Source: an uncultured Pelagibacteraceae bacterium
GTDB taxonomy: Bacteria > Pseudomonadota > Alphaproteobacteria > Pelagibacterales > Pelagibacteraceae
Direction: 5' to 3'
Length of the DNA stretch: 64,000 nt
NCBI GenBank assembly: GCA_902588625.1
Contig: CACIPU010000001.1
Span: 1-64,000, forward strand
Shown one piece after another: positions 1 through 64,000 of the stretch. Numbering within the stretch: the stretch's first letter is position 1; each line of letters begins with the position of its first letter. The notes beneath the pieces are model-generated. The model was not told the DNA's origin, did no database searches, and saw only the letters and a list, made by a program, of their open reading frames with translations. The position numbers were made by a program, and so were the translations under genes.

Positions 1-1440
1 TTAATGCCTCCAGTAATGGGGGCGGCAGCTTTTGTTATGGCAAGCTTCATAGGCGTTACTTATTTTGAAATTGTTAAGCATGCATTTTTACCTGCAATTA
101 TATCTTATGTTGCTTTGTTTTACATATCCCATCTTGAAGCCTTAAAGTTAAACCTTAAAGGTATGGAAGAAAAAGATGTTCCTAATTTAAAAAATACTTT
201 TTTAGCTGGGTTACATTTTTTAATTCCCATTTTTGTTTTAATATATTTGTTGGTCTATTTAAGGTTTACAGCGTCTTATTCTATATTTTATGCAACAGTT
301 GCATTAATTTCAGTGAATTTTATAAATAAGTTAATTAAAAATCCTAGTTTTAAAGATGCCCTTAAAATTTGGTTTAATCAGACTATTGTTGGTTTTGAAA
401 AGGGCGCCTTAAATATGGTTGGTGTTGGAATTGCAATTGCTACTGCAGGCGTAATAGTAGGAGCCGTGGGATCTACAGGATTGAGCACTAATTTAATTAT
501 TGTTATAGAATCTATTGCTAAAGATAATGTAATTATTTTATTAATATTAACTATTATTTTATGCCTACTTCTTGGAATGGGTCTTCCAACAACTGCAAAC
601 TATGTAGTAGTAGCCTCTTTAATGGCGGCCGTATTAGTAGACGTTGGTAATGCTTCCGGATTTATATTTCCATTAATAGCTGTGCATTTATTTGTATTTT
701 ATTTTGGACTAATGGCAGATGTTACACCACCAGTAGGATTAGCATCCTATGCAGCAGCAGCTATTTCAGGGGGAGATCCTCTAAAAACTGGTGTACAAGC
801 TTTTTGGTACAGTTTAAGAACTGGTATTCTTCCTATCGTATTTTTGTTTAATCACGAACTACTCTTAATCGGCATTGAAAATATTTGGCACGCATTGTTA
901 GTAATAGCCACCTCTTTGATTGGGATTCTAGTTTTTACTTCTGCTACTCAAGCATGGTTTATTAATAAATTAAGATGGTATGAGATAGTAATTTTTTTAA
1001 TTATATCAATATCCCTATTGTCTCCTGATTTTGTTCTTAATAAATTTTATCCAAAATATAATTATAAAGACATAAATCAAATTCAGTCATTACAATTAGA
1101 CCCAGATAAGGAAGTGCGTTTTAAAGTTACTCGACTAAGCCAATATGGAGAAAGGTATAAATTGTTTGTAGTTGAAAAAAACTCTTTTGAAAAAAAATTT
1201 AATTTAGAAGATTATGGTATTAAATTATTTAAAGAAGACAATAAAATTATAGTTGATACTTTAGAATGGAACAGTAAAGCTAAAAAAGAGGGTTTTGAGA
1301 CGGGAGATATAATTAGTGAATTTAAGATAGAAACTTTAGATAGGCCGCATAAGAACGTAGTTTATCCAATAGCTTTAATATTATTACTGATTTTTGGTTT
1401 TTTTAACTATAAAAGAAAAAAAAATATTATTTATGAATAA
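1..1440 (+). CDS. TRAP transporter fused permease (DctQM/4TM-12TM type), 5' truncated by window edge
   Basis: Frame is open to position 1 (L-MPPVMGAAAFVMA); TRAP large-permease motifs such as GLPTTANYVVVASLMAAVL and TPPVGLASYAAAAI; many TM segments. Confidence 0.85.
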   Translation, partial: LMPPVMGAAAFVMASFIGVTYFEIVKHAFLPAIISYVALFYISHLEALKLNLKGMEEKDVPNLKNTFLAGLHFLIPIFVLIYLLVYLRFTASYSIFYATVALISVNFINKLIKNPSFKDALKIWFNQTIVGFEKGALNMVGVGIAIATAGVIVGAVGSTGLSTNLIIVIESIAKDNVIILLILTIILCLLLGMGLPTTANYVVVASLMAAVLVDVGNASGFIFPLIAVHLFVFYFGLMADVTPPVGLASYAAAAISGGDPLKTGVQAFWYSLRTGILPIVFLFNHELLLIGIENIWHALLVIATSLIGILVFTSATQAWFINKLRWYEIVIFLIISISLLSPDFVLNKFYPKYNYKDINQIQSLQLDPDKEVRFKVTRLSQYGERYKLFVVEKNSFEKKFNLEDYGIKLFKEDNKIIVDTLEWNSKAKKEGFETGDIISEFKIETLDRPHKNVVYPIALILLLIFGFFNYKRKKNIIYE

Positions 1441-1810
1441 AAAAATTATAAAAGGCAGATTTTACAATATTAACAAAAAAATTAACCGAAGATTGGTTGC
1501 AAAATATCATAAAATAAAAGATTGGAAAATGGATCCCAAAGGTTATTTTTTAATTTCAGTAAACAAAAGAAAAAAAAACATTGAGGTGGGTTATTGTAAG
1601 TTTACTAAATTAGGAAACTCACCAATAAATGATATGGTAGCGGTGATCAATGGAAGAACAGCTATAGAAATAGTAAATACTTTAATAAAAGAAAATTTTA
1701 TTTCATCACTTCAGCATGCTGCAGATATGGGTATAGAGCTTCATAAAGCAGAATTGGCTTTAAAACATGGTTTTAGGTATGTCCAAGATCAAGACTTACA
1801 TATTGACTAA
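1433..1810 (+). CDS. Hypothetical protein, DUF4346-like
   Basis: ATG at 1433 overlaps the preceding stop; motifs GYFLISV, HAADMGIELHKAELALKHGFRYVQDQDL resemble DUF4346. The 1394 start in the ORF track is less likely. Confidence 0.5.
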   Translation: MNKKIIKGRFYNINKKINRRLVAKYHKIKDWKMDPKGYFLISVNKRKKNIEVGYCKFTKLGNSPINDMVAVINGRTAIEIVNTLIKENFISSLQHAADMGIELHKAELALKHGFRYVQDQDLHID

Positions 1811-1841
1811 AAGTTTTTTTTTTAGTAATTAAATCTTAACA

Positions 1842-1930
1842 ATACTGATGTGGTAGGGAATAATGTGAAATTCATTAACTGTTCCTGCAACGGTAAGAAC
1901 AAATGTTTAAGTCCGAGCGCTACCCAGTAT
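1842..1930 (+). promoter_or_regulatory. Cobalamin (B12) riboswitch aptamer
   Basis: Core GGGAAtaatGTGAAattcattaaCTGttCCtGCAACgGTAAg...aaGTCCGAgcgctaCCC matches the B12 riboswitch consensus; closing stem 1842-1846 (atact) / 1926-1930 (agtat); upstream of a btuB-like gene. Confidence 0.85.
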
Positions 1931-2044
1931 AGTCCCCTGTCGAATGATGGCCAGGAAAAGCCTAGTTCTGCAATGCAAAATTAGCAGTGGCATTAATAGA
2001 AAAATTTAAGGTTAAAACCTTAATAAAAATGGAGTGCCACGTTT

Positions 2045-3955
2045 ATGAAAAAAATAAAAACACTAATACTTATTTTAATTCTAACTTTTAACTTTGAACA
2101 AGTATTTGCCGCAGATGTACCGATAATTGTTATAGCACCAAGTAAAAAAGCACAATCTGTTTCAACAGTAGGTACCACTGTAACTGTCCTAGACGAAACA
2201 TTTTTTAAAAACTCAAATGAACTTTTTTTAGGAGATGCTTTATCAACTAACTCAACCAGCATTAATTTCTTTCAAAATGGTGGTCATGGACAAACTTCGG
2301 CTATTCAATTAAGAGGTATGCCAAAAAGATATTCAACAGTTTATATCGATGGTGTTAAAATGTCAGATCCAGCAAGTCCATCGAACGATTTTAATTTTAA
2401 TCATATTTTAACAAGCCAAATAGCTAGGGTAGAAATTTTAAAAGGTAATCAAAGTTCCGTTTATGGAAGTGGAGCTATAGGAGGAACCATAAATATTACA
2501 ACTAAAAAAGGTGAACCTGGTTTTCAAAAAAATATACAGTATAATAACGCCTCGCACGGAACTAATAATTTATCACTTTCATTATCTGGGGCAGATGACA
2601 ATGATGATTTTTATGTTGGTATAGAAAGATTTCAAACTGACGGGATGTCAGCAATGACTCATAATGATGAAGAAGATAGATATAGAAATAATACTATAGT
2701 TGCAAACTATGCACGTAAATTTTCTAAAAAAATAAAATTTGAAAGCAATCTAAGAGTTGCAGAAACCTATTCTCAGTATGACAAAGAAGTGGATACTGCT
2801 TCGGCAGATCATAGTGAAGAGCTAGATGCTCTGCAGTCTTCAGCAAACATATCTTTGGTTTATGATCCCAATAGTCAATTCACTAATAAATTTACACTAT
2901 CAAATGCTTATATCGAAAGAATTGTTGGGGAAACTCCAAGTAGCGGTAACACAGAACAAGATAATTATTATGGAACTAGATATGGGTTTATGTACTCAGG
3001 TAACTATAACTTTAATCTTGATAACAGTGTTGTGTTCGGATTTGAAAGAGAAGAGGATAAAATGGGATACAACAAAAATATGGTTGGTCGTAAAGATGAC
3101 CATGCATATGTAACATCAAGTTATTTTGATTATCAAAGCAGAGTTACTAATAATATTTATGCGACATTTGGATCAAGATTTGATGAACACAAACATGCAG
3201 GCAATGAAGATTCTCATAGAGCGACATTAGCTTATCTTTTTGATGACAAAACTACAAAGTTAAAAAGTTCTTATGGAACAGGATTTCGTTTTCCTTCTCT
3301 TTACGAACTTAATTGGCTTAACTCATTTAACTCTGGTATGACAGCTGAAACTAGCGAGAGCTTTGATTTTGGGATTGAAAAATCTTTTTCAAACTCCGGG
3401 TTAAGCTTTGATGCTACTTATTTTAACATAAGGTATATTGATACACTTGAGGGCTGGAAGGGTGCTGGAAAATGGGAAACAAATAACTTCCCTGGAGTAG
3501 TTAAATCTCAAGGTTTAGAACTTGATGCAAACTGGTTAAAAAGCGATCAGTTAAATTTTGGTTTGAATTATACTTATACATCCACTTATGATGGAGCAGA
3601 GCAAGACGATCCTGATCAGAATGCAAGTTATTTTATGACAGAATTGGTTAGAGTTCCTAGGCATTTAATTAATTTGAAAACAAATTTCAAAATTCCAGGT
3701 TATAAAGACTTAGATTTTTCTCTAAACACAAAGTTTTCAGATGATGCCAGAGATTATGGAAACGGAAACAGAACGTGGCGAGATGAAAGATTAGATGATT
3801 ATATAGTAAATGATTTATCGATAAAGTATAATTTATGGAATAGTTTTGATCTATTTTTGGATATAAACAATATTTTGGATGAAAAATATGAGACCGTTAG
3901 AGATTATTCTCAAATTGATAGATCATATAACTTTGGAATAAGACGCTCATACTAA
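2045..3955 (+). CDS. btuB: TonB-dependent vitamin B12 receptor, BtuB-like
   Basis: Signal peptide, plug domain (IQLRGMPKRYSTVYIDGVKMSDP, VEILKGNQSSVYGSGAIGGTINI), C-terminal aromatic beta-strand; B12 riboswitch upstream. Confidence 0.85.
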   Translation: MKKIKTLILILILTFNFEQVFAADVPIIVIAPSKKAQSVSTVGTTVTVLDETFFKNSNELFLGDALSTNSTSINFFQNGGHGQTSAIQLRGMPKRYSTVYIDGVKMSDPASPSNDFNFNHILTSQIARVEILKGNQSSVYGSGAIGGTINITTKKGEPGFQKNIQYNNASHGTNNLSLSLSGADDNDDFYVGIERFQTDGMSAMTHNDEEDRYRNNTIVANYARKFSKKIKFESNLRVAETYSQYDKEVDTASADHSEELDALQSSANISLVYDPNSQFTNKFTLSNAYIERIVGETPSSGNTEQDNYYGTRYGFMYSGNYNFNLDNSVVFGFEREEDKMGYNKNMVGRKDDHAYVTSSYFDYQSRVTNNIYATFGSRFDEHKHAGNEDSHRATLAYLFDDKTTKLKSSYGTGFRFPSLYELNWLNSFNSGMTAETSESFDFGIEKSFSNSGLSFDATYFNIRYIDTLEGWKGAGKWETNNFPGVVKSQGLELDANWLKSDQLNFGLNYTYTSTYDGAEQDDPDQNASYFMTELVRVPRHLINLKTNFKIPGYKDLDFSLNTKFSDDARDYGNGNRTWRDERLDDYIVNDLSIKYNLWNSFDLFLDINNILDEKYETVRDYSQIDRSYNFGIRRSY

Positions 3956-4686
3956 TGATAAATTCTCCGTGTAAAAATATTTGCACAATTGATCCTAAGA
4001 GTGAACTTTGTATAGGTTGTGGTCGTTCAAGAGATGAGATAGCAAATTGGCTAATTTTAACAGATAAACAAAAAAAAGACCTTTTAAACAGGTTAAAAAG
4101 TAAAAATAAAATTTTTACAATCTTTAATAATATGTTAAATAAAAGAATAATGAACAGTTTATACAATATTTCTAAAAAACAAATTTTTCTAATTGGTTTG
4201 ATATTAATATTAGCTTTAGCGAGATTAATACCTCATCCTTGGAATTTTACTCCAATTGTTGCAGTTGCTATATTGAGTGGTTACTTTTTTAAAAACATAT
4301 ACGCTTCCTTTGCAATAGTAATTATTTCTATGTTGATAGGAGATTTATTTTTAGGTTTTTATGAAAATATGATTTTTGTTTACCTGTCTCTGATATTGAT
4401 CTCATTTATTTTTTATAAATTTAGTAAAAAAATAAATTTTAAAAATTTATTTATATATGGATTTGTAGGTTCTGTTATATTTTTTGTTATTTCAAATTTT
4501 GGTGTTTGGGCTTTAGGAAGTCTTGGAGTTAATAATATTCCATACGAAAAAAATTTAAATGGTTTAATCGAATGCTTTGTTGTAGCGCTTCCATTTTTTC
4601 ATAACACTTTTTTGTCAACTCTGATATTTTCTTATTCAGCTATCTATATTTATAAGTCCTTACCCGCCTGGTCCAGCTCCAGATAA
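3955..4686 (+). CDS. DUF1289 N-terminal Cys domain fused to DUF6580-like membrane domain
   Basis: N-terminus SPCKNICTIDPKSELCIGCGRSRDEIANW (DUF1289); then RLIPHPWNFTPIVAVAILSGYFF...IGDLFLGFYENMIFVYLS...NFGVWALG (DUF6580-like, multi-TM). Overlaps the btuB stop. Confidence 0.7.
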   Translation: MINSPCKNICTIDPKSELCIGCGRSRDEIANWLILTDKQKKDLLNRLKSKNKIFTIFNNMLNKRIMNSLYNISKKQIFLIGLILILALARLIPHPWNFTPIVAVAILSGYFFKNIYASFAIVIISMLIGDLFLGFYENMIFVYLSLILISFIFYKFSKKINFKNLFIYGFVGSVIFFVISNFGVWALGSLGVNNIPYEKNLNGLIECFVVALPFFHNTFLSTLIFSYSAIYIYKSLPAWSSSR

Positions 4687-5079
4687 TTTTAATATTTTCC
4701 AAACTCCCGAAGCAGTAGCAACAATTTTATTTGCAACACTTAATTCACAAGTCAAAAAAATTAAGGATTTTGTTTTTTTTTGTACTTTTGCTCTTCCAAT
4801 TAATACTTGATCTAATTTTACCGCCGAAATAAACTTTAATTCTAAGGAAATGGTTACGCATGGACATTTATCCGCTGACCTATGAGCTGCAGTTCCTACG
4901 CCAGCATCAACTAAAGCTGCTATAAAGCCCCCGTGTGTAATACCTGCAGCATTAAGATGATTTTTATTTATAGTAGTTTTAAATTCATATTCTTTTTCAG
5001 AAAGAGTCCTAAACAAAACTCCACCGTTATGTTTCATAAAACCAGGTTTTAGGCTTATTTCTTCAAATTCAGTATTCAT
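4660..5079 (-). CDS. PaaI-family hotdog thioesterase
   Basis: HNGGVLFRTL..LNAAGITHGGFIAALVDAGVGTAAHRSA hotdog motif; 3' end overlaps the convergent gene. Confidence 0.75.
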   Translation of the reverse strand: MNTEFEEISLKPGFMKHNGGVLFRTLSEKEYEFKTTINKNHLNAAGITHGGFIAALVDAGVGTAAHRSADKCPCVTISLELKFISAVKLDQVLIGRAKVQKKTKSLIFLTCELSVANKIVATASGVWKILKLSGAGPGG

Positions 5080-5084
5080 ATATT

Positions 5085-5162
5085 TTAAAATAGAATTGTT
5101 AAAATTAATATAAAAATTGTAATTAGAACGAAGAAAATAATTACAGCTTTTTGTAAACTCAT
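5085..5162 (-). CDS. Putative 25-aa single-TM microprotein MSLQKAVIIFFVLITIFILILTILF
   Basis: Hand translation; start ATGA overlaps the stop of the upstream 37-aa ORF; almost entirely hydrophobic. Confidence 0.45.
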   Translation of the reverse strand: MSLQKAVIIFFVLITIFILILTILF

Positions 5163-5272
5163 TTTTTATTCCTTTTTTCTCTTTTCAATTTTCTTTTTTC
5201 TTTAAAACTTAATCTCGATTTTTTCATTACGCTTGAATCTTTAAAGGACTTTCCACTATATCTTTTTGACAT
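5159..5272 (-). CDS. Putative 37-aa highly basic microprotein MSKRYSGKSFKDSSVMKKSRLSFKEKRKLKREKRNKK
   Basis: Hand translation; ORF below the track cut-off; stop/start overlap (ATGA) with the 25-aa ORF. Confidence 0.4.
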   Translation of the reverse strand: MSKRYSGKSFKDSSVMKKSRLSFKEKRKLKREKRNKK

Positions 5273-5499
5273 AAGTTTTTTTATTTTATTTTTAAAGTTA
5301 TTTTAATACTTTGTTGTTCTATATAATGATTTTAATACCTCAAAGCAATGAAAACGAATATTCCTTATAAATCAAATAATATTTAAGTAACAACCAGACC
5401 TAAAAAAAAACGTTTTTTTAATCAATATTTTCTTATATAAATAAAAAGTGCAAAACATAAATAACCCTTATAATATTTATTTAGATAAAAAATGAATTT

Positions 5500-6117
5500 A
5501 TGAATGAAATAAGTGATTTATTAATTTTAATTTTTGGCGGTTTACTATTAAGATATGCTCTAACCTTAACAGGACAGGGTTGGGCCAAATCCTATTCACA
5601 GACAATAGCTTTTATGGTTTTGCCTTTAATAACTTTTATTATTACAAAGACTATTGCAAATAATATTGCTTTATCACTTGGAATGATAGGCGCGTTATCA
5701 ATTGTACGTTTTAGACATCCCGTAAAAAGTGCTCTTGAATTAATTATGTACTTTGCACTTATTACGATAGGAATTGCAACAAGCGTAAGGACTAAATGGG
5801 CAATCCAACTAATTGTTGTTATAATTGTAATAATTGTACTATCTAAAATAATTCAAAATATTTTTAATAAAAAAGGGAAATCATTTTACAACACATCATT
5901 TAATGAAGGTACTAATCTAAATACGGTTGAGGTTTTTGCAAATGAAAAGATCGAATTAATAGAAAAAGATATTCATTTAGATTCTTCATATAATAATAAA
6001 CTTCAAAATGAATTTGTTTATAGACTTGCTTTTGAAAATAAAAAAGATTTGGAAATATTAAAAAAAAAAATTGAAGGTTTAAAAAGTATTACTAAAATAA
6101 ATATTAACTTTAACTAA
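5500..6117 (+). CDS. DUF4956 membrane protein
   Basis: N-terminal TM segments with GMIGALSIVRFRHPVKSALELIMYFALI, characteristic of DUF4956; C-terminal soluble domain. Confidence 0.75.
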   Translation: MNEISDLLILIFGGLLLRYALTLTGQGWAKSYSQTIAFMVLPLITFIITKTIANNIALSLGMIGALSIVRFRHPVKSALELIMYFALITIGIATSVRTKWAIQLIVVIIVIIVLSKIIQNIFNKKGKSFYNTSFNEGTNLNTVEVFANEKIELIEKDIHLDSSYNNKLQNEFVYRLAFENKKDLEILKKKIEGLKSITKININFN

Positions 6118-6121
6118 CAAA

Positions 6122-9109
6122 ATGAAAAAAAAATTATTTTTTTTTTTAGTTATTTTTTTATTCTCACAAAATGTAACTGCTAACACCACTTCAAACTGCG
6201 AAGACAAATTTAATCAAAATATATCTAATAATCTTTATGAAAAAAAGATTGAATCAATAGAAGTTACTTTTCAAAATTATAGAAACTGGATTAAAAACGG
6301 TATAAGAATTTTAATAAGTGAAATGAGAATTACTCCAGAAAAATTCAAAAGAAGATTTGCTGGGGATATAATTATAAAATACGAAGGAGATTTAAAGTGT
6401 AAATTACCTGCAAGAATAAGGCATAGTGGAGACTTTAAAGATCATATTCTTGTAAAGAAAAATTCTTTTATTCAAAGTTTAGATATCCATTTAAAAGCTG
6501 GAAACATAAAAGGAATCACAAAATTTAAATTATTTATAATAGAAGCAAAAGATAATTATGAAGATGAAGTTTTTATGCCAGTGTTATTACAAGAATTTAA
6601 ATATTTGTCACCTAGAACACACCTTATAAAAGCTAAAATTAATAATGTTGAAACTAACGTTCTTTTTCAAGAAAAAGCTAGCAAAGAATTACTTGAATTT
6701 AATCAAAGAAGAGATGGGCCAATTTTTGAAGGGCAAGAAAATTATATGTTTAACAAGAACACTCAAAGCGTATTACGTGATCAAAAAAGTCACGATGCTT
6801 CAGGATTTTATAATGCTATGAAGACAGGTGTTAAGGGACAATTATCTAAACAAATAAACACAAATTGGAATAACAAGGGGGAAAAATTCTCTTTTATTTC
6901 TCACCAAGCTATATCAAATTTAAATCTTACCTACCTCAATTATATTGAAGGATATCAGGATAAAAAAAATAATGTGAATTTTAATACCTATAACTTAAAT
7001 AATAAATTACTTGCATTTTATAATCCGGAAAACATTTTAAAACTTGAGATTTATAATTTATTAATATTTAGTTCAAATGGTTCACACGGATTAGCACCAT
7101 ATAACAGGAAATTTTATTGGAACTCTATGGAAAATTATTTTGAACCTATTAATTACGACTCCCAATTTAATATAGATGATCCAAATATATATTTTTACTT
7201 GCCATTTAATAATGAAACTTTAGAGGCTTTTAAAAAATTAGATATTTTATTGAGTAGAGTTGATATAAAAAAGTTACAGAAAAAAATAAATCAAAATGGA
7301 CTAAATTACAGTGAAAATAAAGTCAAAAATAAAATTAATAAAATTAGATTAAATTTAAAAACTATTAAATATAAATATGAAACATTTGATCCTGAGTTAT
7401 TAGATTATAATTTAAATTTTAATAATAATGAACAAATGTGGAAAAATTATGTTTTTTCCTTAAAAAAAATGAATGAAAAAATTTTTGTCGTATATAAACA
7501 AAAATCAAAACAAAAAAAAAACAATCAAATTAATTTAAATGAAAATAAATTTTATAAATGTGATGTTGAAAACCTTAATTGTTCACAAATAAAACTATCA
7601 AATAAACAACAAAATATATTAATCGAAGGTAACTTAAATTTTGCAGGTGAATACTACCAATATATTGGAAAAAATTTTGAAACAGATATTACCTCTAGTA
7701 TTTCAAAATTTGAAAAAGTTACTATAAGTAATTCAAATTTTTATTTTGATAAAAATATTAATTTTAATTTTGATAAAAAAAATAAAATATTGGATATATA
7801 TCAACTAAAATTTGGAGCTAGAGCTTTTTTTTATGAAGGAATAGTCGAAGATATTTATATCAACTTTCATGGCTATAACGAAAATTCAAATTATGATTTT
7901 ATTAACTATCCTATTGATGAAAATAATTTAACAGGATGCCTTTCTTTTATTAATTTAAAGATAAGAAAAATTTTAATTAATACTAAAGGTTCTAGCTGTG
8001 AGGATGCAATCAACCTAATAAATGTTAATGGCTCAATAAATGAAATAAATATTGAAAATTCTTTTAGTGATGGATTGGATGTTGATTTTTCGAGAGTGGA
8101 AATCAATAGTATAAAAATTGATTCAGCCCACAATGACTGTGTTGATTTTTCTGCTGGAAATTACAAAATAAATATATTGAAATTAAAAAATTGTGGAGAC
8201 AAAGCCCTTTCTGTTGGTGAAAAATCTTTTTTAACTTTAAATACAATTTTTGCAGAAAATGCAAATATTGGAATTGCATCTAAAGATGATTCAGAAGTTA
8301 AAATTATTGATGCAAATTTAAAAAATTTAAAAATTTGTGTTGCGGCATACAATAAAAAACAAGAATTTGGTGGTGGCTTTATATATATGAAATATATGAA
8401 TTGTGAAAAATATTATGTAGAAGCTGATTTAGATGTTTATTCAAAAATTATTAAAAATGAAAAAAGTTTGAAAAATTATAATTATGGCACGATTCACAAT
8501 TCTGAAAAAACTAAAATAGCAAAAGTTAATAACAAACAGATTAAAAAAAATTTAATAAAAGATTATGAAACTTTAAATCAAGATGGAACTGTCAATGCAG
8601 TTATAGAAATACCAGTAGGTTTAAAAGAAAAATGGGAAGTTTCAAAAATTAGTGGATCTTTATCACGTGAATTCTATATGGGGCAACCAAGAACAATAAA
8701 GTATAAGGCGTATCCGACAAATTATGGAATGATACCAAAGACTGTGTTGCCCACAAAAGTGGGAGGAGATGGAGATCCTTTAGATATACTCATTCTTGGA
8801 GATCCTTTAATTCAAGGCGACGTAGTCAAAGTTAAAATAATTGGAATGATAAAAATGAAAGATTTTGGAGAACAGGATGACAAAATAATAGCTGTTCAAA
8901 CTGAAGGTGTTTTTTCTAATTTTGATAATCTGGCTCAATTAAAAAGAGAGTATCCAGAAGTTATTGAAAAAATTAAAGTTTGGTTCACAAATTATAAAGG
9001 TAAAAATATCGTTAATTTTATTGATTATGGAACAAAGGAAGAAGCTCAAAATTTAATTTTCCTAAGTAAAAAATATTATAAAAGATTTGGTATAAAACCA
9101 AGGAGCTAA
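6122..9109 (+). CDS. Exported CotH-like + beta-helix-like + inorganic pyrophosphatase fusion protein
   Basis: Signal peptide (MKKKLFFFLVIFLFSQNVTA); CotH-like segment (ARIRHSGDFKDH...VLFQEKASKELLEF...YFEPINYDSQF); repetitive region 7900-8400; C-terminal family I PPase (VIEIPVG, YPTNYGMIP, GDGDPLDIL, MKDFGEQDDKIIAV, NYKGK). Confidence 0.75.
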   Translation: MKKKLFFFLVIFLFSQNVTANTTSNCEDKFNQNISNNLYEKKIESIEVTFQNYRNWIKNGIRILISEMRITPEKFKRRFAGDIIIKYEGDLKCKLPARIRHSGDFKDHILVKKNSFIQSLDIHLKAGNIKGITKFKLFIIEAKDNYEDEVFMPVLLQEFKYLSPRTHLIKAKINNVETNVLFQEKASKELLEFNQRRDGPIFEGQENYMFNKNTQSVLRDQKSHDASGFYNAMKTGVKGQLSKQINTNWNNKGEKFSFISHQAISNLNLTYLNYIEGYQDKKNNVNFNTYNLNNKLLAFYNPENILKLEIYNLLIFSSNGSHGLAPYNRKFYWNSMENYFEPINYDSQFNIDDPNIYFYLPFNNETLEAFKKLDILLSRVDIKKLQKKINQNGLNYSENKVKNKINKIRLNLKTIKYKYETFDPELLDYNLNFNNNEQMWKNYVFSLKKMNEKIFVVYKQKSKQKKNNQINLNENKFYKCDVENLNCSQIKLSNKQQNILIEGNLNFAGEYYQYIGKNFETDITSSISKFEKVTISNSNFYFDKNINFNFDKKNKILDIYQLKFGARAFFYEGIVEDIYINFHGYNENSNYDFINYPIDENNLTGCLSFINLKIRKILINTKGSSCEDAINLINVNGSINEINIENSFSDGLDVDFSRVEINSIKIDSAHNDCVDFSAGNYKINILKLKNCGDKALSVGEKSFLTLNTIFAENANIGIASKDDSEVKIIDANLKNLKICVAAYNKKQEFGGGFIYMKYMNCEKYYVEADLDVYSKIIKNEKSLKNYNYGTIHNSEKTKIAKVNNKQIKKNLIKDYETLNQDGTVNAVIEIPVGLKEKWEVSKISGSLSREFYMGQPRTIKYKAYPTNYGMIPKTVLPTKVGGDGDPLDILILGDPLIQGDVVKVKIIGMIKMKDFGEQDDKIIAVQTEGVFSNFDNLAQLKREYPEVIEKIKVWFTNYKGKNIVNFIDYGTKEEAQNLIFLSKKYYKRFGIKPRS

Positions 9110-9115
9110 ATTAAT

Positions 9116-9715
9116 ATGAGTTATAGAATAGAAGAAAAATATTTTATAGACAATTATCAAATTTTAGATTTTAAAAAATTTCTTTTTAGTAGGTCAGCTA
9201 AAAAAATATTTGATTCACGTGTAATTAAAAGTTTATATTTTGATAATAAGAAAAATGAAATGTACAAAGATTCAATTGAAGGAATAGTTCCAAGAAAGAA
9301 GATTAGAATAAGAAATTATCCAAATGAAAAAAATATTAAATTTTATCTAGAAACAAAAATTTCAAGCGTTGAAGGGCGTTATAAAAAACGTCAAGAAATA
9401 GATGAAAAAAATTTTCATAAATTAAATGAAATTGGCATTTTAGATGGACAGTATGGTCAATGTTTACCTAAAGTTTATGTTATTTATAATAGAGAATATT
9501 TTAAAATTGAGTCAGATAGATTTACGATAGATACGAATATACAATATCAGCTGTACTCCGATAATGTTGTAAGAAATGAATCTAGTTCAATAGTAGAACT
9601 TAAAACTTCAAATTTTAAAAATATTGATCGTTTATCAGAAAATTTTCCTTTTCATAAAACTAGATATTCAAAATATTGTAATGCAATAGATAAATGTTTT
9701 TACAAGAGTATATAA
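9116..9715 (+). CDS. VTC-domain (CYTH superfamily, polyphosphate polymerase-like) protein
   Basis: YRIEEKYFI, SLYFDNKKNEMYKDS, PRKKIRIRNYP, FYLETKISSVEGRYKKR, VYVIYNREYF, SSIVELKTS: basic/acidic strand pattern of VTC domains. Confidence 0.75.
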   Translation: MSYRIEEKYFIDNYQILDFKKFLFSRSAKKIFDSRVIKSLYFDNKKNEMYKDSIEGIVPRKKIRIRNYPNEKNIKFYLETKISSVEGRYKKRQEIDEKNFHKLNEIGILDGQYGQCLPKVYVIYNREYFKIESDRFTIDTNIQYQLYSDNVVRNESSSIVELKTSNFKNIDRLSENFPFHKTRYSKYCNAIDKCFYKSI

Positions 9716-9723
9716 AATAATTC

Positions 9724-9800
9724 TGGCGGGCCCTGAAGGACTTGAACCCTCAACCTCGGAGTCCGTAGCTCCGCGCTCTATCCAATTGAGCTAAGGGCCC
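9724..9800 (-). tRNA. tRNA-Arg (ACG), CCA encoded
   Basis: Reverse complement GGGCCCTTAGCTCAATTGGATAGAGCGCGGAGCTACGGACTCCGAGGTTGAGGGTTCAAGTCCTTCAGGGCCCGCCA folds as a cloverleaf; anticodon loop CTACGGA. Confidence 0.95.
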
Positions 9801-9921
9801 TAAGAGTTTTCTACCAAAGAAAATGTCTTATTTGAAGCATCTTTCTTTCAACATACCAGCAATGTTATTTTATATGTTGTTATTGCTTAAATTTATTTTA
9901 TCATTAAAAGAAAGACTGATT

Positions 9922-11112
9922 ATGAGCAATAAACAAAACAATATAGTAATTACTTCTGCGGTTAGGACAGCAATCGGATCGTTTAAGGGGTCCCTAAAAC
10001 ATATGCAGGCACATGAACTAGGTTCAGTAGTAATTAAAGAAGCTATAAAAAGATCAAAATTAAATTCTAACGATATTGACGAAGTAATTATGGGCCAGGT
10101 ATTAGCAGCAGGAGCTGGACAAAACCCAGCAAGACAGGCGGCAATAAAAGCTGGATTGCCTGTAGAAAAAACAGCATACATAATTAATCAAGTATGTGGA
10201 TCTGGTCTAAGATCTATTGCCGCTGCATACCAATCAATTTTATCAAAAGATTCTAATATTGTAGTGGCAGGAGGACAGGAGAGTATGTCAAATGCTCCTC
10301 ATGCAATTAATATACATAAAGAAAAAAAATTAGAGGAAAAAAATCTTATTGATACAATGGTACATGATGGTTTGTGGGATGCATTTAATGGTTATCATAT
10401 GGGAGTTACAGCTGAAAATGTTGCTAATAAATGGAAAATATCTAGAAAAGACCAAGATGAATTTGCTTTGTCATCGCAGCATAAAACTGAGAAAGCTCAA
10501 AAGGATGGAAAATTTAACGATGAAATTATTCCAATTATTTTAAAATCTAAAGATAAAAATAAAAAATTTAGTGTGGATGAACATCCAAGAGAAAAGATGA
10601 CACTAGAAAGACTTAATAAGTTAAAGCCTGCATTTAAAAATCATGGTGTTGTTACACCTGGAAATTCTTCTGGACTTAATGACGGTGCTGCAGCTGTTAT
10701 TTTGATGCATGAACATGAAGCAAAAAAAAGAAATTTATTACCTTTGGCCAAAATAGTCTCGTGGGCAACTAGCGGAGTAGATCCTTCTCTAATGGGCTCA
10801 GGACCTATTCCTGCCTCAAAAGAAGCTCTTAAAAAAGCTGGGTGGAAAATAAATGATTTAGATTTATTAGAGTCCAATGAAGCCTTTGCAGCTCAAAGTC
10901 TAGCAGTAATTAAAAGTTTAGGAATACCAAAAGAAAAAGTTAATGTGAATGGTGGAGCCATTGCTCTCGGACATCCTATAGGAGCTTCAGGGACTAGAAT
11001 ATTAGTGACACTTTTACATGAAATGATAAAAAGAGACTCAAAAAAAGGACTTGCGACTCTATGCATTGGAGGTGGCATGGGAATAGCAATGTGTGTAGAG
11101 CGTAATTTCTAA
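9922..11112 (+). CDS. Acetyl-CoA C-acetyltransferase (thiolase)
   Basis: SAVRTAIGSFKGSL, NQVCGSGLRSI, GGQESMSNAPH, NVNGGAIALGHPIGASGTRIL, CIGGGMGIAM; start chosen at MSNKQNN rather than 9823. Confidence 0.92.
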   Translation: MSNKQNNIVITSAVRTAIGSFKGSLKHMQAHELGSVVIKEAIKRSKLNSNDIDEVIMGQVLAAGAGQNPARQAAIKAGLPVEKTAYIINQVCGSGLRSIAAAYQSILSKDSNIVVAGGQESMSNAPHAINIHKEKKLEEKNLIDTMVHDGLWDAFNGYHMGVTAENVANKWKISRKDQDEFALSSQHKTEKAQKDGKFNDEIIPIILKSKDKNKKFSVDEHPREKMTLERLNKLKPAFKNHGVVTPGNSSGLNDGAAAVILMHEHEAKKRNLLPLAKIVSWATSGVDPSLMGSGPIPASKEALKKAGWKINDLDLLESNEAFAAQSLAVIKSLGIPKEKVNVNGGAIALGHPIGASGTRILVTLLHEMIKRDSKKGLATLCIGGGMGIAMCVERNF

Positions 11113-11288
11113 TTATTTTTTAAATATTTTTTTAATATTATTTTTTGAACCCAAATTTTGGCGTCTAGGCTTTTATATTTGTGCTGAAATAGCTTCTCAA
11201 TATTTCTCATAATTAATATCATAATTATATAATAAATAATTACATGGCTGAAAATGGATAAAATTGTGTTATAAATAAAACAATAATC

Positions 11289-14200
11289 ATGTCTAATAAA
11301 ATACTTGTTCCAGATATCGGGGACTTTGAAAGCGTTGAAATTATAGAAATTTTAATTAAAAAAGGTGATACTATTGCCAAAAACGATCCTATTGTTACTT
11401 TAGAAAGTGATAAGTCTAGTGTAGAGGTCCCGTCACCTTTCAGTGGAAAAATTTCTGAATTAAAAGTAGATATTGGAGACAAAGTATCAAAAGGTAGCAT
11501 ATTAGCTTTAATAGAAAATGATGATGAAAAAAATGAAACTCAAACAAAAGAAGAAATTTTAGAAACAAAAGAAGAAATTTTAGAAACAAAAGAAGAAATT
11601 TTAGAAACAAAAGAAGAAATTTTAGAAACAAAAGAAGAAAATATATTACCAACAACTGAAAAAATTATTGCAGAAGCTGAGTCCACTATAGTAAAAAAAA
11701 CTGATATCAAAAAAAATATAAAAAAAAATCCAGCAAGTCATGAACAAAAAAAGACCTTTGCTAAAGCAAATGGAGCTGATATTGATCCATTAGAGACGCA
11801 AGAGTGGTTAGAATCTTTGGATGCAGTTCTGAAAAAAGATGGAACAGATCGTGCTCAATATTTATTAAAAAAATTAATTGCTGAGACTTATAAGGAAGGT
11901 GCTAATCAATCATTAACTCGTATTACTCCATATGTTAATACTATACCTGTAAGTTCGGAGGTTAAATCTCCAGGAGATCAAAATATAGAAAGAAGAATTA
12001 GATCTTTAATAAGGTGGAATGCCGCAGCAATGGTAGTAAAAGCAAATAAAAAAAATCCGGAATTAGGAGGTCACATAGGAACATTTGCTTCCGCAGCCAC
12101 CCTCTATGACGTTGGGATGAATCATTTCTGGCGTGCTAAAAATAATAAATTTGGTGGAGATCTAATATATTTTCAGGGTCATAGCGCACCAGGTATGTAT
12201 GCGAGAGCATTTTTGGAAGGCAGGTTGTCTGCTAAGCAATTAGGAAATTTTAGACAAGAAGTTGGAGTAGATGGATTATCTTCATATCCTCACCCGTGGC
12301 TAATGCCAAAGTTTTGGCAGTTTCCAACTGTATCTATGGGTTTAGGTCCGGTCTTATCAATTTACCAAGCAAGATTTACAAAATATTTAATTAATAGAGG
12401 TTTATTAAAAGATGAGGATAGAAAAATTTGGACTTTTTTAGGAGATGGAGAAACAGATGAACCAGAATCATTAGGCGCTATAAGCTTAGCATCCAGAGAA
12501 AAGTTAGACAATCTTATATTTGTTATTAATTGTAATTTACAAAGGCTGGATGGTCCTGTTAGAGGGAATGGAAAAATAATTCAAGAACTCGAAGGCATAT
12601 TCAGGGGGGCCGGATGGAACGTAATAAAAGTTATTTGGGGTTCTTATTGGGATCAGTTATTAGCTAAAGATAATAGTGGTTTACTAATTAAAAGAATGAA
12701 TGAGTGTGTAGATGGCGAATATCAAGCTTTTAAAGCTAACAACGGTTCGTATGTAAGAGAAAAGTTTTTTGGAAAATATCCAGAATTAAAAGATTTGGTT
12801 TCGTCAATGACAGATAGAGATATTTGGAAGCTAAATAGAGGAGGTCATGATCCACATAAAGTTTACGCAGCATATCATGAAGCGGTGAAAACAAAGGGTA
12901 AACCTACCGTTATTCTTGCTAAAACTATAAAAGGTTATGGGATGGGTAAGTCTGGAGAAAGTATAAATATAACTCACCAGCAAAAAAAACTAGGAGAAGA
13001 AGATCTACTTTATTACAGAGATCGTTTTGATATTCCATTAACAAACAAACAAGTAAAAAATATTGAATTTTATAAACCTGACGAAAAATCAGAAGAAATA
13101 AAATATCTAAAAGAAAAAAGAATGAAACTTGGAGGAAATTTACCAGAAAGAACTTCTTATGCAAAACAAATCAAAAAACCTGCAAAAGATATTTTTGAAA
13201 ATATGTTAAAATCTTCAGGTGATCGTGAAATGTCAACAACAATGGCATTGGTAAGAATACTAACGAATTTATTAAGAGATAAAAATATTGCTCCTAGATT
13301 AGTCCCAATTATTCCTGATGAAGCTAGAACTTTTGGTATGGAAGGATTTTTTAGAAAAGTAGGAATATATGCTCACGAAGGTCAAAAATATGAACCAGAA
13401 GATTCAGAGCAATTAAGTTCATATAGAGAAGATAAAAAAGGCCAAGTTTTAGAAGAAGGTATAACGGAAACAGGAGCCATGTCATCATTTATAGCTGCTG
13501 GCACTTCGTATACTAATCATGATTTAGAAATGATACCAGTTTATACATTCTATTCTATGTTTGGTTTTCAAAGAGTAATGGATCTTATTTGGTCAGCGGG
13601 AGACTCACAAACAAGAGGATTTCTTATTGGAGCAACCTCAGGAAGAACAACATTAGCTGGAGAGGGATTACAACATCAAGATGGACATAGTCATTTATTA
13701 GCTGCAACCGTTCCAAACTGCATAAGTTATGATCCAACATTTGCATATGAGTTAGCAATCATTTTTCAAGATGGTCTTAAAAGAATGCATGATCAACAAG
13801 AAAATATTTTTTATTATTTGACAACTATGAATGAAAATTATCACCATCCAGAGATGCCAAAAAATTGTGAAAAAGGTATACTTAAAGGAATGTACTTGTT
13901 TAAAGAATTTAACAAAAAAGGAAAAACAAAAGTTCAATTACTTGGAAGTGGAACTATTTTGAGAGAAATGATAAAGGCTGGAGAAATATTAAGTAAAGAT
14001 TATGATATTGATAGTGATATCTGGAGTGTAACAAGTTTTAATGAGTTAAGAAAAGATGGGATGATAGTTGAAAGAAAAAATTTACTTAATCCAACAAATA
14101 AGCCAATACTTTCTTATGTGGAAAAATGTTTAGGAAAAAGAGATGGACCTATTATAGCAGCCTCTGACTATATGAGAAGCTTTGCTGATCAGATAAGACC

Positions 14201-14420
14201 TTTTACAACAAAACCTTTTTACTCTTTTGGAACAGACGGATATGGAAGAAGCGACAGTAGAAAGAATCTAAGAAAATTTTTTGAAGTTGATAAAGAGCAT
14301 ATTATAACTTACACACTAAGTGCACTAGCTAAAGAACAGTTGGTGCCAACTAAATATGCAGAGAGAGCAATGAAAAAGTATAATATTGATAAAAATAAAC
14401 CTATGCCAATCGTATTATAA
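11289..14420 (+). CDS. aceE: Pyruvate dehydrogenase E1 (homodimeric, AceE) with N-terminal lipoyl domain
   Basis: N-terminal lipoyl domain with VTLESDKSSVEVPSP; repeat linker KEEILET; then an AceE body (RRIRSLIRWNAAAMV, WTFLGDGETDEPESLGAISLA, NCNLQRLDGPVRGN, RTTLAGEGLQHQDGHSHL). Confidence 0.92.
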   Translation: MSNKILVPDIGDFESVEIIEILIKKGDTIAKNDPIVTLESDKSSVEVPSPFSGKISELKVDIGDKVSKGSILALIENDDEKNETQTKEEILETKEEILETKEEILETKEEILETKEENILPTTEKIIAEAESTIVKKTDIKKNIKKNPASHEQKKTFAKANGADIDPLETQEWLESLDAVLKKDGTDRAQYLLKKLIAETYKEGANQSLTRITPYVNTIPVSSEVKSPGDQNIERRIRSLIRWNAAAMVVKANKKNPELGGHIGTFASAATLYDVGMNHFWRAKNNKFGGDLIYFQGHSAPGMYARAFLEGRLSAKQLGNFRQEVGVDGLSSYPHPWLMPKFWQFPTVSMGLGPVLSIYQARFTKYLINRGLLKDEDRKIWTFLGDGETDEPESLGAISLASREKLDNLIFVINCNLQRLDGPVRGNGKIIQELEGIFRGAGWNVIKVIWGSYWDQLLAKDNSGLLIKRMNECVDGEYQAFKANNGSYVREKFFGKYPELKDLVSSMTDRDIWKLNRGGHDPHKVYAAYHEAVKTKGKPTVILAKTIKGYGMGKSGESINITHQQKKLGEEDLLYYRDRFDIPLTNKQVKNIEFYKPDEKSEEIKYLKEKRMKLGGNLPERTSYAKQIKKPAKDIFENMLKSSGDREMSTTMALVRILTNLLRDKNIAPRLVPIIPDEARTFGMEGFFRKVGIYAHEGQKYEPEDSEQLSSYREDKKGQVLEEGITETGAMSSFIAAGTSYTNHDLEMIPVYTFYSMFGFQRVMDLIWSAGDSQTRGFLIGATSGRTTLAGEGLQHQDGHSHLLAATVPNCISYDPTFAYELAIIFQDGLKRMHDQQENIFYYLTTMNENYHHPEMPKNCEKGILKGMYLFKEFNKKGKTKVQLLGSGTILREMIKAGEILSKDYDIDSDIWSVTSFNELRKDGMIVERKNLLNPTNKPILSYVEKCLGKRDGPIIAASDYMRSFADQIRPFTTKPFYSFGTDGYGRSDSRKNLRKFFEVDKEHIITYTLSALAKEQLVPTKYAERAMKKYNIDKNKPMPIVL
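11544..11640 (+). repeat. 21-bp perfect tandem repeat (acaaaagaagaaattttagaa), 4 full units plus a 13-bp partial
   Basis: Read directly at 11544, 11565, 11586, 11607 and partial at 11628; encodes KEEILET repeats in the lipoyl linker. Confidence 0.95.
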
Positions 14421-14423
14421 AAA

Positions 14424-15338
14424 ATGTCTGAAAAAAAAAAATCAATTGTCAAAGCAAGCCCAAACACAAGAAAGCTTGCAAGAGAATTAGGTGCAAATTT
14501 ATATTCAATTAAAGGATCACAAAGACAAGGAAGAATAACACAAGAAGATGTTAAAGATTATATTAGAGAAAACTTATCTGAAAAAAACTTAAATAAAAGA
14601 GAATTAAAACCTCAACAATATGCCCATTCAGAATTTGGACCAATTGATGAATTGCCAATACCAAGAATAAAAAAGATTGCAGGTCCTCATCTTCAAAAAT
14701 CTTGGAATGAAATTCCACATGTTACCCATCATGATGAAGCAGACATAACTGAGATGGAAGTATTTAGAAAATCACTACGTGATTTTTATACAGGTGAAAA
14801 AATATCCGTTACTCCTTTAGCTTTTATAATAAGAGCTGTAGTTAAAGCATTGAAAGATTATCCAAATTTTAATGCATCTTTGGATTTACAAAATGATAAA
14901 ATTATCTATAAAAAGTATTTTCATATTGGGATAGCTGTAGACACTAAACATGGATTAATGGTTCCAAAAATAAGAAATGCGGATAAAAAAGATATAACAA
15001 CACTTGGAAATGAATTAAAAAAAGTAAGTAAACTTTCAGCAGAACTTAAAATAAATAAAAAGGAATTTTTTGGCGGATCAATTACAATTTCAAGTTTAGG
15101 AAATATTGGTGGAAGTTTTTTTACACCGATAATCAATTCACCAGAGGTAGCAATTCTTGGCGTTGGTAGATCTGAGAAAAAACAAGTATTCGTGGGGGAT
15201 AAATATGAAAGCAGAATTATGTTACCATTATCACTTTCGTACGATCATAGGATAATAGATGGCGCAGAAGGAGCAAAATTTTGCGTACATCTTAAAGAAA
15301 GCTTAGGAAAAGATTTTGCTTACAAACTAGCAATCTAA
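14424..15338 (+). CDS. aceF: Pyruvate dehydrogenase E2, lacking a lipoyl domain (PSBD + catalytic domain)
   Basis: Starts directly with peripheral-subunit-binding domain (ASPNTRKLARELGANLYSIKGSQRQGRITQEDV); catalytic SYDHRIIDGAEGA; no lipoyl DK motif. Confidence 0.88.
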   Translation: MSEKKKSIVKASPNTRKLARELGANLYSIKGSQRQGRITQEDVKDYIRENLSEKNLNKRELKPQQYAHSEFGPIDELPIPRIKKIAGPHLQKSWNEIPHVTHHDEADITEMEVFRKSLRDFYTGEKISVTPLAFIIRAVVKALKDYPNFNASLDLQNDKIIYKKYFHIGIAVDTKHGLMVPKIRNADKKDITTLGNELKKVSKLSAELKINKKEFFGGSITISSLGNIGGSFFTPIINSPEVAILGVGRSEKKQVFVGDKYESRIMLPLSLSYDHRIIDGAEGAKFCVHLKESLGKDFAYKLAI

Positions 15339-15342
15339 CTAT

Positions 15343-16236
15343 ATGACTAAATCAATATCTTTATGGAGTGCATTATTATGTACTTTTATCTGGGGAACAA
15401 CATTTATAGCTCAAGACACTGGAATGGATAAAATTGGTCCACTAACTTTTAATGGAACAAGATTTTTAATTGGTTTTCTTTCTATAATTCCTTTTGCAAT
15501 TTTATACGAAAGAAAAAAAATAATTTCTGAAATAAATAAAGATAAAAAACTATTTTATAAATTACTTTTTTGGGTAGGTACATTTTTGTTTTTAGGCACA
15601 TATGTTCAACAAGCTGCTTTACTTTTTACTGATGTAGCAAATGCAGCTTTTTTTACTATTTTTTATGTTCCTATGGTTCCTATTATTCTTTTTTTTGTTT
15701 ATTCAAAATCATTACATTGGAGTATATGGCCATCAGTTTTATTTTGCATAGCTGGAGTTTATCTTCTAAGTGATTTTTCAAATGCTACAGTTCGATTAGG
15801 AGATAGTTTAGTTATACTTTGCGCACTATTTTGGAGTTTGCATATAATACTTATTGGAAGTTTTATTAAAAATTTTAATCTTCCACTATTTTTTGGCGCT
15901 CTACAGGCATTATTAGTTTCGTTTTTTTCTATTACTTTTGCAATATTTTTTGAAACAATAACAATTCCAAATATATTAAATGAATCTCTATCAATATTGT
16001 ATGCAGGAGCTTTATCGGGGGGGATTGCATTTACTTTACAAATATATGCTCAAAAAAATATTGCACCTGCTCCAGCTGCTATTATATTTTCCCTTGAAGG
16101 AGTTTTTGCTGCGATTGCTGCATGGATTATTTTAGGTCAAATCCTAGGTATTAATAATATTTTAGGGTGTATATTTATACTTTCAGGAGTTTTACTTTCA
16201 CAGTTAGCTCCTATTGCTAAAAAAAATTATAAATAA
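15343..16236 (+). CDS. EamA/DMT family transporter
   Basis: LLCTFIWGTTFIAQ, NGTRFLIGF, two EamA repeats, AAIIFSLEGVFAAIAAWIILG. Confidence 0.88.
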   Translation: MTKSISLWSALLCTFIWGTTFIAQDTGMDKIGPLTFNGTRFLIGFLSIIPFAILYERKKIISEINKDKKLFYKLLFWVGTFLFLGTYVQQAALLFTDVANAAFFTIFYVPMVPIILFFVYSKSLHWSIWPSVLFCIAGVYLLSDFSNATVRLGDSLVILCALFWSLHIILIGSFIKNFNLPLFFGALQALLVSFFSITFAIFFETITIPNILNESLSILYAGALSGGIAFTLQIYAQKNIAPAPAAIIFSLEGVFAAIAAWIILGQILGINNILGCIFILSGVLLSQLAPIAKKNYK

Positions 16237-16994
16237 ACAATACTAAGAATTACTATTGAAAGAATTATTCTGTAAATTACAAATACTTTTAAACTAAATT
16301 TTTTAATGAAATTTAAAAATACAGCAATTGTTATAAAAGAAAAAATAAAAGAAAATATTACTGCTGTAATAGCTAAAAAATTAAGTTCAGGACTTCCTAC
16401 TTTATAAATATTATAAACTCCTAATATACTAGCAGCAAATAAAGTCGGTATAGATAAAAAAAATGAAATTTTAGTTGAATCAAATCTATCAAAACCCAAG
16501 AACCTTCCTGATGTAATTGTAATCCCAGATCTACTAACACCTGGAATTAAAGCTAAAACTTGAAATAAACCAATAAAAATAGCAGATCTATTAGAGAACC
16601 CTCTATCAATTTTTTTTTTTACTTTTGTCTTATCGCTTATATATAACAAAATTCCGAATATCAGGCTCATCCACCCAATTACTTCCAAATTTCTTAATTG
16701 ATTGATAATACCCGTATGATAAAAAAAATAACCTACTGGAATCATAGGTAATGTTCCGACTAAAATTTTAAGTAAAAAATCTCTATTTTTTATAAAACTA
16801 AATAATTCATTTCTAAAATAAACTATTACGGCTAATAAAGAACCTAAGTGCAAACATATATCTATTAATAAATTCTGATTAACAAATACATAATATTTAG
16901 AAACCAAAACTAAATGTGCGATAGAACTTATTGGGAGGAATTCAGAAACCCCTTGAATAAACGATAGAATTAAAATTTCGATAGATGAAAGCAT
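16227..16994 (-). CDS. uppP: Undecaprenyl-diphosphatase
   Basis: LSFIQGVSEFLPISSIAHLVL and ALIPGVSRSGITITSGRFLG signature motifs. Confidence 0.92.
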   Translation of the reverse strand: MLSSIEILILSFIQGVSEFLPISSIAHLVLVSKYYVFVNQNLLIDICLHLGSLLAVIVYFRNELFSFIKNRDFLLKILVGTLPMIPVGYFFYHTGIINQLRNLEVIGWMSLIFGILLYISDKTKVKKKIDRGFSNRSAIFIGLFQVLALIPGVSRSGITITSGRFLGFDRFDSTKISFFLSIPTLFAASILGVYNIYKVGSPELNFLAITAVIFSFIFSFITIAVFLNFIKKFSLKVFVIYRIILSIVILSIVYL

Positions 16995-17004
16995 TAAATA
17001 TCAT

Positions 17005-17027
17005 TATTGCATAGCAGCCATGCAATA
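17005..17027. promoter_or_regulatory. Inverted repeat tattgcat-N7-atgcaata between uppP and gltD
   Basis: Perfect 8-bp arms (17005-17012 / 17020-17027) in the divergent intergenic region. Confidence 0.45.
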
Positions 17028-17076
17028 TAAATTACTATTTTGCTGGATTTTTTAAAAAATAGGTCAGCTATTATGT

Positions 17077-17094
17077 CCTAAAAATGCTTTTAGG
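17077..17094 (+). promoter_or_regulatory. Hairpin cctaaaa-atgc-ttttagg upstream of gltD
   Basis: Perfect 7-bp stem, 4-nt loop, ~32 bp upstream of the gltD start. Confidence 0.4.
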
Positions 17095-17126
17095 TCCATT
17101 TATATTAATATAAATTACAACTAATT

Positions 17127-18566
17127 ATGTCAGAAAAAATGCTTAAATTTACAAAAGTCAATCAAGAAAATCCAAACAAAAGAACTGTTTCAAAGAGAGT
17201 GGATGACTTTAGAGAAATTTATGATCAATTTGTAAATGATAAAGCTAAGGAACAATCAAGTAGATGTTCGCAGTGTGGAGTACCATTTTGTCAAGTTCAT
17301 TGTCCACTTCATAACAATATACCTGATTGGTTAAAATTAACTGCAGAAGGTAGATTACAAGAAGCAAGCGAACTTGCACACAGTACAAATAATATGCCAG
17401 AAGTGTGTGGAAGAATTTGTCCACAAGATCGTTTATGTGAAGGGAACTGTGTAATCGAACAATCTGGTCATGGCACTGTGACTATCGGATCCGTAGAAAA
17501 ATATATAACAGATACCGCTTGGGAAAAAGGATGGATAAAACCAATTGCAGTCAAAAAAGAAATTGATTTATCAGTAGGTATTATTGGTAGTGGTCCAGCA
17601 GGCTTAGCCTGTGCTGAAGAGTTACGTAAATTTGGTTATCAAATAACTATTTATGATAGATATGATAGACCTGGAGGTTTATTAATTTATGGAATTCCTA
17701 ATTTTAAATTAGAAAAATTTGTAGTTGAAAGACGCACTCAACTTTTAAAAGATAGTGGAATAAAATTTCAACAAAACATAGAAATTGGAAAAGATAGTAC
17801 TTTTGATAAAATAAAAGAAAAACATGATGCAATACTCATTGCAACTGGTGTTTATAAAGCAAGGCAAGTTAATTTACCAGGTCATAATTTAAAAAATATT
17901 TTTCCTGCAATGAAATTTCTGACAGCTTCAAATCGTAAAGGTTTGGGAGACAAGGTTACAGAGTTCGAAAATGGCACCCTTAACGCAGAAAACAAAAATG
18001 TTGTTGTTATTGGAGGTGGAGATACAGCCATGGATTGTGTAAGAACTGCTATAAGGCAAAATGCAAAATCAGTCAAATGTCTTTATAGAAGAGATAAAGA
18101 AAATATGCCGGGATCAGCTAGAGAGGTAAATAATGCTGAAGAAGAAGGAATAGAATTTATTTGGTTATCAAACCCAAAAAAATTCATTGGTAACGAAAAA
18201 ATTTCATCTTTATTGGTTGAAAAAATGAAACTTGGAAAACCTGACTCTTCAGGTAGAAAAAAACCAGAACCTATACCAAATTCAGATTTTGAAATTAAAG
18301 TTGACATAGCAATCAAAGCTCTTGGCTTTGATCCAGAAGATATTCCAAAACTATTTGATAATTCAAATCTCTTAGTATCAAAATGGGGGACAATAAAAGT
18401 TGATATGCATTCTATGGAAACAAATTTACCAGGAGTCTTTGCTGCAGGAGATATAGTAAGAGGAGCCTCTCTTGTTGTATGGGCAATTAAAGATGGTAGA
18501 GATGCGGCAATATCAATAAACAAATTTTTAAAAAGTAAAAAATTATTAAAAACTAAAGCTGCATGA
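17127..18566 (+). CDS. gltD: Glutamate synthase small subunit
   Basis: CSQCGVPFCQVHCPLHNNIPDWL, CGRICPQDRLCEGNCV, GSGPAGLACAEELR. Confidence 0.95.
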   Translation: MSEKMLKFTKVNQENPNKRTVSKRVDDFREIYDQFVNDKAKEQSSRCSQCGVPFCQVHCPLHNNIPDWLKLTAEGRLQEASELAHSTNNMPEVCGRICPQDRLCEGNCVIEQSGHGTVTIGSVEKYITDTAWEKGWIKPIAVKKEIDLSVGIIGSGPAGLACAEELRKFGYQITIYDRYDRPGGLLIYGIPNFKLEKFVVERRTQLLKDSGIKFQQNIEIGKDSTFDKIKEKHDAILIATGVYKARQVNLPGHNLKNIFPAMKFLTASNRKGLGDKVTEFENGTLNAENKNVVVIGGGDTAMDCVRTAIRQNAKSVKCLYRRDKENMPGSAREVNNAEEEGIEFIWLSNPKKFIGNEKISSLLVEKMKLGKPDSSGRKKPEPIPNSDFEIKVDIAIKALGFDPEDIPKLFDNSNLLVSKWGTIKVDMHSMETNLPGVFAAGDIVRGASLVVWAIKDGRDAAISINKFLKSKKLLKTKAA

Positions 18567-21500
18567 TTAATATATATAAAAAAAATCTAAAAAAGTTAAT
18601 TGACAACAACGTATATAATTCAAGTCAAGAACATGATGCTTGTGGAGTTGGTTTTATAACATCAACGGAAGGAAAAAAAACTAGACAAGTTGTAGAATAT
18701 GGAATTCAGGCATTAAAAGCAGTTTGGCATCGTGGGGCTGTTGATGCTGATGGAAAAACTGGCGATGGAGCAGGAATTCATATTGAAATTCCAAAAGATT
18801 TTTTTGTAGAAAGAATAAAAAATGCAGGAAGAGAACATAAAGAAGGTATTATTTGTGTGGGAATGATTTTTCTTCCACGAAATGATTATTCTTCCCAAGA
18901 AAAATGTAAAACAATAGTAGAAAATGAATTATTAAATAGAAATTATTATATTTATAGATGGAGACAAGTTCCAGTTAACACTAAAGTTTTAGGTACTAAG
19001 GCAGAGAACAATAGACCAGAAATTGTCCAGGTTATTTTTAAATCTAACGACAAAAACTTAAAAGACGATGAGCTTGAAAGAGATTTATATATTGCAAGAA
19101 AAAAAATAGAAAAACAATCAAACTTAGAGAAATTGAAGGATTTTTATATTTCATCAATGAGCTCAAGATCTATTATTTATAAAGGCATGTTTTTAGCAGA
19201 AGCTTTATCAGAGTTTTACCCAGACTTGTTAGACAAACGTTTTATTTCTAGATTTGCAATTTTTCATCAAAGATATTCAACAAATACATTTCCTAGCTGG
19301 GACTTAGCTCAACCATTCAGAACTTTAGCCCATAATGGCGAAATTAATACAATTAAAGGCAATATTAATTGGATGAAAATTCACGAACAAGACATGAATA
19401 ATAAGTTTTTTAAAGATATAGATTCTTTAAAACCTGTCATTGGAGTAAATAATTCTGACTCAGCAGCGCTAGATAATGTTTTCGAATTACTTGTTAGATC
19501 AGGTAAATCTGTCCCTTTAGCTAAACTAATGTTGATTCCGGATGCCTGGTCTAAAAGAAGAAAAACTGTATCAAAAGCTCATCAACAGTTATTTAATTTT
19601 TTAAATAGCACGATTGAACCTTGGGATGGACCAGCCGCCATTTCTGCGACAGATGGTAAATGGATAATAGCAGCACAAGATAGAAATGGCCTACGTCCAT
19701 TGAGATATACAATTACCTCAGATAAATTGTTATTCGCAGGATCAGAAACGGGAATGATACCTTTTGATGATAAAAAAATTATTTTTAAGGGTAGATTAGG
19801 ACCAGGACAAGCTATAGCAGTTGATCTTAAAAACGGTCAAATTTTTGATAGTAAAAATCTAAAAGATAAAATTTCAAAAAATTATAAAAAATATAATAAA
19901 CAAATAATTGATTTAGATAAAAAATTTAATATTACAAAAGAAAAATTTATTTTTAAAGGTCAAGAGTTGAGGCAGCGACAATTCTTAGCTGGAATAAATA
20001 TTGAAGATTTAGAATTAATTTTACAGCCGATGGTAGAAGATACAAAAGAAGCAGTTGGCTCAATGGGTGATGACACACCATTAGCTGTTTTATCAGATCA
20101 ATATAGACCACTATCACATTTTTTTAGACAAAATTTTAGTCAAGTAACTAACCCACCTATTGATTCTTTGAGGGAAAGTGAAGTAATGAGCTTAAAAACA
20201 CGTTTTGGAAACACAGGAAATATTTTAGATTTTGAAAATTTAATAGAAGAAAATATTTATGTTTTAGAAGGTCCAATACTGTCTAATATCCAATTTGAGA
20301 AATTTTTACGACTTTTTAAAAAAAAAATAAAAATATTAGATTGTACTTTTGATATTAATAAAAGTTTAAAAACTAGATTAAATGATTTGCGAATTGAAGC
20401 TGAAGCAGCAGTACGAGAAGGTAGTAAACATCTTATTTTAAGTGATAAGAAAATTAATGGAGAAAAAGCTCCAATTCCGATGGCACTTGCTATTGGAGCA
20501 GTTAATTCAAAATTAGTAAATTCAGGTATAAGAGGTTTTGCTTCAATAAATTTACAAACATCTGAGGTTTTAGACACACATTCATTTGCTGTTATGTTAG
20601 GTGTAGGGGCTACTACCATAAATCCTTATATTGCTTTTGATTCTATTTACCAGCGTTATGAAAAAAAATTGTTTGGCAAGTTGAGTTTTGAAGACTGTGT
20701 TAAAAGATATATAAAATCTGTAGATAATGGCTTATTAAAAATAATGTCAAAAATGGGTATTTCTGTTTTAAGTGCATACAGAGGAGGATGTAATTTTGAA
20801 GCAGTTGGTTTAAGCAGGTCTTTAGTGGCAGAATATTTTCCCGGAATGACTTCTAGAATATCTGGTATTGGAATTACTGGAATTGAAAAAAAAATAAAAA
20901 AAATTCATGGAAAAGCTTTTAATAAAAATATTTCAATTCTTCCAATCGGAGGAATTTATAAGTATAGAAAAAATGGTGAAACACACCAATATCAAGGAAA
21001 TTTAATTCATGCATTACAATCAGCTGTAGAAACTAATTCATATGAAATTTATAAAAAATATGTTGAAGGAATATATAATTTACCAATAATTAATTTAAGA
21101 GATCTTTTAGATTTTAAAAAATTCAATAAATCAATAGATGTTAAGGAAGTTGAGAGTATTGAGAATATTAGAAAAAGATTTGGAAGCGGAAGTATGTCAC
21201 ATGGAGCTTTATCTGCAGAAGCTCATGAAACTTTAGCTATTGGTATGAATAGGATTAAAGCAGCTTCCTGTAGTGGAGAAGGAGGCGAAGATCCAAAAAG
21301 ATTTGTTATCAAGGAAAATGGTGATAATTCTAGTTCAAAAGTAAAACAAATAGCTTCGGCTAGATTCGGCGTAACAATAGAATATCTAAATAATTGTAAA
21401 GAAATAGAAATAAAAATTGCACAAGGTGCTAAACCTGGAGAGGGAGGTCAGCTCCCAGGATTTAAAGTTACAAAAGAGATTGCAAAATTGAGGCATTCTA

Positions 21501-23065
21501 CCCCTGGAGTTACTTTGATTTCTCCGCCCCCACATCATGATATTTATTCTATAGAAGATTTAGCACAGCTAATTTATGACCTTAAACAATCCAATCCAAA
21601 AGCAAGAGTAGGTGTGAAGTTAGTCGCTTCTACCGGAGTAGGAACTATTGCAGCTGGAGTAGCTAAAGCAAAAGCTGATGTAATATTAATTTCAGGTCAT
21701 TCTGGTGGAACTGCAGCTAGCCCACAAACTAGTGTTAAATACGTTGGGGTCCCTTGGGAAATGGGACTTACTGAGGTAAATCAAATTTTAACATTAAACG
21801 GACTTAGACAACAAGTTACTTTAAGAACTGATGGAGGAATAAAAACTGGAAGAGATGTTGTGATTGCTGCAATGATGGGAGCTGAAGAATTTGGGATTGG
21901 AACTACTTCTTTGGTAGCAATGGGTTGCATAATGGTTCGTCAATGTCATTCTAACACTTGTCCTGTAGGAGTTTGTACTCAAGATGAAAAACTAAGAAAG
22001 AGATTTACGGGAACACCCGAAAAAGTAGTAAATTTATTTACTTTTATTGCTGAAGAAGTTAGAGAAATATTAGCTAATTTAGGTTTCAAAAATTTGAATC
22101 AAATTATAGGAAGAACAGATCTTTTAAAACAAGTTAGCAGAGGATCATCTAATTTAGATGATTTGGATTTAAGTCCACTTCTAGTGCAAGCTGATCCAGG
22201 TAAAAATAACAGATTTGGTAATCCAATGTTAATAAATAAAGTTCCAGATACCCTAGATGAAATTATTTTTGAAAAAATTAAAAATTTACTTGGTAGAGAT
22301 AAAAATATTAATTTAACTTTTGAAGTAAAAAATACTCACAGAGCTGTTGGAACTAGACTATCTCATTATATCTACCAAAAATTTAAAAATAAAATAAACG
22401 ATCAAAATACTATAAAAATAAATTTATCTGGGTCAGCTGGCCAATCACTAGGCGCTTTTGGAATCAAGGGTTTAAAAATAAATTTATCAGGTGATGCAAA
22501 TGATTATGTTGGTAAAGGACTTTCAGGGGCAACGATAGTTATTAAACCACCTATTAAAAGTAATTTGGTTAGCCATGAAAATACTATTATTGGAAATACA
22601 GTTCTTTATGGAGCTACATCTGGAAAACTGTATGCAGCAGGACAATCAGGAGAAAGATTTGCTGTAAGAAATTCTGGAGCCGAAGCAGTAATAGAAGGTT
22701 GTGACTCTAATGGTTGCGAATATATGACTGGAGGAACGGTTGTAATTTTAGGCAAGATTGGTGATAACTTTGCAGCGGGAATGACTGGCGGGATGGCATT
22801 TGTTTATGACAAAAAAGATGAGTTTAATAATTTTGTAAACCAAAATTCAGTAGTTTGGCAAACACCAGAAACAGTATATTGGAAAGAATATTTAAGAAAT
22901 TTAATAAAGGAACATTTGAATGAAACAAATTCTAAAATAGCAAAAACGATATTAGATAACTTTGAAGAAGAAATAAAAAACTTTAAACAAATTTGTCCTA
23001 AAGAGATGCTAGGAAAATTGGAAAATCCATTGACTTTAAAGAGCCAAATTTCAGAAGCAGTTTAA
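18563..23065 (+). CDS. gltB: Glutamate synthase large subunit
   Basis: EHDACGVGF Ntn glutaminase motif, FMN/3Fe-4S region CHSNTCPVGVCTQD, GXGXG C-terminal domain. Confidence 0.96.
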   Translation: MINIYKKNLKKLIDNNVYNSSQEHDACGVGFITSTEGKKTRQVVEYGIQALKAVWHRGAVDADGKTGDGAGIHIEIPKDFFVERIKNAGREHKEGIICVGMIFLPRNDYSSQEKCKTIVENELLNRNYYIYRWRQVPVNTKVLGTKAENNRPEIVQVIFKSNDKNLKDDELERDLYIARKKIEKQSNLEKLKDFYISSMSSRSIIYKGMFLAEALSEFYPDLLDKRFISRFAIFHQRYSTNTFPSWDLAQPFRTLAHNGEINTIKGNINWMKIHEQDMNNKFFKDIDSLKPVIGVNNSDSAALDNVFELLVRSGKSVPLAKLMLIPDAWSKRRKTVSKAHQQLFNFLNSTIEPWDGPAAISATDGKWIIAAQDRNGLRPLRYTITSDKLLFAGSETGMIPFDDKKIIFKGRLGPGQAIAVDLKNGQIFDSKNLKDKISKNYKKYNKQIIDLDKKFNITKEKFIFKGQELRQRQFLAGINIEDLELILQPMVEDTKEAVGSMGDDTPLAVLSDQYRPLSHFFRQNFSQVTNPPIDSLRESEVMSLKTRFGNTGNILDFENLIEENIYVLEGPILSNIQFEKFLRLFKKKIKILDCTFDINKSLKTRLNDLRIEAEAAVREGSKHLILSDKKINGEKAPIPMALAIGAVNSKLVNSGIRGFASINLQTSEVLDTHSFAVMLGVGATTINPYIAFDSIYQRYEKKLFGKLSFEDCVKRYIKSVDNGLLKIMSKMGISVLSAYRGGCNFEAVGLSRSLVAEYFPGMTSRISGIGITGIEKKIKKIHGKAFNKNISILPIGGIYKYRKNGETHQYQGNLIHALQSAVETNSYEIYKKYVEGIYNLPIINLRDLLDFKKFNKSIDVKEVESIENIRKRFGSGSMSHGALSAEAHETLAIGMNRIKAASCSGEGGEDPKRFVIKENGDNSSSKVKQIASARFGVTIEYLNNCKEIEIKIAQGAKPGEGGQLPGFKVTKEIAKLRHSTPGVTLISPPPHHDIYSIEDLAQLIYDLKQSNPKARVGVKLVASTGVGTIAAGVAKAKADVILISGHSGGTAASPQTSVKYVGVPWEMGLTEVNQILTLNGLRQQVTLRTDGGIKTGRDVVIAAMMGAEEFGIGTTSLVAMGCIMVRQCHSNTCPVGVCTQDEKLRKRFTGTPEKVVNLFTFIAEEVREILANLGFKNLNQIIGRTDLLKQVSRGSSNLDDLDLSPLLVQADPGKNNRFGNPMLINKVPDTLDEIIFEKIKNLLGRDKNINLTFEVKNTHRAVGTRLSHYIYQKFKNKINDQNTIKINLSGSAGQSLGAFGIKGLKINLSGDANDYVGKGLSGATIVIKPPIKSNLVSHENTIIGNTVLYGATSGKLYAAGQSGERFAVRNSGAEAVIEGCDSNGCEYMTGGTVVILGKIGDNFAAGMTGGMAFVYDKKDEFNNFVNQNSVVWQTPETVYWKEYLRNLIKEHLNETNSKIAKTILDNFEEEIKNFKQICPKEMLGKLENPLTLKSQISEAV

Positions 23066-23832
23066 ACAGTAGATATTTTTTTAATCATTAGACTTAATTG
23101 ATAACAGATTTTTTTTAGGTCAATTATTCTTGACAAACTGTGTTGTCCATTTTTAACCACAATAAATTTTTTATCTGATTTACTAAAAATTCCCAAAATT
23201 TTTTTTGAATATTTTAAAGGCACCACATTATCTTTTGATCCATGTAATAAAGTAATTGGTATATTTATATAATTTTTTTTATTTAAAATTTTATTATTTC
23301 TTCCGTCAAAGATTAGTTGTTTTGTGAGTGGGTACGTAAAATCACCATGTTCAAGATTATAAACATTATTGTCAATTATAAATTTTTTAATTTTTTTTGT
23401 AAATTTTTTCCACATAAGATTTTCTAAAAAGTCTGGGGCAGAGCCAATCCCGATAAATCCTTTTATATTTTTTTTAAAAAATGGAAATAAATTTAAAGCT
23501 ATCCAACTTCCCATGCTAGATCCAATAAAAATCAATTTTGTTTTTTTTTTTAATTTTGAACTAATAAGCTCCTTAGCTTCCTTAGTCCATAAAGAAATAT
23601 TTCCATCAATAAATCTTCCTGAAGATTTTCCATGTCCAGAATATTCAAATTTTAAAAAATTTAATTTTTTCTTTGAACAGAATTTTTGTACGGCTTTTGG
23701 TTTTGCTCCAACCATATCAGACATAAAACCATGAAAAAAAACTACAGTTATTTGGCTATTTTTTTTAATAAATAAATATTTAATTTTTTTTTTGCTACTT
23801 GTGATAAAATATTTAGATGTTTTATAAGTCAT
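23062..23832 (-). CDS. Alpha/beta hydrolase
   Basis: FFHGFMSDMVGAKP, GSSMGSW nucleophile elbow, LLHGSKDNVVPL. Confidence 0.82.
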   Translation of the reverse strand: MTYKTSKYFITSSKKKIKYLFIKKNSQITVVFFHGFMSDMVGAKPKAVQKFCSKKKLNFLKFEYSGHGKSSGRFIDGNISLWTKEAKELISSKLKKKTKLIFIGSSMGSWIALNLFPFFKKNIKGFIGIGSAPDFLENLMWKKFTKKIKKFIIDNNVYNLEHGDFTYPLTKQLIFDGRNNKILNKKNYINIPITLLHGSKDNVVPLKYSKKILGIFSKSDKKFIVVKNGQHSLSRIIDLKKICYQLSLMIKKISTV

Positions 23833-23858
23833 TTAAAATACTATAGTAATTCAAAAAA

Positions 23859-25022
23859 ATGAAAAAAAAAATCAAAGTTTTACAAGTTATACCAAAATTA
23901 GGTTACGGAGGAGCAGAAACTGGTTGTTATGACTTGGCACATTTTTTACCAGAAAAAGGTTGTAAATCTTATATAGCTACAAGCTCTGGAGCTTTACTTG
24001 ATTATGTTGATAAAAAAAAAGTTAAAGTATTTAGATTACCAGTACACTCAAAAAATCCAATTTTAATGTTACTTAATACATTGATAATTTTTTTTATAAT
24101 AATTATTTACAATATTGATATTATACATGCTAGAAGTCGAGCGCCTGCTTGGTCATGTTATTTAGCAAGCAAGTTATCTTTTAAAAAATTTGTAACAACA
24201 TTTCATGGAACATATAATTTTAATAATAGTTTTAAAAAATTTTATAATTCAGTAATGGTTAGATCGGACTTGGTCATTGCAGGTTCAAATTTTATTTTTT
24301 CACATATAAATGAAAATTATAGTAATTTTTTTTTGAAAAATAAGAGAAAACTTTTAGTAATTTTTAGAGGTATTAATACAAACTATTTTAATCCCCAAAA
24401 AATTTTACCAGTAAAAATAGATAAGTTTTCAAAGGAAAATAATATTGATAGAAATAAGTTTATTATTCTATTACCTGGAAGATTAACCTCATGGAAAGGT
24501 CAAAAAATATTTATTGAAAGTATAAAGTTACTCTCAGAAAAAAGTGATATACCACCTTTTGAAGCTATTATTCTTGGCAGCGACCAGGGAAGAAATGTTT
24601 ATAAAAAACAACTTCTTGTTTTAACTCAACAATACAGATTAGGTAAAATTATTAAATTTATCGATGCATGCAAAGAAATGCCTATAGCTTATGGAATTTC
24701 TAATTTAGTATGCTCTTGTTCTACAGAACCAGAGGCTTTCGGAAGAGTTTCAGTTGAAGCTCAGGCAATGCAACTACCTATTGTTGCAAGTAATATAGGT
24801 GGATCAAAAGAAACTATAATTCAAGAAAAATCAGGTTTTTTATTTAAAAATAAAGATTCTAAGTCATTAGCTGATTGTATAGCTTTAGTAATGCAAAAAG
24901 ACTACAACTCGTTAAAATTAATTGGTACAGAAGGCAGAAAAAATGTATTAAAACGATTCGATGTTGATAAAATGTGTCAGACAACCTTTACTGAATATAA
25001 AAAATTGATAGAGTTATCTTAA
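23859..25022 (+). CDS. Glycosyltransferase family 4-like
   Basis: VIPKLGYGGAETGCYDLA, LLPGRLTSWKGQKIFI, PEAFGRVSVEAQAMQLPIVASNIGG. Confidence 0.9.
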   Translation: MKKKIKVLQVIPKLGYGGAETGCYDLAHFLPEKGCKSYIATSSGALLDYVDKKKVKVFRLPVHSKNPILMLLNTLIIFFIIIIYNIDIIHARSRAPAWSCYLASKLSFKKFVTTFHGTYNFNNSFKKFYNSVMVRSDLVIAGSNFIFSHINENYSNFFLKNKRKLLVIFRGINTNYFNPQKILPVKIDKFSKENNIDRNKFIILLPGRLTSWKGQKIFIESIKLLSEKSDIPPFEAIILGSDQGRNVYKKQLLVLTQQYRLGKIIKFIDACKEMPIAYGISNLVCSCSTEPEAFGRVSVEAQAMQLPIVASNIGGSKETIIQEKSGFLFKNKDSKSLADCIALVMQKDYNSLKLIGTEGRKNVLKRFDVDKMCQTTFTEYKKLIELS

Positions 25023-25025
25023 CAA

Positions 25026-26942
25026 ATGCCCAATATAAAATTACCTGATGGTAAGAAAATTCCATTTACAAAAAAGATTGATGGTTACGAAATAGCAACA
25101 AAAATTAGCAAATCCTTAGCTAAAGATGCTTGTGTAATGAGTGTAAATGGAATTCTCAAAGATCTTAGCTCTTCGATTGAATCAGACTCAGAAGTAAAAA
25201 TTATTACAGCTAAAGATAAAGAAGGTCTAGACGTTATCAGGCACGATGCTGCGCACATATTAGCTATGGCTGTTCAAGAACTATTTCCTGGAACACAAGT
25301 TACAATTGGTCCAGTAATTGAAAACGGTTTCTATTATGATTTTTCTAGAAAAGAGCCTTTCACATTAGATGATCTTAAAAAAATAGAAAACAAAATGAGA
25401 GAAATAGTTGATCGTGATGAAGTCACTAAACGCGAGATATTAAATAGAGATGCAGCAATATCTCATTTCCAAAAAATAGGTGAAGAATATAAAGCAGAAA
25501 TCGTGGAAAGCATTCCCAAGAATGAAGAGGTATCTATATATCATCATGGTAAGTGGTCAGACCTGTGTAGAGGTCCACATCTGCCTTCTACTGGAAAAAT
25601 TGGTAAAGCATTTAAACTTACAAAAGTTTCTGGAGCTTATTGGAGAGGAGATTCGAATAATGAAATGCTTCAAAGAATATATGGAACATGTTGGAGAAAC
25701 AAAAAAGAATTAGATGAATACCTTTTGCGATTGGAAGAAGCTGAAAAAAGAGATCATAGAAAACTAGGCAAGGAAATGGATTTATTTCATTTCAGAGAAG
25801 AAAGTCCTGGTGCAGTATTTTGGCACCATAAAGGTTGGTCATTATTTCAAACACTTATTGATTATATGAGATTAAAACAATTAAAAGCAGGATATAAAGA
25901 AATTAATACTCCAGAAATATTGGATAAAACATTATGGGAAAAATCAGGCCATTGGGAAAAGTTTGGAGAGCATATGTATACATCAGAAACCCCTGATAAA
26001 AAAATTTTTGCAATAAAACCAATGAATTGCCCTGGTTGTATACAAATATTTAATCAAGGGCTTAAAAGTTATAGGGATCTTCCTCTCAAGTTTTCTGAAT
26101 TTGGTAAAGTTCATAGATATGAACCTTCCGGAGCTTTACACGGTTTGTTAAGAGTTAGAGCTTTTACACAAGATGATGCGCATATTTTTTGTACTGAGGA
26201 ACAGATTACACAAGAATGTTTAGTAGTAACCAATTTAATCTTAGAGATTTATAAAGATCTTGGTTTTGAAAATATTCTATTAAAATATTCTGATAGACCA
26301 GAAAAAAGAGTTGGAGAAGATAAGGTCTGGGACAAATCTGAAGCTGCCTTGTTAGAAGCAATCAAAAAATCAAAATTAAAATATGAAATCAATAAAGGAG
26401 AAGGAGCTTTTTATGGACCTAAAATAGAATTTGTATTAAGAGATGCTATAGGAAGAGATTGGCAATGTGGCACGTTACAAGTGGATCTTAATTTACCTTC
26501 TAGACTTGGAGCCTCATATATTTCAAAAGACGGTTCAAAACAAATACCAGTTATGCTTCATCGAGCTTTATTTGGTTCTTTAGAAAGGTTTATTGGTATT
26601 TTAATTGAACACTATGCAGGGAAACTCCCGTTATGGCTCGCTCCACTAAAAGCTGTAGTTTTACCAATAGCTCCAGAATTTGATAATTATGCAAAAAATA
26701 CATTTGAACTGCTAACGAAAGCAGGTATAAACACGGAAGTGGATTTAAAAAACCAAAAAATAAGTTACAAAATAAGAGAACATTCCTTAGCAAAAGTTCC
26801 TCTATTATTAATATGTGGGCAAAAAGAAGTTAATGATGAAAGTATAACAATAAGAAAATTAGGCTCAGAAAAACAAGAAACTTTAAATATTAATGAAGCA
26901 ATTAAAAAAATATCTAATTTAAATAAATTTCCAATAAACTAA
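25026..26942 (+). CDS. thrS: Threonyl-tRNA synthetase
   Basis: TGS domain, HDAAHILAMAV, KPMNCPGCIQIF, RYEPSGALHGLLRVRAFTQDDAHIFC. Confidence 0.97.
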   Translation: MPNIKLPDGKKIPFTKKIDGYEIATKISKSLAKDACVMSVNGILKDLSSSIESDSEVKIITAKDKEGLDVIRHDAAHILAMAVQELFPGTQVTIGPVIENGFYYDFSRKEPFTLDDLKKIENKMREIVDRDEVTKREILNRDAAISHFQKIGEEYKAEIVESIPKNEEVSIYHHGKWSDLCRGPHLPSTGKIGKAFKLTKVSGAYWRGDSNNEMLQRIYGTCWRNKKELDEYLLRLEEAEKRDHRKLGKEMDLFHFREESPGAVFWHHKGWSLFQTLIDYMRLKQLKAGYKEINTPEILDKTLWEKSGHWEKFGEHMYTSETPDKKIFAIKPMNCPGCIQIFNQGLKSYRDLPLKFSEFGKVHRYEPSGALHGLLRVRAFTQDDAHIFCTEEQITQECLVVTNLILEIYKDLGFENILLKYSDRPEKRVGEDKVWDKSEAALLEAIKKSKLKYEINKGEGAFYGPKIEFVLRDAIGRDWQCGTLQVDLNLPSRLGASYISKDGSKQIPVMLHRALFGSLERFIGILIEHYAGKLPLWLAPLKAVVLPIAPEFDNYAKNTFELLTKAGINTEVDLKNQKISYKIREHSLAKVPLLLICGQKEVNDESITIRKLGSEKQETLNINEAIKKISNLNKFPIN

Positions 26943-27488
26943 GTGTCATTTCAAAAACAAAATTATTTTCAAAGAAGAACAAGACCCAAAGGTCCTAGAA
27001 CTAACGATAGAATTAGAGCTTCACAAGTTCAAGTAATAAGTAGTGATGGAAAAAATCTTGGAACACTTCCCACACAAGAAGCAATTAACATAGCTAAACA
27101 AGAGGGTTTAGATTTAATAGAAATTTCTCCAAACGCAAATCCACCTGTATGTAAAATTATAGATATTGGAAAATATAAATACGATTTGCAAAAAAAAGCT
27201 CATAAAGCCAAAAAAAAACAAAAAATTGTGAATTTAAAGGAAATAAAATTAAGACCTGTTACAGAAATCCATGATTATAGTTTTAAAATTAAAAATGCTC
27301 AAAAATTTTTAACAAAAGGTGATAAGGTCAAATTTACTGTGCAATTTAGAGGAAGAGAAATGCAACATACAGATTTAGGTTATAAATTAATGCAAAGAAT
27401 AGCTGATGATACTGCTAAAATTGGGAAAATCGAAGTTAAGCCTAAGTTCGAAGGTAGGCAAATCATTATGATAATTCAACCATTATAA
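26943..27488 (+). CDS. infC: Translation initiation factor IF-3 (GTG start as given)
   Basis: GPRTNDRIRASQVQVIS, LDLIEISPNANPPVCKIIDIGKYKYD, VKFTVQFRGREM. Confidence 0.96.
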   Translation: MSFQKQNYFQRRTRPKGPRTNDRIRASQVQVISSDGKNLGTLPTQEAINIAKQEGLDLIEISPNANPPVCKIIDIGKYKYDLQKKAHKAKKKQKIVNLKEIKLRPVTEIHDYSFKIKNAQKFLTKGDKVKFTVQFRGREMQHTDLGYKLMQRIADDTAKIGKIEVKPKFEGRQIIMIIQPL

Positions 27489-27535
27489 TCTTATTGTAAA
27501 TCAAATATAATATTTGTATAAACTGCATAAATTTT

Positions 27536-27742
27536 ATGCCTAAATTAAAAACTAAAAGTTCTGCAAAAAAAAGATTTAAGTTAACCGCTAGGGGTAAAGT
27601 AAAAATGCCTCAAGCTGGAAAAAGACATGGAATGATTAAAAGAACTAATTCGCAGATTAGAAAACAAAGGGGGACTACAATTATGTCTAAACAAGATTCA
27701 AAAATTGTTAAATCATATATGCCCTATAGCTTGAGAGGATAA
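27536..27742 (+). CDS. rpmI: 50S ribosomal protein L35
   Basis: [31 protein letters not shown]. Confidence 0.96.
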
Positions 27743-27743
27743 A

Positions 27744-28100
27744 ATGGCAAGAGTTAAAAGAGGAGTTACTAGTCATGCACGTCACAAAAAAGTTTTAAAA
27801 CAGGTTAAAGGACAGTATGGAAGAAGAAAAAATACAATACGTGTAGCTAAACAAGCTCTAGAAAAAGCCTTGCAGTATGCCTACAGAGATCGAAGGACTA
27901 AAAAAAGAGAGTTTAGATCTTTATGGATCCAAAGAATAAACGCAGGAGTAAGAGCAGAAGGAATAACTTATTCTAAGTTTATATACGGCCTAAATAAATC
28001 AGGAATTAAACTTGACAGAAAAGTATTAGCGGATATTGCATACAACAATCCAGAGGTATTCAAATCGATTGTAAAAAAAATACAATCTTCCCTCAATTAG
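27744..28100 (+). CDS. rplT: 50S ribosomal protein L20
   Basis: [30 protein letters not shown]; conserved infC-rpmI-rplT order. Confidence 0.97.
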
Positions 28101-28276
28101 TAAATAATCAAAAGCGTAGAGCAGCCTCTATCATAAAGGTATTATCATTACCTGAATTTTTATCAATTTTTAAAATCTAACATAATTTACTCTATATTCA
28201 TTTCTTGTTTACAACGAGAAACTAATTTAAAAGTGAGATTTGGAGATAAAAAATAGTAAAAAAATATCAGGAAGTA

Positions 28277-29344
28277 ATGGAAAATTTTAATCAAATTGAG
28301 AAAGATATTTTAGACAAAATTAAGAGTATAAAAAATCGTAACTCTTATGATTCAGTTAAAACTGAAATTTTTGGAAAAAAAGGTATTCTTACTGAATTGT
28401 TTAAAAAGATTGGAAGTTTAGATCAAGATCAAAGAAAAGAATTTGCTTCAAGACTTAATTCTTTAAAAACAAAAGTAACAGAAATCCTAGAAAAAAAACT
28501 TAATGATTTTAATCAGTTAGAAATTGACAAAAAACTTAAAAATGAAAATCTAGATGTAACGTTGCCTGGACGAACATATTTTTCTGGGAAAATTCATCCA
28601 GTTTCGCAAGTTATAGATGAGGTAACTTCGATTTTTTCTGAAATTGGTTTTTCTGTAGAGGAAGGACCTGATGTTGAAAATGAGTATTATAACTTTTCAG
28701 CACTTAATACACCTGAAAATCACCCAGCAAGAGATATGCACGATACTTTTTATCTTGAACAATCCAAAGATTTACTTTTAAGAACTCACACTTCACCAGT
28801 TCAAATTAGAACTATGTTAAAAGGAAAACCTCCTTTTAAAATAATTGCACCCGGGAGAACTTACAGATGTGATAGTGACCAGACTCATTCGCCCATGTTT
28901 CATCAATTGGAAGGTTTGCATATTGGTAAAAATATTAATATGGGGCACCTAAAAGGATGTTTATACTATTTTGTAAAGAAATTTTTTGAAGTTGAAAAAG
29001 TAAAAATAAGATTCCGACCTAGCCATTTTCCTTTTACTGAGCCATCAGCAGAGGTAGATATTGGGTATAAAATAGAAAATGGTCAAATTAAAGTTGGCGA
29101 TGGAGATAAATGGTTAGAGGTTCTTGGTTGTGGAATGGTACATCCCAATGTTCTTAAAAATGCAAAAGTAAATCCTAAACAATATCAAGGGTATGCATTT
29201 GGTGTTGGTTTAGACAGACTAGCGATGCTTAAATATGGAATTAACGACCTTAGAGCTTTTTTTGAAAGTGATATAAGATGGTTAGAATTTTATGGCTTTG
29301 ATCCTTTAGATGTTCCAACAAATTACAGAGGACTTAGTAGATGA
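28277..29344 (+). CDS. pheS: Phenylalanyl-tRNA synthetase alpha subunit
   Basis: [44 protein letters not shown]. Confidence 0.97.
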
Positions 29345-31743
29345 TAACATCTTTATCCTGGTTAAAAAATCATTTATCTACTAAAGCAAACTTAAAACAA
29401 GTAGTTGAACGTCTAACAGAAATTGGTCTTGAGGTTGAAAGTATAAAATCACCAGATAGTAGTTTAGATAACTTTACTATTTGTAAAATTATAAAATCAC
29501 AAAAACATCCAAATGCAGATAAACTAAAGATATGTGAAGTTGATATAGGAAAAGGAAATTTAGTAAAAGTAGTCTGCGGAGCGCAAAATGCTATAGATGG
29601 ATTATTTACTGTTTACGCTCCTCCAGGAGCTATTATTCCAAAAACAAAAATTAAATTAAAAATAGCAAAAATTAGAGGTATCGAGTCTTTTGGAATGTTA
29701 TGCTCAGGAAATGAGCTTGATCAATCTTCTGACGTTGATGGAATTATTGAGTTAAATAAAAAAGATAAAAATATAGGTGATAAATATTTTAAAAATTCTT
29801 CAGAAGAAGTCATAGATATATCAATCACACCCAATAGACCAGATTGCTTAGGTATTAGAGGAATTGCAAGAGATTTAGCTGCATCAGGCCTAGGGCATTT
29901 AAAAAAACAACCACCAATAAAAATAAATCAAAAATTTAAGCAGCCAATTAAAGTTTCCATAATTAATGAAAAAAATAATGGTTGTGCAGTTTTTGGAAGT
30001 GTCTACATAAAAAATGTTGTAAACAAAGAAAGTCCTGATTGGTTAAAGAAAAGAATTGTATCATTAGGCTTAAAACCTATTTCTGCAATTGTAGATATTA
30101 CAAATTATATAATGTTTGATTTAAATAGACCTTTACATGCATATGATGCTGATAAAATTAATAAAGAAATTATAGTAAGAAATTCTAAAAAAGGTGAAAC
30201 TTTTGAAGCCCTCGATAATAAAAAATATCTACTAGATAATGATATGTGTGCAATTACTGATAAATCGGGTGTTCTTGGACTGGGTGGAATTATTGGAGGA
30301 ACTAGATCTGGAACAGAATTCTCAACCAAAAATATATTATTAGAATCAGCTTATTTTTATCCCTCAGAGATACGAAAAACTGCAAAAAAATTAAATATAG
30401 ATACTGATGCTAAATATAGGTTTGAGAGAGGTATAGATCCAAACTCAATAAAAATAGGACTTGAGCTAGCAATGTGCATGGTTTTAGATATTTGTGGAGG
30501 TGAAGCTAGCAAATTATCCTTTGCAGGAAAATTCAAAACAAAAAATAAAAGTATAGAATTAAACTATGATAAATTTTTAAATATTATAGGTTTTGCAATT
30601 ACAAGTTCTGAAATAAAAAAGATACTTACTTCATTAGGTTGTGAAATAAAATCAGGAAAAAAAAGTATAAAAGTCTACCCTCCTTCGTGGAGACCAGATA
30701 TTAAACAAGACATCGATTTAATAGAAGAACTTATAAGAATTAAAGGTTATAAAAAAATACCTCTTATAAATCCAGAAAAAGAAAATATAAAAGAAACCTT
30801 AAATAATAGACAAAAACTTTTCCATTTTTCTCAAAGAGCTGTAGCTGCAAAAGGATTTATAGAAGCAGTTACTTGGTCGTTTACTGACTCAAAAGTAGAT
30901 AATTATTTTTCTGAGTTAAAGAATGAAATTAGATTATCTAATCCAATATCTAACGATTTAGATGTCTTAAGATCTTCACTATATTCTAATTTAATGATTA
31001 GTGCTAAAAAGAATATACATAGAAATTTTGAAGACCTCATGCTATTTGAAATTGGCCCAGTTTTTACAGGAAAAGAACCTGGAAAACAAACAACAATGAT
31101 TGGAGCAATCAAAACTGGAAAGCATTCAAGAAAAAATTGGATTGAGAAAGAAAGGAATTTTGATGTTTTTGATATTAAAGGTGATGTATTAAGAACTTTA
31201 ACAGAAATAGGAATTGATAGTCAAAAAATAAGCATTAGTAATAAAACTAAAAAATGGTACCACCCAGGAAGATCTGGATTAATATCATTAGGATCATCCA
31301 ATGGACCTGAATTAGCATATTTTGGAGAAATACACCCGTCAATAATAAAAAAATTAGATTTAAAAGTTGAAACTGTTTTAGGATTTGAAATTTTTTTAGA
31401 TAATATACCCGAATCTAGAAAGAAAATTAGAGAAATTAAACCTCAGTTTATTGTTTCAGACTATCAAAAAGTAATTAGAGATTTTGCTTTTGTAATTGAT
31501 GGTAAAATAAATTCTGGAGAAATTATTAATATAGTTAAAAATACAGATAAAGTATTAATTAAAAATGTAAAAATTTTTGATATTTATCAAGGAGAAAATA
31601 TTGAGTCCGGAAAAAAATCAATTGCTTTTAGCGTAACATTCGAACCCAAAGAAAAAACATTAAGTGAGGAAGATATTGAAAAAGTTAGCAAAAATATTAT
31701 ATCTTCAGTCCAAAAAGAAACGGGCGCAACTTTAAGATCCTGA
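29341..31743 (+). CDS. pheT: Phenylalanyl-tRNA synthetase beta subunit
   Basis: N-terminal tRNA-binding domain, [21 protein letters not shown]-terminal FDX-ACB domain. Confidence 0.96.
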
Positions 31744-33551
31744 TGTCTGATATAGATAAAATTCGTAATTTTTCGATAATTGCGCACATTGATCATGGGA
31801 AATCTACAATTGCAGATAGAATTATTCATAAGTGTGGAGGTTTAACTGACCGAGAAATGAAATCTCAAGTACTTGATTCGATGGAAATAGAAAGAGAAAG
31901 AGGCATAACAATTAAAGCTCAAACAGTTAAACTAAAATACAAAGCTAAAGATGGAAATAATTATATTTTAAATATAATTGATACTCCTGGGCATGTTGAT
32001 TTTGGTTATGAAGTAAGTCGTTCATTGTCTGCATGCGAGGGGTCACTATTAATAGTAGATAGTACGCAAGGTGTAGAAGCCCAAACTTTAGCAAACGTTT
32101 ATCAAGCACTAGAAATTAATCATGAAGTTATTCCAGTCCTAAATAAGATAGATTTAGCTGCATCAGACATTGAAAAGACTAAAAAAGAAATTGAAGATGT
32201 TGTGGGTATAGACACATCAAATGCAATTAGTTGTTCAGGTAAAACAGGAGAAGGAATCGAAAATATCTTAGAAGCAATCGTAAATATTTTACCTCCACCA
32301 AAGGGAAAAATACCAAATAAATTGAAAGCTCTACTAGTTGATAGCTGGTATGACACTTATTTAGGAGTAGTTATTTTAGTTAGAGTAATTGATGGTAAAA
32401 TAAAAAAAAATATGAAAATTAAATTAATGTCGAATAATGAAGAGTATATAATTGAAAAAGTTGGAGTTTTTACCCCTAAACCTGCTGATGTTGAAGAATT
32501 AAATTCAGGTGAAATTGGATTTATAATAGCTGGTATCAAAACTTTATCAGAAACAAAAGTAGGAGATACCATATGTGATTCACTAAACCCAATTACTGAA
32601 CCTTTATCAGGATTTAAACCCAGCAAACCAGTAGTTTTTTGTGGATTGTTTCCAGTAGATAGTTCGGAATATCAAAAGTTAAAAGATGGATTAGGAAAGC
32701 TCAAATTAAATGATGCAAGTTTTTCTTATGAACCAGAATCTTCTAGTGCACTAGGTTTAGGTTTTAGGTGTGGTTTTTTAGGTTTATTACATCTAGAAAT
32801 TATTACAGAAAGACTAGAAAGAGAGTTTTTTGTAAATTTAATTACAACTACACCAGGAGTTATTTATAAGGTACATAAGATAAAAGGTGATATTATAGAC
32901 TTACAAAATCCATCTAGCATGCCTGATCCTACGCAAATTACAAAGATCGAAGAACCTTGGATAAATGCAACTATAATAACTCCAGATGAATATTTAGGTT
33001 CTATAATAAAAATTTGCCAAGATAAAAGAGGTGTTCAGACTAATCTTAGTTATTCGGGTAATCGAGCTGTTCTATCATATGATCTTCCATTAAACGAAGT
33101 AGTGTTTGATTTTAACGATAGATTAAAATCCGTTTCAAGTGGATATGCTAGCTTTGATTATGAAATAACTGGTCATAAAGAAGGCAATCTAGTTAAATTG
33201 GGTATTTTAGTAAATACTGAACCAGTTGATGCTTTAGCAATGATTATACATAAAGATTTTGCACAAAAAACTGGAAGACAGGTCTGTGAAAAATTAAAAG
33301 ATCTTATTCCAAGACATAATTTTATGATACCAATTCAAGCAGCTATTGGTGGAAAAATAGTAGCAAGAGAATCAATTAAAGGTTTTTCAAAAGATGTACT
33401 TACAAAAATACATGGCGGCGGGGCCACTGATAGAAAAAAGAAATTATTAAAAAAACAAAAAAGAGGAAAAGCTAGATCTAAACAGTTTGGAAAAGTAGAA
33501 ATTCCTCAAGAAGCCTTTATAGGAGTTTTAAAAATAAATAAAGAAACTTAG
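31743..33551 (+). CDS. lepA: Elongation factor 4
   Basis: [61 protein letters not shown]. Confidence 0.97.
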
Positions 33552-33554
33552 CTG

Positions 33555-33644
33555 GAGAGGTGGCCGAGTGGTTGAAGGCGCACGCTTGGAAAGTGTGTAT
33601 ACGAGCAATCGTATCGTGGGTTCGAATCCCACTCTCTCCGCCAT
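33555..33644 (+). tRNA. tRNA-Ser (GGA), CCA encoded
   Basis: GGAGAGGTGGCCGAGTGGTTGAAGGCGCACGCTTGGAAAGTGTG-variable arm-GTGGGTTCGAATCCCACTCTCTCCGCCA; acceptor GGAGAGG/TCTCTCC; loop TTGGAAA. Confidence 0.96.
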
Positions 33645-33740
33645 TAATTTAGCTTTTTGGAAGATTTTATGAGGTTGCGAAAAAGAGTTCCGTCGCTCCT
33701 GTGTCGCTCGTAGAATGAAAATTAGACCTATGCGAGGCAA

Positions 33741-34520
33741 TTAAGTGTTAAATAATAATATTAACTGACCACCCAAAGAAAGAAAGTTCAGAACTATTAC
33801 TACCTTCGCAGCATATGCCCATCCATGAGGTTTCTTTTTTTTAATTTTTGTAAGCTGGTAGTTTGTACTGCTATTCCACGTTCCTACCCCAGCCCATATA
33901 TTTGATGCTAAGGCAGCTACTAAAAAAATATTATTGTCATTTATTTCAGCAAAATATCCAGACCCAAATGAGATTACACCGTTTATTACTACAAAGTATA
34001 ACCAAAAACTTTCTCCCAAAGATTTCTTACCCTCCCAAACATCTACTATAAAGTTTTCACCTGAAGCAATTTTAGATTTAGATCCCTGTTTATTTTCTCC
34101 AAATATTGCACCAATGATAACAAGAGCAACTGGGATGAATAAAAGGTACCACCATTTAAATCCTGACTTTTTACTTTTTGTACTTTTTGTTGAAGATTTT
34201 CCATAAGGTTTATCATATATGCATTGATAAGCTCCTCCTGTTGCATAACGAACATGATTACTATAAATGAACAATCTCCTTTTTTCTCCTGACGCTAAAT
34301 AAACTGACATCTTATCTCTTTTAATTTTTTCTTTATCTGAATCATAAATTGCATGGCTTGTTAATTTAATAGATTTTGAACCAGTATTTTGAAAATCAAA
34401 AACAGCTGCTGTTTTTGATTCATTTATAAACCAACTCATTTTTATATCTTCTCTGCAACCAGCAAATGCTTTGCTGCTTAACAACAAACCCAGAACCAAG
34501 ATCCCTAAAAGTTTTTTCAT
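33741..34520 (-). CDS. Hypothetical exported/membrane protein
   Basis: Signal peptide MKKLLGILVLGLLLSSKAFA, K/S-rich linker, several C-terminal TM segments; no family recognised. Confidence 0.6.
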   Translation of the reverse strand: MKKLLGILVLGLLLSSKAFAGCREDIKMSWFINESKTAAVFDFQNTGSKSIKLTSHAIYDSDKEKIKRDKMSVYLASGEKRRLFIYSNHVRYATGGAYQCIYDKPYGKSSTKSTKSKKSGFKWWYLLFIPVALVIIGAIFGENKQGSKSKIASGENFIVDVWEGKKSLGESFWLYFVVINGVISFGSGYFAEINDNNIFLVAALASNIWAGVGTWNSSTNYQLTKIKKKKPHGWAYAAKVVIVLNFLSLGGQLILLFNT

Positions 34521-34576
34521 GGAAAAATGCTACCACGATTAGTGACCATATTAGAGTCTAAAAAGCGGTCATTCTC

Positions 34577-34714
34577 TGGTCACTACTAGGGTAAATTTTT
34601 GCAATTTTGAGATTAAATAAGCGTTGATATTATTGTTCGTGGTTGAAGGCGCACGCTTGGAAAGCTTGTGTACTGTCAAAGGTACCGTGGGTTTGAATCC
34701 CACTCTCTCCGCCA
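34577..34714 (+). repeat. 138-bp direct repeat copy 1, containing tRNA-Ser 3' remnant (scar 1, 34639-34714)
   Basis: 62-bp upstream block (..aaatttttgcaattttgagattaa..ttattgttcgtgg) plus decayed tRNA-Ser 3' part ending gaatcccactctctccgcca; pairs with 35228-35365. Confidence 0.85.
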
Positions 34715-34806
34715 TTAATTTAACCTTTTATCTAGTTAAAAAAAAAGTTAGGATATAATTAATCACTTACTGATCATTTTGAAAAATAAATTATAAAGGA
34801 TTTTTA

Positions 34807-35214
34807 ATGAATTTTATTGAAGCTATTTCTTCTGGTTTAAATAATTATTTTAATTTTAAAGACAGGGCATCAAAATCTGCATTTTGGTATTTTTTATTAT
34901 TTGAATTTATATATTTTTTTATTGCGGGATTTCTTCTAGGCATGATGGGCGTTAGTGAAGATATTTTCTCTATAGCTGCGTTATTTCTTGTTTTACCAAT
35001 TGCAGTACCTGGTATAGCAGTTACAGCTAGACGTATTCATGATTTTGGTAAATCAGGTTGGATGCAATGTATTTTCATTCCCGGTTTTGTTATAGATGAG
35101 TTTCTCGGCACAGGATACGTTATATGGTTAGTAACTTTTATTATATTTGCTATATACTGCTCACAAAAGGGAACTAATGGAAAAAATAAATTTGGGTCCA
35201 AACCAAGAAAATAA
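34807..35214 (+). CDS. DUF805 membrane protein
   Basis: NYFNFKDRASKSAFWYFLLF, AVTARRIHDFGKSGW, GTNGKNKFG pattern typical of DUF805. Confidence 0.85.
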   Translation: MNFIEAISSGLNNYFNFKDRASKSAFWYFLLFEFIYFFIAGFLLGMMGVSEDIFSIAALFLVLPIAVPGIAVTARRIHDFGKSGWMQCIFIPGFVIDEFLGTGYVIWLVTFIIFAIYCSQKGTNGKNKFGSKPRK

Positions 35215-35227
35215 TCTAATCGCTCCC

Positions 35228-35365
35228 TGATCACTCCTAGAGCAAATTTTTGCAATTTTGAGATTAAACTAACGTTGGTATTATTGTTCGTGGTTTAAGG
35301 CGCAGGCTTGGAAAGTGTGTATACGAGCAATCGTATCGTGGGTTCGAATCCCACTCTCTCCGCCA
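35228..35365 (+). repeat. 138-bp direct repeat copy 2, containing tRNA-Ser 3' remnant (scar 2, 35290-35365)
   Basis: Same length and layout as 34577-34714; tRNA part ttggaaagtgtgtatacgagcaatcgtatcgtgggttcgaatcccactctctccgcca is the same as the intact tRNA-Ser. Confidence 0.88.
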
Positions 35366-36940
35366 TTAACTCTGACCTTTTTCTTCTTCTAGTTTTTTTT
35401 GTTCGTGAGATTTATTTAATAGTCTTTCTTCCATTTTTCTCAAATTTTCACTTTCAATTTCTTTTGCTCTTTTTACTTCATTAATTTGTATTTTTCTTGC
35501 TTCCTCTGCTCTTTCTTTCCTTTCTTGTTCTTCTACTAATCTTCTATTTTTTTCCTCTTCTCTTAATTTTTTTTCGATTATTTTTTTTGCGTCTTCAATG
35601 CGGTTCGATCTATCTCTTTCTACTTCTTCTATTTTATTTTTATGGATTTTATTTAATTCCCTTCTAGCTTCATTTTCTTCTGCTATTCTCTCTTCTTTTA
35701 ATTTATTGATCTTTTCAAGTTGGGAGAGTTTTTCTTGTTCGGCAATATCTAATTTATTCTTATAAGCTTGGTTCGTATTTTCAATTAATTTTCTCTCTTC
35801 TTCAATCCTTTTTTCTTTTTGAATTTTAATTAAATTTAATTTTTTTGAAGTTTCTTCTTCATCTTTTTTTATTCTTATTTCTTCTTCTTCTCTCAATTTT
35901 CTTTCTTCTTCTTGTTCAATTTTTATTTTTTTTTCTTTTTTAAGTTTTCTATCTTCTTCCTTCAACCTTCTTGTTTCCTCTAGTAATCTTCTTTTATTTT
36001 CTTCTTTAAATCGTCTATTTTCTTCATCTTCTAATATTCTTTCAGATTCTTCTTCTAAGCTTTTTTCTTTTTCTTTTAGAGATATTTGTTCGTCTTTTAT
36101 TTTTCTTATGAGTTCTTCATTTAATCTTCGTTTTTCTTCAATTTTTAGCCTTCTCTCTTTTTCATTTTTTAAATTATTTTGTTCTTTCTCTTTTAATATT
36201 CTGTTTTCTTCTTTTATATTTGATAGATATTCTTGTTCTAATCTTCGTTTTTCTTCAGCTTTAGTTTTTTTTAATTCTTTTTCTGCGATTCTTCTTTCTT
36301 TTTCTTTTTCTTCTTTTTCTTTATAGTGTTGATCCAACTCTTCTTTTTCTTGTTGTTCTTCAAATATTCTTTTTTCTTTTAATTTATTTATTTCTTCAAG
36401 AGCTATTATGTTTTCGTTTTCTATTTTTTCTAATTTTTCAGTGTAGATTTTGTTTGTCTCTTCTAACTTTTGTTGTTCGTCGATTATTCGCTTTTCTTTT
36501 AATTGAGAGATTCTTTCAAGTTCTGATAGTTTTTCTTGTTCTGCTTTTGTTATACCCTCTTTATAAATTGGATCAATTCTTTCTCGCTCCTCTCGTTCCT
36601 CTTTCCTTTTTCTTTCTTGCTCAATTCTTATAATGTTAATTTCTTTTGATCTATCTTCTTCCTCTTTTTTTAATTGCCTTTCTTCCTCTTTTAATTGCTT
36701 TTGTTCTTCTTTAATTTGTTTTTCCCTGTTTTTTTCTTTTAATTTTACTTTTTTTTCTTTTTCCCTTTTACGTTTTTCTGTAAAATTATTATAAATTTTA
36801 CCTAGGTTCTGAAATTTAAAATTCACAACTTTTTGTAGATCTATAGCTGCCCCGTTACTTTTTTTTTTACTATAGTTTTTGAGTTTTCTTTTCTTAATAA
36901 TCTTTTTTTTAGCTCTCTTTTTAAATTTTTTGACCATCAT
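35366..36940 (-). CDS. Low-complexity E/K/R-rich coiled-coil protein (524 aa)
   Basis: Basic N-terminus then near-continuous charged heptad-like repeats; stop codon abuts the CCA of scar 2. Confidence 0.65.
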
Positions 36941-37038
36941 TCCCTCCCAAACAATAATTATTTTACACTTATTTTTGTTTTTAAAAAGCTAGTGGTAGCT
37001 CTCTTTGGTTATTTTAATACTATATACTGCAAAGTTCT

Positions 37039-37104
37039 CGGTGCACGCTTAGAAATATTGTGTACTTTCAAAAGTACCGTGGGTTCGAATCCCGCTTCTC
37101 CAAC
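37039..37104 (+). pseudogene. tRNA-Ser 3' remnant (scar 3)
   Basis: tcggtgcacgcttagaaatattgtgtactttcaaaagtaccgtgggttcgaatcccgcttctccaac, followed by attaatttaacctttcgg as after the other copies; no 5' acceptor half. Confidence 0.75.
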
Positions 37105-37157
37105 ATTAATTTAACCTTTCGGCCTCTTTAAAAAGACGTTAAGTTTGAGATGGTGTA

Positions 37158-37499
37158 GTGAAAAATTTTTTTTATAAAATAATTACTAAAAGAGAATGGT
37201 CAGATTTTAAAAAAAAAAATTTTTTTTACGGAACAAGAAAAGATTTAAGGGATAAATATATTCATTTATCAAAAAAAAATCAAATTAAAAAAACTTTACA
37301 AAAACATTATTTAAAAAAAAAAAATTTAGTTTTACTGAAAATTAAAATACCACAAAACAAAAGAATCATTTGGGAAAAATCATCCAATGGGGAAGTTTTT
37401 CCTCACTTTTACTATTATTTAGATTTATCTAATGTGGAAAATACATATAAAATTTTTTTAAAAAAAAATGGTTCACATTTTATTTTATCAAAATATTAA
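37158..37499 (+). CDS. DUF952-like protein (GTG start)
   Basis: FYKIITKREWSDF, DKYIHLSKKNQIKKTLQKHY, LVLLKIKI, IWEKSSNGEVFPHFYYYLDLSNV match the DUF952 layout. Confidence 0.7.
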   Translation: MKNFFYKIITKREWSDFKKKNFFYGTRKDLRDKYIHLSKKNQIKKTLQKHYLKKKNLVLLKIKIPQNKRIIWEKSSNGEVFPHFYYYLDLSNVENTYKIFLKKNGSHFILSKY

Positions 37500-37502
37500 A
37501 AC

Positions 37503-38036
37503 TTATTTTAAATTTATTTTATGAGTTATGATTTCCTTGTTGGTATAATCTATTAGATAAATTAGATTTATAACTTCACTATGTTTTTTAAATAAAAAAT
37601 TTATTTTATTATATATACTGCGCAAATTATTATATCCAAAATCTTTATAGGCAATAGTAGTCATTGGTATCCATAAAGAACTATTAGTATATTTTCCTAT
37701 TTTACTAAATAGATGTGATACTCTTTTATTAATTTTATTTACAATTTTTATTAGTTTTGCGTTTTGTTCCCATCTTATATATAAATTTAACTCATTATTA
37801 GCCAGAACACCTAGACCAGGTGAATTTAACTTAAATTTTTTTATTTTTATATTTTTTAATATAATAAATATTTTTTCGATATTTTTTGTATTTCCTGTAA
37901 TAATATTAATATGAGGTGCGGGCGCACGAGAAGAAAAAAATTTAACATTATTTTTTTTTTCTAAAATATTCCACGCTTTATTAATTTTATTATATGTTTT
38001 TCCTTTAAAACCAAATGCTATAGCGTATTTTTTCAT
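37503..38036 (-). CDS. 2H phosphoesterase/2'-5' RNA ligase-like protein, degenerate second motif
   Basis: First motif APHINI; second motif position WIPMTTIAY (usual His replaced by Met); size fits the family. Confidence 0.4.
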   Translation of the reverse strand: MKKYAIAFGFKGKTYNKINKAWNILEKKNNVKFFSSRAPAPHINIITGNTKNIEKIFIILKNIKIKKFKLNSPGLGVLANNELNLYIRWEQNAKLIKIVNKINKRVSHLFSKIGKYTNSSLWIPMTTIAYKDFGYNNLRSIYNKINFLFKKHSEVINLIYLIDYTNKEIITHKINLK

Positions 38037-38092
38037 TTAACTTAGTTTAAAGAGTTATATATTAAATACCAGATATGCATAGGTCTTGATGA

Positions 38093-38608
38093 ATGAAAAA
38101 GCTTGTTAATAGATATCCAAAAAGAGCTCTAAAATTACGTATTATGGTAGGAAAAAATATTATCAATAAAGACCATAATTTATTTGTAAAAAAATATAAC
38201 GCATGTGGGATTATACAGCTTATGAATTCAGATTTTAAATTAATCAATAAGAATACAAAAAGATTGACACATTTTAACATACAAAATACAGGACATAAAC
38301 CAGGTCAAAAATATATTATTATAAAAATAAAAAAAAGAGGATACTTTAACGGAGTAATATTTAAACAACCTATTCTTGATAGTAATTCTGTTATACTTTC
38401 AGAGTGCATATCAGTAAGAAATTTTGTTCATTACAAAAATTTAAAAAAAAGTGTTTTCAAAAATAGCCTTTCTAATATAAAAAATATTAATTCTTTAAAA
38501 CAAACTGTTAAAAGACGTTATAAAAAAAGTTTGGCACATTTTTCTGATAGGGAAAAAATTTCTATGGGTATTGCAATTACAAAGTTAAAAATTATTAAAA
38601 GGTTTTAA
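38093..38608 (+). CDS. Hypothetical protein
   Basis: Complete 171-aa ORF in a gap between neighbours; no recognised family. Confidence 0.5.
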   Translation: MKKLVNRYPKRALKLRIMVGKNIINKDHNLFVKKYNACGIIQLMNSDFKLINKNTKRLTHFNIQNTGHKPGQKYIIIKIKKRGYFNGVIFKQPILDSNSVILSECISVRNFVHYKNLKKSVFKNSLSNIKNINSLKQTVKRRYKKSLAHFSDREKISMGIAITKLKIIKRF

Positions 38609-38696
38609 AATAAAATATTTTGAGTTTAAATTTTAATTTTTACGCTATTAATTTATACTTTAAATAAAGATTTTTTTGCGTTAAATTTAATTTAAG

Positions 38697-40178
38697 ATGA
38701 TTAATAAAACTACTCTAAAAGATTCTAAAATTGGTTGGCGTTTTGATAATAGTTATATTCGATTGCCAGACATTATGCTTTCAAAACTAACACCGGTTCC
38801 AGTTCGTAAACCAAGAGTGATTATTCTTAACCATATTTTGTCGAAAGAATTAGGATTAGATTTTTCAAATGTATCTGATGAGAATCTTTCTTTAATATTT
38901 TCAGGAAATTTATTACCAGAAGGATCTGATTCTATTGCGCAAGCTTATGCGGGTCATCAGTTTGGGTATTTTACAATGCTTGGAGATGGACGGGCAATAA
39001 TGATTGGAGAACATTTGACACCAAATAATAAAAGATTTGATATTCAATTCAAAGGTTCAGGTCGAACACCTTATTCTCGAGGTGGAGATGGACGAGCCAC
39101 GCTTGGGCCTATGTTGAGAGAATATATTATAAGCGAAGCTATGAATGCATTAAATATTCCAACTACACGTAGTTTAGCTGTTGTAATAACAGGTGAAAAT
39201 GTAATAAGAGAAACATCATTACCAGGATCAATATTAACACGTGTCTCTGCTAGCCATATTAGAGTAGGTACATTCCAGTATGTTGCTATGAAGGGTGATT
39301 TAAAAACTCAACGAACTCTAGTTGATTACACTATCGATCGACATTATCCAAATTTGAAAGGAAATAAAAATTCTGCACTTGATTTATTAAATTCAGTAAT
39401 GGAAAAACAAATTGATCTAGTAATTAATTGGATGAGAGTTGGATTTATTCACGGTGTAATGAATACAGATAATATGGCAATTTCTGGAGAAACAATTGAT
39501 TATGGTCCATGTGCGTTTATGGATGTTTATAAGCCAGAAACAGTTTTTAGTTCTATTGACCACAATGGTAGATATGCTTTTTGCAATCAACCCGGTATTA
39601 CACAATGGAATTTATTAAAGTTTGCAGAAACTTTATTACCATTGATAGATAAAGAAAAAGATGTAGCGATAAAAAATGCAGAAAAATGTATTAATAATTT
39701 TAGCATAATATACAAAAAAAAATGGCTTAGCATGATGAGGAAAAAATTAGGTTTATTTGGAGAACATACTGAAGATGAGAGATTAATAAATAATCTTTTA
39801 ATTTGGATGAATGCCAAGAAGGCTGATTACACTAATACTTTTTTAATATTAAAGGATGAAAATATATTTCAGAATGATCTTTTTAAAGATAATGAGTTTA
39901 TCTCTTGGCACAAAGAATGGCAAAAACGATTAATAAAAAATAAAAAAAGTAAAGAAAGTTCATTAAATTTAATGAATGAAGTTAACCCATTAGTTATTCC
40001 ACGAAATCATGAAGTAGAAAAAGTGTTAGAAGCAGCTACTAATGAAAATAATCTAGCTCCCTTGAATAGTCTAATAGATGTTTTAAAAAACCCCTATAAT
40101 TATAGATCAGAAATTGTTCCATATCAGTCTACTCCTGAACCTAACAATAAAATATACCAAACATTCTGTGGTACTTAG
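38697..40178 (+). CDS. selO: SelO/YdiU protein AMPylase
   Basis: AQAYAGHQFGYFTMLGDGRAIMIGEH, RFDIQFKGSGRTPYSRGGDGRATLGPMLREYIISEAM, GVMNTDNMAISGETIDYGPCAFMD. Confidence 0.93.
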   Translation: MINKTTLKDSKIGWRFDNSYIRLPDIMLSKLTPVPVRKPRVIILNHILSKELGLDFSNVSDENLSLIFSGNLLPEGSDSIAQAYAGHQFGYFTMLGDGRAIMIGEHLTPNNKRFDIQFKGSGRTPYSRGGDGRATLGPMLREYIISEAMNALNIPTTRSLAVVITGENVIRETSLPGSILTRVSASHIRVGTFQYVAMKGDLKTQRTLVDYTIDRHYPNLKGNKNSALDLLNSVMEKQIDLVINWMRVGFIHGVMNTDNMAISGETIDYGPCAFMDVYKPETVFSSIDHNGRYAFCNQPGITQWNLLKFAETLLPLIDKEKDVAIKNAEKCINNFSIIYKKKWLSMMRKKLGLFGEHTEDERLINNLLIWMNAKKADYTNTFLILKDENIFQNDLFKDNEFISWHKEWQKRLIKNKKSKESSLNLMNEVNPLVIPRNHEVEKVLEAATNENNLAPLNSLIDVLKNPYNYRSEIVPYQSTPEPNNKIYQTFCGT

Positions 40179-40179
40179 T

Positions 40180-40860
40180 TTATTTATTAAATTGACACCA
40201 TCCCGCTTGGTAGTGAGAAAAAAGTAGTTTTGCTCCTACGTGCGCGGCATACTCGTGTACAAGAAACCCTTTACCTCCTATAGTGGGTGATGGAGATGGC
40301 TCAGCAAGTACTTTCCAGGGTTCATTAGCATTTCCATCATTTTGAGTTAAATTTCCAGTCGCAGGAGAATCATCGACTACTACCAATGAATCTTTATGTA
40401 ATATTCTGTTAATAGCAGTTAACTCTTTTAAATGATGCGCAGCAGAAGGATAAGGGTACCGCCAATCTACATCAAATGAATCTAAATAAAACATTGATAC
40501 TTGTACTTTATTTTTTAAGAAATCATTAGACATTTTATTTAAATAACGAACACTATCATCTGTTGTAATTGCAACATTCTCACTGACAACTTCTTTACAA
40601 ACTTTTGTTGAATTTGGGTTAATATCAACTGTGTAAACCTTTGATTTTTCTCCCCTTGATAAAGTATACTTATCAAATAAGAGTGTACTTTGACCATCTA
40701 AGTAATTATTTTTATTTCTTAAACATCCAGTTTCTACAATTATTATCGGATTCGGCTGAGAATCTAGATACTTGAAAATTTTTTTAAAAGAAATTTCACG
40801 AGATCCTAATTTTGAAGATATATCATTAAACCACTTATAAAAGTCTAAATTTTTATTCAT
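40180..40860 (-). CDS. Putative class I SAM-dependent methyltransferase
   Basis: IIIVETGCLRN near the N-terminus, VYTVDINP, MFYLDSFDVDW, LVVVDDSP resemble Methyltransf_24-type Rossmann motifs. Confidence 0.55.
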   Translation of the reverse strand: MNKNLDFYKWFNDISSKLGSREISFKKIFKYLDSQPNPIIIVETGCLRNKNNYLDGQSTLLFDKYTLSRGEKSKVYTVDINPNSTKVCKEVVSENVAITTDDSVRYLNKMSNDFLKNKVQVSMFYLDSFDVDWRYPYPSAAHHLKELTAINRILHKDSLVVVDDSPATGNLTQNDGNANEPWKVLAEPSPSPTIGGKGFLVHEYAAHVGAKLLFSHYQAGWCQFNK

Positions 40861-40881
40861 AATATAAATATATATTATTTA

Positions 40882-42165
40882 TCATTTACACTCTACCACT
40901 CCATTAATACCAATTTTAAGTTTAGTTTCTAATCCATATGCAGGCGTTTCGTCAACTTCTAGAACTTCTATTCTTTTATCTAATGTATTATATGTTTTGG
41001 GAGAACAAAGTTCATTAGCTTTAATTTCAAAATCATTTTTTAATTTATCCATAATTTTTTTTCCTTTTTTAGAATTAGTTTCATATTGACTAGCTCTAAC
41101 CCACTTTTTTGCTACTATAGAAATTTTACGCGTATCTTTTCCAGAAAAGTCTTTGGTTTTTATATCAGATTTACTTTGACATGTAATGCTAGATCCATCT
41201 AACGCAATACATGTCCCTAAACCTTCTTGTTTTCCATTGATAAATTTTCCCACAAAGGCTGTTCCATCTGGATATGTAAAAATTCCCTCACCATGACGTT
41301 TTCCATTTACAAATTGGCCTTCATATTTTTTACCATCAGCATAATAAAAGATTCCTACCCCATCTATTATATCTTCTTTAAATGTTCCCGAATACTCTGT
41401 GCCGTCGGTCCATAATTTTGTTCCGTCGCCATGAGTTTTTCCATCTTTCCAAGATCCATAATATCTATCTCCATTAGTCCAAAAGAAAGTTCCAATTCCA
41501 TTTGGTAAAATATTTTTAAAATCACCTACATATTTACCGCCACCAGGATATATCGAAACCCCTCTAATAATTTTTCCATTTTTAAATATTCCTTCATATT
41601 TATACCCTGCCTCATTTACATAAGAACCTTTACAATCTGTCCAAGTACTAGTGTCGTCACCTTGGCATTTAAATACTTTTTCTTGTTCTTCTTTTAATTT
41701 TTGTTGTGCTTTTAAAATTTCTTTTTTTTCTTTAGTTTCTTTATCAGCCTCAATCTTTTTTTTATCCCAACCACCTTTAACATCTACACAATAACTTAGA
41801 CGTTTATTATCTAGTTTATATATCTCCAATCCATCTCCACCTTGTTTTTTATATTCCAATTTAATTACAGATTTATTTTTATTATTTAAAAAATATTGAT
41901 AATAAATGTCATCACCCTTTGCACTTTTTATTTTTTGACTTATAACTTTTTCCTTTTCTATGGACTGTATTTTGTCTGAAAAGTTTTGGACTGTTCCATC
42001 TTTTGCTTTTAATTCTACTTCAATTACATTTTTTTCAATATTAATTACGTAGTTTCCAGTTACAACATTATTTATTTTACATCCTTGAAAAGCATAAATT
42101 TCTGCTAAGCTTAAATTGTAACAAAAGAAGAAGTTTACAAAGATTATTAAAAAAAATTTTTTCAT
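40882..42165 (-). CDS. Exported MORN-repeat protein
   Basis: Signal peptide; repeats such as GDRYYGSWKDGKTHGDGTKLW, GTEYSGTFKEDIIDGVGIFYY, GKKYEGQFVNGKRHGEGIFTY. Confidence 0.88.
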   Translation of the reverse strand: MKKFFLIIFVNFFFCYNLSLAEIYAFQGCKINNVVTGNYVINIEKNVIEVELKAKDGTVQNFSDKIQSIEKEKVISQKIKSAKGDDIYYQYFLNNKNKSVIKLEYKKQGGDGLEIYKLDNKRLSYCVDVKGGWDKKKIEADKETKEKKEILKAQQKLKEEQEKVFKCQGDDTSTWTDCKGSYVNEAGYKYEGIFKNGKIIRGVSIYPGGGKYVGDFKNILPNGIGTFFWTNGDRYYGSWKDGKTHGDGTKLWTDGTEYSGTFKEDIIDGVGIFYYADGKKYEGQFVNGKRHGEGIFTYPDGTAFVGKFINGKQEGLGTCIALDGSSITCQSKSDIKTKDFSGKDTRKISIVAKKWVRASQYETNSKKGKKIMDKLKNDFEIKANELCSPKTYNTLDKRIEVLEVDETPAYGLETKLKIGINGVVECK

Positions 42166-42282
42166 TTTAAATAAATTTATAATATGTGTTGTATTATTAA
42201 ACCATTAATTAGTTTGAATAGTCTACTTTTTCGATTATAATGAAATTTATTGATTCTAAACTTTAACAAAAGGAGGCAAATT

Positions 42283-42333
42283 ATGATCTGGGTCGCAGCA
42301 GCAGTTGTAGTAGTATGGTACATGAATAAATAG
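42283..42333 (+). CDS. Putative 16-aa hydrophobic microprotein MIWVAAAVVVVWYMNK
   Basis: ATG at 42283 with aaggagg Shine-Dalgarno at 42270-42276 (6-nt spacing); stop TAG at 42331. Confidence 0.5.
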   Translation: MIWVAAAVVVVWYMNK

Positions 42334-43068
42334 TTAACTAATTCTTTTTATTCTAAGTACATTTAAATTTGCAGTTTTATAAATTCTGTCTATTGTATCT
42401 TTTATAGACATTATTATAGTTTTTTTTAAAGGACCATATGCGTGTATCAAACTCTTTTTAGAAAGAGCAATTGCAACATGTCCTTTCCAAAAAATTAAAT
42501 CATTTTTTCTAATATTTTCAATATTTACATTTTTTTTGAAAAACTTTATCTGGTCTTTTGTATCGCGAGGACAGTATTGATTGTTGTAATTAAAAAACAC
42601 CTGCACAAGACCAGAACAATCTATACCAGTAAAATGTTTTCCTCCCCATTTATATTTTACCCCTGAAAATTTTTTAATATCGTTGAATACGTCTCGATTT
42701 CTAAAATTTATTTTTTTTAAATCTTTTTTTTGTATCCAAAATTTTTCAAATTTATAAAAACTAGATTTTTTTTTTACTACTTGAATCCTAGATCCAAAAC
42801 TAAGTTTTGTATTAATTTTAAATTTTAGGTTAGGTTTAGAATATATTTTTGCAAACAATTTACTTACCTTATGAGTATTTTTTTTATCTAAGAGAAAATT
42901 CTTTCTGATAATAAAACCTTTGTAATTATCCATATTATTTTTGATTTTAAGCCATTTTCCATTATTTTTTATAATTTTAAATGTATCCCCGTATAAAATT
43001 TGAGTAACTACTTTTGAATTAAGATTTTTTTTTTTATATACGTTTATGAAAGATATATTGCTTTTCAC
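42334..43068 (-). CDS. SH3 + NlpC/P60 cysteine peptidase
   Basis: KWGGKHFTGIDCSGLVQVFFNY catalytic Cys motif; KGHVAIALSKKSLIHA His motif; SH3-like N-terminus. Confidence 0.88.
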   Translation of the reverse strand: MKSNISFINVYKKKNLNSKVVTQILYGDTFKIIKNNGKWLKIKNNMDNYKGFIIRKNFLLDKKNTHKVSKLFAKIYSKPNLKFKINTKLSFGSRIQVVKKKSSFYKFEKFWIQKKDLKKINFRNRDVFNDIKKFSGVKYKWGGKHFTGIDCSGLVQVFFNYNNQYCPRDTKDQIKFFKKNVNIENIRKNDLIFWKGHVAIALSKKSLIHAYGPLKKTIIMSIKDTIDRIYKTANLNVLRIKRIS

Positions 43069-44435
43069 TGCAATTTAATTTTTTTTCTAATAAACCAAAG
43101 GCAAATTAATGAAGGTATTACCATTATAGCTGTTATTATAAAAAACGTTCCCCAATCACCATTTAGCCAATCAACGAGTGCACCAGAAGATGCAGCCAAT
43201 GTAGTTCTTCCGGCTGTACCAATAGAAGCTAATAGTGCATATTGAGTAGCTGTATAAGTTCTATCAACTAGTAATGAAATAAAAGCAACAAATGCAACAG
43301 TAGCGAAAGCAGCGGCCATATCATCAAAAATTACTGCTATTGCAAAAAGCCATTCAGATTTACCTGACCATGCTAGAATTGAAAATAAAATATTTGTCGA
43401 CGCCATCAGTATTCCAGAAATGAACATAGCTTTAATAACACCTGAGCGAATAGCAAACAAACCCCCCAAAAGAGTAAATACAACTGTAGTTATCCAACCC
43501 AACCCTTTAGAGTAAAGAGCGATATCAGATTTTGAAAAACCAATTTCTTTATAAAATATTATTGACATTCTCCCAAGAAAGGCTTCTCCTATTTTAAAAA
43601 GAAAAACAAAACCAAGTATACCTAAAGCAATTTTAAAACCATTTTTTTTGAAAAAACTTAGTATTGGTCCAGCAATTGTGCCGCTAGCCCAAGCAATTGA
43701 TTTAGTAGCCAAATTAGAAGAACCTAATTTTTGCTCAATCATTTTTTCAGTTTCTTTTTGAGACTCCTGTCTTTCGTTTAATTGCGGTTCATGAACAAAC
43801 ATTAAGCCAATGTTACAAGCAATCACAACAACTCCTAGTACTAAGAATGTAATCTGCCAATAGTTTTCAAAGCCAATATTCTGAAAGTATTCAGCAGCAT
43901 TTAAAGCAATTACTCCTCCTAATTTATATCCTGTCCACCAACCAACGACAGCAATTGCTGCCCCTGCTTGCATTGATTTACCTTCATTCTCACCTATCTG
44001 TTCAATTCTTAAAGCGTCTACAGTAATATCTTGAGTAGCTGATGCGATTGCTACTATCAAACCAATTGTGATTACCAAAGCTAAATTTGTTACTGGATCT
44101 ATTACACTCCAGCATATTAAACTTATCAGTATGGCGCTCTGCATCAATACAATCCAACTCCGACGGTGGCCAATTTTATTAGTTAGCAGTGGTATACGAA
44201 TTCTATCTATTATCGGGGCCCACAAGTAATTAAACGCATATACTGCAAAAATTAAACCTGCCCATCCAATTGTACTTCTGCTTAAACCATCTTCTTTTAA
44301 CCACAAACTTAAACTGCTACCGATAATAACCCAAGGAAATCCACTTATGATTCCAAGCAAAAGAATTCTAGCCATTCTTTTTTCAAAATAAACAGCAAAT
44401 GTTTCTGAAAGCGTTTGTTTTTTGTATATTTCCAT
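43065..44435 (-). CDS. AmpG-like MFS transporter
   Basis: GIISGFPWVIIGSSLSLWLKEDGLSRSTIGWAGL, WAPIIDRI, GHRRSWIVLMQ; 12-TM profile. Confidence 0.85.
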   Translation of the reverse strand: MEIYKKQTLSETFAVYFEKRMARILLLGIISGFPWVIIGSSLSLWLKEDGLSRSTIGWAGLIFAVYAFNYLWAPIIDRIRIPLLTNKIGHRRSWIVLMQSAILISLICWSVIDPVTNLALVITIGLIVAIASATQDITVDALRIEQIGENEGKSMQAGAAIAVVGWWTGYKLGGVIALNAAEYFQNIGFENYWQITFLVLGVVVIACNIGLMFVHEPQLNERQESQKETEKMIEQKLGSSNLATKSIAWASGTIAGPILSFFKKNGFKIALGILGFVFLFKIGEAFLGRMSIIFYKEIGFSKSDIALYSKGLGWITTVVFTLLGGLFAIRSGVIKAMFISGILMASTNILFSILAWSGKSEWLFAIAVIFDDMAAAFATVAFVAFISLLVDRTYTATQYALLASIGTAGRTTLAASSGALVDWLNGDWGTFFIITAIMVIPSLICLWFIRKKIKLQ

Positions 44436-44451
44436 AACTTACTTACATTTA

Positions 44452-45903
44452 TCAATTTTTCCAAAATGAAGGAAAAAATAAAACCAATATGGCAAAGAGC
44501 TCAAGCCTACCAAGAAGCATTCCTAAACACAAACTTAATTTAGAAAAATTAGGTAAATCACTAAAATTACCAGTTGGTCCAATAATATCGCCAAGTCCAG
44601 GGCCAACATTTGATATAGCAGAAGCAGACCCTGATATTGCTGTAACAAAATCTAAACCATCTATAGATAGTATTGCAGCTAAAACAAAAAAAATAAAAAA
44701 ATAAAGAAAAACAAATGTTATTATTGAATATATAAAAGTATTATCAATTTTTTCATTATTATACTTTATAGAAAATATACCACGGGGATAAACTAACTTT
44801 TTTATTTGATTTATTATAAACATACCTAAGATTTGAAATCTAAAAATTTTAATTCCACAAGTAGTTGATCCAGCACACCCACCTATAAACATTAAGAAAA
44901 GAAAAAAAATTAATGGGAATTTTCCCCAAGCACTAAAATCAGATGTAACATAGCCAGTTCCTGATAAAATCGATACTACATTAAAAGCAGATATTCTTAA
45001 ATTTTCCAGAAATTCATATTCAAGGTTACTAAACATTAAGTAAAAAAACATTAGTGAAATAGAAATAATTACAATATATAAAAGACCTTTAATTTGAGCA
45101 TCTTTAAAAAAAATTTTTTTATTGCCTTTTATAAATTTTAAATATGCAATAAATGGGACACTTCCTAAAATTATAAAAATTATTGAAACTATTTCAATTT
45201 TGGAGTTTTGAAAATAACCAATCGACTCACTATAAGTTGAGAATCCTCCTGTAGCTATTGTAGTCATTGAATGTGCAACACTATCAAACATGTTCATGCC
45301 TGCAGATAAATATGCGGCGGCGCAAGCAAAAGTTAAAATTAGGTATATTGAAAAAATTATCAAAGTCACTTCTCTCGTCTTGGGTAAAATTTTTTCTGCA
45401 ACATCTGGGCTTTGGTCTTTTTTAAATAATTGCATACCTCCTACATTAAGTAATGGTAATATAGTTATTGCCATTACTATTACACCTATACCGCCTAACC
45501 ATTGTAAAATTGCTCTCCAAATAAGAATACTTTTTGGAGCGTTATCTAAATTAGAAATGATAGTTGATCCAGTAGTTGTTATTCCTGACATGCTTTCAAA
45601 AAAAGCATCAATTATTGTCAAATCAAGAGAACTAAAAAAAAAGGGTAATGAACCAAAAAATGCAATACTAATCCAGGATAAAGCTGTTAAAAGAAAGGCT
45701 TGTTGCAAATTCAATTTTCTCTTTTCCTCTAGGTTAGTAAGAACTAGAAGTATACCAATAAATGTTGTTAGTGAAGCTGAAGACAAAAAAGTGCTATTTT
45801 TTTCATGGTACATATATTCAATTAAAAAAGGTACTAGCATGGATATCCCTAATATTATTAGAAGAACACCAATAGCAAAGAAAACTGTCTTGTTATTATT
45901 CAT
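44452..45903 (-). CDS. trkH: TrkH family potassium uptake protein
   Basis: ESMSGITTTGSTII, HSMTTIATGGFST, GGCAGSTTCGIKIFR filter-like motifs. Confidence 0.9.
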   Translation of the reverse strand: MNNNKTVFFAIGVLLIILGISMLVPFLIEYMYHEKNSTFLSSASLTTFIGILLVLTNLEEKRKLNLQQAFLLTALSWISIAFFGSLPFFFSSLDLTIIDAFFESMSGITTTGSTIISNLDNAPKSILIWRAILQWLGGIGVIVMAITILPLLNVGGMQLFKKDQSPDVAEKILPKTREVTLIIFSIYLILTFACAAAYLSAGMNMFDSVAHSMTTIATGGFSTYSESIGYFQNSKIEIVSIIFIILGSVPFIAYLKFIKGNKKIFFKDAQIKGLLYIVIISISLMFFYLMFSNLEYEFLENLRISAFNVVSILSGTGYVTSDFSAWGKFPLIFFLFLMFIGGCAGSTTCGIKIFRFQILGMFIINQIKKLVYPRGIFSIKYNNEKIDNTFIYSIITFVFLYFFIFFVLAAILSIDGLDFVTAISGSASAISNVGPGLGDIIGPTGNFSDLPNFSKLSLCLGMLLGRLELFAILVLFFPSFWKN

Positions 45904-46003
45904 TTTGGGATTGAAGAGTATTTAAAAATAATCGAAATTCAACATAATAAGACCTTAATTATATCTATATTTTACTAATAAAATTTAATAAATCTTTTAT
46001 ATC

Positions 46004-47566
46004 GTGATTGATAAATCAATAATTCAAGCTACTAATTCTTGGCCATTTGTGGAAGCTAGAAGATTAATTAAAGATAGACAAAAAATCTTTGAAAAAAAAG
46101 GAAAAATTATTTTACAAACAGGTTATGGTCCAAGTGGATTACCCCATATCGGCACATTTGCAGAGGTAGCTAGAACCTCAATGATGGTTAATGCAATTAA
46201 ACAACTTGTAGACATTCCTACAGAGATAATAACTTTTTCGGATGATATGGATGGTTTACGAAAAGTTCCAGAGAATATACCAAACAAAGATATTCTAGAA
46301 AAAAATTTACACATGCCACTAACTAGCATACCTGATCCATTTAAAAAATATAAAAGTTTTGGTGAGCATAATAATGAAATGTTAAAAAATTTTTTGAACG
46401 AATTTAAGTTTAATTATGTTTTTAAAAGCTCAACAGAAATGTATAAAAATGGAATTTTTAACCAAACTTTACTTCTGGTTTTAGAAAAATATGAACAAAT
46501 TATGGAAATTATATTACCCACATTAGGTAAAGTTAGACAAAAAACTTATAGTCCATTTTTGCCAATATGTAATAAAACAGGAAAAGTTTTAGAAGTTCCA
46601 ATAATAGAAATAGATAAAAAGAATGGAAAAATAATTTATAAAAATGAAAATAAAAAAGAAGAAATGGAGGTAACAAACGGAAAATGTAAACTACAATGGA
46701 AAGCCGATTGGGCCTTAAGGTGGTATACCTTTGATGTAGATTATGAAATGTATGGAAAAGATTTAACTGAAAGTGCAATACTCTCAAATAAAATATGTAA
46801 AGTTTTGGGGAAAAGGGGCCCAAATGGCTTTGCGTATGAATTATTTCTTGACGAAAAAGGAGAAAAAATTTCAAAGTCTAAAGGAAATGGAATTACCATT
46901 GAGCAATGGTTAAAATATGCATCACCAGAAAGTCTATCTTTGTATATGTATCAAAATCCAAAAAGAGCTAAAAAACTATATGCAGACGTTGTTCCAAAAG
47001 CAGTTGATGAATATTTAACTTGTATTGATAAATTTAGTGCTCAAGATTTAAAAACACAGCTTTTAAATCCTGTTTGGCACATTCACAATGGAAAACCTCC
47101 AAATGAAAAATCTATTATGCCATTTTCGGTTTTGTTAAATTTGGTAGGAACTAGTAATGCTTCAGATAAAGAAACGTTATGGAAATTTATTAAAAAATAT
47201 AAAAAAGATATTAATATTTCTGAACACCCAATTTTTGATCAACTTGTAGAATATGCATTAAAATATTTTAAAGATATAGTTCAACCAAATAAAAAATTTA
47301 GAAAACCAAATGATAAAGAAAAGAAAGCTTTACAAGATTTGATTAAAAGACTTAAAGATTGTAAGGATCATACAGATCCCGAAACTATACAATCAATTGT
47401 GTATTCAGTGGGTAAAGATAATGGTTATAAAGACAATTTAAGAGAATGGTTTAAAGCGATTTATGAAATAATTTTTGGAGATGAAGATGGTCCCCGAATG
47501 GGTTTCTTCATAAGTTTTTTTGGTATTAAAGAAACAATTGAATTAATTAATAAATATATTAAATAA
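46004..47566 (+). CDS. lysS: Lysyl-tRNA synthetase, class I (GTG start as given)
   Basis: GYGPSGLPHIGTFAEVART (HIGH-type), GEKISKSKGNGIT (KMSKS-type); class I LysRS architecture. Confidence 0.93.
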   Translation: MIDKSIIQATNSWPFVEARRLIKDRQKIFEKKGKIILQTGYGPSGLPHIGTFAEVARTSMMVNAIKQLVDIPTEIITFSDDMDGLRKVPENIPNKDILEKNLHMPLTSIPDPFKKYKSFGEHNNEMLKNFLNEFKFNYVFKSSTEMYKNGIFNQTLLLVLEKYEQIMEIILPTLGKVRQKTYSPFLPICNKTGKVLEVPIIEIDKKNGKIIYKNENKKEEMEVTNGKCKLQWKADWALRWYTFDVDYEMYGKDLTESAILSNKICKVLGKRGPNGFAYELFLDEKGEKISKSKGNGITIEQWLKYASPESLSLYMYQNPKRAKKLYADVVPKAVDEYLTCIDKFSAQDLKTQLLNPVWHIHNGKPPNEKSIMPFSVLLNLVGTSNASDKETLWKFIKKYKKDINISEHPIFDQLVEYALKYFKDIVQPNKKFRKPNDKEKKALQDLIKRLKDCKDHTDPETIQSIVYSVGKDNGYKDNLREWFKAIYEIIFGDEDGPRMGFFISFFGIKETIELINKYIK

Positions 47567-48612
47567 TGTTTTCTATTTTCAAACCTTTTTTGTTTAGTCT
47601 AGATCCGGAAGCAGCACATAATCTGGCTATTAAATCACTTAAATTTAATCCACTTCCTAAAAAAATATTTGAGGTTGAGGATGAACAAATGTTAAATGTT
47701 AACCTTCTAGGAAAAAAATTTTCTAATCCAATAGGTCTGGCAGCAGGATTTGATAAAAGCGCTGAGGCATTTAATTCATTGTTAAAATTAGGATTCGGAT
47801 TTGTAGAAGTTGGTACTGTCACGCCCAAAAAACAGTTAGGAAATCCTAAACCAAGAATTTTTCGTTTGGAAGATGATGATGCATTAATTAATAGACTGGG
47901 TTTTAACAACGATGGTATGGAGATAATTAAAAATCGAATTAAATTAGAAAAAAAAGAAGGTATACTAGGAATTAATATTGGACCCAATAAAGATACAAAA
48001 AATCAAAAAGAGGATTTTTGTGTAGGACTAAAAAAATTTTATGATATTGCGGATTATATTACAATTAATATTTCTTCACCGAATACAGAAGGATTGAGAG
48101 ACTTTCACGAACAAGAAAAATTGATAGATTTATTATCCGCTCTTAATAAAATAAAGGAAGATGTAAAAACGCAAATTCCACTGTTGTTAAAGATTTCACC
48201 TGATATTAAATATGATTATATATCTGAAATAATTGATGTAGCTAACAAAAGTAAAATCTCTGCAATAATACTTACAAACACTACTAATGCTAATAGAGAT
48301 AGACTTTCAAGCAAACAGAGAGAAGAAAGAGGAGGTCTTTCAGGAGAGCCGTTACAAGAAATTTCAACAAATATAATCAAAAAGTTTTACAAAAAATTAG
48401 ACGGTAAAATTCCTATTATTGGTGTTGGGGGAATTAATTCTGGCAAATCTGCTTATGAAAAAATTATTGCTGGTGCTAGCTTGTTACAAATTTACACTGG
48501 ACTTGTTTATAAAGGACCCACTGTAGCAAAGGATATTAAAAAAGAATTAATTGAAATTTTAAAATCTGAAAAAATAAATAATATAGAAGATGCCGTTGGA
48601 AAAGGTATTTGA
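47566..48612 (+). CDS. pyrD: Dihydroorotate dehydrogenase (class 2)
   Basis: NPIGLAAGFDKSAEAF, VEVGTVTPKKQLGNPKPRIFRL, NISSPNTEGLRD, GVGGINSGKSAYEKI. Confidence 0.96.
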   Translation: MFSIFKPFLFSLDPEAAHNLAIKSLKFNPLPKKIFEVEDEQMLNVNLLGKKFSNPIGLAAGFDKSAEAFNSLLKLGFGFVEVGTVTPKKQLGNPKPRIFRLEDDDALINRLGFNNDGMEIIKNRIKLEKKEGILGINIGPNKDTKNQKEDFCVGLKKFYDIADYITINISSPNTEGLRDFHEQEKLIDLLSALNKIKEDVKTQIPLLLKISPDIKYDYISEIIDVANKSKISAIILTNTTNANRDRLSSKQREERGGLSGEPLQEISTNIIKKFYKKLDGKIPIIGVGGINSGKSAYEKIIAGASLLQIYTGLVYKGPTVAKDIKKELIEILKSEKINNIEDAVGKGI

Positions 48613-49329
48613 TTAACCAATTTTTCCCAAAGAAGGGAAATACTCCAAAATAAAAAAACCTAGGATTTGTAAATGGCCAGTTAAAATAGCTATTCCAGTT
48701 AATAATAAAATAATCCCACCAGCTTTTATTATTATTGGCATATATTTTTTAAAACTCTTAGAAAAAAATAAGAATTTATTGATTAAAACACCAGAAACAA
48801 TAAAAGGTATAGCCAATCCCAGAGAATAAGCTGAAAGTAAAAATATACTTTTAATTATACTTTCTTCTATCGTAGCCATTACTAGTATCGAGCCAAGAAT
48901 AGGACCTATACATGGCGTCCAACCGAAACCAAATGCTGCACCTACTATAAAAGGGAAAGCTAAACTGTCATTATATTTATTAGTAAAAATTCTTATATCT
49001 TTATTCATAAACTTAAAGTTAAAAATTCCAATAATTTGTGCTGAAAAAAAAATTATTATTATACCAGCAACAATTCTAAGAATTTCGGAGTTATTTAAAA
49101 AAAAACTCCCAAGTAGAGAAGCCGCAGATCCCAAAATTATAAAGACAAGAGAAAAACCTAATGTAAAAAAAACTGTCCTAATTACCACGTAATTTTTTTT
49201 TTTTTCCAAAAGTTCTTCCAAAGAAGAACCTGAAATATACGAAATATAACCAGGAATTAAGGGGAGAACACAAGGTGATAAAAAGCTAATTATTCCTGCT
49301 AAAAATGCTATAGATAATGAGACATTCAT
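48613..49329 (-). CDS. ccdA: Cytochrome c biogenesis protein CcdA
   Basis: FLAGIISFLSPCVLPLIPGYISYISG, FGFGWTPCIGPILGSIL. Confidence 0.92.
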   Translation of the reverse strand: MNVSLSIAFLAGIISFLSPCVLPLIPGYISYISGSSLEELLEKKKNYVVIRTVFFTLGFSLVFIILGSAASLLGSFFLNNSEILRIVAGIIIIFFSAQIIGIFNFKFMNKDIRIFTNKYNDSLAFPFIVGAAFGFGWTPCIGPILGSILVMATIEESIIKSIFLLSAYSLGLAIPFIVSGVLINKFLFFSKSFKKYMPIIIKAGGIILLLTGIAILTGHLQILGFFILEYFPSLGKIG

Positions 49330-49389
49330 TTAATATATTCTCTTGATTCCATTTCTTTCTACATCTATATACAGCATAGGAAATTTAAT

Positions 49390-49668
49390 ATGTCAAAAAA
49401 ATGCGAACTAACAGGAAAGTCTCCCCTAAAAGGTCATAAAGTTAGCCATGCTAATAATAAGGTTAAAAGGAAATTTTTTCCTAATCTAAAAAAGGTTACT
49501 TTTAAAAGCAATATATTAAAAAGAAATATTAAACTTAGTGTTAGTAATTCAGCATTAAGAACAGTTGATTATAAAGGAGGTTTAGATTTTTTTTTAAAGA
49601 GCGCAAAGTCTTTCAATCTATCTCCTAAGGCAAAAAAACTTAAAAGTAAAATAATTGCAAAATTCTAA
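49390..49668 (+). CDS. rpmB: 50S ribosomal protein L28
   Basis: MSKKCELTGKSPLKGHKVSHANNKVKRKFFPNL. Confidence 0.96.
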   Translation: MSKKCELTGKSPLKGHKVSHANNKVKRKFFPNLKKVTFKSNILKRNIKLSVSNSALRTVDYKGGLDFFLKSAKSFNLSPKAKKLKSKIIAKF

Positions 49669-49676
49669 TATATTAA

Positions 49677-50264
49677 ATGATTAAAATAAAAAATAGATTT
49701 TTTTTTATTTTAGCATTTTTTATGGCGTTAACAGTTGCGCTATCTAATTATCTAGTACAATTTCCAGTTAACTATTTTAACCTTCAAGATATATTTACTT
49801 ATGGAGCTTTTACCTACCCAGTAGCTTTTTTGATTACTGATTTGACAAATCGGAGATATGGCAAATTGGTAGCAAGAAAAATTGTTTATATAGGATTTAT
49901 TTTAGGTATATTTTTAACATTATATTTTTCAACAGATTTTTCAAATTTAGTTTCAAAAAGAATAGCAATTGCGTCTGGAAGTGCTTTTTTAATTGCACAA
50001 TTACTTGATGTGCAGGTATTTGACAAGTTTAGAAGAAAAGTTTGGTTTTTAGCACCACTTATCTCTTCATTGATTGGATCTACAGTTGATACATTTTTAT
50101 TTTTTTCGATTGCATTTTATGGAACAGGTATAAATTGGGTAACCTTATCTCTTGGAGACTTACTCATTAAAATATTGGTTACTATAGCAATGTTAATACC
50201 TTTTAGAATTTTGCTTTCTAGCGTAAATGAAATTACAAAAATAAAAAAAAATTTTAATGTATAG
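49677..50264 (+). CDS. VUT/YhhQ family queuosine precursor transporter
   Basis: [48 protein letters not shown] matches the VUT family. Confidence 0.88.
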
Positions 50265-52056
50265 TTTTTTGTTTTTTTTCAGAAAAAAGTTTTGTTAACT
50301 GGTTTATCATTACATCTCCAAGTTCTTGAACGTCTGCAATTTTTATTGCTTTTTGGTAATATCTCGTAACATCATGACCAATTCCAACAGCAAATATTTC
50401 AACATTTGAATTTTCTTCTATCCATTTTACTGTTTGCTTCAAATGTTTTTCTAAATAATCACCAGAATTTACAGATAAGGTAGAGTCATCTACAGGGGCC
50501 CCATCTGAAATTACCATTAATATTTTTCTTTCTTCTTTTCTATTAGCAATTCTTTTAAAGGCCCAGAGTAAAGCTTCACCGTCAATATTTTCTTTTAATA
50601 AACCTTCTTTCAACATTAAACCAAGATTTTTTTTTGATAATTTCCATGGTTTATTCGCAGCTTTATAAATAATATGTCTGAGATCATTTAATCTGCCAGG
50701 ATTAGATGGTTTATTTTCTAAATTCCATTTTTCTCTACTCTTTCCACCTTTCCAATTTTTTGTTGTAAAACCTAAGATTTCAACTTTAACAGAACATTTC
50801 TCCAAAGTTCTTGATAAAATATCTGCACAAATTGCAGCAACAGAAATAGGTCTACCTCTCATAGAACCTGAATTATCAATTAGAAGAGTAACTACTGTAT
50901 CTTTAAATTCAGTTTCTTTTTCCATCTTATGAGACAATGCTTGAAAAGGATTTATAATTATTCTTGAAAGTTTTGATGAATCTAAAATTCCTTCTTCTAA
51001 ATCAAATTCCCAAGATCTATTTTGTTTTGCTAATAATTGTCTCTGGAGTTTATTTGCAAGTTTTGTAACTAGATTTTGTAAACTAGTAAGTTGTTGATCT
51101 AAGCTTTTTCTAAGTCTTGCAATTTCATCTTCAGACTCTAAGTCTTCAGCGTTTTTTACTTCATCATAATTATTTGTGTATATTTTATACTTCTCTTTTG
51201 CTAACTTTTTATTTATGGATCTTTGTTCTACTGAAATTTCTTTTTCGTTAAATTGATCAACATCATCGCTTTCACTTAAATTTTCAAAGCTACTATCAGA
51301 TATTTTCAACTCAGAATCTTCAACATTTTCGTCATCCTTTTTAGATAAACTGTTGTCTTCATCATTATTTTCAGATTTTGAATTATCTTCTGCTGTGTTT
51401 TCATTTTCTTCTTTTTCTTCTTTAGATTCAGAATCCTTATAATTGAGACTATTAATCAATTTAGAAATTAACTGACTATAAGAACTTTGGTCATTAATAT
51501 TATTATTTAGAAGTTTTAGTTTAGGATTCAGATTATTGTCAAATAATTCTTTCCAGTAGCTGAGTACTTTTTTAGTTGATCTAGTTTGTTTTATATTAAA
51601 AAAATAAGATCTTAAGTACAATTCAAACGCTTCAGTAATAGGAACATCTGCTTCAGTTTTTATTTCATCTATTTTTTTTTCTTTAAATTTATTTTCATAA
51701 CATTCTACTATATTATTTTTTACACCTTTTAACTTATTTGATCCTATTTTTTCATATCTAATTTTTTCAGCTATTGCATATAGGGCTTTACCAGTAGAAC
51801 TTTTAGGTTCATTTTTAATATAAATTTTTTTGTTATTGTATTTGATTTTTAATGCTTCTGAGTCAGCAAATGCCCTCAAATTAGTAAAATCTTGAATATT
51901 TTTTAACTTGATAATTTCTGGTAAATTTAATGAATTTTTTTTTGATGGTAAGTTATTATCAAAACTAATTTCTAAATCATAATTACCCGAAATAGCTTTT
52001 ACAGCTGAAGTAATAGCTGATTTAAATCTTTCTTTTAATATTTCTTGTTCATCCAT
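50254..52056 (-). CDS. cobT: Cobaltochelatase CobT-like (VWA domain)
   Basis: Acidic central region; [47 protein letters not shown]; adjacent cobS. Confidence 0.9.
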
Positions 52057-52064
52057 TCGAAAAT

Positions 52065-53039
52065 TTATACTTTGATATTAATTGATGATTCTGGTAAATC
52101 TTCGCCAAAACATCTCTGATAATATTCAGCAATTATATTTTTTTCTAAGTCATCACATTTGTTTAAAAAAGTAACTCTGAATGCATATCCAACATCATTA
52201 AATATTTTAGAATTTTCTGCCCAATGTAAAACAGTTCTTGGACTCATAACAGTTGAAATATCACCATTTACAAATCCTTTTCTACTTAAGTCAGCAACCT
52301 TAATCATGTTGGAGATTATTTCTTTACCTTCTTTAGTATTATAACTTTTATTTTTTGCTATGATGATTTCTAATTCTTTATCAAACTTTAAATAGTTTAA
52401 GGTCGTTACTATATTCCATCTATCCATTTGACCTTGGTTGATTTGTTGGGTTCCCTGATAAAGTCCACTTGTATCTCCAAGCCCAATTGTATTTGAAGTT
52501 GCAAATAATCTAAACAATGGATGTTGCTTTAGTATTTTATTTTGATCCAATAGTGTGAAATTTCCTTCTTTTTCTAAAACTCTCTGTATTACAAACATAA
52601 CATCAGGTCGCCCAGCATCATATTCATCAAAAACTAGAGCAATGGGGTTTTGAATAGACCATGGAAGAATACCTTCTTTGAATTCAGTAATTTGTTTACT
52701 GTCCTTAATTACAATTGCATCTTTACCAATCAAATCTATTCTACTTATGTGACTATCTAAGTTTACTCTAATACAAGGCCAATTTAACCTAGCGGCCACT
52801 TGTTCTATATGAGTTGATTTCCCTGTTCCATGATAGCCTTGAATTAGAACACGCTTATTAAATGCAAAACCATAAATTATTGCAAGTGTTGTATCTCTAT
52901 CAAACTTATATGTACTATCTATTTCTGGTACATACTCATTTTTTTTAGAAAAACCATCTATTTTTAAATCAGAATCTATTCCGAACACTTGGTTTACTGA
53001 GACTTTAATATCTGGAACCAAATCAGTTAAATTACTCAT
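52065..53039 (-). CDS. cobS: Cobaltochelatase CobS-like (AAA+)
   Basis: [25 protein letters not shown] Walker [23 protein letters not shown] Walker B. Confidence 0.92.
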
Positions 53040-53044
53040 AATTC

Positions 53045-53563
53045 TTATTTTCTTACCATTGTTAATTTTAAATGACTATAAGCCAAAGTTATTTTTTTTA
53101 ATTTATCCTCAAATTTTTTGTTACCTGAGTTTTTATCAGGGTGATATTTTTTTACAAGGGTTTTGAATGTTTTTTGAATAATGGGCCAACTTGTATCGAA
53201 TTGTAAACCCATTATTTTAAATGCATCTTTATCCTTATCACTCAGCTTTCGTCCATTTAGGCTATTAATTCTTTTTTCTTGATTAAAAAAAATGAATTTA
53301 TCGTTTAAAGCATTAGACCACAGAATATTAAAAAAATTATCTGAAGATGCAAATTGTTGTGTAGGTCGATGCCACGTCATATCTGACTTTAAAAAATTTT
53401 GAATTTCACTTTCTTCCATTCCATCAAAATAATCCCAACTTTTATTGAAAAGTTTAATATGCTCCTTACAAAGTAACTTATATTTTTTACTATTATCTTT
53501 TTCTGTAGGAGCCTTATAATCACCACTTTCACTACAATTTTCCCACTCGCAAATGTTTTTCAT
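53045..53563 (-). CDS. J-domain (DnaJ) protein
   Basis: C-terminal J-domain with [32 protein letters not shown] (HPD motif). Confidence 0.88.
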
Positions 53564-53606
53564 TGTTTAAAACTATTACATGTTTTAATATTTTAGAAGT
53601 AAAATC

Positions 53607-53858
53607 ATGACGATTCACGATGAAATAAAAAAAAAAATTAGTAAAAATATAAATTTAGAAAATATAATTTTAATTGATAATTCCTATCTTCATAAGAAAC
53701 ATAAGTCTTTTGATATTAATAAAATACATCTTAAAATTATAATAGAGTCGAAAAAACTAAAAAAATTAAGCAAAGTTGACGCACATAAAAAAATCTATTC
53801 TCTTTTAAGAGAGGAAATGAAGAACAAAATCCATGCTTTAGAAATAGAAGTAAAATAA
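53607..53858 (+). CDS. bolA: BolA family protein
   Basis: Size and pattern: HLKIIIESKKLKKLSKVDAHKKIYSLLREEMKNKIHALEI. Confidence 0.85.
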   Translation: MTIHDEIKKKISKNINLENIILIDNSYLHKKHKSFDINKIHLKIIIESKKLKKLSKVDAHKKIYSLLREEMKNKIHALEIEVK

Positions 53859-53862
53859 ATTT

Positions 53863-54975
53863 TTAAAAGTAATATGATTTTAAAAATTTTTTGATTTCAA
53901 CATCTTTTAAGAAAATTTCCTTTGGTTTAGTTGTTTTACCAATTTTTTTTAATAAAATTAAATTAATTTTTTCACTAAAGTTTTTTTTATCTTTTTTCAT
54001 AAAATAAATAATTTTATTTATTTCTTTTTTTTTAAATATTTTTTTAATATTTACTAATAAATTTAAATTATGGTAATGTTTTTTTACTAACAATAATTCT
54101 CGCATTGACAACAATTTTTTTCTATATGATAGTTCACTAGCGACTATCATACCTAGTAGAACTGCTTCACCATGATTTAATTTTTTAGAAAATTTTTTTG
54201 CTCCTTCGAACCCATGAGCAAAAGTATGACCAAAGTTTAAAATCATTCTTAAATTTTTTTCTTTTTCGTCTTTACTAACTATAAAACTTTTTATTTTACA
54301 ACTTTTAAAGATAGCTTTAACTAGAAGTTTATTATCTTTTTGAATTATAATTTTTTTTCCATTTTTAAAAAGCCAAAAGAAAAATTTTTTATCTAATATT
54401 AAGGAATGCTTTAATATTTCTCCGTACCCAGAGACAATTTCTCTTTGAGGCAAACTTTTTAATACAGCAATATCACTTAGAACAAAATCAGGTTGATAAT
54501 ATGTTCCTATAAGATTTTTTCCATGAGGGGTGTTAATCCCTGTCTTCCCTCCGATAGATGCATCGACTTGTGATAATAAAGTTGTTGGAATATTAACATA
54601 TCGCATTCCTCTTTTTGTAAGATTTGCAATAAACGCTGATAAATCTCCTATGATACCTCCTCCAAAAGAAATAACACAATCTGATCTATTAAAATTCATT
54701 TTTAATAAATTTTTAATAATTTTATTTACAACATAAATATTTTTATTTTTTTCATTAGCAGATAATTTATATAATTTTAGCTCATATTTTTTTAATGGCT
54801 TCATTAGTTGAGCTAATAATTTTTTTGGTAATTTTTTGTCACTTATAATGCATATTTTTTTTACTTCTGGTAAATCATTTTTAATTAATTTATCTACATT
54901 TTTTAAAAGATTATTTCCAAAGTAAATTGGATAACTTTTACTTTTTGTTCTTATTATAAGTTTATTTTTTTTCAT
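53863..54975 (-). CDS. aroB: 3-dehydroquinate synthase
   Basis: SFGGGIIGDLSAFIANLTKRGMRYVNIPTTLLSQVDASIGGKTGINTPHGKNLIG, NFGHTFAHGFE. Confidence 0.96.
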   Translation of the reverse strand: MKKNKLIIRTKSKSYPIYFGNNLLKNVDKLIKNDLPEVKKICIISDKKLPKKLLAQLMKPLKKYELKLYKLSANEKNKNIYVVNKIIKNLLKMNFNRSDCVISFGGGIIGDLSAFIANLTKRGMRYVNIPTTLLSQVDASIGGKTGINTPHGKNLIGTYYQPDFVLSDIAVLKSLPQREIVSGYGEILKHSLILDKKFFFWLFKNGKKIIIQKDNKLLVKAIFKSCKIKSFIVSKDEKEKNLRMILNFGHTFAHGFEGAKKFSKKLNHGEAVLLGMIVASELSYRKKLLSMRELLLVKKHYHNLNLLVNIKKIFKKKEINKIIYFMKKDKKNFSEKINLILLKKIGKTTKPKEIFLKDVEIKKFLKSYYF

Positions 54976-55471
54976 AAATATTTATAATTTTTTTTACAAT
55001 ATCTTCTTTAGATAACTTATTACAATCAATTTTATAATTAGCTAATTTATAAATACTTTTCCTTTGATCATAGAGTTTTCTAATTTTTACATTTGTATTT
55101 TTTCCAATTGCCAAAGGTCTTTTTTTATTCCATTTTATTCTCTTATTAATAATATCAAGATTTATATCTAACCAAAAAGAGATAGAGTTTTTTAAAACAG
55201 CATCTCTAATAACTTTATTAATAAAAGCTCCACCACCTAGCGCTATAACACTTTTACTTTTTTTAAGTGATTCTAAAACGACCTTTTCTTCTTCAATTCT
55301 AAAAAAGTCTTCTCCTTTTTTTTTGAAAATTTCAGAAATTTTCATTGAAAAGTTCTTTTCAATATTAGAGTCAGTATCAATAAATTTTAAATTTTGCTTT
55401 TTAGCCACAATTCTAGCTAATGTAGATTTGCCAACGCCCATCATTCCCAATAAAACTACGTTTTTTTTCAC
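54962..55471 (-). CDS. aroK: Shikimate kinase
   Basis: LLGMMGVGKSTLARIVAKK, FIDTDSNIEK, VIALGGGAF. Confidence 0.94.
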   Translation of the reverse strand: MKKNVVLLGMMGVGKSTLARIVAKKQNLKFIDTDSNIEKNFSMKISEIFKKKGEDFFRIEEEKVVLESLKKSKSVIALGGGAFINKVIRDAVLKNSISFWLDINLDIINKRIKWNKKRPLAIGKNTNVKIRKLYDQRKSIYKLANYKIDCNKLSKEDIVKKIINIYEKK

Positions 55472-55545
55472 TGTTAACAGAAATTTTAAATTTGATTTTT
55501 CACAATTATGTCTTATTTATCGAGTGTAAATATAATTTAATAAAT

Positions 55546-55731
55546 ATGCAACTTAGATTAACACCTAGAAAAAACAGAAATTTAATTAGTATAACTTTTA
55601 TAATCAAGGTTGTAATAATCGTACTAGTTTTATTTTTAGGAATATTTTTGCTTAATAAAATTGATTTTCCAACTCCAACAAAACTTATTAAGCAAGAAAT
55701 CAGCAATGATAAGCTTATCACACTTAAATAA
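55546..55731 (+). CDS. Small single-TM hypothetical protein (61 aa)
   Basis: ATG at 55546 in the ORF-track frame; basic N-terminus plus one TM helix; overlaps the next gene. Confidence 0.55.
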   Translation: MQLRLTPRKNRNLISITFIIKVVIIVLVLFLGIFLLNKIDFPTPTKLIKQEISNDKLITLK

Positions 55732-57445
55732 ATTAATATTATTTTTACTGTTTTTCATTTTAGTAAGTTTCGAGCCTTCACTTAGCGAAGACGAACCTGT
55801 TGATATCTGGGCGAATTCAGATGATAACCAAGAAGATTCAAAAGAAATTAGTCAAGGAGAAGATATTCTTATCGAAAAACCGATTTTGTCAGAAAGTATA
55901 AATAAAATAGAAATTAAAATTGATGAAAATATAATTGAAAATCCGAGTCAATCAGTAATTGGAATATTTGACCCTAAAGAAAATAATTTTAATTTAGATA
56001 TGTGGAAAAATACTGATGGAGAGGATATTAAAAAAATTTTAACAAGAATAAATAAAATAGAACTTTCTAATTCTTCAGAAGAATTACTTTTTCAAGTTTT
56101 ATTTACTAACGCGTATCCTCCTAAAAAAAATTTAAGCTCAGAAGAATTTTTAAAAATTAAGATAGATTGGTTGATTTACAAAAAAAGAATTAAAGATTTA
56201 GAATTATTATTAAAAAATAATCCGGACTCGGTACAAAATTCAAAGGCAGTAAAATTTTTAATAAATGAATATTTATCTTCAGCTAATATTAAATCTGCTT
56301 GCGAAAAAATAAATCTCATCCAATCTAAAATTGAAAATAATTATCTAGAAAAGTTTAAAATTTATTGTTTAATAAATAATAATAAACAAGATGAAGCTCA
56401 ATTAATCTATGATCTTTTAGTAGAAAGAGGATTTGAAGATAAATTTTTTGAAGATAAAATTAATTTTCTATTAGGGATTAGTTCAAGCACATCACAAAAA
56501 ATTTTAGATAATAATTTATTAAATTTTTATTTATCATATATTACTAGTGATGACTTTAAATATGAACCTAATGAAAAAACTAATAATTATATTTGGAGAT
56601 ATCTTACTTCCGCAAACTTAATAGAAGTAAATAATCTAGAAAACGAAAACATCATATCAACTTATGAACAAGCTGCAGCAAAAAATTCATTTAATAAGGA
56701 TGAAATATTTAAAATTTATCTTAAAATGGGTTTTAATTTTAACCAACTATCTAACTCACAAGAAATTTATAAAAATTTATCACCCTATAAAGCAAGAGCG
56801 CTAATTTACCAAAGTATTTTATTAACTGATAATATTGAAAAAAAAATTAGATTATCTATTTTACTTAAGGAGCTATTTATTAAAGATAAAATTTTGAATG
56901 TTTATATCCTGGAATTATCAAATATATTAAAATCTATAAAGGCTGATGAAATTCCAGAAAATTATGTTAATTTTGTAAATGAAAATATAGATGAAAAAAA
57001 TAATAATAAGATTAAGTTTGATAATGATATTTTGCATAGATCTAAAGTTATAAGACATTTCATTGAAAAAAATTCTAAATTATCAAGAACAGAAAAAGAT
57101 TTTAAAACTGTTTATAAAAAAATAAAAAGAAATAAGAAATATTTTATTTCTATAAAAGATATTGTTGTACTCGAATCACTTGCTGCTGATGGTATTTCTT
57201 TACCTGAAGATTTAGATTACTCAGCATTATCCACTCAACTCACTGTGCCAAAAAATTTATACGATTTAGTAAATGAAAATCAGCTTGGTTTAGTAATGCT
57301 AAAAATTGTAGAAATAATAGGTGAAGATAATGTTTACAACCTAGATCCAGAGACAGTGTATTTTTTAGTTAAAATACTTAATGAACTCGATTTAAAAAAA
57401 ATTAGAAATAATATTCTAAGTGAAGCTTTGCCAGTTAGAAGTTAG
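55706..57445 (+). CDS. Exported hypothetical protein, helical-repeat-like
   Basis: In-frame ATG at 55706 gives signal peptide MISLSHLNKLILFLLFFILVSFEPSLS; helix-rich body; no family recognised. Confidence 0.6.
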   Translation: MISLSHLNKLILFLLFFILVSFEPSLSEDEPVDIWANSDDNQEDSKEISQGEDILIEKPILSESINKIEIKIDENIIENPSQSVIGIFDPKENNFNLDMWKNTDGEDIKKILTRINKIELSNSSEELLFQVLFTNAYPPKKNLSSEEFLKIKIDWLIYKKRIKDLELLLKNNPDSVQNSKAVKFLINEYLSSANIKSACEKINLIQSKIENNYLEKFKIYCLINNNKQDEAQLIYDLLVERGFEDKFFEDKINFLLGISSSTSQKILDNNLLNFYLSYITSDDFKYEPNEKTNNYIWRYLTSANLIEVNNLENENIISTYEQAAAKNSFNKDEIFKIYLKMGFNFNQLSNSQEIYKNLSPYKARALIYQSILLTDNIEKKIRLSILLKELFIKDKILNVYILELSNILKSIKADEIPENYVNFVNENIDEKNNNKIKFDNDILHRSKVIRHFIEKNSKLSRTEKDFKTVYKKIKRNKKYFISIKDIVVLESLAADGISLPEDLDYSALSTQLTVPKNLYDLVNENQLGLVMLKIVEIIGEDNVYNLDPETVYFLVKILNELDLKKIRNNILSEALPVRS

Positions 57446-57507
57446 CCGGTAATATAAAAAATTACAATTACTTGACTAAAATAGTCTTATAATTTATTCA
57501 TACTTTA

Positions 57508-58032
57508 ATGGCTCTTAGACAGATTTTAACAGAACCTAACAGTATATTAAGACAGAAATCCCTTCCAGTGGATTTGGTTGACGAAAATATTCAAAGTCTT
57601 ATGGATGATATGTTGGAAACGATGTATGGAGCACCTGGCATAGGTTTGGCTGCAATTCAAATAGGTATACCAAAAAGGGTTATAGTTTTAGATATTGATC
57701 AAAAAGAGGGAAAAAAAAATCCTATATTTTTAGTAAATCCGGAGATAATTCAAAAATCAAAAAATTTATCAACATATGAAGAGGGCTGTTTATCAGTGCC
57801 TGGCCAATTTGCTGAGATTGATCGTCCTGATAAATGTAATATTAAATATTTAGATTATTATGGAGTAAAAAAAGAAATCAACGCTGAAGGTATGCTTGCT
57901 ACGTGTATTCAGCATGAAATGGATCATTTAGAAGGTATTTTATTTATTGATTACTTGTCAAAATTAAAAAAAACAATGATTGTAAAAAAACTTTCAAAAC
58001 AAAAGAAAGCACTAGAAAGAATTGTAGTTTAA
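57508..58032 (+). CDS. def: Peptide deformylase
   Basis: APGIGLAAIQIG, EEGCLSVPG, QHEMDHLEGILFIDYLS. Confidence 0.97.
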   Translation: MALRQILTEPNSILRQKSLPVDLVDENIQSLMDDMLETMYGAPGIGLAAIQIGIPKRVIVLDIDQKEGKKNPIFLVNPEIIQKSKNLSTYEEGCLSVPGQFAEIDRPDKCNIKYLDYYGVKKEINAEGMLATCIQHEMDHLEGILFIDYLSKLKKTMIVKKLSKQKKALERIVV

Positions 58033-58048
58033 ATTCAGCGGTATAAAA

Positions 58049-58969
58049 ATGTCATTTAATATAGTTTTTATGGGAACTCCTAAGTTTTCAGTTCCAACTC
58101 TAGATCTGTTACTAAAAAATAAATTTAATATTATAAAAGTTTACACTCAACCACCTAAAAAATCAAAAAGAGGCCAAAAAATTAATTCATCTCCAGTAGA
58201 GGAGTACTGCAAAAAAAATAAAATAAGTTTTAGAAATCCTGAGGTTCTAGATTCTCAAGAAGAGTTTAAGATTTTTGAAAAACTTTCAGCAAACTTAGTT
58301 GTTGTCGTTGCCTATGGAAAAATAATTCCAAAAAGTTTTTTAAAAATAGCTAAATTTGGATTTATAAATATTCATGCCTCCCTGCTACCTAAATGGAGAG
58401 GAGCTGCACCAATTCAAAGAGCAATAATGAATAGAGATAAAAAGATAGGAATTAGTATTATGAAGATAAAAGAAAAATTAGACAGTGGACCTGTTTTAGT
58501 ATCGAAGAAATTTGAACTAGATCAAAATGCAACTCACGATGAAATTGAAAAAAAACTTTCCATAGAAGGAGCAGATTTATTGATTCAGAGTTTAAAATCT
58601 ATTGAAAAAGGGAATTTAAAATTAGTAGAACAAGACGAATCACAAGCCACCTACGCAAAAAAAATAGATAAAAATGAAACAAAAATTAATTGGAACAAAG
58701 ATGCTAATAAAGTTTTAGCGCATATCCATAGCCTTAGTCCTAGCCCTGGCGCTTGGTTTGAGATTGATAAAGAACGTTTTAAAGTTTTAAGAGTTAAAAT
58801 ATCTTCAGAAAATGGTCAACCTGGTTATGTTCTTGATGAAAATTTAACTATTGGATGTGGATTAAATTCCATTCAAATTATTGAATTACAACGCCAGGGG
58901 AAAAATAGACAAACTAGCAAAGAATTTTTACTAGGTAAAAAAATTAGCAAAGGAACGATTCTAATTTAA
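58049..58969 (+). CDS. fmt: Methionyl-tRNA formyltransferase
   Basis: NIVFMGTPKFSVPTL, NIHASLLPKWRGAAPIQRAIM. Confidence 0.96.
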   Translation: MSFNIVFMGTPKFSVPTLDLLLKNKFNIIKVYTQPPKKSKRGQKINSSPVEEYCKKNKISFRNPEVLDSQEEFKIFEKLSANLVVVVAYGKIIPKSFLKIAKFGFINIHASLLPKWRGAAPIQRAIMNRDKKIGISIMKIKEKLDSGPVLVSKKFELDQNATHDEIEKKLSIEGADLLIQSLKSIEKGNLKLVEQDESQATYAKKIDKNETKINWNKDANKVLAHIHSLSPSPGAWFEIDKERFKVLRVKISSENGQPGYVLDENLTIGCGLNSIQIIELQRQGKNRQTSKEFLLGKKISKGTILI

Positions 58970-59706
58970 TGCAAAGATATAAAATCATTATAGAATATGA
59001 AGGGACTTCATTTGTGGGATGGCAATTTCAAAAAAATGGCCAATCTGTTCAAGAAGTATTACAAAAAGCAATATTTAATTTTTCAAAAGAAAAAGTAATT
59101 GTCACAGGAGCGGGAAGAACAGACTCAGGGGTTCATGCCTTGCAGCAAGTAGCACACTTTGATTTAAAAAAAAAAATAAAAAAAAAAAATCTTTTACATG
59201 CTATTAACCATAATATAGTAAATAAATCTGTAACGGTTTTAAAAATTAATAAAGTAAATAAAAATTTTCATTCAAGGTATGATGCTAAAAAAAGAACTTA
59301 TTTATACTTAATTATTAATAGGCAATCACCCTTAGCGATTCAAAAGAACAAAGCTTGGCAGATAAGAAAAAAACTTGATATAAAAGCTATGAAAAAAGGT
59401 GCAAGATTATTATTAGGAACTCACAATTTTTCAACATATAGAGCTGCAGCGTGTGGAGCTAAATCACCCATTAGAACAATGGAAAAAATTTTAATAAAAA
59501 AAAATAAAGATAAAATTTCTTTAAGGTTTACATCTAAATCTTTTTTACAGCAGCAAGTTCGCTCAATGGTTGGTTGTATTAAATATTTAGGAGAAGGAAA
59601 GTGGACTTTAGACAATTTTCAAAAATCATTTAAATCAAAAAATAGAACTAAATGTGCCCCTCCAGCGCCAGCATTTGGATTATATTTAAAAAAAGTTTCT
59701 TATTAA
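58969..59706 (+). CDS. truA: tRNA pseudouridine synthase A
   Basis: IIEYEGTSFVGWQFQKNGQSVQEVL, GAGRTDSGVHALQQVAHF. Confidence 0.96.
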   Translation: MQRYKIIIEYEGTSFVGWQFQKNGQSVQEVLQKAIFNFSKEKVIVTGAGRTDSGVHALQQVAHFDLKKKIKKKNLLHAINHNIVNKSVTVLKINKVNKNFHSRYDAKKRTYLYLIINRQSPLAIQKNKAWQIRKKLDIKAMKKGARLLLGTHNFSTYRAAACGAKSPIRTMEKILIKKNKDKISLRFTSKSFLQQQVRSMVGCIKYLGEGKWTLDNFQKSFKSKNRTKCAPPAPAFGLYLKKVSY

Positions 59707-60632
59707 GTTGCTTCTATTAAAGATTTTACGTGAAGGTCAACACTTTCTCTAAGAGCATTTAAATCATAACCTCCTTCTAAAATAGAAATAACTTTTCCAG
59801 CACAGAGTTTTTTTGCAATTACTAGTATTCTTTTAGTTAAAGTATAATAGTCTTCAGATTCAAGGTTCATTTGAGCAAGAGGGTCATCTTTATGAGCATC
59901 AAATCCAGCTGATAGTAAGATGAATTCAGGTTTAAATTGTTTTAATTTTTTAAAAATAGTTTCATAGGCATTTAAAAATTCATGAGATTGTGTGTCGGCA
60001 CTTAGTGGGACGTTTAATATATTATTTTTATTTCCTTTTTCATTAGCTGCACCAGATCCAGGGTAGTACGGATACTGATGAGAAGAAATATATAAAACAT
60101 TTTCTTTATCATAAAAAATATTTTGAGTTCCATTGCCATGATGAACATCAAAATCAATAATAGCTACTTTCTTTAATTTATACTTTTCCAATAAATAGTA
60201 TGCACCAACGGCTACATTATTATAAACACAAAATCCCATTGCTTTATGTTTTTCAGCATGGTGTCCGGGAGGCCTTACTGCACAAAAAGCATTATTGAAA
60301 TCATTTTTCATCACACCATCTATTGCAGTTAAAATTGAACCTACAGCATCTTTGGTAGCTTCTTTACTACCTGGGGAAACTATTGTATCTCCATCTAGAA
60401 AATTCAAACCTTGTTTAGGAAAAGATTCAGTTATGCTATTCAGGTAGTTTTTATCATGAGCATACTCTAAATATTTAAGATCAAATACTTTAGGTTTTTT
60501 CCAAATTAAACTTTTTGTTTTTGTTTTTTTTAAGTGATCTATAACTACAGTTACACGGTCTGCTCTTTCAGGATGTCCTTGTCCCGTATCATGATTTAAG
60601 TAAGTATCTGTAGTTATTATTCCTGTTTTCAT
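59703..60632 (-). CDS. Histone deacetylase family protein
   Basis: GHPERADRV, AVRPPGHHAEKHKAMGFCVYNNVAVGA, VAIIDFDVHHGNGTQNIFY. Confidence 0.93.
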   Translation of the reverse strand: MKTGIITTDTYLNHDTGQGHPERADRVTVVIDHLKKTKTKSLIWKKPKVFDLKYLEYAHDKNYLNSITESFPKQGLNFLDGDTIVSPGSKEATKDAVGSILTAIDGVMKNDFNNAFCAVRPPGHHAEKHKAMGFCVYNNVAVGAYYLLEKYKLKKVAIIDFDVHHGNGTQNIFYDKENVLYISSHQYPYYPGSGAANEKGNKNNILNVPLSADTQSHEFLNAYETIFKKLKQFKPEFILLSAGFDAHKDDPLAQMNLESEDYYTLTKRILVIAKKLCAGKVISILEGGYDLNALRESVDLHVKSLIEAT

Positions 60633-60692
60633 TTTTAATTTAATTTTTTTAATTGTTTATAATTGGAATTAAAGTTAGATGGTTTAAGAAAT

Positions 60693-61862
60693 TCAAAGTA
60701 TCCTTTTTTTATTCTTTTTCCCAACGTTAAAATAATTTTCTAATATATTTAAATATATATTAGTTAACTTTTTTAGATCCGGCAAAGAAACAGACTCATC
60801 AATTTTATGCATAGTTTTTCCTACTAAACCAAATTCTAAGCAAGGTGCTATTTTTCTTATAAATCTAGCATCAGAAGTTCCACCAGTCGTGGATAACTTA
60901 GGTTTAATTTTAGTAATTTTTTTTATGGTATTTTGAATCATAAAAGTTGTTTTATTTGGTTTTGTTAAAAAAGCCTCACCAGAAATTTCGTATATCACTT
61001 GGAATCTACATTTTGATTTTTTAGTTATTGATCTGAATATAGCGTTTAACTTTTTTTTTAGCGAACTAGAAGAATGTTTGCTATTAAATCTAATATTAAA
61101 TACTGCATTTGCTGATCCTGGGATTACGTTATCTGCATAATTATCTATATTAATTTTAGTTATTTCTAAGTTTGATGCTTGAAAATTTTTTGTTCCTTTG
61201 TCCAATTTAATTTCTTTTAATTTGTTTAAAATTTTAACCATTGAATCTGATGGATTGTTTGCTCTGTGAGGGTAGGCCACGTGCCCTTGCGTACCAATTA
61301 CTGTTAGTCGTCCAGTAATACTTCCTCTTCTTCCAATTTTGATCATTTCCCCAAGTTTATTTGGATTAGTTGGCTCTCCAACTAAGCAGAAATTAATTTT
61401 CTCTCTTTTTCTTTTTAAGAATTCAACTACTTTTTTTGTCCCATGAGTTGCTATACCCTCTTCATCTCCAGTAATTAATAAACTTATAGAACCGTTAAAT
61501 TTTTTATTTTTTGTTTTAAATTTACTTACAGCGGCGACAAAGCATGCGATCGAAGCTTTCATATCGTTAGCACCCCGACCAATTAATTTATTATTTTTAA
61601 CAGCTGGTTTAAAAGGATTTATACTCCACTCACTTATATTTCCTGGCGGAACAACATCTGTATGACCTGCATAACAAAAATTAGGAGATGATTTACCAAG
61701 TTTTGCATATAAATTTTTAATATTTTTAAAATTTATTAATTGGCATTTAAAACCAAGAGATCTTAAATTTTTTGCTAAAAGATTTATTGCTCCAGCATCT
61801 TTTGGAGTTATGCTTGGCCTACGAATTAATTCTTTTGCAAATCTTAGCTCATTAATTGACAT
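60693..61862 (-). CDS. dapE: Succinyl-diaminopimelate desuccinylase
   Basis: FCYAGHTDVVPPGN, GRGANDMKASIACFVAA, LLITGDEEG, TTGGTSDARFI. Confidence 0.94.
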   Translation of the reverse strand: MSINELRFAKELIRRPSITPKDAGAINLLAKNLRSLGFKCQLINFKNIKNLYAKLGKSSPNFCYAGHTDVVPPGNISEWSINPFKPAVKNNKLIGRGANDMKASIACFVAAVSKFKTKNKKFNGSISLLITGDEEGIATHGTKKVVEFLKRKREKINFCLVGEPTNPNKLGEMIKIGRRGSITGRLTVIGTQGHVAYPHRANNPSDSMVKILNKLKEIKLDKGTKNFQASNLEITKINIDNYADNVIPGSANAVFNIRFNSKHSSSSLKKKLNAIFRSITKKSKCRFQVIYEISGEAFLTKPNKTTFMIQNTIKKITKIKPKLSTTGGTSDARFIRKIAPCLEFGLVGKTMHKIDESVSLPDLKKLTNIYLNILENYFNVGKKNKKRIL

Positions 61863-61868
61863 GATTTT

Positions 61869-62696
61869 TTAGTCTCTTAATAAATCGTTAATTGAAGTTT
61901 TGCTTCTTGTTTTTTCATCAACTTTTTTTACGATTATTACACAATACAAAGAAGGTCCATCAGGATTATTTTTGCTTGGCATAGCTCCTGGGACCACAAC
62001 TGAGTAATCAGGAACTTTACCATAATATACTTCACCTGTTGAACGATCAATGATTCGCGTTGATGCTCCTATATAAACCCCCATGGATAGTACAGATCCT
62101 TTTCCAACAATAACTCCTTCGGCTATTTCAGCTCTAGCTCCTATAAAACAATTATCTTCAACTATGGTTGGGTTTGCCTGCATCGGTTCTAATACTCCAC
62201 CTATTCCAGCTCCTCCAGATATATGACAATTTTTTCCAACTTGAGCACAAGATCCTACTGACGCCCATGTATCAATCATACTACCTTCATCTACATAAGC
62301 TCCAATATTTACAAACGAAGGCATTAGCACTACATTTTTTGCAATGAAGGCACCTTTTCTTATCACCCCATTAGGTACATATCTAAATCCAGCTTCGATC
62401 ATTTTTTTTTCATCCCAACCCTGTGTTTTGCCTTCAATTTTATCGTACCAAGTTGAATAAGGTCCTTTAGATGCTTTCATTTTATTTACTCTAAAACTTA
62501 ACAATATTCCTTTTTTTATCCATTGATTTACACCCCACCGGTTATCTTTTTTTTCTGCAACACGTATTTTTCCTGAGTCTAATAAATCTATAGTTTGGGT
62601 AATAGCATTTAATATTTTTTTATCAGATTTAGAATTAATCTGATTTTTATCATCCCAAGCATTATTAATAATTTTTTCAAAAGTATCAGTGTTCAT
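61869..62696 (-). CDS. dapD: Tetrahydrodipicolinate N-succinyltransferase
   Basis: [62 protein letters not shown]. Confidence 0.96.
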
Positions 62697-63367
62697 TATG
62701 CAATTTTTTCTAAATTAATTTTTCTTAAAAATTCAGATAAGTCATTTGTTTTGTAATTAACAAAATCGCTATCTGAAAATTTTTTGGCCCAAGGTTCATC
62801 ATTTTCAATCCAAATTGTTTTCATACCCATTTCATATGCTGGTTTTAAATTTCTTGCAATATCTTCAACAAATACACTTAATTTTGGGTCAATTTTATGT
62901 TTTTCTATTAATTTTTTATAGGGTTCTATAGATGGTTTAGGTATAAAATCACAGTCTACAATATCAAAAATGTCATCAAAAAGTTGATTAATACCAATTT
63001 TTGTAGTCACATTTATTGCGTGTTTTTTAGATCCATTAGTAAATATAATTTTTTTTCCATCAAGTTTTTCAATTTCTTTATATAGTTTTATATCTTTTTT
63101 TAAAAAATTTATATCAATATCATGAACAAATTCTAAAAATTCATTAGCATCTATTTTATGATTTTTTATCATCCCATTTAAAGTAGTATTATATTCATAA
63201 AAATAATTTTTTTGTATTTTTTTAGCTTCATCAATACTAACATTAAGTTTTTCAGAAATATATTTAGACATTTTTTTATCTACCTGTTCAAAAACTTTAG
63301 TTTTACCAGAATATAAAGTATTATCTAAATCAAAAATCCAATATTTAATTGTTTGAAATGATTTCAT
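62696..63367 (-). CDS. HAD family pyrimidine 5'-nucleotidase-like hydrolase
   Basis: [63 protein letters not shown]. Confidence 0.88.
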
Positions 63368-63999
63368 TTTCTTATAAGGGTTCCCGAACCTTTGTCTGAA
63401 AATAATTCAAAGAGAATTGAATGTGGTTTTCTACCATCTATAATAACCACACCTTTTACTCCATTGTTTACTGCATCTATGCAAGTTCTTATTTTAGGGA
63501 TCATTCCCTCACTTATTGTTTCATCATAAATTAATTTTTCCGCCTCACTTGATTTGATTTCAGAAATTAATTTTTTACTTTTATCATAAACACCTTCAAC
63601 ATCTGTCATAAGCATTAATCTTCTTGATTTTAAACTTTTTGCAAATGCACCAGCAGCAGTGTCAGCATTAATGTTATAGGTTTGATTTTTTTTATCTAAA
63701 CCTATAGGAGAAATTACTGGTATATAGTTTTCTTTTATTAAATTTTTAATTATTTTATCTTCAATTTTAGTTGGTCTACCTACAAAACCCAGAACTTTAT
63801 TTTTTTGTTCTACATAAATTGAAACATTTTCTTTTACAGTTATAGATTTTGCTTTACATCCTTTTTTCTCAAGGGCTTTAACAATTTCTTTATTAAATTC
63901 TATCATTATTTCTTCAACAACTTTTATAACTTTTTCATCAGTAACTCTAAGACCCATTATAAATTTAGTTTCTATATTTAATTCATTAAGTCTCTTTTT
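63364..63999 (-). CDS. argB: Acetylglutamate kinase, 5' truncated by window edge
   Basis: Frame continues past the called ATG to the edge (KKRLNELNIETKFI-MGLRVTDE); DTAAGAFAKSLKSRRLMLMTDVEGV, GVKGVVIIDGRKPHSILFELFSDKGSGTLI. Confidence 0.92.
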   Translation of the reverse strand, partial: KKRLNELNIETKFIMGLRVTDEKVIKVVEEIMIEFNKEIVKALEKKGCKAKSITVKENVSIYVEQKNKVLGFVGRPTKIEDKIIKNLIKENYIPVISPIGLDKKNQTYNINADTAAGAFAKSLKSRRLMLMTDVEGVYDKSKKLISEIKSSEAEKLIYDETISEGMIPKIRTCIDAVNNGVKGVVIIDGRKPHSILFELFSDKGSGTLIRK

Positions 64000-64000
64000 A

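Follow-up and report, generated by a model that had tools for sequence, protein, structure and literature searches.

To our knowledge, genes for VTC, CotH and DUF4956 proteins are found together across phyla without an agreed function, and we know of no demonstration that bacterial VTC proteins of this kind have polyphosphate polymerase activity. The closest described set is that of Gram-positive pel operons, where cotH, a polyphosphate-polymerase (VTC) gene, DUF4956 and DUF4832 are accessory genes (PMC7112168); co-occurrence of the first three in bacteria, as noted in the initial annotation of the DNA studied here, agrees with this report. The locus described here lies in a 64,000-nucleotide stretch of DNA from Pelagibacteraceae, the SAR11 family (the window), and resembles the Gram-positive set in having CotH-like, VTC and DUF4956 genes side by side. 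Unlike that set, it has no pel operon, its exported protein carries a conserved beta-helix and a fused pyrophosphatase (PPase), and the genomes that carry the cassette at tRNA sites are streamlined marine ones.

The cassette also has likenesses to the eukaryotic Vtc1/Vtc3/Vtc4 complex, in which a triphosphate-tunnel (TTM) domain stands beside a small membrane protein. Vtc4 residues K200, R264, R266, K281, K294 and R361 all have aligned counterparts in the window VTC protein, but the latter lacks an SPX domain, and no sequence match between DUF4956 and Vtc1 was found. The trypanosome acidocalcisomal soluble pyrophosphatase (PMC4263762), whose structures (5cuy, 5c5v, 5cux) were found by sequence search with the window PPase, is likewise a family-I enzyme that acts beyond a membrane together with a VTC polyphosphate system. 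However, it belongs to a eukaryotic organelle, its fused region is different, and its homology to the window protein is through the PPase fold only. The nearest relatives found for the PPase are secreted ParB-like/pyrophosphatase fusions (G448 L164:7976-9520; a 'ParB-like protein' of a Vibrio pelagius plasmid), which are also exported and fused to another domain. Their partner is PF08857 ParBc_2 instead of CotH/beta-helix, and neither VTC nor DUF4956 was found in the 17 kb examined around the G448 gene.

The open reading frames confirm a co-directional trio at 5500-9715 on the forward strand with intergenic gaps of 4 and 6 bp, as had been read from the DNA at the outset. The features are:

5500..6117, + strand: DUF4956 membrane protein, 205 aa (Pfam PF16316, hydropathy)
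6122..9109, + strand: exported fusion, 995 aa, with signal peptide, CotH-like domain, beta-helix and family-I pyrophosphatase (single ORF, AF2)
6122..6181, + strand: Sec-type signal peptide MKKKLFFFLVIFLFSQNVTA (by eye; AF2 helix 2-15)
6239..7471, + strand: CotH-like kinase-fold domain, aa ~40-450 (Foldseek, alignments)
7709..8470, + strand: right-handed beta-helix, aa ~530-783 (AF2, conserved columns, Pfam in relatives)
8597..9079, + strand: family-I inorganic pyrophosphatase domain (PF00719, alignment, PDB matches, Foldseek)
9116..9715, + strand: VTC-domain protein, 199 aa, triphosphate-tunnel fold of polyphosphate-polymerase type (PF09359, Vtc4 profile match)
9724..9800, - strand: tRNA-Arg(ACG), the insertion site (ARAGORN, Rfam, comparison with genus mates)
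5163..9723, strand not given: inserted segment, approximate extent as judged from genus mates whose site is empty

Searches for Rfam RNA families and promoters gave nothing except the tRNA-Arg. For the proteins, Pfam, profile and structure matches agree on the DUF4956, CotH-like, pyrophosphatase and VTC identities that had been proposed. The DUF4956 protein matches PF16316 (E 1.5e-10, 41.5 bits against a cut-off of 30.6) and has about four hydrophobic segments in its first 124 residues, followed by a C-terminal domain. PF16316 is matched by 33/33 of its homologues and MgtC by 4/33, and a paralogue matches the NCBIfam MgtC/SapB model (2e-4), suggesting that the protein is distantly related to MgtC/SapB.

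The AF2 model of the 995-aa fusion has a pLDDT of 86.7 and a pTM of 0.79, and its N-terminal helix (2-15) is followed by low confidence at 16-24. The mature part contains 10 cysteines, mostly conserved. Since all 50 Foldseek matches listed for the full model are PPases, the CotH domain was modelled alone (aa 1-470; pLDDT 88, pTM 0.88), and B. cereus CotH (5jd9/5jda) then leads the list of PDB structures (E 3.2e-9, prob 1.00). The CotH fold is thus upheld by structure prediction, although the Pfam model PF08757 has no match in the window protein. In a sister clade, Pfam CotH is matched by 10/14 members and a profile finds 5jd9 at E 1.4e-6; the CotH regions of the two clades match each other at 99.7% by hhalign.

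That CotH could serve here as a working protein kinase, as the initial annotation had implied, is not borne out by its residues. Asp346, the equivalent of the metal-site residue D251, is invariant in 60/60 homologues, but the position aligned with the catalytic D228 is occupied by His322 (His in 55/60, Asp in 0/60), and D228Q abolishes CotH activity (PMC7821199). The domain may not be a conventional kinase. It further differs from the Bacillus spore-coat kinase, with which it has the fold in common, in being followed by a beta-helix and PPase and in belonging to an organism without spores. The beta-helix, whose conservation was passed over earlier, is the best-conserved part of the exported protein: it is modelled at pLDDT ~96, and most of the 24 columns invariant among 60 homologues fall within it, forming a ladder of D/E/K/S residues about one rung apart (628, 650, 672, 693, 721, 745). 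Pfam Beta_helix is matched in relatives, which also match PF12708, CBM and pectate-lyase/epimerase models.

The VTC protein has no signal peptide. PF09359 (E 6.9e-24, 85 bits against a cut-off of 23) and a profile match to Vtc4 (3g3q, E 1.4e-11) establish the VTC fold, while a PDB search with the single sequence gave no match. As regards the tunnel residues foreseen for it, the basic ones are there: K8, R64, R66, K81 and R126, the equivalents of Vtc4 K200, R264, R266, K281 and R361, are invariant in 34 sequences. On the acidic side, only one of two strand-1 positions is kept. Strand 1 reads RxTxK in Vtc4 and ExExK in TTM hydrolases, whereas the window protein has RxExK, with E6 at the acidic position and Arg at the other, so that either polymerase or hydrolase is possible. 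E161 and S185-K186 are invariant too, and the Vtc4 alignment ends before the region of the metal Glu E426 and the catalytic K458. R264, R266 and E426 are the residues mutated for Vtc4 inactivation (PMC9911596).

The PPase domain looks intact. PF00719 matches aa 826-986 of the fusion (E 1.7e-30, 106 bits against a cut-off of 23.5; E 1.5e-32 in the search of the genome), and when aligned to an assumed E. coli PPase reference sequence, the catalytic residues E20, K29, E31, R43, Y55, D65, D67, D70, D97, D102, K104, Y141 and K142 are kept in 7/7 cassette PPases, with columns invariant or nearly so. The earlier suggestion that a PPase in the same polypeptide points to PPi chemistry at the envelope seems a fair inference from an exported and apparently intact domain.

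We considered whether the fusion could result from an assembly error or from stop-codon read-through between neighbours. Most homologues of the exported protein do lack a PPase, stopping near aa 790-815, and G078 encodes its PPase separately at the same place. However, the same architecture recurs in four other Pelagibacteraceae genomes (L065, L069, L090, L098), whose PPase domains are 45-58% identical to that of the window, and in G017 a PPase remnant remains as a tail on the CotH protein (HMM E 1.3e-6). With one open frame and the same fusion in four other genomes, neither chance nor faulty sequencing can account for the junction, and we reject an artefact. It is also very improbable that a housekeeping cytosolic pyrophosphatase became attached by chance. 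Apart from the fused domain, no PF00719 protein was found in G000 (78% complete), which would fit a housekeeping role, but cytosolic PPi is handled by the proton-pumping HppA, present in 26/26 near-complete family genomes and in G000 (C2:41427-43460). PF00719 is absent from 194/197 family genomes, and the three family-I PPases that do occur are all inside the cassette, one fused and two separate, the separate ones having signal-peptide-like starts and the fusion a signal peptide. In the tree, the cassette PPases group with the exported ParB-like/PPase fusion of a gammaproteobacterium, apart from housekeeping PPases (support 100/99). A phage origin was rejected as well: the PPase had no match in phage records, and PPases of viral contigs, ~30-40% identical, form their own group.

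Although the PPase is present and exported as had been described, it is not a core part of the system, being fused in 5 of ~79 cassettes and encoded separately in two more. The AU test strongly rejects a tree in which the fused CotH proteins form one clade (p 1e-77), whereas the fused PPase domains cluster together (support 89/87); repeated movement, exchange or loss of the PPase follows from this. It is an accessory that was gained and lost several times.

The survey of neighbourhoods with and without PPase showed that the order DUF4956 > CotH/beta-helix > VTC is kept in Pelagibacteraceae, SAR86, SAR116, Prochlorococcus, Actinomarina, Roseobacter, Marinomonas, Saprospiraceae and a Woesearchaeon. 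Among 197 family genomes, 31 are common to the 33 with VTC and the 34 with CotH/beta-helix (Fisher p 2e-30, kinship between genomes ignored). The cassette, present in about one in six family genomes, is a movable insert at the tRNA-Arg site, a point also overlooked earlier. The tRNA-Arg(ACG) lies 9 bp away with its 3' end toward the cassette and is unlike the tRNA that genus mates have there, whose site is empty or holds other cargo; in L263, L268, L270 and L271 only ~115-125 bp separate the 4HBT gene from the tRNA-Arg. Of 59 cassettes, 17 lie within 170 bp of a tRNA gene, ~20-fold above flanks and at many different tRNA genes. Around the insert, att-like direct repeats gave AT-rich matches only and none that was convincing. 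Copies within one genus are ~35-47% identical, and G000 holds two dissimilar cassettes.

How these proteins may act together is suggested by our leading but tentative reading, to which we give a little under an even chance: a movable cassette whose products carry out phosphate-anhydride chemistry across the inner membrane. The cytosolic VTC protein would build a polyphosphate-type chain from ATP, and DUF4956 would couple the chain to the inner membrane or pass it through, much like Vtc1/3/4 at the vacuole of yeast. The exported CotH-like/beta-helix protein could bind or use the chain in the periplasm or on the cell surface, and the PPase, on a flexible linker, would split local PPi or very short polyphosphate to Pi, thereby pulling the reaction forward and giving Pi back for uptake. 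Conserved gene order, VTC/CotH co-occurrence and the Vtc4 tunnel residues speak for this reading, as do recurrent fusions, kept catalytic residues and the exported, cassette-bound location of every family PF00719 PPase. Within genera, VTC also shows a modest negative association with PPK1 (OR 0.21, CMH p 0.009, some of the genomes being incomplete), which is consistent with overlapping roles. Against it stand the RxExK motif, the missing catalytic Asp of the CotH domain and the small minority of cassettes with a PPase.

The substrate may be a glycan instead of polyphosphate, as the PF12708/CBM matches and the pel neighbourhood elsewhere (PMC7112168) would allow. The beta-helix would then be the working enzyme on a surface polysaccharide or exopolysaccharide, CotH-like and VTC proteins would supply phosphoryl groups or regulate, the PPase would remove released PPi, and polyphosphate storage would not be the point. 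The invariant rungs of the beta-helix, its resemblance to glycan-processing enzymes, and a high divergence and patchy distribution typical of surface-variation genes are in keeping with this proposal. We nevertheless consider it unlikely, though a serious contender: no glycosyltransferase or polymer synthase lies within or adjoining the window cassette, and glycan chemistry alone leaves the tunnel-type VTC protein and its Vtc4 residues unexplained. The divergence within a genus, the two unlike cassettes of G000 and the variable tRNA sites could also be expected of an accessory system, for phage defence or surface-receptor change, built on phosphate-related folds. This we judge improbable, since PADLOC defence models match none of the three proteins, which sets aside a known anti-phage system; nutrient genes are also found on variable islands, and exported or periplasmic parts would be unusual in intracellular defence.

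Returning to phosphate-anhydride chemistry, SAR11 and Prochlorococcus have a large periplasmic phosphate buffer of unexplained mechanism (PMC4525184, PMC7250820), and one of these reports states that bacteria do not make periplasmic polyphosphate (PMC7250820). It is conceivable, if something of a long shot, that a counterpart of vacuolar VTC in surface-ocean oligotrophs (SAR11, Prochlorococcus, SAR86, SAR116, Actinomarina) loads polyphosphate into the periplasm and that the exported pyrophosphatase completes its breakdown to Pi. If true, the extracellular buffer measured in SAR11 and Prochlorococcus would have one of its molecular bases in this system. The exported PPase, the sole family-I type in the lineage and confined to cassettes, is an independent hint of PPi or polyphosphate outside the inner membrane. 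With about one genome in six carrying it, the cassette is not a general answer to phosphate buffering, yet it may supply concrete candidate genes for SAR11 phosphate buffering outside the cytoplasm.

The cassette is made up of three genes and adjoins a tRNA gene, 9 bp away, with a 4HBT gene on its other side:
5500-6117, plus strand: DUF4956 gene
6122-9109, plus strand: exported 995-aa fusion of signal peptide, CotH-like domain, beta-helix and family-I pyrophosphatase (PPase)
9116-9715, plus strand: VTC gene
9724-9800, minus strand: tRNA-Arg(ACG)

The three ORFs were recovered where the initial annotation had placed them, with gaps of 4 and 6 bp, and the domain identities it proposed for DUF4956 (Pfam E 1.5e-10), VTC (E 6.9e-24) and the C-terminal PPase of the fusion (aa 826-986, E 1.7e-30) were confirmed. 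Outside the PPase domain, the Pfam search gave no match in the 995-aa protein. An AlphaFold2 model of the whole protein, built with 60 homologues, is of good quality (mean pLDDT 86.7, pTM 0.79) and shows a right-handed beta-helix in the middle of the protein, as do Pfam Beta_helix matches in relatives, and a low-confidence linker (aa 787-805) directly before the PPase.

That the CotH/beta-helix/PPase fusion is real came from its recurrence. Scanning 85,462 species genomes returned 78 loci, mostly in Pelagibacteraceae single-cell genomes and also in SAR86, SAR116, Prochlorococcus, Actinomarina, Roseobacter, Marinomonas, Saprospiraceae and a Woesearchaeon; the order DUF4956, CotH/beta-helix, VTC is kept in nearly all loci uncut by a contig end. 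The same fusion is found in four loci (L065, 981 aa; L069, 1001 aa; L090, 901 aa with its start missing; L098, 932 aa). In G017, a 99% complete genome on one contig, the CotH protein carries at its end a stretch similar to the C-terminus of the PPase (HMM E 1.3e-6), apparently what is left of a PPase domain since lost. Placing the fused CotH proteins in one clade was rejected (AU p 1e-77), with at least five changes, so gain, exchange or loss of the PPase has happened repeatedly.

Within Pelagibacteraceae, the family-I PPase is specific to the cassette. It occurs in only three of 197 genomes, namely that of the window and two with a separate PPase gene inside the cassette, located between CotH and VTC in G078 and after VTC in G110, each with a signal-peptide-like start. 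By a rough estimate, random placement would put all three in cassettes with a probability of the order of 1e-9 to 1e-10. Each of the 26 near-complete family genomes that were sampled has the proton-pumping HppA, as does the source genome of the window, so a separate enzyme deals with cytosolic PPi. Catalytic residues are kept in all seven cassette PPases aligned. In the tree, these group with an exported ParB-like/PPase fusion of a gammaproteobacterium (support 100/99), apart from housekeeping and viral PPases; among 399 genomes of the phylum, this fusion matched at 3.5e-57 and the next nearest, far weaker, at 4e-29. This nearest relative (L164:7976-9520, genome G448) carries PF08857, and a similar protein on Vibrio pelagius plasmids NZ_CP090616.1 and NZ_AP025505.1 is annotated 'ParB-like protein'. 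Many viral contigs (L165-L238) carry family-I PPases too, and the ones included in the tree cluster separately from those of the cassettes.

The CotH assignment stood as to fold but not as to the catalytic aspartate. Modelled separately, aa 1-470 (pLDDT 88, pTM 0.88) match Bacillus cereus CotH 5jd9/5jda best in the PDB (E 3.2e-9, prob 1.00), with HipA-type kinases next. For a sister clade of this cassette, the sequence profile matches 5jd9 (E 1.4e-6), 10 of the 14 members hit Pfam CotH, and the CotH region aligns with that of the window-type clade at 99.7% probability. With D228 and D251 assigned by their 23-residue spacing in 5jd9, D346 aligns with D251 and is invariant across 60 homologues, but the D228 position is His in 55 of the 60 and Asp in none. 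The D228Q change abolishes CotH activity (PMC7821199). Because of this replacement, the CotH-like domain is possibly a pseudokinase, or it may work by another chemistry. At L069:3887-5494, a second, shorter CotH-like ORF (535 aa) lies immediately upstream of the fused cassette.

Most invariant positions among the 60 homologues sit in the beta-helix (D628, N631, D650, D653, D655, D672, D675, S677, D693, K694, S697, G699, E700, K721, D722, K745, K746 and E748). Spaced as 628, 650, 672, 693, 721 and 745, they recur roughly once every helix rung, a pattern suggestive of a charged groove on one side. The window-type clade also keeps several cysteines with little or no variation, which is expected of an exported protein.

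By profile, the VTC protein matches Vtc4 (3g3q, E 1.4e-11), and the tunnel residues are present: K8, R64, R66, K81, K90, R126 and R135 correspond to Vtc4 K200, R264, R266, K281, K294, R361 and R373. Yeast Vtc4 is inactivated by changing R264, R266 and E426 (PMC9911596). The strand-1 motif, RxExK, is intermediate between RxTxK of Vtc4 and ExExK of TTM hydrolases, whose acidic patch has been described (PMC4641920), so sequence cannot establish polymerase activity for this VTC. The DUF4956 protein has about four hydrophobic segments; it and its homologues show distant similarity to MgtC/SapB membrane proteins.

By analogy with the yeast VTC complex, VTC and DUF4956 would most likely produce and export a polyphosphate-type chain; outside, the CotH-like/beta-helix protein would bind or use it, and the PPase would convert the released PPi to Pi. 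We liken this PPase to the trypanosome acidocalcisomal soluble PPase, which lies on the far membrane side in a polyphosphate compartment (PMC4263762). The chief alternative gives the beta-helix a role on glycans and is supported by the pel-operon association of the gene set (PMC7112168) and by Pfam matches to glycan enzymes. SAR11 and Prochlorococcus have a periplasmic phosphate buffer (PMC4525184, PMC7250820), to which a link is appealing, but the cassette's patchy distribution weakens it. Of 197 family genomes, 33 have VTC and 34 have CotH/beta-helix, with 31 in common; in the three CotH-only genomes the match is at a contig edge. PPK1 is rarer with VTC (7 of 33 VTC genomes against 51 of 107; OR 0.21, p 0.009 within the two best-sampled genera), a modest effect compatible with overlapping roles. 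The three-gene set itself is already known; for the exported PPase fused or inserted in it, its family exclusivity and the mobility at tRNA sites, we found no description in the literature searched.

In four genus mates (G104, G034, G112, G016), only about 115-125 bp separate the 4HBT gene from tRNA-Arg, with no cassette between. At this insertion hot spot, G116 carries some 5 kb of other cargo (L261:1033-6391), with radical-SAM-like, metallo-beta-lactamase/rhodanese-like and YeeE-like ORFs as judged by eye. Aligned over 81 positions with the tRNA-Arg that genus mates have at this site, the window tRNA-Arg differs at about 18, and the closest tRNA found (92% identical) is on another contig of G002; the window tRNA may have travelled in with the cassette. 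A tRNA gene lies within 170 bp of a cassette end in 17 of 59 cases, a density about 20-fold that in the rest of the flanks, uncorrected for relatedness. No integrase was recognised beside the window cassette, and a search for att repeats flanking the insert found none. On contig C2 of the same genome, a second DUF4956/CotH-beta-helix/VTC cassette of unlike subtype, lacking a PPase, adjoins tRNA-Ser (G000:C2:77603-81635; L054:3604-7636). Three further features lie upstream in the window:
5159-5272: 37-codon very basic ORF, adjoining the next; not found at the genus-mate sites that lack the cassette
5085-5162, minus strand: 25-codon ORF, small membrane peptide (MSLQKAVIIFFVLITIFILILTILF), kept at those sites
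3955-4686: single ORF uniting DUF1289 and DUF6580
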